Below, in pieces: positions 1 through 61,591 of a stretch of DNA of 61,591 bases. The translations under genes and the position numbers were made by a program. Each line of letters opens with the position of its first letter. The first letter of the stretch is position 1. The stretch comes from an uncultured Spirochaetia bacterium (GTDB lineage Bacteria; Spirochaetota; Spirochaetia; Sphaerochaetales; Sphaerochaetaceae): the NCBI GenBank assembly GCA_905236385.1, contig CAJOOY010000030.1, positions 1-61,591 of the forward strand, in the 5' to 3' direction. The notes beneath the pieces are model-generated. The model was not told the origin of the DNA. It did not search any database and saw only the letters and a list, made by a program, of their open reading frames with translations.

Positions 1-31
1 GCCGGTCTTATTGTAAATAGGAGGGTTCAGT

Positions 32-592
32 ATGAAGGCACTTGTTATCCTTGCAAATGGATTTGAAGAAGTTGAAGCCCTTGCACCTATAGATATTCTT
101 AGGCGTGCAAAGGTAGATGTAACGGTTGCGGCTCTTGAGAATAACCCTCAAAGAACAGCCACAGGTAGTCATGGTGTTGAAATTGGTTGTGATTCCTTTT
201 TCTCAGATTCTAAAAATGAAAACTTTGATGCAGTAATTCTCCCAGGAGGTCTCAGGGGAGCTGAAAACCTGGCTTCTAGTGCTGAAGTCTCAGCTTATCT
301 TAAGAAGATGAACAGTGAGAAGAAGTTTATCTGTGCCATCTGTGCTTCCCCAGCCTTGGTCCTTCATCCTCTTGGAATTTTGGATGGAAAGAAGGCAGTG
401 TGCTATCCGGGTATGGAAGTTGAAGGCTCTTCAACCAAGTTTCTTGAAGACAGAGTTTTAAGGGATGGAAATATAATTACTGCCCGTGGTGCAGGCTGCG
501 CCATGGAGTTTGGGCTGGAGATTGTGAAAGCTCTCTTTTCCAGTGATGGAGAGAAAATAGCAAAGGATCTACATAAGAAGTTGGTTTGTTGA
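32..592 (+). CDS. DJ-1/PfpI family protein
   Basis: Cytosolic protein of 186 residues with the class I glutamine-amidotransferase-like fold of the DJ-1/ThiJ/PfpI family. Visible marks are the N-terminal MKALVILANGFEEVEA strand-turn, the conserved acidic residue in FEEVEA, and the nucleophile-elbow cysteine in AICASPALVL near residue 104, followed by the GGL and ARGAG segments typical of the family. The start is fixed by an AGGAGGG ribosome site eight or so bases upstream. Family members act as deglycases, chaperones or oxidative-stress sensors; which applies cannot be told from sequence. It runs directly into the DUF1846 gene and is probably cotranscribed with it. Confidence 0.9.
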   Translation: MKALVILANGFEEVEALAPIDILRRAKVDVTVAALENNPQRTATGSHGVEIGCDSFFSDSKNENFDAVILPGGLRGAENLASSAEVSAYLKKMNSEKKFICAICASPALVLHPLGILDGKKAVCYPGMEVEGSSTKFLEDRVLRDGNIITARGAGCAMEFGLEIVKALFSSDGEKIAKDLHKKLVC

Positions 593-606
593 GAGAGGGT
601 AGAGGT

Positions 607-2118
607 ATGAAGAAGACAGGTTTTGATAATGAAAAATATTTAAAAGAGCAGACAAGGTACATTACTGAAAGGATGCAGAAGGTTGATGGGAGACTCTACC
701 TCGAATGTGGAGGAAAGCTTCTTTTTGACTACCATGCTCAGAGAATTCTTCCCGGCTTTGATACAAACGTTAAGATGAGAGTCTTCCAGTCTTTTAAAGA
801 CCAGCTGGATGTAATTATTTGTATCAGTTCTGGGGATATTGAGCACCGCAAAGTGAGAAGTGATTTTGGAATTACTTATGACACAGATGTTTTCAAAATG
901 ATTTCTGACTTTGAGCAGTGGGGAATCTCAGCAAACAAGGTTGTTATTACAAGATTTAACGGAGAAAAGAGCGCATTAAGCTTTTCTGACATGCTCCAGA
1001 GGCGCGGTGTACAGGTTTTCTTCCACAAGAGCATCCCTGGCTACCCTGAAAATGTAGATCTTGTAGTTAGTGATGAAGGCTATGGAATTAACCCTTACGT
1101 TCCAACTGATAAGCCGGTAGTAGTTGTTACAGCTCCTGGCCCTGGAAGTGGAAAGCTTGCAACATGCCTTGGTCAGATATACCACGAGTTCAGACAGGGC
1201 AGAAAAGCCGGATACGCCAAGTATGAAAGCTTCCCAATCTGGAACCTGCCAATAGACCACCCTGTAAACATTGCCTACGAGGCGGCCACAGCGGATTTGG
1301 GGGACTACAACCAGATTGACCCCTTCTACGCAAGCGCTACGGGCAATATTGCCGTTAACTACAATAGGGATATTGAAGCCTTCCCAATACTAAGAAAGAT
1401 TTTGGACAAGCTCACAGATGGAAAGTTTGTTTACAACTCACCCACAGACATGGGCGTGAACAGGCTTGGTTTTGGTATAATTGATGACGCGGTGGTACGT
1501 GAAGCTGCGCGCCAGGAGATAGTCAGAAGGTACTTCCGCTCCGAGTGCGAATACGTCCAGGGAATAGGAAGCAAGGAAACCATGCTCAGGACAAGAACCA
1601 TCATGGAAAAGTCAGGGCTCAAGCCAGAAGACAGGGAGTGTGTAATCAAGGCTGAAGAAGCTCTTCAGGATGCAATTGAAAGAGGTAAGAATAAAAATGG
1701 TAAGACCTGTGCTGCTGCCATGCTTCTTAATGACGGGAGGTTCGTCACAGGCCACAACTCTTCACTTCTTCATGCTTCCAGTGCCCTTGTTATAAACGCT
1801 CTTAAGGCCCTTGCTGGAATCAACCATGAAATTGAGCTCATTCCGTTCCCGGTTCTTGACTCAGTCAGAAAGATGAAGAGCACCCTCAGTGAGCCTGGAA
1901 TCAGTCTTAACCTTGATGAGATGCTTATCTGTCTTGCCATGTCAGCCCCAATGAACCCAGCAGCTCAGCTTGCTCTTGAGAAGCTGCCTGAGCTTAAGGG
2001 CTGTGAGGCTCATCTGAGCCATATTCCTTCAGCAGGAGACTCAAAGGGCCTTAGAAAGCTTGGCATAAACGTAACAAGTGAACCTAAGTTCCCATCAAAC
2101 AATTCAATCAGCTTCTGA
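607..2118 (+). CDS. DUF1846 domain-containing protein
   Basis: About 503 residues, matching the usual length of the DUF1846 family (cytosolic, widespread in Firmicutes and spirochaetes, function not established). Recognisable stretches are the N-terminal block around GFDNEKYLKEQTRYI, the glycine-rich TAPGPGSGKLATC near residue 180 that resembles a nucleotide-binding loop, and NSPTDMGVNRLGFGI. The frame is open from a TTG at 586, but the ATG at 607 with AGAGG in front is the better start. It lies 14 bases after the DJ-1 gene, so the two form an operon. Its last 15 bases overlap the convergent gene on the other strand. Confidence 0.88.
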   Translation: MKKTGFDNEKYLKEQTRYITERMQKVDGRLYLECGGKLLFDYHAQRILPGFDTNVKMRVFQSFKDQLDVIICISSGDIEHRKVRSDFGITYDTDVFKMISDFEQWGISANKVVITRFNGEKSALSFSDMLQRRGVQVFFHKSIPGYPENVDLVVSDEGYGINPYVPTDKPVVVVTAPGPGSGKLATCLGQIYHEFRQGRKAGYAKYESFPIWNLPIDHPVNIAYEAATADLGDYNQIDPFYASATGNIAVNYNRDIEAFPILRKILDKLTDGKFVYNSPTDMGVNRLGFGIIDDAVVREAARQEIVRRYFRSECEYVQGIGSKETMLRTRTIMEKSGLKPEDRECVIKAEEALQDAIERGKNKNGKTCAAAMLLNDGRFVTGHNSSLLHASSALVINALKALAGINHEIELIPFPVLDSVRKMKSTLSEPGISLNLDEMLICLAMSAPMNPAAQLALEKLPELKGCEAHLSHIPSAGDSKGLRKLGINVTSEPKFPSNNSISF

Positions 2119-3273
2119 GTAGCTATACTTAAAAACCATGGTCAGGACCCTGTCCTGATTCATGCTTAGCTTTAAGCTGTAATCATCCGCAACTACGGTG
2201 CAGGAAAGCACCAGGCGGATTTTTTCCGCATTCAGAGACAGTTGTGCGTCATTCAGTTCAAGAGAAAGAGAGAAGGAAGTCGTGTGAATTCCATCTGTCC
2301 TTGAGAGAGAAGTTTCTACAACCGCGTTTATGTCCTTTGCAGAGTATTTAAAGCGGTACTCAGACTCTTCTTTAACAGAATTATCTGTTCCGTTTGTCCT
2401 TGTGTGAATTCCTCTGATTTCAAAACCACTGTAGCTAAATTCAGTTGTAAGGCTTACCTTTCTGTACTGGCTTGTCATGCCGTAAATAGGCTTGTTTCCT
2501 AAAGTCTCTTCAACTGAGAAGTGCAAGCTGGAGTTCAGTGTAAAAGAAAAAGTATTTGTTCTTTCAGAACCGTATAGAGAAGAGAGTGAGAAAGATAAGG
2601 CTTTCCATTCTGTTTGTAAAAAAGAGATAAGAGTTAAGGAAGGCAAAGATAGGGTGTTGCTCTTTCCTTTGACGTATGAGGAGACAAGAACTGGGAGACC
2701 TTGCATTTTGAAGTTACGTGAGAAACCAGAGAGGAAAGAGTAGTTAAAGCCAGGTAGTTTCTCTTTGCTCCAGTCTGCCTTGTAGCCTGCTATAGATACT
2801 GATGAAGCACTTACTTCTTCTAACTTGATTGCTGAAAAATACTTATCTCCACCAGTAGCTACAAAAAGAGTTGTCGGGTAGCTGTAAGCAAGTGCCCATT
2901 TTTCCTTTTCTACAGTCAGTCCCATATGCTCAGGGTTCAAAGAAAGAGTTGTGGGTTCAGTGAAGATTTTGTTCTCAAAACTCAGAAAAGTTCTTTCATC
3001 AGAGGAAAGAGCAGAGAGTAACTTCCCAGTTTTGAACTCGCCGAGAGTTATGTCTTCAGAGATTTTAACTCTGAAAAATGGCGGGGTGGCAATAATCAGT
3101 GACTCTTCATTTCTCTTAACAGAAATTCTGAATTTTGCGTTTTCACTTCTGAAGTCAGTGAGGACATACGCTCTCTCAGCCCCTCCACCAATTGTCATGG
3201 AAAGAGAGGCTTCAGCCATAACAGAAAAAGTAAAGAGGAGGGCACAAATAATAAAAACAGACAGTTTCTTCAT
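2104..3273 (-). CDS. Secreted hypothetical protein, beta-rich
   Basis: About 389 residues beginning MKKLSVFIICALLFTFSVMAEAS, a clear Sec signal peptide with a signal-peptidase I type MAEA-S site. The rest is rich in Ser, Thr, Leu, Phe and alternating hydrophobic residues (for example SLTLISFLQ, SFTLNSSLHF), which suggests beta-strands and an exported, possibly outer-membrane protein, and it ends with an aromatic KYSYSEAD. I do not recognise a family. The frame continues upstream to 3309, but those twelve extra residues precede the signal peptide, so the ATG at 3273 was chosen. It is transcribed divergently from the MATE exporter and overlaps the end of the DUF1846 gene. Confidence 0.75.
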   Translation of the reverse strand: MKKLSVFIICALLFTFSVMAEASLSMTIGGGAERAYVLTDFRSENAKFRISVKRNEESLIIATPPFFRVKISEDITLGEFKTGKLLSALSSDERTFLSFENKIFTEPTTLSLNPEHMGLTVEKEKWALAYSYPTTLFVATGGDKYFSAIKLEEVSASSVSIAGYKADWSKEKLPGFNYSFLSGFSRNFKMQGLPVLVSSYVKGKSNTLSLPSLTLISFLQTEWKALSFSLSSLYGSERTNTFSFTLNSSLHFSVEETLGNKPIYGMTSQYRKVSLTTEFSYSGFEIRGIHTRTNGTDNSVKEESEYRFKYSAKDINAVVETSLSRTDGIHTTSFSLSLELNDAQLSLNAEKIRLVLSCTVVADDYSLKLSMNQDRVLTMVFKYSYSEAD

Positions 3274-3347
3274 CTCACTATATAAAGACGTCACAAAGTG
3301 CCTCAGCATTGTTGACTAAAAGAGAAATTAGGAATAAAAGGCTTGTT

Positions 3348-4721
3348 GTGAAAGAAGATAACAAGCAGCTTTTAAAGACGGTTCTGATAGTTGCTGTTCC
3401 CATAATGATTCAGAATGGATTCACAAATTTTGTAAACCTTCTGGACAACATAATGGTTGGACGTCTCGGAACTGAGCAGATGTCCGGAGTGGCCATAGTA
3501 AACCAGATTCTCTTTGTCTATAACCTCTGTATTTTCGGAGGCCTATCCGGTGCTGGAATCTTTACTGCGCAGTTCTTTGGCAAAGATGACAGTGAAGGAA
3601 TCAGAAACACTTTCCGTTTCAAGTTCATACTAGCCCTGATAGTCTCTGCTCTTGCTATTCTCGTCTTCTCTCTATTTGGCACCTCTCTGATAAACTTGTT
3701 CCTCAGTGAGAGTGCAGACGGAGGAGACCTGGCTGCAGCTCTCTTATACGGGCAAGACTACCTACTGATTATGCTGTTTGGGCTACCTGTATTTGCCCTT
3801 GTTCAAGCCTATTCATCCACTCTCCGTGAGTGTGGACAGACTATAGTTCCCATGAGGGCTGGGGTGGCAGCTGTACTTGTAAACCTGGTATTTAACTATC
3901 TACTTATTTTTGGTTCCTTTGGCTTTCCTGCTCTCGGGGTCCGTGGTGCAGCCATAGCTACTGTTCTTTCCAGGTTTGTGGAGTTGTTTGTAGTTGCCTT
4001 CTGGACTCATACTCACACATCTGACATGCCTTTTGCACACGGTGTTTACAGAACGCTCAGGGTTCCGTCTTACCTTGTTTCAGATATTATGAGTAAGGGC
4101 ATGATTCTTCTTCTGAACGAAGCCCTCTGGTCTCTTGGTATGTCACTGATTAATCAGTGCTTTTCCACAAGAGGCCTGAACGCAGTAGCTGGTACAAACA
4201 TAGCTTCCACTTTGGATAACTTTTTCAAAGTTGTCTTTTTGGCATTTGGAAACAGCGTTGGAATAATAGTTGGACGTCTTCTAGGCTCAGGTAAGATGGA
4301 AGAAGCAAAAGAGACAGACACAAAGATTATTTGTTTCTCAGTCTTTTTCAGTAGCTTTGTTGGCTTGATTATGTTCAGCGTAGCTAGGCTCTTTCCACAG
4401 ATTTACAACACCACAGACGCCGCAAGAAGTATTGCTACAAGCATAATAATGGTTCAGGCTATCTGCATGCCGATTGAGGCCTTCAAAAACGCCATTTACT
4501 TCACCTTAAGAAGTGGTGGCAGAACCTTCATAACCTTCTTGTTCGATGGTTTTCTGACTATCACATTCCTCTATCCAATAGCCTTTATTCTCAGTCGTTT
4601 CACAGATTTAAGCGTTATCTGGATCTTTATAAGCGTCCAGATAGGAGGACTGGCAAAGGCACTACTGGGACTAATCCTTGTTAAGAAGGGTGTTTGGCTG
4701 AGAAACATTGTAAAAGACTAA
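3348..4721 (+). CDS. MATE family efflux transporter
   Basis: Inner-membrane exporter of about 457 residues with twelve predicted hydrophobic segments, in the NorM/DinF-like MATE superfamily that extrudes drugs or metabolites using a Na+ or H+ gradient. Family features visible are the N-terminal LLKTVLIVAVPIMIQNGF helix, DNIMVGRLGTEQMSGVA, and the second-half repeat beginning around MILLLNEALWSLGMSLINQ. The open frame extends to TTG codons at 3309 and 3312 without a ribosome site. The GTG at 3348 has AGGAATAAAAGG ahead of it and matches the usual N-terminus, so it is preferred. Substrate unknown. Confidence 0.88.
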   Translation: MKEDNKQLLKTVLIVAVPIMIQNGFTNFVNLLDNIMVGRLGTEQMSGVAIVNQILFVYNLCIFGGLSGAGIFTAQFFGKDDSEGIRNTFRFKFILALIVSALAILVFSLFGTSLINLFLSESADGGDLAAALLYGQDYLLIMLFGLPVFALVQAYSSTLRECGQTIVPMRAGVAAVLVNLVFNYLLIFGSFGFPALGVRGAAIATVLSRFVELFVVAFWTHTHTSDMPFAHGVYRTLRVPSYLVSDIMSKGMILLLNEALWSLGMSLINQCFSTRGLNAVAGTNIASTLDNFFKVVFLAFGNSVGIIVGRLLGSGKMEEAKETDTKIICFSVFFSSFVGLIMFSVARLFPQIYNTTDAARSIATSIIMVQAICMPIEAFKNAIYFTLRSGGRTFITFLFDGFLTITFLYPIAFILSRFTDLSVIWIFISVQIGGLAKALLGLILVKKGVWLRNIVKD

Positions 4722-4777
4722 AAGTTGTGTTTTAATTTACCTAGCTTAGTTTCTGAAAGCAAATAATCGGAGGATTT

Positions 4778-6118
4778 ATGGTTATACTGTCACTTAATTG
4801 CGGAAGTTCTTCTGCAAAGTACCAGGTGTATGACTGGGACAATAAAGATGTTCTGGCCGTTGGTGTTGTTGAGAGAATCGGACTTGAGTACTCAACAATA
4901 GAGCACAAGGCAACAGGAAAGGAAGAATTTACCGATAAATTCACATGCCCTACACATACTGAAGCTGTTGAGCTGATCATCAAGATGATTACTGACCCGA
5001 AGTACGGAGTAATCAAAGACGTTAAGGAAATTGGAGCTGTGGGACACAGAGTCCTGCACGGTGGTGAGCTCTTTAAGAAGTCTGCACTGGTCACAGATGA
5101 AGTTGTAGAGCAGCTGAAGACAGTTATCCCCCTCGGGCCACTTCACATGCCGGCAAACATTGGTGGTATTGAAGCTGCCAGGAAGGTCATGCCAAACGTC
5201 CCACACGCAATCATTGTTGACACGGCTTGGCATCAGACCATGCCCCCAGAGGCCTACATGTACGCAGTCCCTTATGAGTGGTACGAGAAGTACAATGTCC
5301 GTCGCTATGGTTTCCACGGAACCAGCCACCTTTACTGCGCCAAGCGAGCAGCGCTGCTTCTTGGTAAGGAGAATAAGGATACCAATGTTATCATCTGCCA
5401 TATTGGAAACGGTGCTTCCGTTTGTGCAGTTAAGAACGGAGTCTGTATTGACACCTCCATGGGTCTCACTCCTCTTGAGGGACTTGTCATGGGTACCAGA
5501 TCTGGAGACATGGATCCGGCTATCATGCCTTACATAATGAGTCACACCGGTATGAGCGCAAAGGAAATGGATACAGCACTGAATAAGAAATCCGGTCTTC
5601 TCGGTATCTGTGGCATGTCTGACCGCCGTGATGTTGCAAATGAAGCAGCTAAGGGCGACAAGAAGGCTCAGCTTGCAGTAGATATGGAATGCCATAGAAT
5701 CAAAAAGTACATTGGCTCCTACGCAGCACTCCTTGGAAGAGTAGACGCAATTGTCTTCACCGCCGGTGTTGGCGAGATGAGCTCTCTCATCAGAAAGGGT
5801 TCAGTTGAAGGCCTTGAGAACTTCGGTATCTGCCTAGATGAGCACAAGAACGAAATCTGTCTCTGCAGAAATGCTGAGTTTGAGATTTCTAAAGATAACT
5901 CTCCAGTCAAGATCTTTGTAATTCCAACAGATGAAGAGCTGGTCATGACAGAAGACGCCTTTGCTCTTATGAACGGCACTTACGATGTACACACAAACTT
6001 CCACTACTCATTCGAGGAAGCTTCCTACGTGAACAAGGCAAGAGCCCGCGGTCTGGTAAAGAACCTTGAGAAGAAGCCGGAACTAGCTTCAATCATTGCC
6101 AAGCCGAAGAGAAAATAA
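4778..6118 (+). CDS. ackA: Acetate kinase
   Basis: Cytosolic enzyme converting acetyl phosphate plus ADP to acetate plus ATP, the ATP-yielding last step of mixed-acid fermentation. Signature motifs are NCGSSSAKY at the N-terminus, [21 protein letters not shown] and the nucleotide-site stretch CHIGNGASV. At 446 residues it is longer than the roughly 400 of most AckA proteins; the extra length is a C-terminal tail after the conserved [10 protein letters not shown] block. The start has a CGGAGGA ribosome site seven bases upstream. No phosphotransacetylase gene adjoins it, and a strong terminator follows. Confidence 0.96.
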
Positions 6119-6134
6119 GACAGATTCTTGATTT

Positions 6135-6168
6135 AAAGGGGTCGCTACCGAGTTGGCCCCTTTTTTTT
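6135..6168 (+). terminator. Rho-independent terminator after ackA
   Basis: AAAGGGG and CCCCTTT arms enclose a short loop and run into eight T residues. The A-rich 5' flank means it could also end azlD transcription from the other strand. Confidence 0.85.
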
Positions 6169-6173
6169 ACGCT

Positions 6174-6485
6174 TTAGAAAACTAGCTGGGCCAGGTAGAC
6201 AATCAGGCAGGTGCCGAAGGTTGAAACAAACATGCCGACCTTGGTGAACGAGAGAAGAATAACGCAGATAAAGCCTATTAAAGCGCCGTAGAAGTTCCCT
6301 GTACTGTAAAGAATGGATGGGAAGGCCATTACTGAGAGAGTTACGTAGGGAGCGTAATACAGGAAGGACCTGATGAAGGTGTTTTTTATAGGGCGTTTTA
6401 GAAGAAGTGATGGGAGAATCCTTACTAGGTTTGTTGCCACCGCCATTGAGATGATTGAGAGGTAGATATAAAGATTATCATTCAT
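6174..6485 (-). CDS. azlD: AzlD-like branched-chain amino acid exporter small subunit
   Basis: Small membrane protein of 103 residues with three to four hydrophobic segments, matching the AzlD family that works with AzlC to export branched-chain amino acids or azaleucine. The stretch VRILPSLLLKRP near residue 21 matches the usual A-x-R-xLP motif. A longer open frame runs to 6797, but the true start is the ATG at 6485, which overlaps the azlC stop as ATGA and has a GAGGAGG ribosome site within the azlC end. It is therefore translationally coupled to azlC. Confidence 0.88.
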   Translation of the reverse strand: MNDNLYIYLSIISMAVATNLVRILPSLLLKRPIKNTFIRSFLYYAPYVTLSVMAFPSILYSTGNFYGALIGFICVILLSFTKVGMFVSTFGTCLIVYLAQLVF

Positions 6486-7204
6486 TTTTCCAGGTCCTCC
6501 TCTGGAAGTGGAAACAGGATTGAGACAACTGATGCAATTGCCACTGTAAGGATAATTACTTTCATACCGAATGAAAGAGATGGAAGTATCTTGTCGGTTA
6601 AGAGGCTCAGGAGCATGGAGATAATAACAAGACCAACAAGGACTTTGCTCTTTTTTGACGGCTCTATTACCAAGTAGGTAAACATGGCGTAGAGAGCAAT
6701 GGAGAGGGCGGAAACTATGGAGAGGGGGAGGATATTGCCCAAAGCAGAGCCTATCATGGTGCCAAGAACCCAGCCAGGCATGGACATGCAATAGCACCCA
6801 AAAACATACCTGGGGCTTAGGGGCTTTGGGGTGGAGGCGGAGAGGGCAAAGATTTCATCCGTGATTCCTATGGCGACCAAGATGCGTCTGCCAAGACTCT
6901 GGCCCGGTCTCAGCCTCACAGCAAGTGCTGTACCCATAAGCAGATATCTTAGGTTTATGGCAAGCTGGCTTAGGGCAAGCTCAATGAAGGAGCCGTGTTC
7001 GCTGATAATCCGGATTCCGGCGGCCTGGCCAGTGGAGGTCAAGTTCAGAAAGCTCATGAGGCCGCTCTGAAATACAGAAAGGCCGACATTTCTGGCATTT
7101 ATTCCAACAGCCAGAGAGACGGTGAAATAGCTGATGAAAATAGGGAAGGCGTCTCTGAAGCCCCTTATGAAAGCTTTGTTATCTTCTTCATAAACCATAA
7201 ACAT
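6482..7204 (-). CDS. azlC: AzlC-like branched-chain amino acid exporter large subunit
   Basis: Integral membrane protein of 240 residues with the family N-terminus GFRDAFPIFISYFTVSLAVG, the FQSGLMSFLNLTSTGQAA block and LAINLRYLLMG. AzlC/YgaZ proteins form the large subunit of branched-chain amino acid exporters with AzlD. There are two possible starts, ATG 7204 and ATG 7198, neither with a strong ribosome site; the family N-terminus fits both. It is transcribed away from cysS and forms a two-gene operon with azlD. Confidence 0.9.
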   Translation of the reverse strand: MFMVYEEDNKAFIRGFRDAFPIFISYFTVSLAVGINARNVGLSVFQSGLMSFLNLTSTGQAAGIRIISEHGSFIELALSQLAINLRYLLMGTALAVRLRPGQSLGRRILVAIGITDEIFALSASTPKPLSPRYVFGCYCMSMPGWVLGTMIGSALGNILPLSIVSALSIALYAMFTYLVIEPSKKSKVLVGLVIISMLLSLLTDKILPSLSFGMKVIILTVAIASVVSILFPLPEEDLEK

Positions 7205-7217
7205 AATCTCTGCTGTA

Positions 7218-7247
7218 AAATTATCATTTTCCCAGCCAGTGTTTCAA
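7218..7247 (-). promoter_or_regulatory. Candidate azlCD promoter
   Basis: On the minus strand TTGAAA at 7247-7242 and TAATTT at 7223-7218 are separated by 18 bases, placing the transcription start shortly ahead of azlC. Confidence 0.45.
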
Positions 7248-7258
7248 TGTTCGTACAA

Positions 7259-7287
7259 TTGATTTATTGATAGTATTTTTGTATTCT
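7259..7287 (+). promoter_or_regulatory. Candidate cysS promoter
   Basis: TTGATT and TATTCT hexamers separated by 17 bases lie 25 bases before the cysS start, with a CGGAG ribosome site in between. Confidence 0.5.
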
Positions 7288-7311
7288 TTTTTCGATACGG
7301 AGTGTTTTTGA

Positions 7312-8709
7312 ATGAAAGTACAGCTATACAATACCATGTCCAGAAAGCTTGAGGAGTTTGTTCCTGTAAGCGAAGACCATGTTGGACTTTATACCTGTGG
7401 GCCTACAGTCTACAACTATGCCCATATAGGAAACCTCAGGACATTTATATTTGAAGATACTCTTAAGAGAATGCTCATGCATGCCGGCTACAAGGTCAAG
7501 CATGTCATGAATATAACAGACGTTGGCCACCTGACCGGGGACGGTGATGACGGCGAAGACAAGATGGAAAAGACAGCCAGAGAGACTGGAAAGTCTGTCT
7601 GGGATATTGCTGATTTCTATACTAAGGCCTTCTTTAGGGACTATGACGAGCTGAATATCATCAGGCCAGAAGTTGTCTGCCCGGCAACGAAGCATATTGA
7701 CCAGATGATTGCTCTCATCAAGAGGCTTGAAGATGGTGGGCACACCTATATTGCCGGGGGCAATGTCTACTTCAGTATTGATACCTTCCCCCAGTATGGA
7801 AAACTTGCAAGACTCAGACTTGAAGATCTAAAGAGCGGCGCCAGAATAGATGTTGATACCAATAAGAGAAACCCCAAGGATTTTGTTCTTTGGTTCACAC
7901 AGAGCAAGTTCGGAAAACAGGATATGATGTGGGATTCTCCGTGGGGCCGTGGATACCCTGGTTGGCATATTGAGTGCTCAGCCATGAGCATGCACTATCT
8001 TGGCGAGCAGTTTGATATTCATTGTGGTGGCATAGATGCTATTCCTGTTCACCACACAAATGAGATAGCCCAGGCTGAGGCAGCTACCGGAAAACAGTGG
8101 GTCAAGTACTGGATGCACGGCGAGTTCCTTCTTACCGACAAGGGTAAGATGAGTAAATCCAGTGGAGAGTTTCTGACTCTTCCTGTACTGAAAGAACACG
8201 GTTATGATGCTCTGGATTACAGATACTTCTGTCTCGGAGCCCATTACAGAACCCAGCTTCAGTTCTCTTTTGAAGGTCTTGATTCTGCAAGAAACGCCAG
8301 GCTTAATCTTATGCAGAGAATTGCTGAGTACGGAGATAAGAAGGCAGACTCTCTCTCAGAGAAAGCAAAGCAGTACACAGACAGCTTTGATGAGTTTGTC
8401 TGCAATGACCTTTCCCTCTCCCGCGCCCTCTCATCCCTTTGGGGCCTGGTAAAGGACGAGGAGATTTCCCCATCCGAGAAGCTTACAGCTCTTTCATACA
8501 TGGATGAGGTTCTTGGTCTTAAACTTCTGGATGCTCCTAAGGCAAAAGAAGAGGCTATCCCTTCAGAGGTTCTTGAGCTGGTTGAAAAGCGGGGACAGGC
8601 CAAGAAGGATAAAAACTGGGCGTTAGCTGACTCTCTCAGAGCAGAGGTGGAAAATCTAGGATATACTGTGAAGGATACTCCGCAGGGACCCCAGATTTTA
8701 AAAAAATGA
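7312..8709 (+). CDS. cysS: Cysteine--tRNA ligase
   Basis: Class I aminoacyl-tRNA synthetase charging tRNA-Cys, 465 residues, the normal length. The HIGH-type signature is in GPTVYNYAHIGNLRTF and the KMSKS loop is GKMSKSSGEF. Zinc-binding cysteines and histidine are present at CGPTVY, in the WHIECSAM segment and in IPVHHTNEIAQ, where the zinc selects the cysteine thiolate. The C-terminal DALR/anticodon domain is complete and ends in the basic DTPQGPQILKK. Its ATG has CGGAG nine bases upstream. Confidence 0.97.
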   Translation: MKVQLYNTMSRKLEEFVPVSEDHVGLYTCGPTVYNYAHIGNLRTFIFEDTLKRMLMHAGYKVKHVMNITDVGHLTGDGDDGEDKMEKTARETGKSVWDIADFYTKAFFRDYDELNIIRPEVVCPATKHIDQMIALIKRLEDGGHTYIAGGNVYFSIDTFPQYGKLARLRLEDLKSGARIDVDTNKRNPKDFVLWFTQSKFGKQDMMWDSPWGRGYPGWHIECSAMSMHYLGEQFDIHCGGIDAIPVHHTNEIAQAEAATGKQWVKYWMHGEFLLTDKGKMSKSSGEFLTLPVLKEHGYDALDYRYFCLGAHYRTQLQFSFEGLDSARNARLNLMQRIAEYGDKKADSLSEKAKQYTDSFDEFVCNDLSLSRALSSLWGLVKDEEISPSEKLTALSYMDEVLGLKLLDAPKAKEEAIPSEVLELVEKRGQAKKDKNWALADSLRAEVENLGYTVKDTPQGPQILKK

Positions 8710-8759
8710 TTATTTTACGGCCTGATTTGTAACATTTAGGCTTTTGTGTTGTTTGCGTT

Positions 8760-9296
8760 ATGGAAATTAGAAGTAGTGATGAAGTTCAGTTCAGACAGGT
8801 TTACAACGAGTTATTTCCTGTATTGATGAAGGTTGCGTACCATATAACCTACAATCAGGACGTGGCTGAGGACATCTGTCAGGATGCATTTATCAGGTTT
8901 TACGACAAGGACATGGTTTTTCCGTCCATGGATGATTCCAAGTTCTGGTTGATCAGGGTTGTTAAGAACCTTGCTCTCAACCACGTAAAGAAAAAGGCCA
9001 GAGAAAATGCTTCTATTGAAAAGATTAAGAAGGCTCCTATGGCTGCCTTGAATCCTTTCCGTGACGGGGCTTCTGAATTACTTTTACAGGAATCGCAGCA
9101 GGCCGTTAGGAAAGCAGTTGCTCAATTACCTGATATCTATAGAACTGTGATAGTTCTTAAAGAATATGCAGGGCTTGACTATAGGCAGATTGGCAAGGTT
9201 CTTGGTATTTCCGAAAGTAACGTTAAGGTTCGAGTACACAGGGCCAGAAAAGACCTTGAAGTCTACTTGAACAGGGAGGAAGTAAATGTGCCTTGA
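8760..9296 (+). CDS. ECF-type RNA polymerase sigma factor
   Basis: Sigma-70 family protein of 178 residues lacking region 1. Region 2 is visible in AYHITYNQDVAEDICQDAFIRFYDK (approximately residues 25-50), with the FWLIRVVKNLALNHVKKK helix after it, and region 4 as LPDIYRTVIVLKEYAGLDYRQIGKVLG followed by ISESNVKVRVHRARKDLE. Such factors direct polymerase to envelope-stress promoters and are held by a membrane anti-sigma. No ribosome site precedes the ATG. Its 3' end overlaps the anti-sigma start by 11 bases, as expected for a coupled sigma/anti-sigma pair. Confidence 0.92.
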   Translation: MEIRSSDEVQFRQVYNELFPVLMKVAYHITYNQDVAEDICQDAFIRFYDKDMVFPSMDDSKFWLIRVVKNLALNHVKKKARENASIEKIKKAPMAALNPFRDGASELLLQESQQAVRKAVAQLPDIYRTVIVLKEYAGLDYRQIGKVLGISESNVKVRVHRARKDLEVYLNREEVNVP

Positions 9297-10053
9297 TGAC
9301 CAGATTCTCAACACTTATCTGGATGGAGAGCTTGATGAGCCATGGAAGAGTCAGGTTGAGGAGCATCTTAGCTACTGTACTGGTTGTAAGATCCGCTATA
9401 ACTCACTTAAAAAGCTTAGAGATACTGTTAAATCCGCTGCTTTGACACAGGAAGAGATCCAGCCCCATCAGGACAGAGTCCTTGCCTTGCTTGAGAAGAA
9501 CTATCTCAACAAGCCGGCAAAGAAGAAGTTCTTTGGAAAGGAAATAAAGTTCACTGTTCCGCAGTTCATGGGTGTGGCTGCTGCTTTTGTCATTGTTTTT
9601 GCAGGAGCTCTCAGTCTCTTTGGAAACAGAGCTTCTTCTTCAATTCCACTTCCAGATGTCAGCAGTCCTATAAATCTTGAGAACATTACTCCGGTAAAGG
9701 CTACTGAATCTACTACTGCTTCAAAGTCTTTGGATGATTTCACCCTTGATGATATTTTGAAGTACCTGGATGGAAAGGGCTACTCCGTGGATATCCACCT
9801 TAAGAGCATTCAGCCAATTGAGCAGCCTGCTGCCACTGAAACAGTTGTAGAGGAAATAGTTGTTGAAACTACAGAAACTGTTGAAAACGCAGAAGTCGTT
9901 GAGTCAGCTATTTCTGAGGAGTCTGTGGTAGAAGAAACAGCTGAAGAAGAGACAGTTGTTGAGGAAGCACCTGTCGAAGAGCCAGTAGTTGAAGAGGCCC
10001 CTGTTGAAGAGCCTACTGTCGAAGAAGTTATAGTAACAGAGATTTCTGAATAA
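9286..10053 (+). CDS. Membrane anti-sigma factor with zinc-finger domain and acidic tail
   Basis: 255 residues. The N-terminal cytosolic zf-HC2/ZAS domain has the HxxxCxxC motif as HLSYCTGC (His27, Cys31, Cys34), which binds zinc and sequesters the ECF sigma encoded just upstream. One transmembrane helix spans about residues 92-113. The extracytoplasmic part contains a short conserved-looking FTLDDILKYLDGKGYSVDIHL block (two adjoining pieces) and then, from about residue 183, a long low-complexity tail of repeated Val-Glu-Glu with Pro and Thr. AGGGAGGA upstream supports the ATG at 9286. The tail might be a wall or periplasm spacer; its role is unknown. Confidence 0.85.
   Translation: MCLDDQILNTYLDGELDEPWKSQVEEHLSYCTGCKIRYNSLKKLRDTVKSAALTQEEIQPHQDRVLALLEKNYLNKPAKKKFFGKEIKFTVPQFMGVAAAFVIVFAGALSLFGNRASSSIPLPDVSSPINLENITPVKATESTTASKSLDDFTLDDILKYLDGKGYSVDIHLKSIQPIEQPAATETVVEEIVVETTETVENAEVVESAISEESVVEETAEEETVVEEAPVEEPVVEEAPVEEPTVEEVIVTEISE
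9929..10050 (+). repeat. In-gene VEE/EEP tandem repeat
   Basis: The last forty codons of the anti-sigma gene reiterate units such as VEEAPVEEP and VVEEAPVEEPTVEE, encoded by near-identical GTTGAAGAG/GTCGAAGAG triplet runs. Such repeats can change length by slippage. Confidence 0.75.
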
Positions 10054-10124
10054 TAAGAATTATAAGCATTGAACAAGGGCTGCCTTCTGAATTGACCCCA
10101 ATTCATTGGAGCAGTTTCTGAAGA

Positions 10125-12845
10125 CTAGGTTGCCAATTTCCTGAAGTCAACAGGAGAAAGGTAACCTATTTTTTTTTGAATTCGCTGGTTGAGGTGCATT
10201 CTTATGGTAAATGTCCATGAAGGCTTCTCGTCTTTCAGATTCCATGTCATGCTTGGGCCCATGTGGATAGTAATCTCTGACAGGCCTTGGCCAATTATTG
10301 GGCAGAAGTCAAATAGAAGGGACGCGGAAACTGTATTTGAAGAAATAGAAGCACGGTCTGGAATAATGCCAGTTATGTGCTGGTAAGAAGCATCTAAATG
10401 AATTCGTTTGAAGAAAAACAGAGTGTAGGGTAGGTTGTCCATAAAGTCATAGGCAAAAAGGGTGGCTCCTGCACTGAAACCAAGATAGGTTGAAGAAGAG
10501 CCAAAGTAGTGAAATACAGAGGCTCCAAGACTTAAGGGAAGGTTGTAGGTGAGCTTGCCTGAGCAGTTAAATGGAAGTACGGGTTTAAGTCTCAAAGCAG
10601 CGGATAAACCCGCGTAGTCAGAAGTGAGGCTAAGTGTGATGGACTGGGCTGAGAAGTCGTAGTAGCCAAGGCCGGATTTCTTAGCATTGTAATAATTTGC
10701 AGAAAAACTGTTGCGTGGCCTGAAAGATTCAGCGCTGTTAATGCTTATGGTATCTGATAGGGTTATGACCCTGTTGTCACTGTTTAGGACAAAGGCTTTT
10801 TCGGCTGTTAATTGAACAACATAGTTGGAGATAGAGGGGGTGTCTGTCGGGACAAAGAGGCACTGGTCAAGAGACAGTTCTATAGGAAGAGCAGAGTATG
10901 TGGCAGTGGCGCGTAAGTAGTAAAGCTTGTCTGTAAAGTCATACCCAGTTGTAGCTACTATACTTAAGCTTTGAGTTAAATCAGAAGTAATCCAAGTCAA
11001 GCCAAGGTTTGCCGAGTCTTCTTTTGATGGATTGAAGGCAAAGGGTAAGAAGCTACCTCTTTGAATGTTTTTAAAGAGACTATAAGGCGCTGAATCTTCC
11101 TCAAGAGTTTGAAGATTAATTGTACTACTTTCAACTGTAAAGGCTGATGCAGAGAGCTCTCCACTGTATTCAAGAGAGAAGTAGGAGAGATCTGAAAGGC
11201 AGATTTCATCCCTGTCTTTGAATCTGGCTATATAGAAAACGGTCTGTCCGTTGGAAGACGGATTGTAGATGCCCCCAGAGATGTCTTTTGTTGACAGGTG
11301 CATGGTGGCGCTGTTTGTCTCTGGGATAAAATCTATAAGGCCTAGGCGCGAGAAAGATGGGTCGGAAGGGTCTGTGTTGTTGAATGAGAAAACTATGCTT
11401 TCTGAGCCGTTTATGCAGGAGATGTCATTAATAAGGATATCTGATACCTCTAAAGCTGCCATGCTGTAGTCTTCCAGGTTCAGGTAGACTATTTTTCTTT
11501 CAAGACCCTGCTTCAAGAGAAAAACTACGTAGCCAGTTTCTGTACCGTCCATGCTGAGAATAACTGCATCTGGTCCAAGCTCTATGGCCTTTTCTGCCGT
11601 TGCACAGTATTTGCCGTTTTTGGGCTCAAGGGAGTAAACGGTGAGCCTTCCAACCTGGTTCTCGGCTGAGAAAGTTACAAGGCTAAAGGCATTGGCCACC
11701 TGGACAATGCAACCTCTGACTTCTTCACCCTCCAGGCTTAGCAGGGTGTTTCCGTTTGGGTCAAGGAGAACCAGAGCAGTCTTTTCCATTTGATTGCGGG
11801 AAGCAAGGATAAGACCGTTTTGTGCCACATCAAGATTGTTGTAGAGCGAGTAGACTGAGCCAACTTTCTCTGAGACTGAGCCGTCTGCGGCTACTTTGTA
11901 AATGTCACCTGAGGCCGAGGAGGCTGTGTAATAATAGTCGTCTGCTTCAGATGTGCCTTCAAACGACTGTGCGGATTTAAATGCGTCTATCTTGAGACTC
12001 TGGCAATCATGAACGGTTTCAGGGACTTCAATGCTTTCTTTAAAGGCTTTCCAAGCCTTTGTAGGGCTTGTTTTGAACACGGATTTAAAAAGCTCATTAC
12101 TGAGTTTGAAAAAATGAATGTCCCCAGAAAGCCTGAAATACTTAAATAGAGTCTCTTCGCCGTAGGTTCTTGCCAGGTAATTCATGAAGGCGCCGCCGAA
12201 AATATAGGAATTTGTACCGCGCCCATAGGTGTCTATGGTTCCGTTAACAACACTCCAGGAAGGAAACGAGCCGTCTGCTTTTGCCTGCTTGATTATTTCC
12301 ATAACGTGGGAGTTGTTAAGTCTTCCTTCTCCTGTTCTGCTTTCGCTGTAAACGGCAATTCCTTCTGTGAAGAATTGGTCCATGTATAGAGCTGATGAGG
12401 CAGTAACATAATCACCCAAGATGTCTGAGACCAGTTGAGGAAATGAGCCTCTGATGTTGTAAATAAGGGCATGAGTCAGTTCGTGGCGGAAGATGGAAAG
12501 CATGGTCTCTTCAAAGACGGCTAGACTGTCTGATATAGAAACCTGGTCGTAGAGAACAATCATGTTATATGGGTATGAAGTGTAATAGGCGTTGTTTACT
12601 TTGTAGGTATTTGTAATAACTACAGGGATTCTTAACTCAGGGTCTATACCTAACATATCTGTTAATTCTTTGTATATCTGTTCTCCCTTTTCATAAATGA
12701 TAGCGGCTGTATTCTCGCTTTCCGGACTGTAGATTATTTCAAAGTGTGTGGTGCTTACTGTTTTGCTTGAGTAGGGACTTAAGACAGAGGCAAAACAACA
12801 CAGAGATGTAATAAACATAAGTGTTAGGACTAAGGTTTTCTTCAT
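10125..12845 (-). CDS. Secreted gluzincin-like metallopeptidase with propeller-like region
   Basis: About 906 residues. Signal peptide MKKTLVLTLMFITSLCCFAS, then a peptidase-MA-like domain with HELTH at residues 121-125 and a glutamate in FFTEGIAVY at 161, spaced about 35 residues apart as in gluzincin zinc proteases. Residues about 290-590 contain repeated short beta-strand blocks (for example LVLLDPNGNTLLSL) suggesting a TolB/WD40-like propeller, and the last 300 residues are strand-rich with a terminal barrel-like character. Likely exported, perhaps outer-membrane anchored. The frame runs upstream to 12890, but the signal peptide fixes the ATG at 12845. No ribosome site is present, and a TATAAT lies seven bases upstream. 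Confidence 0.78.
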   Translation of the reverse strand: MKKTLVLTLMFITSLCCFASVLSPYSSKTVSTTHFEIIYSPESENTAAIIYEKGEQIYKELTDMLGIDPELRIPVVITNTYKVNNAYYTSYPYNMIVLYDQVSISDSLAVFEETMLSIFRHELTHALIYNIRGSFPQLVSDILGDYVTASSALYMDQFFTEGIAVYSESRTGEGRLNNSHVMEIIKQAKADGSFPSWSVVNGTIDTYGRGTNSYIFGGAFMNYLARTYGEETLFKYFRLSGDIHFFKLSNELFKSVFKTSPTKAWKAFKESIEVPETVHDCQSLKIDAFKSAQSFEGTSEADDYYYTASSASGDIYKVAADGSVSEKVGSVYSLYNNLDVAQNGLILASRNQMEKTALVLLDPNGNTLLSLEGEEVRGCIVQVANAFSLVTFSAENQVGRLTVYSLEPKNGKYCATAEKAIELGPDAVILSMDGTETGYVVFLLKQGLERKIVYLNLEDYSMAALEVSDILINDISCINGSESIVFSFNNTDPSDPSFSRLGLIDFIPETNSATMHLSTKDISGGIYNPSSNGQTVFYIARFKDRDEICLSDLSYFSLEYSGELSASAFTVESSTINLQTLEEDSAPYSLFKNIQRGSFLPFAFNPSKEDSANLGLTWITSDLTQSLSIVATTGYDFTDKLYYLRATATYSALPIELSLDQCLFVPTDTPSISNYVVQLTAEKAFVLNSDNRVITLSDTISINSAESFRPRNSFSANYYNAKKSGLGYYDFSAQSITLSLTSDYAGLSAALRLKPVLPFNCSGKLTYNLPLSLGASVFHYFGSSSTYLGFSAGATLFAYDFMDNLPYTLFFFKRIHLDASYQHITGIIPDRASISSNTVSASLLFDFCPIIGQGLSEITIHMGPSMTWNLKDEKPSWTFTIRMHLNQRIQKKIGYLSPVDFRKLAT

Positions 12846-12932
12846 GGAAAGTATTATAGCATTGTTTGTTGTAATTATCCTTTTATTCAACTATCATATA
12901 GCGAAAAACATGATGTGACCGGGAGGCCTGAG

Positions 12933-15584
12933 ATGAAGGCTATTGAGCTTGAAAAAGTATACGATCCTAAGAATTTTGAAGACAGAATTTACGAGAATTG
13001 GGTAGATTCCGGAGATTTCCGTCCATCTAAGGCAAAAGGTGAGCCGTTTACAATTGTCATGCCACCACCAAATGTTACAGGAATACTCCACATGGGACAT
13101 GCTCTTAATAACTCACTGCAGGATATTTTGACCAGGTACTACAGAATGGGCGGACGCCCGACTCTCTGGGTTCCGGGAACGGACCATGCAGGAATTGCCA
13201 CACAGAATATTGTTGAAAGACAGCTTGCAAAAGAAGGCTTGAGAAGACAGGATCTCGGACGTGAGAAGTTCCTTGAAAGGACGTGGCAGGTCAAGGATAA
13301 ACATCATGATATTATTGTCAAGCAGCTTAAGAAGATAGGCTGCTCCTGCGACTGGGACCATGAGCGTTTTACAATGGACGAGGGCCTTTCAAAGGCTGTC
13401 AGAGAGACTTTTGTCACTCTCTACGAGCGTGGTCTTGTCTACAAGGGAATGTATCTGGTCAATTACTGTCCTCATTGTGGAACAGCACTTGCAGATGATG
13501 AAGTTGAGCACCAGAATGATAAGGGACATTTGTGGAATATTGAGTATCCTCTTGCTGATGGAAGCGGCAGAATTACTGTTGCCACAACAAGACCTGAGAC
13601 CATGTTCGGAGATGTGGCTGTTGCTGTAAACCCGGAAGATGAAAGATACAAGCATCTTATTGGTAAAATGCTTAAGCTGCCTCTCACAGACCGTGAGATT
13701 CCTGTTATTGCTGACAGCTTTGTCGGAATAGAGTTCGGTACCGGTATGGTTAAGATTACTCCGGCCCATGATCCTAACGACTGGGAGTGCGGAAAGAGAC
13801 ATAATCTTACTCCGATAAATATTCTCAATCCTGATGGAACTCTTAATGACGTATGTCCTGAGAAGTTCAGAAATATTCCGGCAGAAAAGGCCAGATTCAT
13901 GGTTGCTGATGAGCTGGCAGCTCAGGGATACCTTGCTTCTGTTGCTGATTATGACCATGAAGTTGGTCACTGCTACAGATGTAATACAACAGTTGAGCCA
14001 TACATGAGCGAACAGTGGTTCGTAAAAATGAGGCCTCTTGCTGACAAAGCACTTCAGGCATGGAAGGACGGAAGGCTTGAGTTCCATCCCAAGAGATGGG
14101 AAAACACTTACAGTTCCTGGCTTGAGAATATCAGAGATTGGTGTATAAGCCGTCAGCTCTGGTGGGGCCACAGAATTCCTGTGTGGTATTGTAGCGACTG
14201 TTCTAACATGATGGTCAAGCGTGAGGATCCATGCTGCTGTGATAAGTGTGGTAGCAAGAATATTAAACAGGATAATGACGTTCTTGATACATGGTTCAGC
14301 TCCTGGCTTTGGCCGTTCTCAACTCTTGGTTGGCCTGAGAAAACTCCTGATTTACAGAAGTTCTTCCCGACAAGCACTCTTGTTACAGCTTATGACATAA
14401 TCTTTTTCTGGGTTTCCAGAATGATTATGGCTTCACTTGAGTTTACAGGAGAAGTTCCCTTTAAGGATATCTATATTACAGGTCTTGTAAGGGACAAACT
14501 GGGCCGAAAGATGTCCAAGAGTCTTGGAAACGGAATAGATCCGCTTGAGGTTGTTGATCTTTACGGCGCAGATGCCATGAAGTTCACTCTATGCTATCTT
14601 GCAGCCCAGGGACAGGATGTCTTGATTGATATGGATTCCTTCAAGATGGGTTCTAAATTTGCTAACAAGATTTGGAACGCCACTAGATACATTCTCATGA
14701 ACCTTGAGGACAGAAATATTGTAGAAATCAAAGAAGAAGACCTTAATGATGTTGATAAGTGGATTTACCACTCATTCAATGAGAACGCCAGAAAGGTGAA
14801 TGCTGCTCTTCAGGGTTATAGATTCAATGAAGGCGCTCAGGCAGTTTATGACTTCTTCTGGAATGATTTCTGTGACTGGTACATAGAGGCTTCTAAGCCT
14901 GAACTTTACAGCGATGATGATAAGCGTAAGGATAGAATTGTTTCTATTCTTCTTGACCTTTTGGCCCGTTCAATGAGGCTTATGCATCCATTCCTCTCCT
15001 TTATTACGGAGGAAATATATGATAAGTTACCTAATACGGATGGAAAGGTTATTAGTGCTGAATTCCCTGTTTTTGATGAAAAACTTGTTCATGAAAAGGA
15101 AGCTTCTCTTGTTGAAAGTCTTCAGGAAGCAGTCAGAGGAATAAGGAATGCTAAGGCTCAGCTTTGTATCCCACCAGATAGAAAACTTAATGTTACTATT
15201 AGAACTGATGAAAAAGGTGAGCTTTCTGCATTTATGAGAAAGTATGCTTCTTTAATTTGCACTTTCAGCAACAGTGCTTCTGTCACCATTGATGATGACA
15301 AGTCTTCAGATATTTCCGGAGCCTTCCCTGTTGCTGCTCCTGGCTTTGAATCCTACCTGTTTGTCAGGGAAGCTATAGATGTGGAAAAAGAGATTTCCAG
15401 ACTGAAGAGTGAGATTGAGAAGACTCAGGCTCTTCTTGATGGAGTTGATAAGAAGCTTAATAATCCAAACTTTATTAACAATGCTAAAGCTGAGGCTATA
15501 GAGAAAGAAAAAGGCAAGAGAGCTGAGTTTGTTGAGAAGATAGATAAGGCTCAGAAGCATATGGAAGCTTTAAAGAAACTCTAA
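12933..15584 (+). CDS. valS: Valine--tRNA ligase
   Basis: Class I synthetase charging tRNA-Val, about 883 residues. The HIGH motif is PPPNVTGILHMGHALN, the KMSKS loop is GRKMSKSLGNGIDP, the editing domain that hydrolyses Thr-tRNA-Val includes TTRPETMFGDVAVAVNP, and two cysteine pairs (YCSDCSNMM and CCDKCGSKN) form a zinc ribbon. The C-terminal 65 residues are a lysine-glutamate coiled coil typical of ValRS that contacts tRNA. The frame opens at GTG 12915, but ATG 12933 with GGGAGG upstream is the proper start. A terminator hairpin follows. Confidence 0.97.
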   Translation: MKAIELEKVYDPKNFEDRIYENWVDSGDFRPSKAKGEPFTIVMPPPNVTGILHMGHALNNSLQDILTRYYRMGGRPTLWVPGTDHAGIATQNIVERQLAKEGLRRQDLGREKFLERTWQVKDKHHDIIVKQLKKIGCSCDWDHERFTMDEGLSKAVRETFVTLYERGLVYKGMYLVNYCPHCGTALADDEVEHQNDKGHLWNIEYPLADGSGRITVATTRPETMFGDVAVAVNPEDERYKHLIGKMLKLPLTDREIPVIADSFVGIEFGTGMVKITPAHDPNDWECGKRHNLTPINILNPDGTLNDVCPEKFRNIPAEKARFMVADELAAQGYLASVADYDHEVGHCYRCNTTVEPYMSEQWFVKMRPLADKALQAWKDGRLEFHPKRWENTYSSWLENIRDWCISRQLWWGHRIPVWYCSDCSNMMVKREDPCCCDKCGSKNIKQDNDVLDTWFSSWLWPFSTLGWPEKTPDLQKFFPTSTLVTAYDIIFFWVSRMIMASLEFTGEVPFKDIYITGLVRDKLGRKMSKSLGNGIDPLEVVDLYGADAMKFTLCYLAAQGQDVLIDMDSFKMGSKFANKIWNATRYILMNLEDRNIVEIKEEDLNDVDKWIYHSFNENARKVNAALQGYRFNEGAQAVYDFFWNDFCDWYIEASKPELYSDDDKRKDRIVSILLDLLARSMRLMHPFLSFITEEIYDKLPNTDGKVISAEFPVFDEKLVHEKEASLVESLQEAVRGIRNAKAQLCIPPDRKLNVTIRTDEKGELSAFMRKYASLICTFSNSASVTIDDDKSSDISGAFPVAAPGFESYLFVREAIDVEKEISRLKSEIEKTQALLDGVDKKLNNPNFINNAKAEAIEKEKGKRAEFVEKIDKAQKHMEALKKL

Positions 15585-15611
15585 GGTTTTTATTGATTTA
15601 ATTATGATTAG

Positions 15612-15645
15612 GCCTGCATTTTTGAAAAGTGCAGGCTATTTCTTT
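15612..15645 (+). terminator. Rho-independent terminator after valS
   Basis: Perfect seven-base arms GCCTGCA and TGCAGGC, extended by A-T pairs, followed by TATTTCTTT. Confidence 0.75.
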
Positions 15646-15671
15646 AATATTTGATTTCTATAAATTTTTAT

Positions 15672-15690
15672 ATAATAACTATATTATTAT
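15672..15690 (+). repeat. 19-bp A/T dyad upstream of parA, copy 1
   Basis: ATAATAACTATATTATTAT, an inverted repeat of ATAATA/TATTAT around a 7-base centre. A second copy with one mismatch lies at 17857-17875. Its location in the parA leader suits an autoregulatory operator or a partition site; this is inference. Confidence 0.55.
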
Positions 15691-15754
15691 TTAATTTAAA
15701 CAGTAGGATATTGTATTTCTTTTCCATTAGGTATAAGATAAATTTTGTTGAATT

Positions 15755-16528
15755 ATGGCAAAGACTATATCTTTTCACCTTCAGAAAGGTGGTGTAGGTA
15801 AAACAACTATCTCAGGCACACTCGCGTGCCAATCAGCCCTGAACGGCTTTAAAACGCTCTTGATTGACGTTGATCCTCAGGGAAATGCCTCATCATGGTT
15901 TCTTAAGGAAGCTCCAAAATACGAGCTTGCAGATGTTCTTCAGGGCAAATGCTATATTAACGATGCTATTGTTTCTGTTCCATCCGTTGAAAATCTTTAT
16001 CTTCTCCCTACTTTCGGTATTGGTGGAAGCTTAAAGAACTATAGTGAAACCAAGCTTTCTGAGGAACCTTTTGTTCTTCAGGATTTAATTCATGAGCTTG
16101 ATAAAGACTTTGACCATATTGTTTTAGACCTTTCACCGGGACTTGGCAGACTTGAAAGAGCTGCTATAATAGCCAGTGATGAGGTAATAACTCCCATGAC
16201 TCCTGAAATATTCTCTCTTGACGGTCTTGAAATCTTCATTGATGAGCTTTCAAAGATCCGTAAGAATATGAGAAGTGGTGTCAAACATTCCAGAGTCATT
16301 ATTAATTCTTATGATGAAAGAATAAGGCAGCATAGAGAGATTTTCAGTGCTGCTTCTCATGGTAACTTTACTGTTTACAGGATTCCTGTGGATCCGGCCT
16401 TTAGAAAGGCTCAGGAACAGTCAAAAGCTCCCCAATTATATAAAGAGACATTTAAAAGTCTGAATAGAGGCTTAAAAGATAAAACTGTTAAGGCGCTTAA
16501 AGAGATTGATGATGAGATCTGGAGTTAA
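15755..16528 (+). CDS. ParA family partition ATPase
   Basis: 257 residues of the deviant Walker-A MinD/ParA class, with QKGGVGKTT at residues 9-17, VDPQGNASSW as the switch I/A' motif and LDLSPGLGRLE as Walker B. There is no N-terminal helix-turn-helix extension, so it is a chromosomal or type Ib-like short ParA. It most likely binds non-specific DNA as an ATP dimer and moves a partner-bound DNA site. The immediate downstream gene, three bases away, encodes a small putative DNA-binding partner rather than a normal ParB. No ribosome site is seen ahead of the ATG. Confidence 0.9.
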   Translation: MAKTISFHLQKGGVGKTTISGTLACQSALNGFKTLLIDVDPQGNASSWFLKEAPKYELADVLQGKCYINDAIVSVPSVENLYLLPTFGIGGSLKNYSETKLSEEPFVLQDLIHELDKDFDHIVLDLSPGLGRLERAAIIASDEVITPMTPEIFSLDGLEIFIDELSKIRKNMRSGVKHSRVIINSYDERIRQHREIFSAASHGNFTVYRIPVDPAFRKAQEQSKAPQLYKETFKSLNRGLKDKTVKALKEIDDEIWS

Positions 16529-16531
16529 AAA

Positions 16532-16768
16532 ATGGCACTGAAAAAGAACACTGAAGAGACTGTTGTAGAACAGATTGCTGAGTCTAAAGCCAAGCAATTG
16601 TTCAGTCAGGATACAGGAAGTAAGAAGGAAACTATGATTCTAACCACATTTTCAATTGCTCCTTCATTCAAGAAGGAACTTGAAGATATGTTTGCTGACA
16701 TGGGAATAGGTTGGGCAGCCGGAATCAGGTTTGCTCTTAAAGAATTCTATAAAAAACATAAGGAATAA
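16532..16768 (+). CDS. Small putative ribbon-helix-helix ParA partner
   Basis: 78-residue protein. A polar, flexible N-terminus (residues 1-35) is followed by TMILTTFSIAPSFKKELEDM and an alpha-helical end with GWAAGIRFALKEFYKKHKE, the strand-helix-helix layout of ribbon-helix-helix proteins such as ParG and omega that partner short ParA ATPases. The family assignment is by pattern, not by recognised homology. It starts three bases after parA stops and must be cotranscribed. A mobile N-tail is also how ParG-type proteins stimulate their ParA. Alternatives: a general regulator unrelated to segregation. Confidence 0.65.
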   Translation: MALKKNTEETVVEQIAESKAKQLFSQDTGSKKETMILTTFSIAPSFKKELEDMFADMGIGWAAGIRFALKEFYKKHKE

Positions 16769-16864
16769 TATACAATCCATATAAAACCAATATAAAGATG
16801 ATTCACGTTCGTGTTTACATGTTTTATATGGTTATATTATTCTTTAATCCTAGGTCACAGGATG

Positions 16865-16895
16865 AATCCTGCTCATTTGAGCAGGATTATTATTT
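16865..16895 (+). terminator. Terminator of the parA operon
   Basis: Ten-base perfect arms AATCCTGCTC and GAGCAGGATT with the loop ATTT, followed by a mostly T and A tail. It lies about 100 bases after the partner gene. Confidence 0.65.
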
Positions 16896-17600
16896 TATGG
16901 TTATGTTGTTCTAAACTTATATAGATAATATATTGAAATCTAGTGAAATACTTTAAAAGACATATTCTACTCATAGAGCACAAATATAATAATTATAATA
17001 AAACTCAATAGTTAACATATAACTACAATATAAATATTATTATATAGCAATTTAAAATTATATTGAAATAGTTATAAAACAGTTTGGAGTTATGTAAAAA
17101 TGATTCTGTTCCTATAATTTGATTTTGAATCACATATAATAACTTGTTGAAAAGATATTTAAATTATATAACTATTATATAAATTTATATTAAATAATAT
17201 TAAAACTATATTTTAACCAAATAAAAGCGTATAAAAATTGTTTAGAATCCATATAATCTAATATTAAATATATTTAAAATTTAATAGAATTATATTAATA
17301 CTATATGACTGTAATATAATATATATTTAAATAGAATGTTCAATGGTTGATTACGCTTTATGCCTGGAATTTTTAATACTGTGTCTATGAATGTTTGTAG
17401 ACTTTGGTTTATTTTGAATTAAAACATCTACAATTATATTTATATGGAGTGTCTGAAGCGGAGGATATTGTTTGCTGCACATATAATATGAATTCTATCT
17501 CAAGTAGTCTGGATCTTGATAGCTGAATGAATCTTATGTGATTTGAGCATCACCCAGAATATTTTAACAGAGCAAGCTGAGTCATACACAATGCACATCT

Positions 17601-17626
17601 ATGCAAACAGGAAGAACTGTTTGCAT
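17601..17626. repeat. 10-bp perfect inverted repeat
   Basis: ATGCAAACAG, spacer GAAGAA, CTGTTTGCAT. It sits in the less A+T-rich island of the non-coding region and has no T-run behind it, so it is not an evident terminator. It could be a protein site or part of a structured RNA. Confidence 0.6.
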
Positions 17627-17728
17627 CTACGTGTTTTAAATCTTTTGAAAATTGCATATCGCCTGTACAATCGGAAAGGCTGCATACAGACAGCGTTACA
17701 AGAAAGCTGTGTTATTTGCGGATTGCTC

Positions 17729-17760
17729 TCCGGTGCTTCTTCGGCGGAATATACACCGGA
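17729..17760. repeat. 7-bp perfect inverted repeat
   Basis: TCCGGTG and CACCGGA arms separated by 18 bases, G+C-rich against an A+T-rich background, about 100 bases after the larger hairpin. Confidence 0.45.
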
Positions 17761-17856
17761 ATTACTGGAATTATTATTTACTTTGATCATAATATTTTAG
17801 TTTATATAATATATCTATTAAACTTCCATCAAAAGCATATAATAATCATATTTAAC

Positions 17857-17875
17857 ATAATAACTATACTATTAT
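17857..17875 (+). repeat. 19-bp A/T dyad, copy 2
   Basis: ATAATAACTATACTATTAT, identical to the copy in front of parA except for one base at the centre-right position and in the same orientation. The pair brackets the parA cassette and most of the A+T-rich region. Confidence 0.5.
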
Positions 17876-18154
17876 AATAATATTATAATTGTATAATACA
17901 TGTTTATGTTAAATTATTCTTATTCAATAATTATAAGTTATCTATTATCTTTTTGTATTAGTTAAACAAAGAATGCTATTACTATTATTTGCTTTGAAAT
18001 CAAAATTATATAAGAAATATATAAAACCTTATTTATATTCATATATTTTAATAGTATTTCTTCTGTGATTATTGTAGATTTCTATGAAATGCCTCTGTTC
18101 TGATATTAGAACTAAAAGGAACTATATTGTTGTTGTATAGCAATAATATTACAA

Positions 18155-18637
18155 TTATACAGTTATGCTTTTAGTGAATATAGTGCTTAAACTTGAGCCT
18201 GTATACACAACAGTTGAGACTATAAGACCTGAAATCATTACTCCAAGAAGGATGAACAGGAATGATTTTCTTTTATTTAAGCCGAGGATCCATGCTCCAA
18301 GCGTGCCTGTCCATGCACCGGTTATTGGTAGAGGAATAGCCACAAAGACCAAAAGGCCTGCCATGCCGTATTTTTCAATCTTTTGACCAACTTTTTGCCT
18401 GGCTTTGTTAACTGTTTTGTCAAAAATTCTCTTGTATAAAGGAATTTTGTAGAAAAGTTTGTGAATTGTTTCCAGAAAAATGAAGAATACAGGTGCTACT
18501 AAGGTATTTATCAGGACACAAATAAGATAAGCCTGGAGTAGGGGAATTCCATTGAAGAATGCGTATGGAATTCCTCCTCTGAGTTCACTGATCGGAAGAA
18601 ATGAAAATAGGGCTGTTAAGGCGTATATTTTTGTCAT
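18155..18637 (-). CDS. Small multidrug export family protein (COG2426)
   Basis: 160-residue integral membrane protein beginning MTKIYALTALFSFLPISELRGGIPYAF, matching the Sm_multidrug_ex family: the N-terminal PISELRGGIP motif, a KYGMAGLLVFVAIPLPITGAWTG core (two adjacent pieces) and four to five hydrophobic segments. Transport function is assumed from the family name and is not well demonstrated. The frame continues upstream to 18673, but the ATG at 18637 overlaps the DUF362 stop as ATGA and is the coupled start. Last gene of a three-gene minus-strand operon. Confidence 0.82.
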   Translation of the reverse strand: MTKIYALTALFSFLPISELRGGIPYAFFNGIPLLQAYLICVLINTLVAPVFFIFLETIHKLFYKIPLYKRIFDKTVNKARQKVGQKIEKYGMAGLLVFVAIPLPITGAWTGTLGAWILGLNKRKSFLFILLGVMISGLIVSTVVYTGSSLSTIFTKSITV

Positions 18638-19749
18638 TTTCGGTTTCCTATGGTAATTGCGTCTGCTGGGCACATTTCATGACAGCAGTAGCATCTAATG
18701 CATTTATTGTAGTCAGCTGCTACTTCTTTGTTTTCGTTAAATGTTAGTGCTTTTGCTGGACATATGTTTATACATCTGGCGCAGTGAATGCACTTTTCTT
18801 TGTTAAACTGAGGAGCTGGTTCACTATGCTTTTCTTTCTTATGAAAAGACCTTGTAAAGAAAGGAACTATTAAGGAAGTAAGTAAGTTAGTCCTCCTTCT
18901 TAACTCAATTCTTCTATAGTTTTCAATTACTAAATCTTTGGCATTTAAGAGGGGAAAATCTATCTCTGATGGCAATAAATGCTGTTTTTTTGCCTCAATA
19001 AGGATTGGAATGTCAGTTGGTTTGTAGCCCATAATTGTGGCCTGAACACTGTCCATGGCAAAGAGATTGTCAGAGGACATAATTAGCCCGACTAACTTAG
19101 GGTCTCCGTTGGCTGGACCTGGTCCTTCCATACCTATTACAGCATCCATTATGCAAAAAGCAGGCTTTACTGTCTGATGAATACCAACAATTAACCTGGA
19201 AAAAGACTCTCTGGATGGGTTAGACATGTGGCAAGAACTCTTATTCAGGCCAGGGACAAGTCCAAAAAGGTTTTTTACAGCCCCGGTTGTATACATGAGC
19301 TGGTGCGTTTTGAACTTACTTAGGCTGATTACTATAACATCTTCTTTTAAAATAGAAGCCAGAGGAAGGCTTTGATTTGTCCCAACTATCGGAGTAGTTA
19401 CCGGATCTTTTGAAAAATCAGTCCAGATAGCTCCTTCTTCCAGACAAACATCATAGATTCCACTGTTTTTACCACAGAATGAAGAGTTGTGAAGGCCTGG
19501 AGAGTCTCCCACATATATTTCTTCAGCTCCTCTTTCAAAAAAGAGTTTGATAGCGCTCCTAACTATCTCCGGATGGGTGGTTATGCAATCTTCAGCTGGC
19601 GCATCAGAGAGAATATTCGGTTTCAAAAGAACCTTTTTACCCATCACATCCGGTACATCTGAGTTGTCCATAACTTTCTTAACGGCATTATAAATCTCGG
19701 CAGAAGAATAACTTAGGCATTTAGTAATGGCTACCTTGCTTCTTTTCAT
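18634..19749 (-). CDS. DUF362 domain protein with two 4Fe-4S clusters
   Basis: 371 residues. The DUF362 domain fills about residues 30-290 (VLLKPNILSDAPAEDCITTHPE, in two pieces, and SKFKTHQLMYTTGAVKNLFG are typical). The C-terminal 60 residues form a bacterial ferredoxin domain with two CxxCxxCxxxCP motifs, CIHCARCINICP and CIRCYCCHEMCP. Family members are proposed electron carriers or oxidoreductases with unknown substrate. A GGAGG ribosome site sits ahead of ATG 19749, inside the end of the methyltransferase gene, with ATGA overlap. Confidence 0.88.
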   Translation of the reverse strand: MKRSKVAITKCLSYSSAEIYNAVKKVMDNSDVPDVMGKKVLLKPNILSDAPAEDCITTHPEIVRSAIKLFFERGAEEIYVGDSPGLHNSSFCGKNSGIYDVCLEEGAIWTDFSKDPVTTPIVGTNQSLPLASILKEDVIVISLSKFKTHQLMYTTGAVKNLFGLVPGLNKSSCHMSNPSRESFSRLIVGIHQTVKPAFCIMDAVIGMEGPGPANGDPKLVGLIMSSDNLFAMDSVQATIMGYKPTDIPILIEAKKQHLLPSEIDFPLLNAKDLVIENYRRIELRRRTNLLTSLIVPFFTRSFHKKEKHSEPAPQFNKEKCIHCARCINICPAKALTFNENKEVAADYNKCIRCYCCHEMCPADAITIGNRK

Positions 19750-20555
19750 GAAAGCCTCCTGAGAAGACAGAAGTATAATGGACCTGCACCATCTGAAGTA
19801 TCTGGCATAATTATACTTCCAAATGGGAGCTTTTCAATTGTAAGACATCCTGACAAACTTATTTCTTCATAGTTCGGCTCCCTGACTTCAACTCGGTTAG
19901 GTCTTTTCCTGAGAAGTTTCTCTATGACTGCTGTATTCTCACCTGGATTGATTGAGCATGTGCTGTAGAGAATAAAGCCACCTGGCTTGACTGCATCCAG
20001 AGCAGCGCACAACATGGCAAACTGTCTGATGGCAAGACTCTTGGGTCTGCCGGTTCCCCAGATTGAAAGAGCCTGAGAATCATTGAGCACATGGCGTTCA
20101 CTGGAGCATGGAGCATCCAGAAGAATTGAGTCATAGACATCCTTCTCATAAAGGGACCAAGTGGCACTGTCATGGCCTGTAATTGTTATGTTTGCCCTCA
20201 ATGCTTCAGGCAGACAGTCCTTAATCACATTTGATAGCCGGACTCTCCTGGGTTGAGAACGGTCATTGGAAACAAGCTTACCTGTTCCGTTAAGCTTCAT
20301 GGCAAGAACCAGGGTTTTTCCGCCCGGGGCTGCACACATGTCCAGAACAGTATCTCCCTCTCTGACAGGGAGGCATCTGGCAGCCAGAACTGAAGCCTTG
20401 TCCATGTAGTATGGTTGAATAAGAGGTCCTTCAAGGTTCTGAGGCTCCGTCTCTTTAAGAAAAGCTGTTTTTATCTTTTCCCATCTCTGACCGTAAATGA
20501 GGCCGTAATAATCATTGAATTTATCTTCGCCGCTTAATTGTTTTTTGCTGGACAC
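19746..20555 (-). CDS. RsmB/NOP family rRNA m5C methyltransferase
   Basis: 269 residues covering only the Rossmann methyltransferase core of the RsmB/RsmF family. The SAM-binding loop is VLDMCAAPGGKTL, and both catalytic cysteines are visible, in LDAPCSSERH and in YSTCSINPGEN. It methylates C5 of cytosine in rRNA or tRNA; the precise base cannot be assigned. It lacks the N-terminal NusB-like domain of RsmB and a C-terminal PUA domain, so it resembles compact NSUN-like forms. The only available start is GTG 20555, with no ribosome site. It shares a short divergent intergenic region with the ArsR gene. Confidence 0.86.
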   Translation of the reverse strand: MSSKKQLSGEDKFNDYYGLIYGQRWEKIKTAFLKETEPQNLEGPLIQPYYMDKASVLAARCLPVREGDTVLDMCAAPGGKTLVLAMKLNGTGKLVSNDRSQPRRVRLSNVIKDCLPEALRANITITGHDSATWSLYEKDVYDSILLDAPCSSERHVLNDSQALSIWGTGRPKSLAIRQFAMLCAALDAVKPGGFILYSTCSINPGENTAVIEKLLRKRPNRVEVREPNYEEISLSGCLTIEKLPFGSIIMPDTSDGAGPLYFCLLRRLS

Positions 20556-20561
20556 TTGGTT

Positions 20562-20580
20562 ACTTTATAATTTTTAAAGT
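20562..20580. promoter_or_regulatory. Dyad between rsmB-like gene and arsR, candidate ArsR operator
   Basis: ACTTTA, seven bases, TAAAGT: a perfect inverted repeat covering the TATAAT/TTTATA -10-like sequences of both divergent genes. An ArsR protein of this class would be expected to bind such a site and repress its own operon. The assignment is inference. Confidence 0.45.
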
Positions 20581-20607
20581 GTTTTGTATACTTGAGCTGA
20601 GGTAGAA

Positions 20608-20916
20608 ATGAAAGATACGGAAAATTTCAATTCAGAAGATCTTGCTTCCATAGCCACATTTTTCAAAGTATTCGGAGATCCGACCAGGTTGAAGATTCTC
20701 TATGGTCTTGAAAAAGGGGAAATGAATGTTCAGGCCATCTCTAGCGTGGCCGGGGTTTCCCAGAGTGCTGTCAGTCAGCACCTCAAGTATCTCAGGATAG
20801 CCAGACTTGTTTCTTTCAGAAAGGATGGTAAGAACGTCTATTATTCACTTAATGACGAACATATTTCCAGAATCCTCTCTCTGGGAGCTGAGCATTACCT
20901 TGAAACACTGGTCTGA
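20608..20916 (+). CDS. ArsR/SmtB family repressor with alpha-5 zinc site
   Basis: 102-residue winged-helix repressor. FKVFGDPTRLKILYGL and the recognition helix SQSAVSQHLKYLRIARLV are typical of ArsR proteins. There are no cysteines at all, so the classical arsenic or alpha-3N sites are absent, but the last helix reads DEHISRILSLGAEHYLE, giving the exact spacing D-x-H-x10-H-x2-E of the SmtB/CzrA zinc-cobalt site. It should therefore release DNA when zinc is bound. GAGGT precedes the ATG. metG begins 50 bases downstream, so both are probably one transcript. Confidence 0.85.
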   Translation: MKDTENFNSEDLASIATFFKVFGDPTRLKILYGLEKGEMNVQAISSVAGVSQSAVSQHLKYLRIARLVSFRKDGKNVYYSLNDEHISRILSLGAEHYLETLV

Positions 20917-20945
20917 AAAACTTACTGCGGTTGAAAAAAATGCAT

Positions 20946-20965
20946 GGGGTCATTATTATAACCCC
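20946..20965 (+). repeat. Small inverted repeat touching the metG start
   Basis: GGGGT, ten bases, ACCCC, ending one base before the ATG. It could mask initiation in the mRNA or be a protein site; nothing further can be shown. Confidence 0.35.
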
Positions 20966-20966
20966 T

Positions 20967-23213
20967 ATGAAAAAAAGACTTATAACCAGTGCACTTCCTT
21001 ATGTAAACAATATTCCTCACCTTGGAAACCTTACCCAGGTTCTCTCGGCTGATGTCTTTGCCCGTTTCTGCCGTCTTAGAGGCTACGAGACCCTTTACGT
21101 CTGTGGCACGGATGAATACGGCACTGCTACGGAGACCAGAGCAGCAAAAGAGGGTGTAAGTCCCAGAGAACTCTGTGATCACTATCATGCCATACACAGG
21201 GACATATACAAGTGGTTCAATATTGACTTTGATTATTTTGGAAGAACCTCAACGCCAAAACAGACTGAGATTGTCCAGGACATATTCAATAAGGTTAATG
21301 CAGCCGGTTATATAACTGAAAAAGAGACAGAACAGCTGTACTGTCCTTCCTGTAAGCGCTTTCTTGCAGACCGTTTTGTAGAAGGCACATGCCCACACTG
21401 CGGAAGCACGGACGCTAGAGGAGACCAGTGTGATGCTTGCCAGACCCTCCTTGAGCCAACAGATCTTATTGATCCGAGATGTGGTGTCTGTGGTTCAAAG
21501 CCGGAGATCAGAAAGACAAAGCACCTGTATCTGGACCTTCCCAAAGCTCTTCCGCTACTTGAAAGCTGGATGGAAAAGGCCAGTGTTGACGGTTTCTGGG
21601 CAAAGAACGCCGTTCAGGTCACAAAGAGCTGGATCCGTGATGGTCTGAAGGAAAGGTGCATAACCAGAGACCTCAAGTGGGGTATTCCAGTCCCTAAAGA
21701 GGGCTATGAAGATAAGGTGTTCTACGTCTGGTTTGATGCACCCATCGGTTACATCTCCATTTCCGCAAACTACACCGAGGATTGGGAGCGCTGGTGGAAG
21801 AGCCCGGAAGATACAGAGCTTTTCCAGTTCATCGGAAAAGACAACATTCCTTTCCACACCGTTATCTTCCCGATCACAGAGCTCACAACAGGTGAAAACT
21901 GGACCATGCTCCACCACATGAGCTCCACAGAGTACCTTAACTACGAGGGCGGAAAGTTCTCTAAGAGCAAAGGAATAGGAATATTCGGAAATGACGTTCA
22001 GAGCACTGGAATCCCTGCAGACGTCTGGAGATTCTACATGTTCTACAACAGGCCTGAGAGGGCGGATGTGAATTTCTCATGGAAGGAATTCCAGGAAAAA
22101 GTTAACGGCGAGCTCATAGGAAACCTTTCAAATCTTGTAAACAGAGCTCTTACGTTTATTTCCCGCTACTACGACGGTAAACTTCCCGCCGGCGAGGCAG
22201 ATGGACAGATGGTTGAGCTTTTCAGGGCCAAAGAAGCTGAGATAACTGAACTTCTTGAGCGCTCAGAGGAGCGCGATGCGCTACGCGCTGTCTTCGAGCT
22301 CTCAGGTCTCGGTAATAAATTCTTCCAGGAGTCCGAACCATGGAAGCTCAGAAATACTGACCCTGAGGCTGCTATCCGTGTTCTCAGGACTCTTGCTCAC
22401 CTTATCAGTGATCTTGGAGTTCTGATTCAGCCTTACATGCCAGAGACAGGTAAGCGTATTCTTTCCTATCTTGGAAATGAAGGAAAGAACTGGAATGAGA
22501 CAGGGGCATTTGAAGGAGAAGTAACTGTCGGGCAGACTGACTATCTGTTTAAGAAGCTTCAAGATGAGGAAATTGAGGAAATGAGAAAGCGCTTCAGCGG
22601 ATCTCAGGAAGAAAGAGAGGAAAAAAAGATGGAAAATACAAATATTGACAAGAAGGCAGCAGCAAAGGCCCAGGCCCAGGCTGCAAAGGCTTCTGAAGAG
22701 AATAAGAGCATAGCTGAAAAGTTTGCAGACAAGGTTATTCTCAAGGTCTGTGAGATTACTGAAGTAAATAAGCACCCAGAAGGAGACTTCCTTTATATCC
22801 TGACTCTGGATGCAAAAGAGAGCGAGAGCAGAACTATTGTCTCTTCAATTGTTCCTTATTACACAGCAGATGAGCTCCTGCACAAGCATATTGTTCTTGT
22901 AAGCAACCTCAAACCAGCTAACTTCAGAGGCGTAAAGAGCCGTGGCATGCTCCTTGCTGCCCAGGATCCAAACGCTGAAGAGCATTCAACCTGTGAAGTT
23001 ATCTTTGCTGATGATTTGGATGCCGGAACAACACTTGTACCGGAAGGTTTGAAGAATCCTGATGGTGAAATATTCTACGTAAAGCCGGATCATTTCTTTG
23101 CCATGCCTCTGTATGTTGAAAACGGCACTCTTATGGTAGATGGCAAGCGCCTGGTCAGTGCCGAAGGCAAGAGCGTAGGCACAAAAAAGTATCTTAACGG
23201 CCCGGTTGGCTGA
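20967..23213 (+). CDS. metG: Methionine--tRNA ligase, long form with C-terminal tRNA-binding domain
   Basis: 748 residues from MKKRLITSALPYVNN. The HIGH motif is IPHLGNL, the KMSKS equivalent KFSKSKGIG, and the knuckle domain has two four-cysteine zinc ribbons (CPSC, CPHC, CDAC, CGVC). After a lysine-alanine linker (about residues 550-590) comes an EMAP-II/OB-fold tRNA-binding domain (about 600-748). The open frame runs to TTG 20931 with another ATG at 20940, but family N-termini align with ATG 20967. No clear ribosome site is present. A GGGGT/ACCCC inverted repeat at 20946-20965 lies directly before the start. Confidence 0.95.
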   Translation: MKKRLITSALPYVNNIPHLGNLTQVLSADVFARFCRLRGYETLYVCGTDEYGTATETRAAKEGVSPRELCDHYHAIHRDIYKWFNIDFDYFGRTSTPKQTEIVQDIFNKVNAAGYITEKETEQLYCPSCKRFLADRFVEGTCPHCGSTDARGDQCDACQTLLEPTDLIDPRCGVCGSKPEIRKTKHLYLDLPKALPLLESWMEKASVDGFWAKNAVQVTKSWIRDGLKERCITRDLKWGIPVPKEGYEDKVFYVWFDAPIGYISISANYTEDWERWWKSPEDTELFQFIGKDNIPFHTVIFPITELTTGENWTMLHHMSSTEYLNYEGGKFSKSKGIGIFGNDVQSTGIPADVWRFYMFYNRPERADVNFSWKEFQEKVNGELIGNLSNLVNRALTFISRYYDGKLPAGEADGQMVELFRAKEAEITELLERSEERDALRAVFELSGLGNKFFQESEPWKLRNTDPEAAIRVLRTLAHLISDLGVLIQPYMPETGKRILSYLGNEGKNWNETGAFEGEVTVGQTDYLFKKLQDEEIEEMRKRFSGSQEEREEKKMENTNIDKKAAAKAQAQAAKASEENKSIAEKFADKVILKVCEITEVNKHPEGDFLYILTLDAKESESRTIVSSIVPYYTADELLHKHIVLVSNLKPANFRGVKSRGMLLAAQDPNAEEHSTCEVIFADDLDAGTTLVPEGLKNPDGEIFYVKPDHFFAMPLYVENGTLMVDGKRLVSAEGKSVGTKKYLNGPVG

Positions 23214-23255
23214 TTTTCTTGTTACCACAATAGCCTAAATTTGTTTTAGGATTAA

Positions 23256-24545
23256 ATGGGAAGAGAAAAGATACTTATTTTAGGCTACGAACAGCGCGAA
23301 GGCGGTTTGAAAAATGCCCTGTATTATGCCTCAATGGGTTGTGATGTTCGGCTCACAGACCTCAAAGATTTGAAATCTTTGGGAGAAGGAGTCGAATTTC
23401 TAAGATCCCATGGCGTTGAAGTAATCAGTGACGGTTACAGAAAGGAAGACTTTGAATGGGCAGACAAGGTTGTAAAAACCGCCGCCATAGACATGTCAAA
23501 TGAGTATCTTAAGTACGCCAAAAAAATAGTAAGCAGCTTCTCAGAACTTCTTTCCTCTCCACAAATTAAAGAAACCAAGCTCATTTTCATAACCGGATTA
23601 AAAGGTAAGACAACAGCTGCAAGCGCCATTAGTCATACCCTCAAATCTATTGGTAAAACAGTACACACCTGTGGAAACCTTGGACGTTCAGCCTATGCTG
23701 AGCTTGCTCTATTAAATAAGGGAGATATTCCTCAGTACCTGATCTGTGAATTCAGCGCCCGCCAACTCAGAGATGCCATGTTTATCCTCGGTGACAGCTT
23801 CCCACAAGTAAATGTTCTTCTTATTACGAGCAGTAACCAGGATGCAGATGATACAGTGGATGGTAAGAGAGAAGTCTACGCTGATAAAGCTAGTAAACTT
23901 ATATGCCCACAAGAAATGAAGAAGCCTCTCTCTGTGGCAACAGGAAGAAAGATTTCTAGTATTTCTACCATTGAGCGCTTTTCTTCCAGCATGAGCAAGG
24001 AAATACCTGAATCTTTAAGAAATGCCTATGCTGTTCTATCAGCCTTAAACATACCATTTGCTAAGAGAGTTGCAGGTTTAAAGAGCTTCAGGGGTGTGCC
24101 CAATCAGAGTGAAATAGTTCTGATGGATGGGGAAGTTATAGCTGTGAACGATAGTTCAGCAACTATACCGGAATCGGTTGGATTTGCCTTCTCACAATTC
24201 TCTTCTTTCCCTGTTCACATAATTTGCGGTGGAACTGGACGTACCTTGGATGCCTCTTCAATGGTTGAACCGCTCTCTCGTTGCGCAAGCGTTTCCGTTC
24301 TTGACGGATCTTTTTCCAGAAAGGTTCTTATCCCTGCTCTTGAGAAGTCCTCTATCTCCTTCGGTGGTCCGTTTGAAAAAATGGAAGAGGCCGTTTCAGA
24401 CGCTTTTAAAACAATTGTTCCAAATGATGGAAAGCAGGAAGTTATTCTTCTCTCTCCTGGAGCCATGGCCTATGAGTTCTTTACTGATGAATTTGAGAGA
24501 GGAGAGCTCTTCTCTCAGGCTTGTATAAAGATTGAGAATAAATAA
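23256..24545 (+). CDS. murD: MurD-like Mur ligase, divergent
   Basis: 429 residues with the three-domain layout of Mur ligases: an N-terminal Rossmann-like domain (KILILGYEQREGG), a central ATPase with FITGLKGKTTAASA as the P-loop, and a C-terminal domain. Best fit is UDP-N-acetylmuramoylalanine D-glutamate ligase. Deviations from typical MurD are visible: the TEDHMDRY-type segment reads SSNQDADDTVDG, losing the usual histidine, and NDSKATN reads NDSSATI, losing the lysine. The KASKL lysine that would be carbamylated is in place. It may be a spirochaete-type MurD or a relative with changed substrate. Confidence 0.72.
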   Translation: MGREKILILGYEQREGGLKNALYYASMGCDVRLTDLKDLKSLGEGVEFLRSHGVEVISDGYRKEDFEWADKVVKTAAIDMSNEYLKYAKKIVSSFSELLSSPQIKETKLIFITGLKGKTTAASAISHTLKSIGKTVHTCGNLGRSAYAELALLNKGDIPQYLICEFSARQLRDAMFILGDSFPQVNVLLITSSNQDADDTVDGKREVYADKASKLICPQEMKKPLSVATGRKISSISTIERFSSSMSKEIPESLRNAYAVLSALNIPFAKRVAGLKSFRGVPNQSEIVLMDGEVIAVNDSSATIPESVGFAFSQFSSFPVHIICGGTGRTLDASSMVEPLSRCASVSVLDGSFSRKVLIPALEKSSISFGGPFEKMEEAVSDAFKTIVPNDGKQEVILLSPGAMAYEFFTDEFERGELFSQACIKIENK

Positions 24546-24569
24546 AAAGCTGCAACTTTCCGTTGCAGC
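24543..24569 (-). terminator. Terminator for the small basic protein gene
   Basis: Perfect eight-base arms GCTGCAAC and GTTGCAGC with a five-base loop; on the minus strand a TTTTTATT tail follows. The tail overlaps the murD stop. Confidence 0.8.
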
Positions 24570-24587
24570 CATCAGCAATCAAGATTA

Positions 24588-24674
24588 CTTTTTCTTGTGT
24601 CTCATCATTCTGAGCTTTTTCTTTCTTTTATGAGTAGCAATCTTATGCTTCTTTCTTTTTCTTCCACAAGGCAC
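24588..24674 (-). CDS. AURKAIP1/COX24-type small basic protein
   Basis: 29-codon gene starting with GTG and encoding PCGRKRKKHKIATHKRKKK followed by LRMMRHKKK after the initiator. This matches the very short AURKAIP1/COX24 domain proteins, which are annotated as ribosome-associated and related to mitoribosomal mS38. AAGGAG lies seven bases ahead of the GTG (CTCCTT at 24682-24687), a promoter with 17-base spacing lies further up, and a perfect terminator follows, so it is a complete independent transcription unit. The product is almost entirely Lys, Arg and His, which fits RNA binding in the ribosome. Confidence 0.88.
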
Positions 24675-24727
24675 TGCAGAACTCCTTATTCTCCGGTTTT
24701 ACGGAGTAGTTTGTAATTACAGCGCCT

Positions 24728-24756
24728 ATTATCTGAATTTTATCTGAATCGGTCAA
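24728..24756 (-). promoter_or_regulatory. Promoter of the small basic protein gene
   Basis: On the minus strand TTGACC (24756-24751) and GATAAT (24733-24728) with a 17-base spacer. A CTCCG/CGGAG hairpin (24691-24706) lies in the leader just upstream of the ribosome site. Confidence 0.6.
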
Positions 24757-24844
24757 GTGCAGGAGTAGTGATTATGACAGATGAGTGCTAAAGTTTGGTT
24801 CTAAAAATAGTACGTATTTATATATTAATACTTGCTATATGCAA

Positions 24845-24874
24845 TTGACTTTCAGCTCTTCAAAATGCTATGTT
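24845..24874 (+). promoter_or_regulatory. Candidate rpsF operon promoter
   Basis: TTGACT, 18 bases, TATGTT, about 60 bases before rpsF. Confidence 0.45.
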
Positions 24875-24889
24875 TGATACTGCCTCTTT

Positions 24890-24906
24890 ATCCACCGTTG
24901 GTGGAT
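24890..24906 (+). promoter_or_regulatory. rpsF leader hairpin
   Basis: ATCCACC, loop GTT, GGTGGAT: a perfect seven-base stem in the 5' leader of the S6-SSB-S18 operon. S6:S18 complexes repress their own operon through leader hairpins in other bacteria; the known consensus is not clearly present here, so the role is inferred from position. Confidence 0.45.
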
Positions 24907-24933
24907 CATATTAATAGTCCGCAAGGAGGAACC

Positions 24934-25212
24934 ATGAGAAATTATGAGTTCACTGTCATCTTTGATGCTAACGAAGAAATGACAGAAAAAGGGATGGAAT
25001 TTGTTTCATCACAGTTTGAATCTTCCAAGGTTGAAGTAACCAAGAAGGAAGATATGGGTGTTAAGAATCTCGCCTATCAGATCAAGAAGCAGGATAAGGG
25101 TCATTATTACTATTTTGAACTTTCTGCTGATCCAAAGACAATCAACCTGATGAGTGCAGAAATGCTTCTTCAGGCAGAAATCCTCAAATTCCTGTTCGTC
25201 GTCAAGGGCTGA
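24934..25212 (+). CDS. rpsF: 30S ribosomal protein bS6
   Basis: 92-residue protein starting MRNYEFTVIFDANEEM, with the ferredoxin-like fold pattern of S6 and the KKEDMGVKNLAYQIKKQDKG strand pair that binds S18 and 16S rRNA. The frame is open to a TTG at 24832, but ATG 24934 with AAGGAGG four bases ahead is the real start. First gene of the rpsF-ssb-rpsR-membrane protein-rplI-dnaB series. Confidence 0.95.
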   Translation: MRNYEFTVIFDANEEMTEKGMEFVSSQFESSKVEVTKKEDMGVKNLAYQIKKQDKGHYYYFELSADPKTINLMSAEMLLQAEILKFLFVVKG

Positions 25213-25246
25213 ACTGAATCTGATGGATAATTAAAGGAGCAAACTT

Positions 25247-25708
25247 ATGGCTATTGACATCAATGTGGTTGTTCTTGTCGGAAGACTTACAAGAGATTGT
25301 GAAGTCCGCTCAACTCAGAGTGGTACCAGTGTCTGTCGTTTTTCAATTGCAGTAAACAGGAGAAAGAAGACAGGAGACAGCTGGTCTGATGAAGCCAACT
25401 TCTTTGATGTAGTACTTATGGGAAGAAGTGCAGATAGTCTTCGTTCTTATCTTACCAAGGGGCGCCAGGTCTCCGTTGAAGGAGAGTTAAGGCAATCAAG
25501 ATGGGAACAGGATGGTCAGTCTCATTCCAGAGTAGAAATCATGGCCAACAATGTTCAGCTTCTTTCGGCTCCCGGAGCTCAGAGTGGTTCTGAACCGGGT
25601 TCTTACGGAAACACACGTGCTCCTCAGCAGTCTGCTCCTGCAGCTCCTGCCTCAGCTCAGGTTGGACCTGAAGCATTTGAGGACAATGATAGTGATATTC
25701 CGTTCTGA
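25247..25708 (+). CDS. ssb: Single-stranded DNA-binding protein
   Basis: 153 residues. OB-fold from NVVVLVGRLTRDCEVRSTQSG through VSVEGELRQSRWEQDGQ, then a Gly/Pro/Ser/Ala-rich linker and the acidic C-terminal tip DNDSDIPF through which SSB recruits replication and repair partners. It coats single-stranded DNA as a tetramer. AAAGGAG precedes the ATG. Its placement between rpsF and rpsR is the common bacterial arrangement. Confidence 0.97.
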   Translation: MAIDINVVVLVGRLTRDCEVRSTQSGTSVCRFSIAVNRRKKTGDSWSDEANFFDVVLMGRSADSLRSYLTKGRQVSVEGELRQSRWEQDGQSHSRVEIMANNVQLLSAPGAQSGSEPGSYGNTRAPQQSAPAAPASAQVGPEAFEDNDSDIPF

Positions 25709-25730
25709 TAATTAATTGGAGATTTTTAAA

Positions 25731-26009
25731 ATGATTGAAGACAAAGATAAAATGGTAGAAGGATCTTTCAGAGATAAGAAGATGGGTGGTGCAAAGCGCC
25801 AGACTTACAAAAAGAAGATCTGCAAGTTCTGTGCACAGAAGACAGAACCTGATTACAAGAACCCAGAGCAGCTCAGACGCTGTATTACAGAGCGTGGAAA
25901 AATTCTTCCTGCACGTATAACAGGAACCTGTGCTAAGCATCAGAGAGCTCTTACTCAGGAAATCAAGAGAGCTAGAGTTCTTGCTTACCTTCCTTTTGAC
26001 AGGAAATAA
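25731..26009 (+). CDS. rpsR: 30S ribosomal protein bS18, zinc-binding (C+) form
   Basis: 92 residues. [16 protein letters not shown] and [10 protein letters not shown] supply four cysteines in the pattern of zinc-containing C+ type S18 proteins; many S18 proteins lack them. Core motif [10 protein letters not shown] and C-terminal ARVLAYLPF are diagnostic. The frame opens at TTG 25716, but ATG 25731 with GGAG upstream is the proper start. Binds S6 in the 30S platform. Confidence 0.94.
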
Positions 26010-26017
26010 GATTTGCC

Positions 26018-26956
26018 ATGGATAACCGTACACAGAGCGCAGTTATCAGGGGCATATTTGTACTTCTGATGATCATTTCCAGCGTTGTTTTGTCAAGGCT
26101 GTCAATGGGTCTGATTTTGTTCCCCATCCCTGTACTGCTCTCTGTTAACGGAATTAGAGACAAGGGAAAGGCAATAATCATTCATATTATTGCTTCGGTA
26201 GGAGTTTTAGGGCTTAATCTTTTAAGTAGTAGAGGGCTTTTCACCACTGAGTATCTGACTATTGGTTTGTTCAGTCTGGTTTTTCCACTGACCATTTCTA
26301 TTGCCTGTACTTTGTGGACTGCACTGAGGGATTTCAGTGATTCTGTTTTAAGAAAGCTCGTTATCTGTAGCATTCCTACCACGGTTATAGCTCTTGCGTT
26401 TTCCATCTGGCTCTGTCTGCCAGAAGCTCAGGCTTCAATTGAGACGCTGAGAGCTGCCTACACTCTAGTTGTTCCCCAGAGTCTATCTGGAGAAGCTACA
26501 ATTGATTTGGGCAGTATCTTCATAGCTGTTCTCAAATTTGGAAGTGTTCCTGTTGCTATTATCTTTCAGGGCATTCCAATTCTGATTTCTGAGTGCATCT
26601 TGCACAGAGGTGATGAAAAATGGAATTTTGAGTTTGCCAATATGAAGATGCCATACAAGTTCGTATGGGTTTTCCTGGCACTCCTGGGACTGAGTATTAT
26701 AGTTCCCTATCTGGACTTTGTTGGACAGATACCGATTATAGTACTTTGGAACCTGACTTTTGGATTGGGTCTGCACTTCATGTTTGACGGTGTGTCAGTG
26801 CTGGTCTCTATTTTAAGAAAGAGATCTTTGCGCTTTACACCAGGAAGAATATTGCTGTGGCTAACCTTTTCCATGATTATTCCAGGGTTGAATATGTTTG
26901 TAATCACAGGTTTGCTGGCAACAGGCATATTTGAAAACTGGGTAAAACTACGCTAA
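26018..26956 (+). CDS. DUF2232-like integral membrane protein
   Basis: 312 residues with about eight hydrophobic segments and few charged residues. A multi-pass protein at this exact place, between rpsR and rplI, is typically a YybS/DUF2232 family member in other phyla, and the length and N-terminal RLSMGLILFPIPVLLS fit. Function is unknown; proposals for the family involve energy-coupling transport or envelope biogenesis. Assignment rests mainly on synteny and topology. Confidence 0.68.
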   Translation: MDNRTQSAVIRGIFVLLMIISSVVLSRLSMGLILFPIPVLLSVNGIRDKGKAIIIHIIASVGVLGLNLLSSRGLFTTEYLTIGLFSLVFPLTISIACTLWTALRDFSDSVLRKLVICSIPTTVIALAFSIWLCLPEAQASIETLRAAYTLVVPQSLSGEATIDLGSIFIAVLKFGSVPVAIIFQGIPILISECILHRGDEKWNFEFANMKMPYKFVWVFLALLGLSIIVPYLDFVGQIPIIVLWNLTFGLGLHFMFDGVSVLVSILRKRSLRFTPGRILLWLTFSMIIPGLNMFVITGLLATGIFENWVKLR

Positions 26957-26959
26957 CAA

Positions 26960-26976
26960 ACAGCACTTGGTGCTGT
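26960..26976 (+). promoter_or_regulatory. Hairpin in the rplI leader
   Basis: ACAGCAC, loop TTG, GTGCTGT, a perfect seven-base stem followed by an A-rich stretch and the AGGAGG ribosome site of rplI. It may stabilise or control the downstream mRNA. Confidence 0.45.
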
Positions 26977-26998
26977 ATCAAAAAACAGGAGGATTCAA

Positions 26999-27562
26999 AT
27001 GAAAATCATTCTGAATCAGGACGTACCTAACCTCGGAGAAGAGGGAGATGTCTGTGTGGTAAAAGACGGTTACGCTCGTAACTATCTTCTTCCTACTGGT
27101 GCTGCGGTACTTTACAACAAGAATAATCTGGCTGTTTTCAAGAGCAGAGCTGCCGCAATCGAAAAGAGAAAGGCTGAGAAGCGTGCTGCTTCAGCTGATC
27201 TCAAGCAGAGACTTGATGAAGTTAAGCTTCACATTGTTGTAGCTGCAGGTGAGTCTGGAAAGCTTTTCGGTTCCGTTACATCTGCTATGGTTCAGCAGGA
27301 ACTTGCAAAACTTGGATTTGAGATTGAGAGAAAGAGAATTGAAGTTGCTACTCACACAATCAAGATGACAGGTAACTACACTGCAAGAGTTCACCTCTAT
27401 GAAAACGAATCTTCAGTTATTACTCTTATTGTTGAGAGTGAAGCTGATGTTAAGGCTGCAGAAAAGGCCGCTGAGAAGGCAGCCAAAGAAGCTGCTGAGA
27501 AGGCAGCCAAAGAAGCTGCTGAAGCTGCTCCTGCTGCAGAAGAAGAGAAGGCTGAGAACTAA
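26999..27562 (+). CDS. rplI: 50S ribosomal protein bL9 with Ala/Lys/Glu tail
   Basis: 187 residues. The N-terminal domain has MKIILNQDVPNLGEEGDVCVVKDGYARNYLLP in pieces that match all L9 proteins, followed by the long connecting helix and the C-terminal domain ending at LIVESEADV. About 38 extra residues follow, an Ala-Glu-Lys repeat of AEKAAKEA units and AAPAAEEEKAEN, beyond the usual 148-residue length. AGGAGG precedes the ATG. Confidence 0.95.
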   Translation: MKIILNQDVPNLGEEGDVCVVKDGYARNYLLPTGAAVLYNKNNLAVFKSRAAAIEKRKAEKRAASADLKQRLDEVKLHIVVAAGESGKLFGSVTSAMVQQELAKLGFEIERKRIEVATHTIKMTGNYTARVHLYENESSVITLIVESEADVKAAEKAAEKAAKEAAEKAAKEAAEAAPAAEEEKAEN

Positions 27563-27585
27563 TCAGGTTTTTCTTCAAACTAAGA

Positions 27586-27616
27586 ATCAGGCCCGCTTAA
27601 ATGCGGGCTGATTTGT
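27586..27616 (+). terminator. Hairpin between rplI and dnaB
   Basis: ATCAGGCCCGC and GCGGGCTGAT arms with one bulged G, followed by TTGTCTTG. The weak T-run suggests partial termination or processing inside the operon. Confidence 0.6.
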
Positions 27617-27632
27617 CTTGAGAGGTAAGAAA

Positions 27633-29078
27633 ATGGCAAAATCTGCTGCTACAAGAGTACCCCCACATGATTTATCTTGTGAAAGTGCTCTTCTTGGTTC
27701 TGTCCTTTTGAAAAACAAGGTCCTTGATGATGTTGAGTCTATGGTTACTTCTTCTGATTTCTATCAGAGAGCTAACCAGAAAATCTGGGAAGCTTTTCTT
27801 GGCATGAGAAAAGATCTGCCTGGCACAACAATAGATATTATTTCACTTCCGAAATATATTGCAGAGAAGGGCATGGTTGAGGACTGCGGCGGGATTGCCT
27901 ATATTTCTAAACTTACCTCAGAGGTTCCTGTCTACGAAAACGCCAGCTACTATGCTTCTGTAATCAGGAATCTATCAGTAAAGCGTCAGCTGTTAAACCT
28001 CTCCGTAGAGATTGGAGAGAGTGTTTTTGATGAAACTCAAGACGTTCATTTTGCCATTGATAGACTGGATTCTAAAATCTCAGAGCTCAGTACAAATACT
28101 GACTGGGGAGCCTACAAGGAATCCGGAGATGTACTGAATGAAGCCATTCATCAGGTTGTAGATATTAGACCTAGTCAGGGTCATGTTGGCCTTTCCACTG
28201 GTTTTAAGCAGCTTGATTACAAACTTGGTGGTGGATTTAAGAACACAGATTTAATCATAATCGGTGCCCGTCCTTCTGTTGGTAAGACTGCTTTGGCTCT
28301 TTCCATTGCGGACAATATGGCATTTAACAGGTCAAACCCAATTAAGGTTGGTTTCTTCTCCCTTGAAATGGCCGGACAGACCCTTATGGAGAGACTGATA
28401 GCCAGAGAGGCCATGGTAGATGCTACAGCCATGTCCAGTGGTCAGATTACAGAGGCCATGAAGGAGTCCATTCTTAATACAGCGGATAGAATGTATGACA
28501 ACTCAAAGTACTTTCTTATCCAGGACACTCCAAACATCAGCCTTGCTGAAATCAAGGCTCAGAGTAGGAGAATGGTTCGTAAAGAAGGGGTTCAGATTAT
28601 CTTCATAGACTACATTGGCCTTATTGAACCGGATGGGGACTCTTCCAAGAAGAGATTTGAACTTATGGCTGAAGTTTCCAGAAGCCTTAAGGGACTAGCC
28701 AGAGAGCTTAAGGTCCCTATTGTTTGTCTTTCCCAGGTTAACAGAGATGCTGCCAAGGACAGGGCTCCTATGCTTTCAGACCTCAGAGAGTCCGGTGCAA
28801 TTGAGCAGGACGCAGACGTGGTTATTCTTCTTGATGATGCTTCTAAACGTCTGGATGAAAACAACAAGATTGCTCAGTACGAGGAAGATGATCCGGATAT
28901 AGGGGAAGAAGAGGACCACTCAAGTGGTTCTGAGTCTAACAAAAAGAAAGATATAAGGACTATCAAGATTATTATTGCCAAGCAGAGAAACGGTAGTACC
29001 GGAGCTTTCAATCTTCTCTTCCGCTCTAATTATGTAAGTTTTAATGAGATTGAAAAAATCCGAACAACAGATTTCTGA
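27633..29078 (+). CDS. dnaB: Replicative DNA helicase DnaB
   Basis: 481 residues. N-terminal collar domain (PPHDLSCESALLGSVLL), linker helix, and RecA-like C-terminal domain with Walker A GARPSVGKTALAL, Walker B IIFIDYIGLI and VPIVCLSQVNRDAA. Hexameric ring helicase that unwinds the fork. An acidic/serine insert (EEEDHSSGSESNKKK) sits before the last motif KIIIAKQRNGSTG. Frame open from TTG 27618; ATG 27633 preceded by GAGGTAAG is chosen. Its stop lies two bases from the convergent rseP stop. Confidence 0.96.
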   Translation: MAKSAATRVPPHDLSCESALLGSVLLKNKVLDDVESMVTSSDFYQRANQKIWEAFLGMRKDLPGTTIDIISLPKYIAEKGMVEDCGGIAYISKLTSEVPVYENASYYASVIRNLSVKRQLLNLSVEIGESVFDETQDVHFAIDRLDSKISELSTNTDWGAYKESGDVLNEAIHQVVDIRPSQGHVGLSTGFKQLDYKLGGGFKNTDLIIIGARPSVGKTALALSIADNMAFNRSNPIKVGFFSLEMAGQTLMERLIAREAMVDATAMSSGQITEAMKESILNTADRMYDNSKYFLIQDTPNISLAEIKAQSRRMVRKEGVQIIFIDYIGLIEPDGDSSKKRFELMAEVSRSLKGLARELKVPIVCLSQVNRDAAKDRAPMLSDLRESGAIEQDADVVILLDDASKRLDENNKIAQYEEDDPDIGEEEDHSSGSESNKKKDIRTIKIIIAKQRNGSTGAFNLLFRSNYVSFNEIEKIRTTDF

Positions 29079-29080
29079 TT

Positions 29081-30181
29081 TTAACCGTAGCGCCTAAGGA
29101 GCGGGATAATAATAAAAACTGTCAGTAGACCTAGTACCTGAAGAGTTACATACACTTTCGGGGAGAAGGTTCTACGTGTGACTAACTCAAGAAGACTTAT
29201 AAGTATAAGCCCTCCGTCTAGAGCAGTAATTGGAAGCATATTTGCAACTCCTAAAGAGACACTTATGGTTCCAACCAGGTAGATAACTATTCTAAGCCCT
29301 GCATTAAAATCTGCTTTAAAAGCGTTTTGAGATATGACACCTATCTGCTCAGAGGCTTCAATGGTGCCGCTTAGGGTATCTCTGACTCTAGACTCTCCAT
29401 GAAGAACTGAGACTACTGAGTCCGTGAAGTATCTGATATTTGTAATGCACTCCTTAAAGGAAAGCCTGATAGCATCTTTAAGTGAGGCTCCCTTAATAGG
29501 TTTGTAGTCTATTTCGTATGGAATAATTCCAAAAAGACCGTTTTCAGGAACAACAGTAAAGGTTCCTCTGTCTGTTTCAAAAATAACCTCAGTGTCATGT
29601 GAGTGCTCGGTAAGCAGATTCTGAATATCGTTATACTCAAACACCTCAATTCCATTTATTGAGTACACGGTATCTCCAGACTGAAGACCTGCTTTGGAGG
29701 CAGCACATTCGGTTACTCCATAGTAATCACTGTAGTCTGATGTAAGCCCGATTTTTGGAGTGTAGTAGCGCTGTAAGACTGGCATGAGAAGTAAAACAGT
29801 GAAGCAGAACAGGGCAAAAAGAATGTTCATCAGTGGCCCGGACAGGTAAGTAATTATTCGTTTAAGTGGGTTTACTCCGTATAAAGAGCCTTCCTCACAA
29901 TTATCCAGCGTGGTTTTCTTCTGCTTGATTGCATATTTCAGGTCATCCTGACCAGCCATGACTGTTGCTCCCCCAAAAGGGATTAGGCGCATGGTTATAC
30001 TTGTAGTTCCTATGTTAAATGAAAAGAGTTTTGGTCCTATTCCAAAGGTCAGGCTTTCAACTCTTATTCCACAGGCTCTTGCAGCTATAAAGTGACCCAT
30101 CTCGTGAACAATAATAATTATATCCAGAGAAAGAATTCCTATTATAAACGGCAAGATCCATGAAAGAGAGAATATCTTCAC
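29081..30181 (-). CDS. rseP: Site-2 intramembrane zinc protease (RseP/M50 family)
   Basis: 366 residues. The zinc site HEMGHFIAARA is in the first transmembrane segment, one PDZ domain lies around residues 155-225 (LQSGDTVYSINGIEVFEY), and the second metal motif is NMLPITALDGG near residue 318 before the last helices. It cleaves membrane substrates such as anti-sigma factors, so the zf-HC2 anti-sigma at 9.3 kb is a possible client. The ATG overlaps the dxr stop as ATGA. Only one PDZ domain is present where E. coli RseP has two. Confidence 0.93.
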   Translation of the reverse strand: MKIFSLSWILPFIIGILSLDIIIIVHEMGHFIAARACGIRVESLTFGIGPKLFSFNIGTTSITMRLIPFGGATVMAGQDDLKYAIKQKKTTLDNCEEGSLYGVNPLKRIITYLSGPLMNILFALFCFTVLLLMPVLQRYYTPKIGLTSDYSDYYGVTECAASKAGLQSGDTVYSINGIEVFEYNDIQNLLTEHSHDTEVIFETDRGTFTVVPENGLFGIIPYEIDYKPIKGASLKDAIRLSFKECITNIRYFTDSVVSVLHGESRVRDTLSGTIEASEQIGVISQNAFKADFNAGLRIVIYLVGTISVSLGVANMLPITALDGGLILISLLELVTRRTFSPKVYVTLQVLGLLTVFIIIPLLRRYG

Positions 30182-31287
30182 AGCTTTACCTGTCTTTGGA
30201 CCTTAGCCTGAACTTCATAAATGTGGTCAAAGCTCTTAATTTTTTCAGACCAGTCAAGATCAAGAACATCTCTGACAACAGACCTGATCTGTGTGAATTT
30301 AATCTTATGATTGATAAAGGCAGCTACTGCTATCTCGTTTGCAGTATTAAAGACAGTTGGATACATTCCTTCAAGTCTTACACATTCATACGCGTCTGTA
30401 AGAAATGGAAAGCGTTTAAAGTCCGGAGAAGAGAAGGTGAGATCCAGTTTTGTAAAATCTAAAGCTGCTCCAGCTTCATGAGGGAATGAGTATTGAAGCA
30501 GTGCCCTCATTATTGGGAAACCCATGTCTGGAGGGCTCATCTGAGCATAAACCTGGCCACTTGTGCTCCGAACCATGGAGTGAACTATACTCTGAGGGTG
30601 GATAACAACCTCAATCTTATCAGAGGGAAAATTAAATAGAAAATGAGCTTCAATTACTTCAAGAGCCTTATTGGCAAGAGTAGAGGAGTCTATGGAAATT
30701 TTAGGTCCCATGCTCCAAGTAGGGTGCTTAACAGCCTGCTCGGGAGTTATCTCTTCAAGGTCTTTCTGGTCCATGTTTCTAAACGGACCGCCACTGGCAG
30801 TGATGACTAGAGAGCTTACATTCTCTCGCCCCTCAGTCATAATAAGCTCATCTATAGCTGAGTGCTCGCTGTCTACAGGTATAATCTTACAACCGTGCTT
30901 CTTAGCTTCTTCAAATAGAAGCCACCCACCCATAACAACAGACTCTTTATTTGCTAAAGCAAGAACTGGGGAGGTCTCTATTACAGAGATTGAGGCCTTA
31001 AGTCCTGCTGAACCGCTAATTCCGTTAAGAACCACATCAGCCTCGAGAGAGAGAAGCATCTCTTTTAAATCTCTCCAGATCCTTACCTGGTCCGTCTCCG
31101 GACAAGGTTCGTCACTGGTTATGCAAAGGTTTTTAATCCCGTTCTCAATGCAAACCGTAAGGGCCTGCCCTATACGTGAGTGGGCAGAGGCTCCACAGAT
31201 ATGAATCTGATCTCTGAATGTCTTGCAACCACGAACTGCAGTCTGTCCTATACTTCCTGTAAGACCTAAGATTATTACTTCTGTCAT
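30178..31287 (-). CDS. dxr: 1-deoxy-D-xylulose 5-phosphate reductoisomerase
   Basis: 369 residues, second step of the MEP isoprenoid pathway, converting DXP to MEP with NADPH. The N-terminal dinucleotide loop is LGLTGSIGQTA, NKESVVMGG and DSEHSAI carry the substrate and metal ligands, and SASGG-type TASGGPFRNM is present, as are KISIDSSTLANKALEVIEAH (in two pieces). Sits between cdsA and rseP with four-base overlaps at both ends, the classical order. Confidence 0.97.
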   Translation of the reverse strand: MTEVIILGLTGSIGQTAVRGCKTFRDQIHICGASAHSRIGQALTVCIENGIKNLCITSDEPCPETDQVRIWRDLKEMLLSLEADVVLNGISGSAGLKASISVIETSPVLALANKESVVMGGWLLFEEAKKHGCKIIPVDSEHSAIDELIMTEGRENVSSLVITASGGPFRNMDQKDLEEITPEQAVKHPTWSMGPKISIDSSTLANKALEVIEAHFLFNFPSDKIEVVIHPQSIVHSMVRSTSGQVYAQMSPPDMGFPIMRALLQYSFPHEAGAALDFTKLDLTFSSPDFKRFPFLTDAYECVRLEGMYPTVFNTANEIAVAAFINHKIKFTQIRSVVRDVLDLDWSEKIKSFDHIYEVQAKVQRQVKL

Positions 31288-32108
31288 AGGGCAAAACCTG
31301 AATACATTATGTAGAAGAAGGGAGCTGAGAAGATAATTGAATCTATACAGTCAAGAATTCCTCCACGACCGGGAATTACAGCTCCCGAGTCCTTTACTCC
31401 TGCGCTTCTTTTAAAGACACTTTCAACCAAGTCTCCCATATTTGCAAAAACACTCATTCCCATACCTAATACAAGCATATCTGCCACTGTCGGATTTGAG
31501 ACTTTGTCTGATAGGAGAGTGCAATACAGAAAGCTGAGTGCTATGGTAGAAAGAAAACCACCCAGAAAGCCGGCAAGACTCTTTTTAGGACTGGCTTTAA
31601 ACGGATGAGAGGTGTACTTGCCGAAAAGCATGCCGAAGACGTAAGCAAAAATGTCATTTGCAAAAACAAGGGCCAGAAAGAGAACAATAGCGCATGGAGA
31701 AATGTTCTCAAGCTTTAACAGCCTTACGACAAAACTGAGAAAATAAGAAGGGTAAACTGTTAAAAGAACATACTTTGCACCGTCTGAGAGAGAAGATTTA
31801 AAATCATCTTTCTCGCCGAACCCAACTTGAATGAAAAGAAGGAAACATATTAGGCTTAAAAAAACATAATCAGTAATTCCACTCTTAAAGTACTCAATAA
31901 CAGGTAGAATCCAAACTATGTAAGAAGCAACAACTGTTTTTTTAAATAAAAGCTTACTCATCTCTATAGTTCCAAAAAGAGAGAGAACAAAGATGAGAAT
32001 GCTCAGTCCAATGTAGTTGTACTGGGGAAGAAGGAAGATCAGAGCAAACAGTACAGGAATTCCGACAACGCAGGTAAAAATTCTTGCTGCAAGATTACTT
32101 TTGAACAT
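31284..32108 (-). CDS. cdsA: Phosphatidate cytidylyltransferase
   Basis: 274 residues, polytopic membrane enzyme making CDP-diacylglycerol from phosphatidate and CTP for phospholipid synthesis. The family signature near the C-terminus is SPKKSLAGFLGGF plus KDSGAVIPGRGGILDCIDS, which contains the metal-binding aspartates. The start overlaps the end of uppS by 14 bases, consistent with operon packing. Confidence 0.95.
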   Translation of the reverse strand: MFKSNLAARIFTCVVGIPVLFALIFLLPQYNYIGLSILIFVLSLFGTIEMSKLLFKKTVVASYIVWILPVIEYFKSGITDYVFLSLICFLLFIQVGFGEKDDFKSSLSDGAKYVLLTVYPSYFLSFVVRLLKLENISPCAIVLFLALVFANDIFAYVFGMLFGKYTSHPFKASPKKSLAGFLGGFLSTIALSFLYCTLLSDKVSNPTVADMLVLGMGMSVFANMGDLVESVFKRSAGVKDSGAVIPGRGGILDCIDSIIFSAPFFYIMYSGFAL

Positions 32109-32781
32109 TTGCCAGCCCTCCGAATTTCCTTGTTCTTTTACCCAGTTCTTCTATTATCATATCTATTTCTTTTTTATCCCAGTCCGGCCAGAGCGCTTCA
32201 AGAGACATAAACTCAGCGTAGGCACTGTCCCAAAGCATAAAGTTACTCAGTCTGAACTCTCCAGCGCTTCTGGCTATCATATCAGGAGCAGGGATGTCTG
32301 GATTATCCAGATGATTATTAATATCTTCAACTGTTATTTTTGAATTTGGTTTTTCCAAAGCACAACGGGTGGCTGCACGGGATATTTCATCCTGGCCACC
32401 GTAGTTTATGCAAAGAACAACAGTTGTACCTGTACAGTCTGCAGTTTTATCCAGTGTGTACTGAATGCCCTTTTTTGCATCTTCCGGAAGGGCAGAAATG
32501 TCTCCACGGAACCGGATTCGGATATTGTTCTGAATATAAAAATCCATTTCGCCAGGAAGCTTCTTGGCCAAAAGATTCATCAAATAGCCAACTTCCTGGT
32601 CGGGGCGCTTCCAGTTTTCTGTGGAAAAAACATAAAGGGTGAGGTAGTTTATGCCTATCTCAGAGGCATATTTTACAACTCTTTTACAGGCCTTAAGGCC
32701 CTCAAGATGACCGGCGGCGCGGGGCAGTGAGCGCTTAGCGGCCCATCTGCCATTGCCGTCCATAATCAGACCTATATGCAT
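32095..32781 (-). CDS. uppS: Undecaprenyl diphosphate synthase
   Basis: 228 residues, cis-prenyltransferase making the C55 lipid carrier for peptidoglycan. Diagnostic HIGLIMDGNGRWA with the Mg-binding aspartate, RAAGHLEG, YVFSTENWKRP and the terminal ARSAGEFRLSNFMLWDSAYAE in pieces. Somewhat shorter than the 250 of E. coli. The start shares one base with the frr stop. Confidence 0.96.
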   Translation of the reverse strand: MHIGLIMDGNGRWAAKRSLPRAAGHLEGLKACKRVVKYASEIGINYLTLYVFSTENWKRPDQEVGYLMNLLAKKLPGEMDFYIQNNIRIRFRGDISALPEDAKKGIQYTLDKTADCTGTTVVLCINYGGQDEISRAATRCALEKPNSKITVEDINNHLDNPDIPAPDMIARSAGEFRLSNFMLWDSAYAEFMSLEALWPDWDKKEIDMIIEELGKRTRKFGGLANVQK

Positions 32782-33335
32782 CAGACTTCCAGAATTTCCT
32801 TTTCTTTGTCGTCAGCAATCTTATTTATCTGACTAATATAGTTGTCTGTCAGTTTCTGAAGATCACTTTCTGCCTGTGACTGCTCGTCTTCCGAGATTTC
32901 TCCGTTCTTCTGGAGTTTCTTGATCTCATCCATACCATCACGTCTGATATTACGGATAGCTACTCTTGAAGCCTCAGCAGTGTTCTTGGCCTGCTTTGCA
33001 AGCTCTTTTCTTCTGTCTCCTGTAAGAGGAGGGAAGTTAATTCTCAGAAGTTTTCCGTCGTTTGAAGGGTTAAGACCAAGGTCACTCTTCTGAATAGCCT
33101 TTTCAATAGCAGAAAGAAGGCTCTTGTCCCATGGCTGAATGACTACAAGTCTAGCCTCAGGGACTGAAACTGAAGCAACCTGATTCAGCGGAGTTTCCTG
33201 ACCGTAGTAATCAACTTTGACCTTGTCAAAAAGAGCAGCAGAAGCTCTTCCAGTTCTCAATGCCATGAAGTCATTTGTAAGGGCATTTACGCTCTTTTTC
33301 ATCTTTTCTTCGCAGTTAGTCAGTGTCTGCAGCAT
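32781..33335 (-). CDS. frr: Ribosome recycling factor
   Basis: 184 residues, the usual length. With EF-G it splits the post-termination ribosome. Recognisable by TLRTGRAS-type LRTGRASAALFDKVKVDYYG, TPLNQVASVSVPEAR, and IRRDGMDEIKKLQ. AGGAGAG precedes the ATG. A terminator hairpin separates it from tsf. Confidence 0.97.
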   Translation of the reverse strand: MLQTLTNCEEKMKKSVNALTNDFMALRTGRASAALFDKVKVDYYGQETPLNQVASVSVPEARLVVIQPWDKSLLSAIEKAIQKSDLGLNPSNDGKLLRINFPPLTGDRRKELAKQAKNTAEASRVAIRNIRRDGMDEIKKLQKNGEISEDEQSQAESDLQKLTDNYISQINKIADDKEKEILEV

Positions 33336-33352
33336 GGTTTACTCTCCTGAAA

Positions 33353-33385
33353 TATAAAAAGCTGCCACAAAAATGCGACAGCTTT
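33353..33385 (-). terminator. Hairpin terminator between tsf and frr
   Basis: AAAGCTG and CAGCTTT arms with a partly paired interior and a TTTTTATATTT tail on the minus strand. It would let rpsB-tsf be made in excess over the downstream lipid genes. Confidence 0.75.
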
Positions 33386-33400
33386 ATTCTGGTGCTGAAA

Positions 33401-34243
33401 TCAGGCACCTGCGCGCATGCGCTGGAAACCTGTAATCTTAACATCTGCTGAATTCTCTTTATTGAACTTAGCAATAATCTGAGCAATTGTAAGACCATCA
33501 TCATTGTAAACCTGGCAAACCTGGTTCATGAGACAGATTTCAGCATAGTGCTTGTTGAGCTTACCTCTGACAATACCTTCAAGAACCTTCTCAGGCTTAC
33601 CCATGTTGGCAACCTGAACCTTGAAGATGGAAAGCTGTTCTTCTTCATATGCTTTTGGAACGGACTGTGCATCAAGATAGAGTGGGTCGGCAGCACAAAC
33701 GTGCATGGCTGTGTTGAAAGCAAGTGTCTTGAAAGCTTCTGACTCGAAGACCTTCTTATCTGAGGCTTCGAAAGAAACCAGAACACCAATGTTTCCATCA
33801 GCATGGCTGTAACCGCTGACATATCCGTTTGCAGGAATGTCTACAGCAGCATACTTCTTGATACACATGTTCTCGTGGATGGTTGCAATAAGACCCTTAA
33901 CAAGGTCTTCCATCTCTGTTGTTGCTTCTCTATCTCCGTTCTTAAGTCCGAGAGCACAAACGTCCTCACCGAGCTTCTTGAACTCTGCGTTACGTGCAAC
34001 AAAGTCTGTTTCACATGTAATATTTACAATAACTGCCATCTTCTCGCCGATAGCAAATGTAATTCTACCTTCTTCTGTGGCACGGTCTGCACGCTTCTCA
34101 ACAGCAGCAAGACCAACTTCCTTGAGATACTTTGCAGCGCCCGCAAAATCTCCGTTGCTCTGAGCGAGAGCCTTCTTGCAGTCCATGATACCTGCATGAG
34201 TCTCTTCACGGAGCTTCTTTACCATTTCCATTGTAATTTCCAT
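33401..34243 (-). CDS. tsf: Elongation factor Ts
   Basis: 280 residues. N-terminal UBA-like domain with VKKLREETHAGIMDCKKAL, the core motif CETDFVARN that inserts into EF-Tu to eject GDP, and two dimerisation subdomains. GAGGAG precedes the ATG, inside the end of rpsB three bases away. Confidence 0.97.
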   Translation of the reverse strand: MEITMEMVKKLREETHAGIMDCKKALAQSNGDFAGAAKYLKEVGLAAVEKRADRATEEGRITFAIGEKMAVIVNITCETDFVARNAEFKKLGEDVCALGLKNGDREATTEMEDLVKGLIATIHENMCIKKYAAVDIPANGYVSGYSHADGNIGVLVSFEASDKKVFESEAFKTLAFNTAMHVCAADPLYLDAQSVPKAYEEEQLSIFKVQVANMGKPEKVLEGIVRGKLNKHYAEICLMNQVCQVYNDDGLTIAQIIAKFNKENSADVKITGFQRMRAGA

Positions 34244-34246
34244 AAA

Positions 34247-35029
34247 TTACTCCTCGTCTCTTGCCTGCATTTCTTCTACAGACTCTTCAGTAACAGCTGC
34301 AAGAGCTTCTTCGTTTTCAGGAAGAGATTCAATAATCTGGATTCCTACTTCGTTATCAGCATCAATAACAGCATTTGCAATAATCTCAACAAAGAGAGAG
34401 ATGGCTCTGATAGCATCATCATTGCCAGGGATAGGATAAGTAATATCTGTAGGATCACAGTTTGTGTCTACGACTGCAACTACAGGGATTCCGCATCTCT
34501 TTGCTTCTGCAATAGCAAGGGCTTCCTTTCTTGTATCAATAATGAAAAGAATTCCAGGAAGCTCTGTCATATCCTTAATACCGCCGAGGTTCTTCTCGAG
34601 CTTTGCCTTCTGCTTTGTGTAAAGGGCAACTTCTTTCTTTGTCAGTGAATCAAATGTTCCGTCTACAGCCATCTTGTCAATCTTCTTGAGTGTGGCAATT
34701 GACTTCTTGATTGTTGCAAAGTTTGTGAGCATACCGCCGAGCCAACGGTTGTTGACATAAGGCATACCGCATCTCTTGGCTTCTGTTTCAATAGCCTGCT
34801 GAGCCTGCTTCTTTGTTCCTACGAACAGGACTGACTTTCCCTGCTTGACCTGAGCTCTGACTGCTTCATAGGCCTCGACAATACATGCTGTTGTCTTGGA
34901 AAGATCGATGATATGGATTCCGTTTCTCTCTGAGAAGATGTATGGTTTCATCTTCGGATTCCAACGCTTGGTCTGATGACCGAAATGAACGCCTGCCTCG
35001 AGCAGACTCTTCATTGTTACTACTGCCAT
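34247..35029 (-). CDS. rpsB: 30S ribosomal protein uS2
   Basis: 260 residues starting [25 protein letters not shown] (in two pieces), with [16 protein letters not shown] and PGNDDAIRA, and an acidic C-terminus. The frame starts with a second ATG at 35035 only two bases after the AAGGAG site; ATG 35029 with eight-base spacing is preferred. First gene of the long minus-strand operon. Confidence 0.96.
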
Positions 35030-35139
35030 TTTCATGACTCCTTACATTTGACGGATATATCCGCCTCCGATACTATTTCTCTCTTCCGTAGAAGGGGAGA
35101 TTCCGCTCTTCCTTCAAAGAAGGCCGAAACGGTGAAATA

Positions 35140-35168
35140 ATTATGGCAGAATAAGAAAAAAGTTACAA
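35140..35168 (-). promoter_or_regulatory. rpsB operon promoter
   Basis: On the minus strand TTGTAA (35168-35163), 17 bases, CATAAT (35145-35140), then a leader of about 100 bases with inverted GGAAGAG and GGCGGATATATCCG segments before rpsB. Confidence 0.6.
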
Positions 35169-35175
35169 GACAGAC

Positions 35176-36546
35176 TCAATCCGGATAGTAGAAACCAGTG
35201 AGCTTTTCAAACTGAAGTTTGCCTTGGCTTATTAGACAGGCTTTTCCACTGATTATTCTACAGCCGGCTTTTTCGGCTCCAGTCATAAAGGCAGAAGTGG
35301 CAGAGTTATAAACCAGGTCACAGACAAGCTCTTTGCCGGTAAATTTGAAGTCCGGAGCAAAGTCATCTGTGGAAGAGGTGGCCTGAATAACCAAGTCCGC
35401 CAATCCTGTGTATTTGGCAGCGTTTTCCAGACTGTCCCAACTGCTCATGGTCTCTGCAGCTAGCTTTCTTGCCTTATCAGTAGTCCTGTTAAGGATAGTT
35501 ACATTTACATGGCGGTACCTGAGAGCCCAAACAGCAGAGTGCCCGGCAGCCCCACAGCCAAAGACAACGGCATTTTTAATCTCTCCTGAGTCCAGGTACT
35601 TCTCAAGAATGTTCAGAATCCCGTAGTAGTCGGTGTTCATGCCCTTTAAATACCTGTTTTCCCACACGGCCAGGTTGGCAGTACCTGTCTTGGTTACTTC
35701 TCTGGAAATCTTTCCAAGGTAAGGAATTATCTCTCTGTTAAATGGCTTAGTTATTGAGAAACCGTTTATCTGCAGGAGAGAAGCAATCATAAAGAAAGCT
35801 TTAAGCGTCTCTGTCCTGAATGGAATAAAAACAGCATTCATGCCAACCGGTTCAAAGCCCGGATTTATGATTGCCGCCAGACCGCTGTTCTCCGGATTTC
35901 CAACGGCTGCGTACACTACAGTGGAGGCGTCTATCCTGTCCGCATGGTAAACGGTTTTAAGAGTCTTGAGCGCCTGACCGCCACAGCTTAGGTACATGGA
36001 ATCTGCCTTCCTGTACAGGATGGCTGCACTGTTTGAGAATGTTCCTGTGTATGAGATAACTTTTTTCCCGAAGGCAGAAATATGCTTAAGGTAAGAATAA
36101 TAATTAATCAGCGACTCCTCGGAGTCAATGTCCAACTCTATGTGCGGAACACATGAGTTTTCTGAGGCCTTTTTCAGAGCCTTATAGAGGTTCTGAGGAA
36201 CCTCTGTCTGCTCTTTGGGCACGTCTCTTATTATCTGTATATCTTTGTCTGTAAAGGTTTTAGATAGCTTTGTGCAAAGGTGTGAGTTTGCAGAACGGAC
36301 ATAGGAGAAGCAAGCTTTTTCAATTAAGGAGCAGAGCTTTTCATAGGAAGAAGAGTCTTCGTGTTTCTTTGAAACGACTAAAACTGCAGGAATTCTTAGA
36401 GAAGAGGCAAAAGAGATAAGCTCTTCAGGGTTGTTCAAATCTGTAACTGATGACTGAATTTCTACTATACCTGCATAATCTGAATACTCTAAGTATGTTT
36501 TCTGAATATCAGAGATTGAAGAACCCTCAAGAAGTAGGCCTAGCAT
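35176..36546 (-). CDS. AroDE-like fusion: 3-dehydroquinate dehydratase/shikimate dehydrogenase homologue
   Basis: About 456 residues. The C-terminal half (about 210-456) is a shikimate dehydrogenase fold: GMNAVFIPFR, GMNTDYYGI with the conserved aspartate, the NADP loop VVFGCGAAGHSAVWAL and ILNRTTDKA. The N-terminal half resembles a class I dehydroquinase barrel. Key residues are missing: the AroE catalytic lysine motif (NVTxPxK) reads SITKPFN, and the dehydroquinase histidine segment reads SYTGTF with no clear Schiff-base lysine. Either substrate use has shifted or the enzyme is impaired. The frame opens at TTG 36573; ATG 36546 is preferred. Confidence 0.7.
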   Translation of the reverse strand: MLGLLLEGSSISDIQKTYLEYSDYAGIVEIQSSVTDLNNPEELISFASSLRIPAVLVVSKKHEDSSSYEKLCSLIEKACFSYVRSANSHLCTKLSKTFTDKDIQIIRDVPKEQTEVPQNLYKALKKASENSCVPHIELDIDSEESLINYYSYLKHISAFGKKVISYTGTFSNSAAILYRKADSMYLSCGGQALKTLKTVYHADRIDASTVVYAAVGNPENSGLAAIINPGFEPVGMNAVFIPFRTETLKAFFMIASLLQINGFSITKPFNREIIPYLGKISREVTKTGTANLAVWENRYLKGMNTDYYGILNILEKYLDSGEIKNAVVFGCGAAGHSAVWALRYRHVNVTILNRTTDKARKLAAETMSSWDSLENAAKYTGLADLVIQATSSTDDFAPDFKFTGKELVCDLVYNSATSAFMTGAEKAGCRIISGKACLISQGKLQFEKLTGFYYPD

Positions 36547-36615
36547 ATGCCGTTTGTCTCCCCTTTGTTGCAAATCATAGTCTAAAAATACTATATTTTC
36601 AACAAAAGGTATATT

Positions 36616-38520
36616 ATGGCTATTTTCCAGGCAAACAACATAAGTCTTTCCTTTGGGGAGAGAGTGCTCCTTGATAGTGTCTCCTTTACATTAGGAGAGG
36701 GGGCCCGTTCTGCCCTCTGTGGTGGAAACGGAGAAGGAAAGACTACGCTTATGAAAATAATGGCTGGTTTGGTTAAGGCTGACAGTGGAAGTTTCACTAA
36801 AACAAGAGGCATGAGGGTTTCCTATTTGCCGCAGAGTGACATTGTCCTCAAGGACCATAGTGTATACGAAGAGATAGAAGGTGGTTTTTCGCGTTTTCAG
36901 GCCATGATTGACAGGCAGGGCCAGATAGAAGAGGCGCTTAAGGAAAGTAGCGACAGCTCTCTTTTATCAGAGCTTTCTCAGATACACGAGGAGCTGCTGA
37001 ACAGCGTCTATTTCAGGCGGGAAGCTATTATCTACTCAGTAGCAAAGGGCCTTGGGCTTAAGGAAAGCGACCTAAAAAGAAGCTGCAGTGAGTTCTCAGG
37101 TGGCTACCAGATGAGAATTTCACTGGCAAGGGTTCTCTGTGAAGACCCGGATTTGCTGCTACTGGACGAGCCGACAAACTACCTGGATATTGAGGCTAGA
37201 ACGTACCTCAAGAGCTTTATCAGCCGTTTTGAAGGTTCGCTGTTACTTGTCTGTCATGATAGGGATTTTCTGGATTCAACTGTAAATGAGGTCTATGAGC
37301 TTTTTCAGGGAAACCTAAACCGTTACAGTGGAAACTACACTACCTACGAGAGGTTAAGACGGCAAGAGCTTGAGTACCTAGAGGCTCAGGCTAAAAAACA
37401 GGAGAGTGAGATAGAGAAAACTGAGCGCTTTGTGGAGCGTTTTAGGTACAAGGCCACCAAGGCCAAGCAGGTTCAAAGTAGGATTAAACAGCTTGAGAAG
37501 ATTCAGGAGGTTTCATTTCCATCTCACCTGAAAACTCTTCATTTTTCATTTCCGGAAAGTCCCCATAGTCCGAACGATGTAGTGGTTATTGAAAACCTTC
37601 ACAAAGAGTACCCAGGTCAGGTCATCTATGATAATTTTTCAATGGTGGTCCGCAAGGGCCAGAAGGTGGCCGTAACCGGACAGAACGGAATAGGCAAGTC
37701 TACTCTTTTAAAGATAATTGCAGGAGTGGACCCTTCCTACTCAGGCGTGTGCAGACTAGGGCCTGGGATTGAGTGCGGTTACTATTCTCAGGATACAGCA
37801 GATTCTTTAGACCTTTCTCTCTCAGTCTTTGATCAGGTTTCTTCTTTTGGAACTGAGGCTAGAATCCGTAACTCTCTTGGTTCTTTCCTCTTCTCAGGGG
37901 ATGATATTTACAAAAAGACCTCAGTTCTCTCAGGTGGTGAGAGAAGCAGATTGTCTCTACTGAAGATTCTTTTAAAGCCCACAGCTCTTCTTATTTTGGA
38001 TGAGCCAACAAACCATCTGGATCTGAACGCAAAAGATATGCTTCTAAACGCTCTTAAGGAGTACAACGGAACAATAATCTTTGTCAGCCATGATGCTTAC
38101 TTCATCCGCTCACTAGCTGACAGAATCCTTTATCTGAGTAAAGACGGGCCACAGATGATAGAGGGTGACTATTCTTATTTTGAGTACAAACTCTCGCAGG
38201 CATCAGCTGAGGAAAAAGCTCCGGTTGAGGAGAAGAAACAAGAAGTAAAGACCTCTGTCATGGACCGGGCTACGGCTAATAAAATCAGAAACAGAAAGAG
38301 TTTACTTAGTAGGCAAGCTGAAGCTCTTCTTGAACAGTCCTCATCTCTGGATGAGAAGATTAGTCAGATAAAAGAGAAGATGAACCGCAGTGAAAACTAC
38401 TCAGATACGGTTAAGATAAACGCTCTGCTTAAGAGTCTTGAAGAGACTGAGAGGGAGAAGGCAGAAGTGGATGAAAAGTGGATGCTGGTTAGTGAAGAGC
38501 TTGAAGCTCTACAAGCTTGA
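36616..38520 (+). CDS. ABC-F family ATPase
   Basis: 634 residues, two ABC domains and no membrane segments. First Walker A GGNGEGKTTLMK and signature FSGGYQMRISLAR, second GQNGIGKSTLLK and LSGGERSRLSLL, each with LLLDEPTNYLD or LILDEPTNHLD. Between them the charged ABC-F linker (about residues 245-310) and at the end a coiled coil (about 560-634) like that of Uup. ABC-F proteins act on stalled ribosomes or, for Uup, on DNA-linked processes. AAAGGT precedes the ATG. Its last 32 bases overlap the convergent gene. Confidence 0.92.
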   Translation: MAIFQANNISLSFGERVLLDSVSFTLGEGARSALCGGNGEGKTTLMKIMAGLVKADSGSFTKTRGMRVSYLPQSDIVLKDHSVYEEIEGGFSRFQAMIDRQGQIEEALKESSDSSLLSELSQIHEELLNSVYFRREAIIYSVAKGLGLKESDLKRSCSEFSGGYQMRISLARVLCEDPDLLLLDEPTNYLDIEARTYLKSFISRFEGSLLLVCHDRDFLDSTVNEVYELFQGNLNRYSGNYTTYERLRRQELEYLEAQAKKQESEIEKTERFVERFRYKATKAKQVQSRIKQLEKIQEVSFPSHLKTLHFSFPESPHSPNDVVVIENLHKEYPGQVIYDNFSMVVRKGQKVAVTGQNGIGKSTLLKIIAGVDPSYSGVCRLGPGIECGYYSQDTADSLDLSLSVFDQVSSFGTEARIRNSLGSFLFSGDDIYKKTSVLSGGERSRLSLLKILLKPTALLILDEPTNHLDLNAKDMLLNALKEYNGTIIFVSHDAYFIRSLADRILYLSKDGPQMIEGDYSYFEYKLSQASAEEKAPVEEKKQEVKTSVMDRATANKIRNRKSLLSRQAEALLEQSSSLDEKISQIKEKMNRSENYSDTVKINALLKSLEETEREKAEVDEKWMLVSEELEALQA

Positions 38521-40084
38521 CAGAGTAGATGGCTCCAACCTTAATCAGTTCTTCTTCTCCCGTAAATATGTTTTTAAAGAGCAGGTGGTCTTGGCCGTTT
38601 GCTCGTCTCATTCCAATTGGTTTTGCAACTACAGTTTTGTCTTCCAGTAGTTCCATCAGTAGTAGAGAAGTGGAAGCTCTCTTTACAGCATCATTAAGTA
38701 GAGTTAGTTTTCCTCTGTAGTCCATGCCGCTTTGGCTCTGGCCAGGAACTCCTTTAAGAGCATTTTGCAGGCTTTTCTGATCTTCAGCGAGCCTTAAAAC
38801 AACTTCTTGGTGGTTGTTAGTTATACTATCTGTTATGTTTTTCTTTACAGTAACCTTATCTACCATGGGGAGGCTAGGGCTCATAGTTTCTTCTGCAGTA
38901 ATTTTAGGAAGATTTTCCATATTCAGGATGGAAGAGAGCCTGGTGGACCACTTGTTGTAGTTTTCATCTGACATGAGGAAAACGTTTTCAGAAATCTTAC
39001 TGATAATAAAAGAGCTAATCTCAGGAACGCCCGTGATAATCAGAGCAATGTCATCTGTGCAACTAATAACAGTTCCTCTGTAGATTCTGATCCTGTTGTA
39101 TTCTTCTTCCCAGCTTTTGGTAATCTCTGAAAAATCAGATTTCCCAAGAGCTTTGAGCATTTCTTTTGTTGTTAAACCTTCATCAAGGCCCCTGAAAAAA
39201 GAGGCTTTATCAAAAGTGTATTCAGTAACTCTGTCACAAATTTTCAGGGTGCAAAAAACATGTAGTCTGCTCTTTAAATCCGGGCTTCCAGTTATATGCA
39301 CAGAGAAGTCTGAGTCACAGAGAACAGAGCCTTCCTTCTCTTCCTCCAGGTAGGAAAGGTTTAGGTTATATAGGTTATTATCAGAGCGAACCAGTACTTT
39401 CATGTCTAGTAAGCCATCAATAACATCTTCTACTCTTGCTGCGTGGCTATTCTTTATCAGAAAAAGCTTTACTATTCTATTTAAGCCTTCTTCATCTGTT
39501 GAATACTTACTGAAGAAGCCTACTATGTCACCGGTGAAGGATGAAAATGATTCATTAAATATGCTGGTCATGATTAAGCCTATGAGGCTTAGTCTGTCCA
39601 AAGAAAGGATTTCTTTCTCAGCTTCCTTGTTAATGAAAATACTCTTGTTTGTTTCAATAAAAATATTTGCGTTTTTTAATAAGTCCCTAATTAAAAGAAA
39701 GAGGTCTAAGGAGAATGAAGGAAGAGCTGCTTGTATTTTTTCTGAGTTTGCCAGATGAAGAAGGTCATGTGCCTTTAGAGAGACAGATTTACTGATTACC
39801 AGATTCTCTACAGCCCTTATGTGCTCTCTATCAACTGTCTCTTCATGTACTTCAGTTTTTTCTTCAAGTCTAAAAAGCGTAGATGCATCTTGTTTTTCTT
39901 TTGGTGGATAGATTAGTTCTCCCTGTTTTGTAAGAACACCTAGGCTCAGTAGTTTTTCAAGTATGAGTAAAACAGAGTCTTTGCAGTCTGCATTAAAAAA
40001 GGAAGTAAAACTTGAAACTGGAGCAGGGCCCAAAAGAGAAGAGAGGGCACAGACGGCCTGATAGTTTTTTTCAAGTGTGATCAT
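38489..40084 (-). CDS. XPB-associated helicase DNA-binding-like protein
   Basis: 531 residues, cytosolic, mostly alpha-helical, with several winged-helix-like segments. It begins at the ATGA overlap with the XPB helicase gene, so the two are coupled. In other bacteria, XPB helicases are neighbours of a helicase-associated domain protein (Helicase_C_3-like); length, context and the EEYNRIRIYRGTVISCTDDIALIITG stretch (in pieces) make this a reasonable but unconfirmed match. It probably helps load or direct the helicase. Confidence 0.6.
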   Translation of the reverse strand: MITLEKNYQAVCALSSLLGPAPVSSFTSFFNADCKDSVLLILEKLLSLGVLTKQGELIYPPKEKQDASTLFRLEEKTEVHEETVDREHIRAVENLVISKSVSLKAHDLLHLANSEKIQAALPSFSLDLFLLIRDLLKNANIFIETNKSIFINKEAEKEILSLDRLSLIGLIMTSIFNESFSSFTGDIVGFFSKYSTDEEGLNRIVKLFLIKNSHAARVEDVIDGLLDMKVLVRSDNNLYNLNLSYLEEEKEGSVLCDSDFSVHITGSPDLKSRLHVFCTLKICDRVTEYTFDKASFFRGLDEGLTTKEMLKALGKSDFSEITKSWEEEYNRIRIYRGTVISCTDDIALIITGVPEISSFIISKISENVFLMSDENYNKWSTRLSSILNMENLPKITAEETMSPSLPMVDKVTVKKNITDSITNNHQEVVLRLAEDQKSLQNALKGVPGQSQSGMDYRGKLTLLNDAVKRASTSLLLMELLEDKTVVAKPIGMRRANGQDHLLFKNIFTGEEELIKVGAIYSVKLVELQALH

Positions 40085-41724
40085 ATTTCAAGAACCTTAT
40101 AGGTGTAGCCTTGCTCAGCAAGGAACTTTCGGCGGTTTTCCGAGTATTCTTCTTCAACTGTCATCTTAGAAACTACGGAGTAGAAGAAGCAGGGGTTCTT
40201 CTTTGGTCTTAGGAGTCTTCCAAGTCTTTGAGCTTCTTCCTGTCTGGATCCAAAGGTGCCAGAGAGCTCAATGGCTACAGATGCGTCCGGTAAATCAATT
40301 GCGTAGTTGGCAACCTTTGAAACAATCAGAGTTTGAATCTCCTGGTCTCTGAAACTCTGGTACAGCTTATCTCTTTCCAAATTCGGAGTACTTCCAGTAA
40401 TTACTGGATAGTCAAACCTTGCTTTAAGCATTTTTATCTGGTCTAAGTACTGAGCAATTATCAGAATCTTCTCACCCTTGTGTCTTATCAGAAGAGTTTC
40501 AACAACATCCAGTTTTGAGAGATTCATACAGGCAATCTTATTCTTTTCTCTCTTTGTGGCTACTGCATAGGGTAGAAGTGTCTCATGAGGTAGTGGGACT
40601 TTTATTTCTACACAATATGCCTTGGCTATCCAGCCTTGCTCCTGTAAATCTGTCCAAGGGATATCAAAGCGTTTAGGACCTACAAGTGAGAAAACATCTG
40701 ATTCAAGGCCGTCTTCTCTTATGAGGGTTGCAGTTAAGCCAATTCTGTAGATGGCCTGCATCTCTGCAGAGACTCTGAAAACAGGGGCAGGGAGCATATG
40801 AACCTCATCATAGATAACCAGGCCCCACTTGCCTTCTGTTATGGTCTTCATGTTTACAAATTCGTCTTCGTTTCCACTTCTAACTGTCAGAACTTGATAG
40901 GTGCAGACAGTAATAGGTTTTATTTCCTTCTTCTCTCCAGAAAACTCACCAATCAGGGAGGGCTCCACATCTGTTTTGCTTGTTATCTCCCGTATCCACT
41001 GCCTGGCGGAGATTATGTTAGGGCAGAGAATCAGTGTTCTTGTTGAGAGCTCCTCCATGATTTTTAGACCCACAACTGTCTTTCCACTACCGCAAGGCAT
41101 GACTATGACCCCGTAACCGGTGCCTTTTCCCATATCTCCAAGGACGGAGGAGGCAGCGTTTTCCTGATAAGCTCTTAGCTCTGAATTTAACTTAATAGGC
41201 ACTGGCTCAGATTTAACTAGAGGAATTCTGTCATCTGCAGGGTAGCCGGTTTTTATTAAAGCTATTTTTACATTTCCTCTGTCGTACCTTTTTACGTTGA
41301 AGCAGTGCTTTTCATCTGAATCGTGTATGAGTTTCTTGAGAACCTTGGTTTCTCTGAGTACTTCATAAATCTGAGGATCTTTTACCTCAAGACGCAGTAG
41401 ATTTGGGTCTGTCGGGTTCTCTGTAAGAACAATTTTACCGTACCTAGAGGCTGTATCTGTAATATAGGCCCTTACTGAAGAAGGAATGTCGTACTTTGAC
41501 CATTTCTCAAGAGTTGAAAGTACATAGGATGAGTCAAAACCACAGCTAGAAGCATTGAAAAGAGAAATATCACTAATGTAATAGGTGTGAATGTGCTCAG
41601 GAGCCTTAGTTAACTCTGCAAATGAGATAATCTGGTTTCTGCAGTTTTCCGCGTCCTTGTTGTGAACGTCTAAGAGGAGAGTTCTGTCACTTTGGATTAT
41701 AAGGGGATTTTCAGAGTTCATCAT
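40081..41724 (-). CDS. Bacterial XPB/Rad25-type DNA helicase
   Basis: 547 residues. An N-terminal damage-recognition-like domain is followed by SF2 helicase motifs: I MPCGSGKTVVG, II YDEVHMLP (DEVH box), III GLTATLIRED, and VI EEAQRLGRLLRPKK. This combination matches XPB helicases (TFIIH subunit in eukaryotes), which occur sporadically in bacteria including treponemes. It unwinds DNA 3' to 5' and is presumed to work in repair. Sits between a small membrane protein and the associated gene, all on the minus strand with overlaps. Confidence 0.9.
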   Translation of the reverse strand: MMNSENPLIIQSDRTLLLDVHNKDAENCRNQIISFAELTKAPEHIHTYYISDISLFNASSCGFDSSYVLSTLEKWSKYDIPSSVRAYITDTASRYGKIVLTENPTDPNLLRLEVKDPQIYEVLRETKVLKKLIHDSDEKHCFNVKRYDRGNVKIALIKTGYPADDRIPLVKSEPVPIKLNSELRAYQENAASSVLGDMGKGTGYGVIVMPCGSGKTVVGLKIMEELSTRTLILCPNIISARQWIREITSKTDVEPSLIGEFSGEKKEIKPITVCTYQVLTVRSGNEDEFVNMKTITEGKWGLVIYDEVHMLPAPVFRVSAEMQAIYRIGLTATLIREDGLESDVFSLVGPKRFDIPWTDLQEQGWIAKAYCVEIKVPLPHETLLPYAVATKREKNKIACMNLSKLDVVETLLIRHKGEKILIIAQYLDQIKMLKARFDYPVITGSTPNLERDKLYQSFRDQEIQTLIVSKVANYAIDLPDASVAIELSGTFGSRQEEAQRLGRLLRPKKNPCFFYSVVSKMTVEEEYSENRRKFLAEQGYTYKVLEI

Positions 41725-42148
41725 CTTCTTCTATTTCATCTGGCTGTTCAAGCTCTTCAGTTCTAATCTCACCTTCTTTGAGAGTAGCCTTTTCTGGGTG
41801 CTTTTTCTTGAGCTTGATCATTATTTCATACAGGTTCTGGCGCCTGTACATCTCATCTCTTTCTGATGGGGTGAGAATATATCTGAAGAGCAGGAGGGTT
41901 GCAGTCCAGAAGACTGAGATGACTGTGTTTACTGCTGCTATGGAGAGAGCAAAGCTGTAGACGGCCTCTATTTCTCCAGGGACAACCAGAGTAAGCATGA
42001 GGAGAATGGACATGGCTATGAAGGCAACTGTCAGGACTAAAGATGTTATCCAAGTCAGTCCTCGTTTTGAGAGAACGTACTTAAAACACAGAATAAGGCT
42101 TGTGAAATAAAGGATAACTGGAACAATTGAAAAGATGTAAGCCGACAT
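41711..42148 (-). CDS. Small membrane protein of unknown function
   Basis: 145 residues: an N-terminal membrane segment, then ILYFTSLILCFKYVLS, ITSLVLTVAFIAMSILL and a fourth around VNTVISVFWTATLLLF, and a cytosolic tail rich in Lys then Glu/Asp ending EEDDEL. No family recognised. It is first in the XPB operon, with its last 14 bases overlapping the helicase start. It is divergent from the dGTPase-like gene. Confidence 0.7.
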   Translation of the reverse strand: MSAYIFSIVPVILYFTSLILCFKYVLSKRGLTWITSLVLTVAFIAMSILLMLTLVVPGEIEAVYSFALSIAAVNTVISVFWTATLLLFRYILTPSERDEMYRRQNLYEIMIKLKKKHPEKATLKEGEIRTEELEQPDEIEEDDEL

Positions 42149-42215
42149 GTCCTTCAGACTTCCTCCAAATTCAGAATATGATATAATAACACAGACAGAA
42201 AAAAGGTGGAATATT

Positions 42216-43364
42216 ATGGTATTTGAAAACGGCCTTAGTGATGAAATTCTGACCTCTAGAGTAAGAGAAAGATCTGGTGAAGATGTCCGCTCTCCTTACT
42301 ACAGAGATTCTACAGCCATTTTGCACAGTTCTCCTTTCAGGCGCCTGAAGCACAAGACTCAGGTCTTCTTTGCCCCGTCAAATGACCATATTTGTACACG
42401 AATTGAACACGTTCTGCACGTAGCCTCTATTGCCAGTGCCATATGTCGCCCCCTTCATTTGAACGATGAAATTGCCTGGGCCATAGGACTGGGCCATGAT
42501 TTAGGTCACACTCCCTTTGGCCATATAGGTGAGAAGATAATCAGCGGACTACAGAAAGAGAAGGGCTTGCCGGGCTTTGAACACGAGATAAACAGCCTTA
42601 GAGTTGCGGATTTCATAACGCCGCTGAATCTCACATATGCTGTGAGGGATGGAATAGTAAGCCACTGCGGAGAGAGCTTTCTAAGAACCCTCACTCCGGA
42701 CTTTACAGTTAAGGACTTTAGCAGGATAACTACCAAAAAGGGAATCATGCCCTCAACTTGGGAAGGCTGTGTTGTGCGCCTAAGCGACCAGATAGCCTAT
42801 ATGGGGCGAGATTTTGAAGATGCTTGCAGGCTTGGAATAGTCAAGCCAAACCAGCTTCCTCCTCTGTGTGCAAAAGTTCTTGGAAATACAAACGGTGAGA
42901 TAATCAACACCCTTGTTGAAGATGTGATTGATAACTCAGTTAAAGAGAAGGCCATAGGTTTCTCTGAGCCAGTCTTTGAAGCAGTCTGTGAGATGAAAGA
43001 GTTTAACTACCGCTACATTTACCGTTCCCCTATGCTGGATGGGTATGAAAAGTACTTCAGAAGACTTATTATCCTCATCTATGACTACCTTTCACAGCTC
43101 TTTGAGAAGAATGGAAAAGATGCAGCCCCTTATGCAGAAGAAGGGAACATGCTTGCTGCCGGTTTTTATAACTATATTAAGGAAAAGTACGACTCCTACA
43201 TGGAGCATGATGGGGGAGTGCAGCGCTTGATATTTGACTATATAGCGGGAATGAGTGACAACTTCTGTCTGGATGCAGGAAATGAAATACTCAGGCCTGA
43301 GCATCTGAACCAGAGTATAGAGCGCAGCCAGACCGGTAAGTGGTTTGATGCTTTTGAGAGCTGA
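42216..43364 (+). CDS. dGTPase-like HD-domain triphosphohydrolase
   Basis: 382 residues. HD-domain metal ligands are visible as RIEHVLHV (first His) and GLGHDLGHTPFGH (His-Asp), with a later aspartate in RLSDQIAYMGRD. The N-terminal block SPYYRDSTAILHSSPFRRLKHKTQVF is typical of the deoxyguanosine triphosphate triphosphohydrolase family, which removes tripolyphosphate from dNTPs. The frame opens at 42147, but ATG 42216 with AAGGTGG ahead is correct. Convergent and abutting with nrdR, another dNTP-control gene. Confidence 0.9.
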   Translation: MVFENGLSDEILTSRVRERSGEDVRSPYYRDSTAILHSSPFRRLKHKTQVFFAPSNDHICTRIEHVLHVASIASAICRPLHLNDEIAWAIGLGHDLGHTPFGHIGEKIISGLQKEKGLPGFEHEINSLRVADFITPLNLTYAVRDGIVSHCGESFLRTLTPDFTVKDFSRITTKKGIMPSTWEGCVVRLSDQIAYMGRDFEDACRLGIVKPNQLPPLCAKVLGNTNGEIINTLVEDVIDNSVKEKAIGFSEPVFEAVCEMKEFNYRYIYRSPMLDGYEKYFRRLIILIYDYLSQLFEKNGKDAAPYAEEGNMLAAGFYNYIKEKYDSYMEHDGGVQRLIFDYIAGMSDNFCLDAGNEILRPEHLNQSIERSQTGKWFDAFES

Positions 43365-43820
43365 TCAGTTCTGGAACTTCTCTATTTCTGCAATAAACTG
43401 CTTTACGTTGTTAAAAGACCTGTAAACTGAGGCAAAACGTACGTAGGCCACTGCATCTATAGTTGAAAGCTGTCTAAGAATCTCTTCTCCAATCTGGGAA
43501 GAGGTTATTTCGTGCCTTGGGCCGGCAATAATCTTAACCTGCTCTTCAACGTTGCTAATAAGTTGATCGAGGGTTTCCTGGGTTATGTTTCTCTTGTCAG
43601 TACAGATTCTGAGGCTTCTCTGTATCTTGCTTGAATCAAAGACCTGGAGGTTTCCGTTCTTTTTGATAACAGTTATAGGCTTGTCTTCAACACGCTCGTA
43701 GCTGGTGAATCTATAGCCACAATCAAGACACTCACGTCTTCTTCTCATGGCGCTGCCATTATTTGTTGTTCTTGTCTCAAGAACCTTATCATTATCTGCA
43801 CCGCAGGCAGGACACTTCAT
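43365..43820 (-). CDS. nrdR: Transcriptional repressor NrdR
   Basis: 151 residues, the normal length. N-terminal zinc ribbon with CPAC and CLDCGYRFTSYER, then an ATP-cone (VIKKNGNLQVFDSSKIQRSL) that senses ATP/dATP. It represses ribonucleotide reductase operons by binding NrdR boxes. No reductase genes are in the window. Its stop touches the dGTPase stop. Confidence 0.97.
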   Translation of the reverse strand: MKCPACGADNDKVLETRTTNNGSAMRRRRECLDCGYRFTSYERVEDKPITVIKKNGNLQVFDSSKIQRSLRICTDKRNITQETLDQLISNVEEQVKIIAGPRHEITSSQIGEEILRQLSTIDAVAYVRFASVYRSFNNVKQFIAEIEKFQN

Positions 43821-43935
43821 ATTTTCCCTCCGTAGATTGGTCCATTATATTAAACTACTGTATTTAGTGTCTAGAGCTTTTGTAACTTCAACAATCGAAA
43901 AAGCTTAGACACTATTTAATTTTTTTCTTCTGCCC

Positions 43936-43964
43936 TTGATAAAAGATTATTAACCCTGTAAATT
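43936..43964 (+). promoter_or_regulatory. mfd promoter
   Basis: TTGATA, 17 bases, TAAATT, ending six bases before the mfd GTG start, so the transcript would begin at or next to the start codon. Confidence 0.5.
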
Positions 43965-43970
43965 ATAGCC

Positions 43971-46900
43971 GTGCAACAAGTGCTGCAGTTTTTGAAAGAA
44001 TCAGAGGCCTTTAAAGAGTTTTCTAAAAGGCCCGGGCAAAGACTTTACGCAGAGGGCCTAGAAGGTTTTCCGCTGTTTTGTTGCGCCCAAATTTTTGCAG
44101 AAAAGATCAAAGGGAACACCTTTTTAATCTGCCCAACTGAAGAAGTTTCAAAGCAGCTCTACACTAATGCCAAGTACATTAATTCTTCTCTTCCTGTGGT
44201 TTTTCTTCCTTCCAGTGGTAGGCTTTTGTACAGTGGCTGGGAGGGTAGTAAGAAGGACTACGCTCAGCTCAGGGCTCTTTCGGAGATTTCGGGGAATGAT
44301 AGAAGCATAATTATAACTGATTTAAGGGCAATCAGTTCTCCTCTTCCTCCTCTTTCAGCAATTAGAACTGGAAAAGTTGTAATAGAGGTCAATCAGAAGC
44401 TGGAGACTATGGAATTAGCCGAAAGCCTGAGTGAAAACGATTATTACAGGAGCGAGAGCACTTCCATGCCGGGAGAATTTACTATCCGCGGCGAGGTTAT
44501 AGATATTTTTCCTCATGGAGATGAGTTCCCGGTAAGAATATATCTGGACTGGGATAAGGTTGAAAAGATTTGTCGTTTTGAGCCTATTACGCAAAGAATG
44601 AACAAGCCAATTAATAAGGTTGAGATTCAAAAATTTGATTCGGGCACTGAGTTTTCTTTGGAAAACGGGGCCATAAAAGGATACCTAAGCGACAAAGATT
44701 ATTACTTTTTTGTAGGGGATAAGAGGCTTGAAACCTCATATGAGAGCCTTCAGAAGGAAGCCAAGGCACTCTTCAGAAAGGCTTATCAGGAAGACAAAAA
44801 CGCTCCGCACCCGGCAGATATTCTCTTTGATTTTGAGAGTTTTTATAAGGATTGTCAGTCCTCTCTTGTGGTTTCAGATATAAGCGGGCAGTTTGCTAAT
44901 CCTTTACGCTTTGAGATAGACGGACCTAGATCCTATTTTGGAAACTTTACCTTCCTTAAAGACGAGCTTAAGGGCCTGGAAGAAAACAGGTGGGATATAA
45001 ACATAATTGTCTCAAATAACCTTCAGAAGACACGTCTTTCACAGATGCTTAGTGATTTTTCGTCTTTGAAGTTCCATGTGGGGCAGATTTCGGGTGGGTT
45101 TTCAATCCCCTCCATGAAGTTCATAGTCATCTGTGAAAACGAGATTCTTGGAAGAAAGAAGCAGGTTGTCAAGACTCTGCAACACTCAGAATCTTCTGTT
45201 TTGGATAGTTTTGTAGAGCTTCATGAGGGAGACTATGTAGTTCATGTCAATTACGGAATAGGAATTTTTCTGAAGATTGACCGAGTTAGAGAGCGCGACT
45301 ACATAAAAATCAAATTTGCTGATGATGAAAACCTCTACGTTCCTATTGAGCAGGCCAACCTTGTTCAGCGCTATATAGGTTCCGCTGGGGAGAGCCCAAG
45401 AATTGACCGCCTTGGCTCAGGTTCTTGGGAAAACAAGAAGGCAAAAGCTAGAAAGAGTGCTGAAAAACTGGCTCAGAATCTTGTAGAGCTGTATGCAAGA
45501 AGACAGAACAGTAAGGGTTTTCCTTTCTCTAGGGATAATGATTGGCAGCTGAGGTTTGAAGCTGAATTTGAATTTGATGAAACAGAAGATCAGATTGCAT
45601 GTATTCAGGATATTAAAGACGATATGGAAAGCCCTGCGGTCATGGATCGTCTTATCTGTGGAGATGTAGGGTATGGAAAGACAGAGATAGCTTTCAGAGC
45701 TGCGTTCAAGGCTATTATGAGCGGAAAACAGGTTGCTTTCCTGGCTCCTACTACCATCCTCTCAGAACAGCATTTCAGAAACTTCTGTAACCGCTGCTCC
45801 TCCTTCCCTGTTCAGAGTGCTCTTTTAAACAGAATGATTCCTAAAAAAGAGCAAACAAAACAGCTAAAGCTCCTTTCTGAAGGCAGAACAGATATCCTCT
45901 TTGGAACTCACAGAATTCTACAGAAGGATGTGGTATTTAAAGACTTGGGGCTTTTAGTTATAGATGAAGAACAGCGTTTTGGAGTTAAGGATAAGGAGAG
46001 AATCAAGGAACTGAAGGCAAATATTGACTGCCTGTCTCTCTCTGCAACTCCCATTCCAAGAACCCTCTACATGTCTTTGTTAAAGATAAGGGACATGAGT
46101 TTACTCACAACTCCGCCGATTGTCAGAAAGCCTATAAAAACTTTTGTTGAGCATTTTGATTTGGATAAGGTAGAAGAGGCTATTAGAAATGAGATTGCTC
46201 GCCATGGGCAGGTTTTCTACCTTCATAACAGAATAGAGACTCTTGAAGAAGTTGCTGACATGCTCAGACGGCGTGTTCCTGAAGCTATAATTGAAACAGC
46301 CCATGGCCAGATGGATCCGAAAGATCTTGAAGACACAATGAGGCGCTTTGTCTATGAGGGCATACAGGTTCTTGTTTCTACGACAATCATTGAAAACGGA
46401 ATAGATATTCCCAATGTCAACACCATAATCATTGACCGTGCCGACAGGTACGGAGTCTCTCAGCTCTATCAGCTGAAGGGGCGCGTGGGAAGGTCTGATA
46501 AGGAGGCCTTTGCTTACCTTTTCTATCCGTCAGACCATGTGCTTAACGAGCAGTCCATCAAGAGGCTCAAGATAATCAGTGAAAACACAGAGCTCGGTTC
46601 CGGCTTTAAAGTCGCCATGAAGGATATGGAGATAAGGGGAGCTGGGAACCTGCTTGGTAAAGAGCAGAGTGGCTTCATGTCCACAGTTGGTCTTGATATG
46701 TACATAAGGCTACTGGATGAAGAGATAGCCAGAATAAGGCAGACAGAGGAGAAGCAGGAAACAGAGGTATTCCTCGAGCTTGACTACAGCGGCTTTATAC
46801 CGGATTCCTACATAAGTGAACCTTCAATGAAGTTTGAAATCTACAAAAAGATAGCAACCACAAGAACCACTGAACAGCTTGAGCGCCTTTCTTCTGAGTT

Positions 46901-47204
46901 AAATGACAGGTTTGGTAAAATGCCTGAAGACGTGGCAAATCTTCTCTATATTTGTGAACTTAGGATTGTTTGCCGTAAGCTGGATATTTATCACATGAAG
47001 GAAAAGAGGGGAGATGTTTTGGTTGAGTTCTCAAGAATTGCCAGTATCTCAATAGACCATCTGATAGATATGATTAAGACCTCAAACGGTGCTGTTACAA
47101 TTGATCCGAAAAAGCCGAATATTATGACTATGAAGACAAATGCTATAAGTTTGAAGGATAAGGCACTGTTTATCCTTGAAAAGCTTCAGCGCCTCATCCC
47201 TTAA
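43971..47204 (+). CDS. mfd: Transcription-repair coupling factor Mfd
   Basis: 1077 residues. UvrB-homology region (about 1-330), an RNA-polymerase interaction domain around EGDYVVHVNYGIGIFLKIDRV (in pieces), SF2 translocase with Walker A GDVGYGKTEIAFRAA, DEEQRFGVKDKER, LSATPIPRTLYMSL and the TRG motif, and a C-terminal TRCF domain. It displaces stalled polymerase and recruits UvrA. Start is GTG 43971; there is no ribosome site. The last four bases overlap convergent trmB. Confidence 0.96.
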   Translation: MQQVLQFLKESEAFKEFSKRPGQRLYAEGLEGFPLFCCAQIFAEKIKGNTFLICPTEEVSKQLYTNAKYINSSLPVVFLPSSGRLLYSGWEGSKKDYAQLRALSEISGNDRSIIITDLRAISSPLPPLSAIRTGKVVIEVNQKLETMELAESLSENDYYRSESTSMPGEFTIRGEVIDIFPHGDEFPVRIYLDWDKVEKICRFEPITQRMNKPINKVEIQKFDSGTEFSLENGAIKGYLSDKDYYFFVGDKRLETSYESLQKEAKALFRKAYQEDKNAPHPADILFDFESFYKDCQSSLVVSDISGQFANPLRFEIDGPRSYFGNFTFLKDELKGLEENRWDINIIVSNNLQKTRLSQMLSDFSSLKFHVGQISGGFSIPSMKFIVICENEILGRKKQVVKTLQHSESSVLDSFVELHEGDYVVHVNYGIGIFLKIDRVRERDYIKIKFADDENLYVPIEQANLVQRYIGSAGESPRIDRLGSGSWENKKAKARKSAEKLAQNLVELYARRQNSKGFPFSRDNDWQLRFEAEFEFDETEDQIACIQDIKDDMESPAVMDRLICGDVGYGKTEIAFRAAFKAIMSGKQVAFLAPTTILSEQHFRNFCNRCSSFPVQSALLNRMIPKKEQTKQLKLLSEGRTDILFGTHRILQKDVVFKDLGLLVIDEEQRFGVKDKERIKELKANIDCLSLSATPIPRTLYMSLLKIRDMSLLTTPPIVRKPIKTFVEHFDLDKVEEAIRNEIARHGQVFYLHNRIETLEEVADMLRRRVPEAIIETAHGQMDPKDLEDTMRRFVYEGIQVLVSTTIIENGIDIPNVNTIIIDRADRYGVSQLYQLKGRVGRSDKEAFAYLFYPSDHVLNEQSIKRLKIISENTELGSGFKVAMKDMEIRGAGNLLGKEQSGFMSTVGLDMYIRLLDEEIARIRQTEEKQETEVFLELDYSGFIPDSYISEPSMKFEIYKKIATTRTTEQLERLSSELNDRFGKMPEDVANLLYICELRIVCRKLDIYHMKEKRGDVLVEFSRIASISIDHLIDMIKTSNGAVTIDPKKPNIMTMKTNAISLKDKALFILEKLQRLIP

Positions 47205-47932
47205 GCTTTCTCAAACCACACCTCACTTATATTTCTTTGGGCATCCAGGCCCTTTCTCTCAAAACCAGTTTCAGGTCTCCACTTAACATGTTCAGCAAAC
47301 CCGTTATAGGGGTTTTCGAGGCCTTCGGTGGCAGAAAAGACTTCAAGCATCTGGTCCGCATACTCCTGCCAGTCAGTAGCGCAGTAAATGTAACCATTCT
47401 TTTTTAGTTTTGAGCAGAGTAGAGAAGCAAAATCTGCTTGAATAAGGCGTTTTTTGTGGTGCCTTTTCTTTGGCCATGGGTCTGGAAAGAAGATATGAAA
47501 GCCGTCAACTGACTCTTCTTCAACCATGTCTGTGAGCACCTCTTTGGCGTCAAAACGCATGAGGCGCAGGTTCTGAATATTTTTCTCTGCTACATGAGAG
47601 AGTAGTTTTGAAAACCCGTAGAGAAATACTTCTATTCCCAGGTAGTTTACTTCAGGGTGCTCAAGGGCTATCTGCTCTGTTGTGTACCCCATTCCAAAGC
47701 CTATTTCTATAATTACCGGGTTTGAGTTTCCAAAAATCTCTTTAAAGTTTAGTTTCTTGTTTTCATCAAACTCTATGCAGTATTCATGAAAATGATCTTT
47801 GAGGGCATTTATCTGGTAGTCTTTGAGTTTCTGGCCACGAAGAGCAAAGCTTTTTATCTGTTTGTGTTCACCTATCTCTCTTTTTTCCACTTTTGAAAGT
47901 GAAGGGATAAGGTCAAAAATCTCATTTTCCAT
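47201..47932 (-). CDS. trmB: tRNA (guanine-N7-)-methyltransferase
   Basis: 243 residues. Methylates G46 of tRNA. SAM-binding IEIGFGMGYTTEQIA and the family motif FFPDPWPKKRHHKKRLIQ are intact. Has an N-terminal extension of about 60 residues before the fold. Separated from the EF-G-like gene by a strong terminator. Confidence 0.95.
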   Translation of the reverse strand: MENEIFDLIPSLSKVEKREIGEHKQIKSFALRGQKLKDYQINALKDHFHEYCIEFDENKKLNFKEIFGNSNPVIIEIGFGMGYTTEQIALEHPEVNYLGIEVFLYGFSKLLSHVAEKNIQNLRLMRFDAKEVLTDMVEEESVDGFHIFFPDPWPKKRHHKKRLIQADFASLLCSKLKKNGYIYCATDWQEYADQMLEVFSATEGLENPYNGFAEHVKWRPETGFERKGLDAQRNISEVWFEKA

Positions 47933-47942
47933 ATTTAGTCCT

Positions 47943-47974
47943 CAAAAAAAGCACGCCCTAAGTGGACGTGCTTT
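47943..47974 (-). terminator. Rho-independent terminator between the EF-G-like gene and trmB
   Basis: AAAGCACG and CGTGCTTT perfect eight-base arms with an 11-base loop; on the minus strand seven T residues follow. Confidence 0.85.
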
Positions 47975-48004
47975 ATGATTATCAGAAAACTGATTTGTTT
48001 TCAA

Positions 48005-50098
48005 TTAGGCGTTTGCCTCTTCCTCAGCCTTAGCTGCGAGACTTGCCTTAATTACATCTTCAGCAAGCTTTCCAGCAAGTGTCTCATAGTGGTCAAAGGT
48101 AAGTTCAAATGAACCTGTACCAGAAGTCATGGACTTGAGATCAATTGCGTAGTTAAGCATTTCTGCCTGTGGAACTTCAGCATTTACCTGAACCATATTT
48201 CCACCAAGGTCTTCCTGACCAAGAACGCGACCACGCTTTGAAGAAAGGTCTGAAAGAATATCTCCAAGGTAGTTGTTGTCAATGTAGACAGAAAGCTTAG
48301 CAAACGGCTCAAGGAGAACAGCTCCTGCCTTTTCAAGAGCAAGCTTCATGGCTCCCTTAGCAGCAAGTCTAAATGCCATTTCAGAGGAGTCTACCGGGTG
48401 TTCCTTACCATCAACAAGGGTAACTCCAACGTCAACCATTGGGTAACCAGCAAGGAAGCCTTCTTCCATCTGGTCATGAATACCTTTTTCAATTCCAGGT
48501 ACATAACCCTTAGAAACGCTACCACCTTTAACAATGTTTTCGAATGTGTAGTACTGGCCTCTCTCTGTAGGAGCAATCTCAATGAGAACCTTACCGTACT
48601 GGCCGTGTCCACCTGACTGCTTCTTATGAGCATATTCAACAATACCTGACTTCTTTGTGATTGTTTCTCTGTAGGCAATTCTTGGAAGCTTGGTGTTGAT
48701 GAGAATCTTCTGCTTCTCTTTAATCTTATCAAGAATCATATTCAGGTGCAGTTCACCCATTCCAGAAACTGTTGTCTGCTTTGTTTCTTCGTTGTAAGCA
48801 ACGCGGAAAGTAAGGTCTTCTTCGGTAACTCTATGAAGTGAGTCATTCATCTTGTCCTCAGACTTCTTGTCTCCGGCAGAGATGGCAAGAGAGTAGATTG
48901 GATCAGGAAGAGCAAGGCGCTTATAAGAGAACTTCTGCTCTGCAGAATTCAAGAGGGTTGAGTTTGTAGCAGCAACGTTACTCTTTGTGATAATTCCAAT
49001 TTCACCGGCAGCAAGAGAATCTGTTTCAACAAGCTTTTTACCAAGAGCCTTGTAAAGCTTACCCGGTTTCTCTTTCTTGCCGAGTTCAGGACTGTAAAGA
49101 TCTGTTTCAGGTGTGACTGAACCGGTTACAACCTTGATAAATGAAAGCTTACCGGAGAACTGGTCAATAGTTGTCTTGAAGCAATAGCCTGAGAAAGCAC
49201 CGTCTCCGGAGATGGAAACCTTTTCTTCAGATCCATCTTCGAGAACCTTTGTTTCCTGAGCTCCTTCCGGAGAAGGGAAGTTCTCAGAAATAAAGTCAAG
49301 AAGACTTGTTATACCTGCACCGTTACTGGAGCAACCGCAGAAAACAGGAACGAGAAGGTTGTTCTTCAAACCTTCACAGATACCTCTGTGGATTTCTTCC
49401 GGCTCAAGTTCCATGGTCTCAAGGAACTTTTCCATAAGATCATCTGCACCTTCTGCTGCAGATTCCATCAGGGCTTCTCTGTATTCATCTACGAGAGAAG
49501 AGAATTCTGCAGGAATCTCTCCAGCTTTCTCTTTCTGACCGGCTGTGAAGAAGTATGCCTTGTTTTCAATGAGGTCAATAACACCCTTGAACTCCGGACC
49601 GTTGCCCATAGGAATGGTTACAGGAACAAATGTTGCCTTGAACTCTTCTTTGAGGTGAGCAAAGGTTGCTGAGAAATCAACACGTTCTCTATCCATCTTG
49701 TTGAGGAAGACGGCTCTTGGCTTATTTCTACCATTAAGGTCTCTCCAAAGCTTGATTGTCTCAATCTGAGCACCATCTCTGGCGTCTACAACCATGAGAA
49801 CACTCTCACAGCTTCTAAATGCACAGGTAACTTCACCAATAAAGTCTGCTGTACCCGGAGTATCTATAAAATTGAGGGATTTTCCATGCCAAGGCATGCA
49901 AGCAAGGGAAGCATGAACTGAAATCTTGCGAGCTATTTCCTCTTCGGTATAGTCACTTGTTGTTTTGCCTGAATCAACAAGTTCAGGTCTTGAGATCTGA
50001 TCGCCGTAGAAAAGAATCTGCTCAAGCAGAGAGGTCTTTCCAGTGCCATTATGTCCGGCGATTGCAATGTTTCTGATATCTTTGGTAGCTAAAGCCAT
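48005..50098 (-). CDS. EF-G-like translational GTPase, paralogue with DTPGT
   Basis: 697 residues. Domain order of EF-G: G domain with GHNGTGKTSLLEQ, NKMDRE, then domains II-V ending LTFDHYETLAG. It differs from canonical EF-G: switch II is DTPGTADF, so the catalytic histidine of DTPGH is replaced by threonine, and switch I lacks RGITI. This matches the EF-G-like/FusA2 group (those of mycobacteria have DTPGY). Role may be in recycling or stress translation. Frame opens at 50119; ATG 50098 with AAGGGGG is chosen. Tandem behind a canonical EF-G. Confidence 0.88.
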   Translation of the reverse strand: MALATKDIRNIAIAGHNGTGKTSLLEQILFYGDQISRPELVDSGKTTSDYTEEEIARKISVHASLACMPWHGKSLNFIDTPGTADFIGEVTCAFRSCESVLMVVDARDGAQIETIKLWRDLNGRNKPRAVFLNKMDRERVDFSATFAHLKEEFKATFVPVTIPMGNGPEFKGVIDLIENKAYFFTAGQKEKAGEIPAEFSSLVDEYREALMESAAEGADDLMEKFLETMELEPEEIHRGICEGLKNNLLVPVFCGCSSNGAGITSLLDFISENFPSPEGAQETKVLEDGSEEKVSISGDGAFSGYCFKTTIDQFSGKLSFIKVVTGSVTPETDLYSPELGKKEKPGKLYKALGKKLVETDSLAAGEIGIITKSNVAATNSTLLNSAEQKFSYKRLALPDPIYSLAISAGDKKSEDKMNDSLHRVTEEDLTFRVAYNEETKQTTVSGMGELHLNMILDKIKEKQKILINTKLPRIAYRETITKKSGIVEYAHKKQSGGHGQYGKVLIEIAPTERGQYYTFENIVKGGSVSKGYVPGIEKGIHDQMEEGFLAGYPMVDVGVTLVDGKEHPVDSSEMAFRLAAKGAMKLALEKAGAVLLEPFAKLSVYIDNNYLGDILSDLSSKRGRVLGQEDLGGNMVQVNAEVPQAEMLNYAIDLKSMTSGTGSFELTFDHYETLAGKLAEDVIKASLAAKAEEEANA

Positions 50099-50152
50099 AA
50101 ATACCCCCTTTCCAAACAATCTTTATAATTCTATTTAGCCATTAATTAATTG

Positions 50153-52195
50153 TCAATTTTTTTGTGAGTAATGGCTGAATTCCATGCTGAAACTTCCACG
50201 TCCCTGTGTAGAGGACCTGAGAACAGTAGAGTATCCAAATAACTTGGAGAGCGGTGCCTGAGCATGAACACTGTCAGCGTTTGTCTTGCTTTCAATGCTT
50301 GAGACCAAGCCTCCACGAGCTGTGAGAGTGGAAATAACATCCCCTACATACTGATTCGGGACCACTACTGTCACATCCATTATTGGCTCCATAAGCATAG
50401 GAGCAGCCTCCGATGCAGCTGAATCAAAACACATGGCAGCGCAGGCTTCATAAGCAAACTCACTTGCCGTAAGCTCATTGTACTTTACATCCAAGAGTTC
50501 AACTTTCAGATCACAAACCTCATAGCCAAACTTAATTCCGCTCTTAAATGAGTTTTCAACTCCACGCTGGATAGCATCAAAGAACTGGATAGGCATGGTC
50601 TTAAGAGGAACCTTGTTCTCGTACTGAGCACCTTCTCCGGTGCCAAGAGGAAGAACTCTGAATGTAAGCTCTGCAGAGTTCTCTTTTCCTGCAATCATTC
50701 TGCTGAAGGACTGGGTGTGGATGGCTTCCTTTCCAATGCTTTCTCTGTAAGTAACCTGTGGATTTCCAACGTTACAGTCAACCTTAAGCTCATCTTTAAG
50801 CCGTGTTACAAGAACGTCCAGATGCAGCTCGCCCATTCCACTGATGATTATCTGTCCAGTCTCCTGGTTGTCCTTCCATGTAAATGTCGGATCCTCCAGA
50901 GACAGAATCTCAAGAGCCTTCTTCAGTTTGTCCTGGTCACTGACGGTAGCCGGTTCTACAGCTACTGAAATAACAGGAACAGGGAACTTCATGTTCTCAA
51001 GAAGAACCTGGTAGCCTTCTGTCCCAATGGTATCCCCGGTCTGAGCATCTTTGAAACCGATGAAAACACCTATGTCTCCACTCTTAAGCTCATCCATTTC
51101 TTCAGGTCTGTTTGAGTGCATTCTGAGGATTCTGTTGATTCTTTCTCTCTTCTTTTTGCCTATATTGAGTACGGCTGTTCTGGATTTGAATACTCCCGAA
51201 TAGACCCTTGCAAAAGCCAGATTTCCAGCTTCTTTTTCGTACTGAATCTTAAAAATCAGTGCCAGTGGGGGATTCTCGTCCTTGTTCGGAACCTTTACTT
51301 CTTCCTGTTTCTTTACTGAGATTCCTATGGCAGGAGGCACTTCATCAGGAGACGGGAGCAGGTCAACTATTCCATCCAGCAGACACTGAACTCCTATGTT
51401 CTTGAGTGAAGATCCACAGAATACAGGCAGCAGTGTTCTCTCCAGTACGCACTTGTGAAGAACGCTAATCAGTAACTCTGAAGGAATAGCCTCACCGGAG
51501 AAGAAGAGGTCAGTTATTTCATCACTGTAGGCTGAAACACTGTCAATTAACTTCTCATACCACTGGTTTGCTAGTTCCTGATAATCAGAGGGGACATCTG
51601 CGTATGAAAAATCCCTGCCATCCGTGTTCTGGTCAAAAACAACCATTTTATTCTTAATAAGATCAATAACCCCTTTAAACTTGCTCTCTTTTCCAACAGG
51701 AATAAAGAGAGGAACCGGGTTTTCTTTAAGTTTGGTTTTAACATCTTCCAAGACGGCAAAGAAGTCAGCACCCAGGCGGTCCATCTTGTTGATGAAAGCT
51801 ATGCGTGGAACGTTATAGGTGTCTGCCTGGCGCCAAACAGTTTCAGTCTGAGGCTCAACACCACCAACAGCACAAAAGATTCCTACAGCTCCGTCCAGAA
51901 CTCTCAAAGACCTTTCAACCTCAGCGGTAAAGTCTACGTGGCCCGGAGTATCTATAATATTTATCTGTTTTCCCTTCCAGAAACAGGTTGTAGCAGCACT
52001 GGTTATAGTTATTCCTCTGTCCTGCTCCTGTTTCATCCAGTCCATAGTGGCTTCGCCGTTATCTACTTCTCCAATTTTGTGGTTCTCTCCCGTGTAGAAG
52101 AGAATACGTTCGGTAGTTGTAGTCTTACCGGCGTCAATATGAGCCATAATACCTATGTTTCTTATGTCTTTTTTCTGTATGTCTTTTGTCTGCAT
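50153..52195 (-). CDS. fusA: Elongation factor G
   Basis: 680 residues with canonical motifs: [56 protein letters not shown] and domain IV-V segments ([17 protein letters not shown]). It catalyses tRNA-mRNA translocation or, if another EF-G exists elsewhere, might be the ribosome-recycling type, since spirochaetes often split these jobs between two EF-G proteins. The downstream gene encodes the EF-G-like paralogue. Distance to it is 54 bases. Confidence 0.93.
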
Positions 52196-52218
52196 AGCGA
52201 AAGAAGACTAACAAAAAA

Positions 52219-54027
52219 TTATATGTTACGCAAGGTACGCAAGCTATTGAGGACAGCCAGCAGTGCAACTCCTGTATCTGCAAATACAGCCCATCCCATT
52301 CCAATAAGTCCGAATGAACCGAGAATCAGAAATACAACCTTCAGCGCTATGGCAAAAGCTATGTTCTCTTTTGCTATTTTCACGGTCTTTCTACTTATCT
52401 TCCTGGCGGTGACAAGAGAGGAGAGGTTGTCGTTCATAATCACTATATCACTTGCTTCAATGGCTGCATCCGATCCAACTCCACCCATTGAAATTCCAAC
52501 GTCTGCTGTGGCAAGGGCAGGGGAGTCATTAATACCGTCTCCTGTAAATACACAAACCTTGCCTTTCTTTTGCTCTGAAAGAATATACTCAACCTTATCC
52601 TGTGGCAGAAGTGAACTCTTTCCTTCATCCGCACCGCTATTTTTAACTGCAGCAGAAACAGCGGACTCATTATCTCCACTAAGAATTACAACCTTAGAAA
52701 AACCTTCTTCTCTGAGTAGATTGAAGCTTTCTTTAACATTTGTCTTTAGCTCATCTTCAAGCTCAACATACCCAAGGTACTCAGTCTCTGAGCATACATA
52801 GATAACAGTGCCAGAGGACTCTGGAGCCTTAAAGCCTCCGCACTTAGTATTTACAAATGAATAATTGCCAGCGTAGTAACGAGTCTCTTCTATAATTCCA
52901 CTTAGGCCCTTACCCTTGTACTCCCTAACCTTTGTTGCATTCACATTTGTTTCGGGGCAGTAAGAGCAGATAGTTTTTGCCAGTGGATGGTTACTCTCTT
53001 TTTCAAGGGAAGAAAGAACTGTTAATAACTTATCTTCTTTCTCTGAAACAACTTTTGTAACTTTAAATGTTCCTTCGGTAATGGTTCCAGTCTTATCAAA
53101 AAAGAACTCATTTGCCTTAGCAAGGTTCTCTAGGTGCACTCCACCTTTGACTAAAATTCCGTGGCGAGCACTGCTTCCAATTCCGCCAAAAAAGGCTACT
53201 GGCACTGAAAGGACAAGAGCACATGGGCAGCTGATAACTAGGGTAATCAAGGCCTTGTGAACCCAAACACTCCACTCTCCGGTTATCAGAGAAGGAACAA
53301 CTGCAATTAGGAAGGCTAGGGCGCAAACAACTGGTGTATAAATCTTTGCAAACTTTGTGATAAAATGCTCCGTAGGCGCCTTGGTTTCCCTTGCGTCCTT
53401 TGTGAGGTTAATTATTTTTGAAACAGTACTGTTTTCGTACAGGGCCGTGACCTCAATTGTCAGAGGGCTATCTAGGACAATGCTTCCGCTCATAACGCTT
53501 GCGTTTTTCTCGGCATAGAAGGGCTTGCTTTCCCCAGTGACGGCTTTTGTGTCCAAGTAAGCTGAGCCTTCAAGCACCTTGCCGTCCAACGCAACTCGTT
53601 CTCCTGCAAGAACATAGATTAAATCTCCAACCTTAATCTCTTCGGGCTTGACCTCTGTTCTGGAGCCGTCTTTACCCAGCTTTCTTGCCTTCTCTGGGCT
53701 AATATCCATCAGCTTCTCTATATTATCAGTTGACTTATCTACCGCCAGGTCTTGCAAGTACTCTCCAAGTTCATAGAAGAGCATAACCCCAACCGCCTCA
53801 TGGTACTCTCCAATTATAAAAGCACCAATGGTTGCAATAGTCATAAGGAAGGTCTCATCAAAGAACTCGCCTTCAAATATGTTTTTAAATGCATGTATGA
53901 TGGTTTCATACCCTAAAACAAGATACGAAGCACCTATAAGCACATACTCAACATACACAGGCAGGTTTAAAGCCGGTGAGAGAAACGACAAAGCAAATAA
54001 AACAGCACCAATTAAAATCTTAATCAT
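52219..54027 (-). CDS. Zn/Cd/Pb-type heavy-metal P-type ATPase
   Basis: 602 residues. PIB-type pump: SCPCALVLS metal site in the sixth helix, phosphorylation DKTGTITEG, FTGDGINDSPALATADVGI, and HP-type NHPLAKT. The last helices carry a lysine (AIALKVVFLILG) and an aspartate (WAVFADTG), the pattern of ZntA/CadA for zinc, cadmium and lead. There is no N-terminal metal-binding domain. A promoter and an inverted repeat abut the start codon, and no ribosome site is seen. Confidence 0.93.
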   Translation of the reverse strand: MIKILIGAVLFALSFLSPALNLPVYVEYVLIGASYLVLGYETIIHAFKNIFEGEFFDETFLMTIATIGAFIIGEYHEAVGVMLFYELGEYLQDLAVDKSTDNIEKLMDISPEKARKLGKDGSRTEVKPEEIKVGDLIYVLAGERVALDGKVLEGSAYLDTKAVTGESKPFYAEKNASVMSGSIVLDSPLTIEVTALYENSTVSKIINLTKDARETKAPTEHFITKFAKIYTPVVCALAFLIAVVPSLITGEWSVWVHKALITLVISCPCALVLSVPVAFFGGIGSSARHGILVKGGVHLENLAKANEFFFDKTGTITEGTFKVTKVVSEKEDKLLTVLSSLEKESNHPLAKTICSYCPETNVNATKVREYKGKGLSGIIEETRYYAGNYSFVNTKCGGFKAPESSGTVIYVCSETEYLGYVELEDELKTNVKESFNLLREEGFSKVVILSGDNESAVSAAVKNSGADEGKSSLLPQDKVEYILSEQKKGKVCVFTGDGINDSPALATADVGISMGGVGSDAAIEASDIVIMNDNLSSLVTARKISRKTVKIAKENIAFAIALKVVFLILGSFGLIGMGWAVFADTGVALLAVLNSLRTLRNI

Positions 54028-54033
54028 ATAAAC

Positions 54034-54062
54034 ATATTAGCACATACTAAAATATACTTCAA
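54034..54062 (-). promoter_or_regulatory. Promoter and dyad of the metal-pump gene
   Basis: Minus strand: TTGAAG (54062-54057), 17 bases, TAATAT (54039-54034), ending six bases before the ATG. TTAG-CACATA-CTAA (54037-54050) is an inverted repeat inside the promoter spacer and -10, a plausible metal-repressor operator. Confidence 0.5.
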
Positions 54063-54093
54063 TAAAAAAAAGACTGAAACCAAACGTTTCAGC
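54061..54093 (-). terminator. Terminator after tRNA-Glu
   Basis: GCTGAAAC and GTTTCAGT arms with a short loop followed by a T-run on the minus strand. Confidence 0.75.
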
Positions 54094-54100
54094 CTCTAAA

Positions 54101-54172
54101 CATCCCCTACCAGGATCGAACTGGTGTTGACGGGATGAAAACCCGTTGTCCTAACCACTAGACGAAAGGGAC
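54101..54172 (-). tRNA. tRNA-Glu (anticodon TTC)
   Basis: Acceptor GTCCCTT pairing with AGGGGAT, D-arm with TAGTGGTTAGG, anticodon loop TTTTCAT, T-arm ACCAG-TTCGATC-CTGGT. Seventy-two bases, CCA not encoded. Immediately upstream on the same strand is tRNA-Lys. Confidence 0.95.
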
Positions 54173-54193
54173 AAGCAGTTGAATCAAAGCTTA

Positions 54194-54266
54194 TGAGCCA
54201 AGTTGGGTTCGAACCAACGACCCACGCCTTAAAAGGGCGTTGCTCTACCTACTGAGCTATTGGCCC
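54194..54266 (-). tRNA. tRNA-Lys (anticodon TTT)
   Basis: Acceptor GGGCCAA with TTGGCTC (one G-T pair), D-arm TAGCTCAGTAGGTAGAGCA, anticodon loop CTTTTAA, T-arm GTTGG-TTCGAAC-CCAAC, discriminator A, CCA not encoded. Together with tRNA-Glu forms a two-tRNA unit. Confidence 0.96.
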
Positions 54267-54412
54267 TAAGTACTCAACCAATGCGAGATTAGCAAATGTA
54301 AGATTTCATGTCAACAAGTCCCGCGTATTTTTTGTTGCGAATTCACTTAGAGGGGAGTATTCTTAAACCAACACTTAAGGTTTTTAAACCATAGCTCTAT
54401 AGGAGGAGTCTA

Positions 54413-55531
54413 ATGAAAAAACTATTGGTCATACTTCTTGTCTCTTTCTGTGTATTCGGTGCATTTGCTGGCGGTTCAAAAGAAGCCTCAAAAGCATCCA
54501 CAGTACCAGGATATGATTCAAAACTCGTCGCAGCTGCTCAGGCTGAAGGCGAACTTGTCGTTTACGGTTCATGTGAGGAAGAGTACCTCTCAGCTGCTTG
54601 CCAGAATTTCGAGAACCTTTTCGGAATTAAAGTAAGCTATCAGCGCCTTTCAACTGGTGAAGTTCAGGCAAAGATTGAAGAAGAGAATGGAAACCCATCA
54701 GCAGATGTTTTCTTCGGCGGTACAACAGACCCGTACAATGCTCTTGCAAACGAAGGTCTTCTTGTTGCTTATGATGCTACAAATGCTTCACATCTTCTTA
54801 CAACAAACTACAAGCACAAAGACAATCTTTGGTATGGTATTTACACAGGTCTTCTCGGATTTATGGTAAATACAGATGAGCTTAAGAGACTTGGTCTTGA
54901 GGCTCCACAGGATTTTGCTGATCTTATTAAGCCTGAATACAAGGGCCTCATCTGGCTGTCAAACTATAACACAGCTGGTACAGCAAAGCTTGTTGTTAAC
55001 ACAGTTATCCAGAAGTACGGTCACGATAAAGGTATTCAGTACCTCGTAGACCTTGATAAGAATATTGAAGTTTACACAAAGTCCGGTTCCGGTCCTTCAA
55101 AGAACGTTGGAACAGGAGAGTGTGTCATCGGTATTGGCTTCCTGCATGATGGTATCTACCAGATTGTTGACAACGGCTATAAGAACATTGCTCTTGTAAT
55201 TCCTTCAAGCGGAACAACTTGTGAAATTGGTGCTACAGCAATCTTCAAGGGTGCAAAGCATGAAAATGCTGCAAAGCTTTGGATTGAATATGCTCTCTCA
55301 CCAGACTGCGTAAACCTTGCTAAGGAAAACGGTTCTTACCAGTTCCTCGTAATTGACAATGCAGAACAGCCAAAGGAAGCTTACGACTTTGGTCTCGATC
55401 CATCAAACGTCATCGACTATGACTGGGATGATGCTGGAAAGAATACTTCTAAGTATGTTGCTGAAGTCATGGATGCTCTTGCTGCCAGCGGTGCTGCTAC
55501 AGGAGATACATCAAGATTCCAGGTTAAGTAA
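54413..55531 (+). CDS. Iron(III)-type ABC transporter substrate-binding protein
   Basis: 372 residues with the signal peptide MKKLLVILLVSFCVFGAFAGG and the mature start GGSKEAS. The mature part belongs to the FbpA/AfuA (COG1840) group: EGELVVYGSCEEEYL, ADVFFGGTTDPYNAL and YGIYTGLLGFMVNTDEL are typical. Related proteins bind ferric iron, or thiamine or phosphonate, so the ligand is not certain. TAGGAGGAG precedes the ATG. Separated from the permease by an attenuating terminator. Confidence 0.88.
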   Translation: MKKLLVILLVSFCVFGAFAGGSKEASKASTVPGYDSKLVAAAQAEGELVVYGSCEEEYLSAACQNFENLFGIKVSYQRLSTGEVQAKIEEENGNPSADVFFGGTTDPYNALANEGLLVAYDATNASHLLTTNYKHKDNLWYGIYTGLLGFMVNTDELKRLGLEAPQDFADLIKPEYKGLIWLSNYNTAGTAKLVVNTVIQKYGHDKGIQYLVDLDKNIEVYTKSGSGPSKNVGTGECVIGIGFLHDGIYQIVDNGYKNIALVIPSSGTTCEIGATAIFKGAKHENAAKLWIEYALSPDCVNLAKENGSYQFLVIDNAEQPKEAYDFGLDPSNVIDYDWDDAGKNTSKYVAEVMDALAASGAATGDTSRFQVK

Positions 55532-55548
55532 TCTTGCTATTCTTGCTT

Positions 55549-55584
55549 TTAAGGGATGGTGCGAAACACTGTCCCTTAATTTTT
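55549..55584 (+). terminator. Intercistronic hairpin between binding protein and permease
   Basis: Perfect TTAAGGGA and TCCCTTAA arms enclosing an additional GGTG/CACT stem, followed by five T residues. It fits partial termination that gives more binding protein than permease. Confidence 0.75.
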
Positions 55585-55603
55585 ATCAGAAATGGAGGTA
55601 AAG

Positions 55604-57316
55604 ATGGCTACCAGACAAGGTGCTAGTCTAGACAGAAAAAAGCTGATGGCTGACCCCATTATGGTTTCTACCATAGTTGTCCTGATTGCTTTTCTGACAT
55701 TGTTTATTCTCTATCCTCTTGCAATTCTTCTTGTTGACAGTTTTGTCTCTGATTCAGGACTGACTTTAGATGTTTTTAAGAGGATTTTTAAAATTCCAAC
55801 ATTCAAAACCGCCATTACAAATACTTTAAAGGTTGGTTTCCTTGTAGGAATTATTTCTACAGCTGTAGGTCTTTTGTTTGCCTACGTAGAAGTATATGTT
55901 CGTTCAAATAAGTTCATGGGTGGGTTGTTCAAGGTTGTTTCCATGCTTCCTGTTGTTTCTCCACCGTTTGTTCTTTCTCTCTCCATGATCATGCTCTTTG
56001 GAAAGGCTGGTATTATTACCCGTCACCTTCTTGGCATTTATGACAACAGTGTTTATGGATTCTGGGGCATTGCTATTGTTCAGTCCATGACATTCTTCCC
56101 GGTCTGTTACATGATGTTCAGAGGCCTTCTGAAAAACATTGATCCATCCCTCGAAGAGGCCGCAAGAGACATGGGTGCAAGCCGCTCTAAGGTTTTCACA
56201 TCCGTTACTCTGCCTCTGCTTCTTCCTGGTATAGGAAATGCCTTCCTTGTTACATTCATTGAGTCAATTGCCGACTTTGCAAACCCAATGATAATCGGTG
56301 GAAGCTATGATACTCTGGCCACAACCATCTACCTGCAGATTACAGGTGCTTATGATAAGCCAGGTGCAGCAGCCATGGCAGTAGTTCTTCTGTGTATAAC
56401 TCTTCTCATGTTTGCAGTTCAGAAGTACTACCTTGAAGCTAAGTCCACTGCAACCCTCACCGGTAAGGCTTCCAGACAGAGAATGCTTATTGAAGACAAG
56501 AGCGTAAGACTCCCTCTTACAATTCTCTGTGGAGCTATAGCTCTGTTTGTTATTATCATGTACATCTGTGTTCCAATTGGCGCTCTGTTCCCAACATGGG
56601 GCTACACATTCTTCCCATTAACAACAAAGTGGTTCCAGCTGATCTTTACAAGATATAAGGGCTTTAAGGCGTTTAAGGACTCCTTCATGCTTTCAGTAAT
56701 AGCAGCTCCTATTACAGCTCTTCTTTCTATGATCATCTCTTACCTTGTTGTTAAGAGAAAGTTCAAAGGTAAGGGCTTTATTGAAGCTGTATCCATGCTA
56801 GCCATGGCAGTTCCTGGAACTGTATTAGGTGTTGGATACATACGTGGGTTCTCTGGTGGAGTATTCCATACCGGGTTCCTACAGGGTCTTTACGGAACAG
56901 GAGCTATTCTTGTAATTGTCTTTATTGTGCGTTCACTTCCTACAGGTACCAGAAGTGGTATCGCTGCTCTCAGGCAGATTGATAAGTCAATTGAAGAGAG
57001 TGCATACGATATGGGGGCAAACTCTATGAAAGTCTTCACGACGGTAACACTTCCGCTGATTAAGGACTCGTTCCTAAGCGGACTTGTAACTGCTTTTGTT
57101 AGAAGTATTACTGCTATTTCGGCAATCATTCTTCTTGTTACACCGCAGTTCCTGCTCATTACCGTACAGATTAATGAGTTTGCAGAAAAGGGTTCATACG
57201 GACTGGCCTGTGCATTTGCAACACTGCTCATTGCAGTAACTTACACAGCAGTTGCTCTTATGAATCTCTTTATTAAGCACTTCGGTACAAGCCGAAAAAT
57301 AAAGGAGGAATACTAA
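55604..57316 (+). CDS. Iron(III)-type ABC transporter permease, two fused halves
   Basis: About 570 residues with two repeats of the BPD_transp_1 fold. Each half has an EAA loop: LEEAARDMGASRSKVFTSVTLP in the first half and IEESAYDMGANSMKVFTTVTLP in the second, plus 12 or so hydrophobic segments, as in FbpB. It forms the membrane channel of the importer. The ATG at 55604 is preceded by GGAGG; an earlier in-frame ATG at 55592 overlaps that site and is not used. Confidence 0.93.
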   Translation: MATRQGASLDRKKLMADPIMVSTIVVLIAFLTLFILYPLAILLVDSFVSDSGLTLDVFKRIFKIPTFKTAITNTLKVGFLVGIISTAVGLLFAYVEVYVRSNKFMGGLFKVVSMLPVVSPPFVLSLSMIMLFGKAGIITRHLLGIYDNSVYGFWGIAIVQSMTFFPVCYMMFRGLLKNIDPSLEEAARDMGASRSKVFTSVTLPLLLPGIGNAFLVTFIESIADFANPMIIGGSYDTLATTIYLQITGAYDKPGAAAMAVVLLCITLLMFAVQKYYLEAKSTATLTGKASRQRMLIEDKSVRLPLTILCGAIALFVIIMYICVPIGALFPTWGYTFFPLTTKWFQLIFTRYKGFKAFKDSFMLSVIAAPITALLSMIISYLVVKRKFKGKGFIEAVSMLAMAVPGTVLGVGYIRGFSGGVFHTGFLQGLYGTGAILVIVFIVRSLPTGTRSGIAALRQIDKSIEESAYDMGANSMKVFTTVTLPLIKDSFLSGLVTAFVRSITAISAIILLVTPQFLLITVQINEFAEKGSYGLACAFATLLIAVTYTAVALMNLFIKHFGTSRKIKEEY

Positions 57317-57320
57317 TCCC

Positions 57321-58397
57321 ATGAAAAAAGAGAAAAAAGGAATCAGACTCGATCATATATCAAAAATTTATAAAGACCCGAAGACTGGAAAGGACTTTTA
57401 TGCTGTAAAAGATACTTCACTGGAGATTGAGCCAGGTAGTTTTGTAACCTTGCTTGGTCCTTCCGGATGTGGAAAGACTACAACACTCAGAATGATTGCC
57501 GGTTTTGAAAGTCCGGATGAGGGTGAAATCTTCCTCGGAAATGAGGCCATAAATGAGCTCACTCCTAACAAGAGAGATACTGCCATGGTCTTCCAGAGTT
57601 ATGCTCTTCTGCCTCACTACAACATCTTTGATAACGTAGCTTATGGTCTTAAGCTAAGAAAGGTTCCAAAAGAGGAAATCAAGGAAAGAGTTACAAGAAT
57701 TCTTGAGCTTGTTGAGCTCAGTGGCATGGAAGCCAGAATGACAAACCAGCTCTCTGGTGGACAGCAGCAGCGTGTTGCTCTTGCTAGAGCTCTTGTTATT
57801 GAGCCATCTGTTCTTCTCTTTGACGAACCACTGTCAAACCTGGATGCTAAGCTTAGAGTTTCAATGAGAACAGAGATTAGAAGAATCCAGCAGGAAGTTG
57901 GTATTACCGCTGTCTATGTTACTCACGACCAGAGTGAAGCCATGGCCATTTCAGATAAGATTATTATCATGAACAAGGGTGTTGTGGCTCAGATGGGAAC
58001 TCCTCATGAGATTTACTATCATCCAAACAGTGAGTTCGTTGCTGACTTCATCGGAGAAGCAAACTTCCTCAAGGGTAAGATGATCAGTCATGATGATAAA
58101 GTGGCTCAGATAGAGGTGGATGGTCTTCCAATTACTGTTGCTTATGAAAAGAACATGAAGGAAGGAAACGACTACACAGTAGTTCTCAGACCTGAAGCAG
58201 CTTCTTTGAGCGAGAAGGGCGGTGTTCCTTGTACAGTCGAGCTTTCACGCTTCATGGGTTCCTATCAGAACTACCATGTAAGAGTTGGAAACACACTGGT
58301 CAAACTTGAAGAACATAATCCGAAGAACAAGAGAATCTTTGAGGTTGGTGAAAAGTGTACTCTCGTATTTGAGCCCACCTCTGTTCACGTTCTTTAA
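57321..58397 (+). CDS. ABC transporter ATP-binding protein (FbpC/PotA type)
   Basis: 358 residues. Walker A GPSGCGKTTTLRM, signature LSGGQQQRVALARAL, Walker B VLLFDEPLSNLDAKLR and H-loop VTHDQSEAMA, then a C-terminal TOBE-like domain (about 285-358) as in PotA and FbpC. Powers the permease encoded four bases upstream. AAAGGAGG precedes the ATG within the permease end. Confidence 0.95.
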   Translation: MKKEKKGIRLDHISKIYKDPKTGKDFYAVKDTSLEIEPGSFVTLLGPSGCGKTTTLRMIAGFESPDEGEIFLGNEAINELTPNKRDTAMVFQSYALLPHYNIFDNVAYGLKLRKVPKEEIKERVTRILELVELSGMEARMTNQLSGGQQQRVALARALVIEPSVLLFDEPLSNLDAKLRVSMRTEIRRIQQEVGITAVYVTHDQSEAMAISDKIIIMNKGVVAQMGTPHEIYYHPNSEFVADFIGEANFLKGKMISHDDKVAQIEVDGLPITVAYEKNMKEGNDYTVVLRPEAASLSEKGGVPCTVELSRFMGSYQNYHVRVGNTLVKLEEHNPKNKRIFEVGEKCTLVFEPTSVHVL

Positions 58398-58413
58398 TCT
58401 TAAATTCTTTCAT

Positions 58414-58446
58414 AAAGGGGTTGTTGGCAGACAGCCCCTTTTTCTT
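58414..58446 (+). terminator. Rho-independent terminator of the iron importer operon
   Basis: AAAGGGG and CCCCTTT arms with a TGT/ACA inner stem and TTTTTC tail. Confidence 0.85.
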
Positions 58447-58460
58447 TACCATTGATTGTC

Positions 58461-59348
58461 ATGAAGGAAAAAAACGCCATAGGGCTACTACTTCTAACCT
58501 CCTTGATTTGGGGCCTGACTTTTGTTTTTCAGAGTCAAGCCGCCAAATACATAGGTCCGTTCATGTTCAACGGTATCAGGATGATTATGGGGTTTTTAAT
58601 CCTTTTTCCTATCTGTTTAAAATCCATTAAGAAGAAACAGAAAACGGATAAGGATTATCTGAAAAATCTTCTTATCCGTGGCCTTATTTGCGGTATTTTA
58701 CTTTCTTCTGCCTGTGTCTTTCAGCAGGCTGGGCTTTCATACACAACAGCTGGAAAGGGCGCTTTCATAACAGCTCTCTACATACTCTTTGTTCCACTTT
58801 TGGGGGGCTTTACAAAGGATAAACCTTCTAAATCTGCCTGGGCTTATGCAGTCCTTGGACTTCTAGGAGCCTACATGATTTCTGTTGGCCAAGAGAGCGG
58901 GATTAACAAAGGAGACCTGATGGTCTTTATCTGTGCCATTCTTTTTGCCTTTCAGATTATGGCAATCAACTACGGAGTAAAGGCCGTCTCAAGCGTAGAT
59001 CTCACTGCTTTTCAGATGCTCTTTGGTGGAATAATCTGCCTTGTCTCAGGCATTCTGTTTGAAGACTTTAGCTTCTCAATGGTTGAAGATGCTCTTATTT
59101 CTATATTATATGCAGGTATCTTCTCCTGTGGAATTGCATACACTCTTCAGGCAGTTGGGCAGAAGTACGTCAGACCGGAGAAAGCATCTTTAGCCATGTG
59201 CCTGGAGAGTGCATGGGCCGCTCTTGGCAGTGCTTTGATCCTGGGCGAGCGTATGAGTGCCAGAGAACTGATTGGCTGTCTGCTTCTGTTTGCTGCAGTA
59301 ATCCTTTCAACTTTACCCAAGCCCAAGGCTTGCCATAGTCATCACTGA
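58461..59348 (+). CDS. EamA/DMT family transporter
   Basis: 295 residues with ten hydrophobic helices forming two EamA repeats (LLLLTSLIWGLTFVFQSQAAKYIGP and a second from IFICAILFAFQIMAINYG, each in pieces), family of drug/metabolite exporters related to RhaT and YdcZ. Substrate unknown. Start is the ATG at 58461; a TTG lies three codons up. There is no ribosome site, and the gene begins directly after the terminator. Its 3' end overlaps the convergent small gene by 36 bases. Confidence 0.86.
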   Translation: MKEKNAIGLLLLTSLIWGLTFVFQSQAAKYIGPFMFNGIRMIMGFLILFPICLKSIKKKQKTDKDYLKNLLIRGLICGILLSSACVFQQAGLSYTTAGKGAFITALYILFVPLLGGFTKDKPSKSAWAYAVLGLLGAYMISVGQESGINKGDLMVFICAILFAFQIMAINYGVKAVSSVDLTAFQMLFGGIICLVSGILFEDFSFSMVEDALISILYAGIFSCGIAYTLQAVGQKYVRPEKASLAMCLESAWAALGSALILGERMSARELIGCLLLFAAVILSTLPKPKACHSHH

Positions 59349-59705
59349 TCTCTCATCCTTGCTCTCCGTTAATAGAAACCTGTAGATGAAGTCATCTATC
59401 TCTTCATCAGTAATTGGGTCCTCCTCCTTTTCGCAAGTAACTATCATGTTTATGCCCATGACAAAGCCGAGTTGGTTGTATTCTCTAAATTTGGGCCAGA
59501 AGACATTGTCCAAATATTCCTTGTTGCTCATGTCAATAAAGTGTAGCCATACAAACTTTTCCCCAGTAACCTTGTTGAAAACACAAAAGTCTGGTCCTAT
59601 AACTCTGTCCAGTTGTCTGCATCTTAAAACTGGTTCAGAGTAGTATTTAATTCCAGCCTCTATAAATCTTTTTTCAATTTTTAATAGTTGTTCTTTCTTG
59701 TTCAT
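59313..59705 (-). CDS. Hypothetical protein resembling a PD-(D/E)XK nuclease fold
   Basis: 130 residues. PDFCVFNKVTGEKFVWLHF, then MSNKEYLDNVFWPKFREYNQLGF and MIVTCEKEED, has the strand-turn-strand then Lys/Arg helix spacing of PD-(D/E)XK endonuclease-like domains (typically PDF..., WEHF..., Y...K...Y). In the place where the catalytic glutamate would sit is Leu (WLHF). It starts ten bases after comM, with AGGA ahead of the ATG inside the comM end, so it is in the comM operon. Function unknown; similarity is by eye. Confidence 0.6.
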   Translation of the reverse strand: MNKKEQLLKIEKRFIEAGIKYYSEPVLRCRQLDRVIGPDFCVFNKVTGEKFVWLHFIDMSNKEYLDNVFWPKFREYNQLGFVMGINMIVTCEKEEDPITDEEIDDFIYRFLLTESKDERSVMTMASLGLG

Positions 59706-59714
59706 CTTTTTTTC

Positions 59715-61277
59715 CTAGTTGTTAATTTGATCAAAATTGACACTGCGCCAGTAGTAGTCTCCTGTTCCGTACTTTCTTAATTTGAAAGCTGTTTCAAAGT
59801 CCTCATCTGTTGTCTCTTCTCTTTCATGGCAGTCAGCTATTGTGCGGGCAAGGGTAATAGTCCCAAGCATGTTCCTGGTTCCTCCATGCTCACTCTCTAG
59901 CTTCTTTAGCAGCTCTATCTCTTTTCCGAACTTGTTCAAAGCTGGCGGGTAGAGCCTTACCTGTCCGTTGTATCTAATCTCAGGTGTGTCTTTAAACCTG
60001 AACTTCTGCCTGTCCATGGCACTCTTTACCATATCTTTATAGTAAGAATCAGGGTGTAACTCCTCATGAATCATCTCTAGTAGTTTTTGCTCTCTTACAG
60101 GGATTCGTATATCAAAGCGCTCAATAAAGGCCTTTCCAAGTTTGTTCCAGTGGTTCTGGATCTTTAACGCCGAACACGCACAGACTTTCTCTTCCTTTCC
60201 AAGTCCTCCGCAGGAGCAGGGGTTCATGTTTGCAGCCATAATAAAGCGAGCAGGGTAGACTGTGAGCTCTCCGCTCTTAGAGCTGGCAGTAAAACCTTTG
60301 TCGTAGGCGTCTTTAACTGCCTCAATGAGCTTTTTTGAATACTTGTCCAGCTCATCAAGAATTACTACCCCACCATAGGCCAGTGCTCCTTCACCAGGGC
60401 TCTTAGAGGCAGAGCCTCCTACAAACTGGGCCAGAGAGCAGTCATGAGGGATGGTCCTGCTGACCGGTACTTCTGGGTTTTCAAGTTCAAGAGAAGCACA
60501 ACCATATATTCTTATTAGTTTTTCCTGCTCCTCCCTGTCATGTGGTGGCAGCAGGCGGTTGAGCCTAGAACACAAAAGCGTTTTTCCAGTCCCTGGTGGT
60601 CCAAAGATGAGGAGGCTGTGAAAGCCGGCAGCAGAATAGGTGAGGCTCATCTTCTCTTGATTCAGGCCTATCACATCTTCAAAGAGTGGTAGCGCCTTGG
60701 ATTCTGAGGCAGATTGGGAAGAGAGGGCTTTATTTGGGTTCTGAATTATATTGCCCACAAGGCAGAAGGCCGTTAAAAAGCTATCTGCCACCAAAACGTG
60801 CGGATCAGGATGCTTTTGGCCTTTTGCCCCGGGGACTATACAATAATTACAGCCGGCCTTTCTAGCGCACTCAATAGCCCCATACGTGTACGGAGCCGAA
60901 ACCGTCTCACCCGTGAGCTTTAACTCGCCCACAAGCATAATCTTGATTTCCGGACTTTGAGGCTCTGGCTTCTTATCTTTTGCTAGGGCAATGCTCATCC
61001 CCAGGGCCAAATCAAGCGACGATCCAGCTTTTGGTACTCCTGCAGGCGTCAGACTGACAAGGATTCTCTGTTGAGGTATCTTAAAACCACTGCTACGCAT
61101 AGCCGCCTTAATGCGCTCTCTACTTTCTTTTATAGAGCTGTCTGGCAGTCCAATTATGTCAAAACCCGGGAACCCACTTCTTATCTGTGCTTCTATCCCG
61201 ACCAGCTGTCCATCAAAACCTTTATTAATGTAGCCGTAGATACTTATGTTTGGTTGCACCTTTTTTCTCCTTTTCAC
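59715..61277 (-). CDS. comM: ComM/YifB family Mg-chelatase-like AAA+ ATPase
   Basis: 520 residues. The N-terminal ChlI domain (VGIEAQIRSGFPGFDIIGLPDSSIKESRERI in pieces) precedes a AAA+ module with Walker A FGPPGTGKTLLCSRL, VVILDELDKYSKK as Walker B, a cysteine pair set in NPCSCGGLGKEEKVCAC, and a C-terminal Mg-chelatase-associated domain. ComM is a branch-migration helicase acting in natural transformation; whether this organism is competent is unknown. The stop lies ten bases before the small downstream gene. Confidence 0.94.
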   Translation of the reverse strand: MKRRKKVQPNISIYGYINKGFDGQLVGIEAQIRSGFPGFDIIGLPDSSIKESRERIKAAMRSSGFKIPQQRILVSLTPAGVPKAGSSLDLALGMSIALAKDKKPEPQSPEIKIMLVGELKLTGETVSAPYTYGAIECARKAGCNYCIVPGAKGQKHPDPHVLVADSFLTAFCLVGNIIQNPNKALSSQSASESKALPLFEDVIGLNQEKMSLTYSAAGFHSLLIFGPPGTGKTLLCSRLNRLLPPHDREEQEKLIRIYGCASLELENPEVPVSRTIPHDCSLAQFVGGSASKSPGEGALAYGGVVILDELDKYSKKLIEAVKDAYDKGFTASSKSGELTVYPARFIMAANMNPCSCGGLGKEEKVCACSALKIQNHWNKLGKAFIERFDIRIPVREQKLLEMIHEELHPDSYYKDMVKSAMDRQKFRFKDTPEIRYNGQVRLYPPALNKFGKEIELLKKLESEHGGTRNMLGTITLARTIADCHEREETTDEDFETAFKLRKYGTGDYYWRSVNFDQINN

Positions 61278-61591
61278 CTTTTAAGACGCCACAAAGAAGG
61301 GAAGGCTTGCATTTAAAAATTGGATGAAAAAAATTTTTTGAAAATATTTATTTAACAGGCATAGAATTAAGAAAATCAAAAAAAAATTGGAATAATTTTT
61401 TGTTTTTCTTGTTGACACTAAAAACCCTTTGTGGTAATTTCATCAAGCACGCCAAAAGGTGGCGCAAAGTTCTTTACATTGATAACGAAGGAAATGAGGA
61501 ATAAATATGGAAGCATGAGGGCTTCCTAGTCAATTCAAATTCACGAACGGAAGATAAGACAGAGTTCGAGAGATTTGAGTGGCAGGACGAA
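61278..61591. other. Right-edge intergenic region, strong promoter and unassigned transcript start
   Basis: Between comM and the window edge no full gene is visible. The first 130 bases are A/T tracts like an UP element. After the promoter at 61412 come an SD-like GAGGA (61496-61500), ATG at 61507 followed at once by TGA, and a GGAAGC/GCTTCC hairpin (61509-61526). An open frame without ATG runs from 61505 to the edge. Confidence 0.5.
61412..61440 (+). promoter_or_regulatory. Strong sigma-70-type promoter at right edge
   Basis: TTGACA, 17 bases, TAATTT, with A/T-tracts upstream. It would drive rightward transcription of a gene mostly outside the window. Confidence 0.7.

Follow-up and report, generated by a model that had tools for sequence, protein, structure and literature searches.

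A family-wide chromosomal ParA cassette with a ribbon-helix-helix-like partner, probably related to spirochaete plasmid partition loci

In the type Ib partition systems of plasmids TP228 (ParF-ParG-parH) and pSM19035 (delta-omega-parS), a short ParA is accompanied by a ribbon-helix-helix (RHH) partner with a flexible N-terminal tail and by iterated sites at the promoter (PMC7308502, PMC9499535). The tail of ParG serves its ParA partner (PMC7308502); the omega tail peptide stimulates weakly by itself, full activation requiring the array (PMC9499535). Archaeal SegAB joins a chromosomal ParA to an RHH protein with sites upstream, and SegB has been reported to be without sequence identity to bacterial proteins (PMC12284271). 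Bacterial chromosomal par operons, with their parS sites, have been described as lying within the origin domain (PMC7022226). On the spirochaete plasmid lp17 of Borreliella, deletion of bbd21-bbd22 has been reported to disturb copy number; a partition role for this pair is unproven, and no ParB is known (PMC9039534).

The locus described here lies in a window of 61,591 nucleotides, by which we mean the whole stretch of DNA analysed; it corresponds to contig C30 of a Sphaerochaetaceae MAG whose assembly comprises 92 contigs and 1.4 Mb. The first-pass annotation had recognized a short ParA followed three bases later by a 78-residue RHH-like protein and about 1.4 kb of A+T-rich DNA, situated between valS and housekeeping genes. 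The open reading frames, the Pfam match and an A+T content of 76% over 1,386 bp bear out this composition, and the neighbouring genes bear out the location. As anatomy, a chromosomally fixed ParA-RHH cassette with a type-Ib-like layout has good support. The upstream neighbour is valS (12915-15584); three bases separate the parA stop from the partner start, as read from the ORFs; and the first real gene after the pair is a minus-strand one starting at 18155. Between them is the 1,386-bp gap, in which we saw no convincing gene. Beyond the gap come genes for a PF06695 small multidrug-export-like membrane protein, a DUF362/ferredoxin protein and an RNA-methyltransferase-like product. In several relatives a gene for a Glu/Pro-rich, lipoprotein-like membrane protein is found between valS and parA (L049:4954-5916, L060:5068-5859, L042:4199-4975). 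The features of the locus are these:

15612..15636, plus strand: hairpin gcctgca...tgcaggc 3' of valS, read from the sequence; probable valS terminator
15637..15690, no strand assigned: upstream A+T-rich stretch whose TATW units are spaced 11 bp; candidate operator/centromere sites for the partner protein
15711..15739, plus strand: candidate parA promoter TTGTAT-17-TAAGAT, read from the upstream sequence
15755..16528, plus strand: parA-type ATPase ORF, 257 aa; Pfam AAA_31, E=1e-34
16532..16768, plus strand: small partner ORF, 78 aa; variable N-terminal tail, then RHH-like core
16769..16843, no strand assigned: downstream unit TATACAATCCATATAAAACCAATATA, with three TATA at 11 bp, then the oppositely oriented TTTTATATGGTTATATTA
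16913..17329, no strand assigned: A+T-rich DNA with phased TATA/TATW units, e.g. 17156-17181
about 17330..17790, no strand assigned: more G+C-rich island inside the gap
17791..18154, no strand assigned: second A+T-rich stretch, with phased units at 17870-17895 and 18007-18023

The translated ParA has its deviant Walker set intact: Walker A KGGVGKT with the signature lysine (K11), Walker A' DVDPQG and Walker B VLDLSPG. The AAA_31 domain begins at residue 3 and there is no N-terminal HTH extension; the protein is thus short, free of the N-terminal HTH regulator domain and complete in its Walker A, A' and B motifs, as type Ib ParAs are. It matches the ParA-like family phrog_164 (2.5e-44), and its relatives in the PDB are Soj and PF-32.

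The partner is harder to place. Its N-terminal tail is variable overall, with conserved motifs MALKKN and KAxxLF, and in the family alignment it is followed by a strongly conserved core, ILTTFSI and then two helices, in the pattern of an RHH protein. The CopG match is weak (E=0.89 for the single sequence, 0.08 for the profile), an Arc-like phage family gives 0.016, and the window protein reached no curated RHH family; a search for viral or phage relatives found none. In the predicted monomer, helices 44-56 and 61-77 are both of high confidence and overall confidence is moderate (pLDDT 70); the Foldseek list for this model consists mostly of RHH folds (NikA, MatP, CdbA, VapBC, Arc, ParD), with 0 significant. 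Pattern, weak matches and predicted fold are consistent, if weakly, with an RHH-like protein. A hint to the division of labour within it comes from genus g14 (G016, G032), in which the partner is present, the cassette ParA is absent, and ParB and parS are retained. Because this lineage, the one in which the joint loss is seen, has lost both the ParA and the MALKKN and KAxxLF parts of the tail yet has retained the RHH core, the conserved tail points to a putative ParA contact. The orphan partners of g14, a genus with reduced genomes, are at L071:8870-9076 and L073:8120-8314.

Of the 37 family genomes in the initial sample, 28 have the two genes adjacent, with ParA identities of 63-93%, and 30 have the partner. 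A wider draw of 119 family genomes contains the partner in 89 (in 62 of the 73 good ones), as a single copy except in one. Among 393 sampled genomes across the spirochaete phylum there was no convincing match to it outside the family. At the 11 loci where valS is still adjacent, ParA distances track those of valS (r=0.85; Mantel, 0/2000 permutations), and in comparisons of three congeners both genes are under strong purifying selection (dN/dS <0.1: 0.03-0.07 for ParA, 0.08-0.09 for the partner). The cassette is therefore an old, selected, chromosomal and vertically inherited gene pair, a trait of the family. The earlier suggestion that it is fixed inside the chromosome stands, and it is not peculiar to this genome. 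Recent plasmid integration is rejected, since the pair is family-wide, tracks valS and has conserved housekeeping genes as its checked neighbours. The pair is not essential, because some well-covered family genomes are without it.

An older link with plasmids is another matter. In our ParA tree, the cassette ParAs join the plasmid ParAs of Brachyspira and of Borreliella lp17 with support of 0.99, apart from the origin Soj proteins; Treponema plasmid ParAs come next, with weak support. The first-pass annotation had raised the idea of an ex-plasmid and proposed a database search. The ParA does group with spirochaete plasmid ParAs; the partner gave no significant family or fold match. A plasmid origin of the cassette is likely rather than proved, because the tree was built without chromosomal ParAs of other phyla.

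The cassette is not the partition system of the chromosome origin. A separate parAB/parS near oriC, which had been suggested as something to look for, is present on contig C22 of the same genome: a canonical ParA-ParB pair that has dnaA nearby and is accompanied by two exact parS sites. In complete relatives ParA-ParB and parS are likewise arranged near dnaA. The sole ParB found in this genome is the one on C22, the cassette having no ParB partner; no parS (TGTTTCACGTGAAACA) is found in the window, near the cassette, and the exact sites in the genome are confined to C22. With a canonical ParA-ParB pair and exact parS beside dnaA, the cassette is therefore a second ParA system, independent of the origin ParABS. 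To locate it further we used ATAATRTAYATTCTGTNAA, taken as dif, whose position agrees with the GC-skew switch in complete genomes; it is found in 66 of the 119 family genomes, single copy in all but one, which has two, at contig ends. In the genome of the window it is on another contig than the cassette:

G000:C6:39689-39707: probable family dif site ATAATRTAYATTCTGTNAA

In the 12 genomes, from five genera, with both on the same contig, 152-415 kb separate cassette and dif; in these mapped genomes the cassette lies terminus-side. The conservation of this distance was rejected as evidence of function: in a control, most shared genes retain theirs between genera. G009, with a genome of 1.2 Mb, keeps the cassette (G009:C30:21942-22940), and neither ParB nor parS was found in this 97%-complete MAG, in which their absence is likely, not certain.

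The first-pass annotation had compared the layout with that of type Ib systems, and besides the short ParA and RHH-like partner the comparison appears to extend to iterated A+T-rich candidate sites, in the form of an 11-bp phasing. TATA pairs at 11 bp number 10 in the window gap against 2.1 expected, a value reached in 0/300 order-2 Markov simulations. Pooled over 34 loci, there are 31 such pairs upstream against 10.2 expected and 31 downstream against 12.2 (each 0/300 simulations). Secondary peaks stand at lags of 22 and 33 bp. With one locus per genus, lag 11 remains top or second, and further correction for the lag scan puts the probability of chance at about 0.002-0.012 in the window gap, at 0.04-0.07 in the upstream DNA and at 0.09-0.16 in the downstream DNA. 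We take the phasing as real and its unit as very degenerate. The gap has no visible long repeat unit, and a de novo motif model, fitted by EM, settled on a generic periodicity of TATA. A strict three-unit pattern, searched genome-wide, occurred at the cassette site only in the genome of the window and 0 times in five relatives; the backward control matched more often, which makes this search uninformative. At the position of the candidate parA promoter, relatives have TTGTAC/T-17-TATACT.

The length of the downstream DNA is another question. The contigs of the two congeners stop 146-221 bp into similarly A+T-rich DNA, and one of these two shares the downstream unit (68 bp, 84%). Elsewhere among relatives the gap after the pair can be anything from a slight overlap to over 1.5 kb; in L051, L039 and L070 there is almost none. 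Many relatives have an alpha-glucosidase or helicase gene (names read from translations) after the pair; the gap as a remnant of the alpha-glucosidase gene was rejected, no trace of it being found there. Nor did the gap yield a structured RNA, or the island at 17330-17790 a match in Rfam, in plasmids or in relatives' downstream genes. The 1.4-kb block is not the conserved element. Its proposed role as an essential candidate centromere is weakened, because relatives keep both genes without long A+T-rich DNA; what survives of that proposal is the shorter phased array flanking the genes.

It could be argued that even this array has no role in partition: the A+T-rich DNA would be decaying intergenic sequence, and its 11-bp phasing a product of the helical-repeat bias often seen where bacterial DNA is A+T-rich. 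The highly variable length of the block, down to its near absence in the three loci just named, is as this would have it, and matched A+T-rich controls also show a lag-11 TATA excess. That excess is weaker, however (8 against 3.4 expected, with none for ATAT), whereas the cassette flanks carry about three times the expected pairs, the additional peaks at lags 22 and 33, and a TATA density about double that in the controls. We consider this explanation possible, though doubtful.

The reading we favour, with a probability of roughly 0.55, is that a chromosomally fixed ParA-RHH cassette, type-Ib-like in layout and sharing ancestry with the par cassettes of spirochaete plasmids, positions terminus-side DNA. 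The mechanism would most likely, at slightly better than even odds, consist of partner binding to the phased DNA and movement of the locus by ParA. RHH-like dimers would bind co-operatively to TATA-containing units about 11 bp apart, one helical turn, on the flanks of the operon; so bound, they would both repress the operon promoter and form the partition complex. The N-terminal tails of the partner, through MALKKN and KAxxLF, would touch ParA and stimulate its ATPase, and nucleoid-bound ParA-ATP would move or position the terminus-side locus separately from the oriC ParABS. What the comparisons show is the gene pair itself, its conservation, selection and vertical inheritance, its independence from ParABS, the phased sites in a statistical sense, and the disappearance of the tail along with ParA; DNA binding, ATPase stimulation, movement and cargo are inferred. 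The three readings offered at the outset (ex-plasmid, second segregation system, positioning system) are not mutually exclusive.

Rather less probable, in our judgement, is that ParA and partner position some other cargo, such as a protein assembly or the cell-division site, the partner being an adaptor and the phased DNA an autoregulatory operator only. Several protein cargos are positioned by ParA/MinD ATPases in one bacterium (PMC10241942), the cassette is away from oriC, and the candidate sites are directly at the promoter. Yet the invariant part of the partner is its RHH-like, putatively DNA-binding core, the plasmid relatives carry long, centromere-like tandem arrays, and relatives' loci have no conserved third gene beside the pair that would encode a cargo. 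The pair might also be a one-time plasmid par system that now serves chiefly as a regulator, in which the RHH protein would repress its own promoter, perhaps with others, and ParA would modulate this. Such a role would explain why the RHH protein persists in g14 although ParA is gone, and RHH partners such as ParG do double as transcriptional repressors (PMC7308502), but we think it improbable given that the divergence of ParA does not outpace that of valS, that ParA is constrained at least as strongly as the partner, and that loss of the tail is confined to the lineage that has lost ParA.

Returning to the positioning of terminus-side DNA by the cassette, a larger proposition, which we put forward tentatively, is that one bacterial chromosome could carry a pair of partition systems that differ in kind: the origin would be served by ParABS, and the terminus side by a ParA-RHH system that has a phased centromere of its own. 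In reduced G009 this second system is the sole one recognized. A plasmid-related ParA-RHH pair, under selection family-wide, coexisting with ParABS and well away from the origin, provides a natural case in which to ask what a second chromosomal ParA does.

Chromosomal ParABS (Soj/Spo0J/parS) shares the ParA family with the cassette and differs in having a ParB partner and a 16-bp parS at the origin. The TP228 and pSM19035 systems are alike in layout; unlike the cassette they are plasmid-borne and use other site units (7-bp heptads for omega), and we found no significant sequence similarity between their partners and that of the cassette. The partner on Treponema plasmid pTS2 does match an RHH family (1.3e-5). 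SegAB is like the cassette in being chromosomal and in having sites upstream, which in the cassette are candidates, and unlike it in that its palindromic 13-bp sites are scattered over the chromosome (PMC12284271). Among plasmids the best ParA match (41%) is on pBHWA1 of Brachyspira hyodysenteriae, where one base after the ParA there begins a protein of 78 aa, the same length as the window partner; against the cassette family profile it scores E=0.0011 in hhalign with a probability of only 20%, which is suggestive. This pair differs in being plasmid-borne and in having 22-bp repeats (TTTATAGTTTATTTTGTAACGT), in tandem upstream of the ParA (L078:2743-2813, 3.2 copies). The bbd21-bbd22 pair of lp17 (a PF32 ParA and a small ORF) belongs to the same ParA clade as the cassette. 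Its small ORF, overlapping or adjacent and of 78-90 aa, starts MPISK where the window partner starts MALKK, both lysine-bearing; homology between the two small proteins was not significant in profile comparison and is not claimed. Both loci have A+T-rich iterated DNA directly upstream of ParA, which on the linear plasmid, in contrast to the cassette, is a near-perfect 21-bp tandem array: in three Borreliella species it runs to 8.6 to 18.3 copies and stops about 12 bp short of the bbd21-type ParA start codon (L191:801-1185, L202:1078-1257, L203:926-1257). Array, bbd21-type ParA and small ORF together look like a complete par locus, and for the lp17 locus the comparison points to bbd22 as a candidate partner and to the 21-bp array as a candidate centromere.
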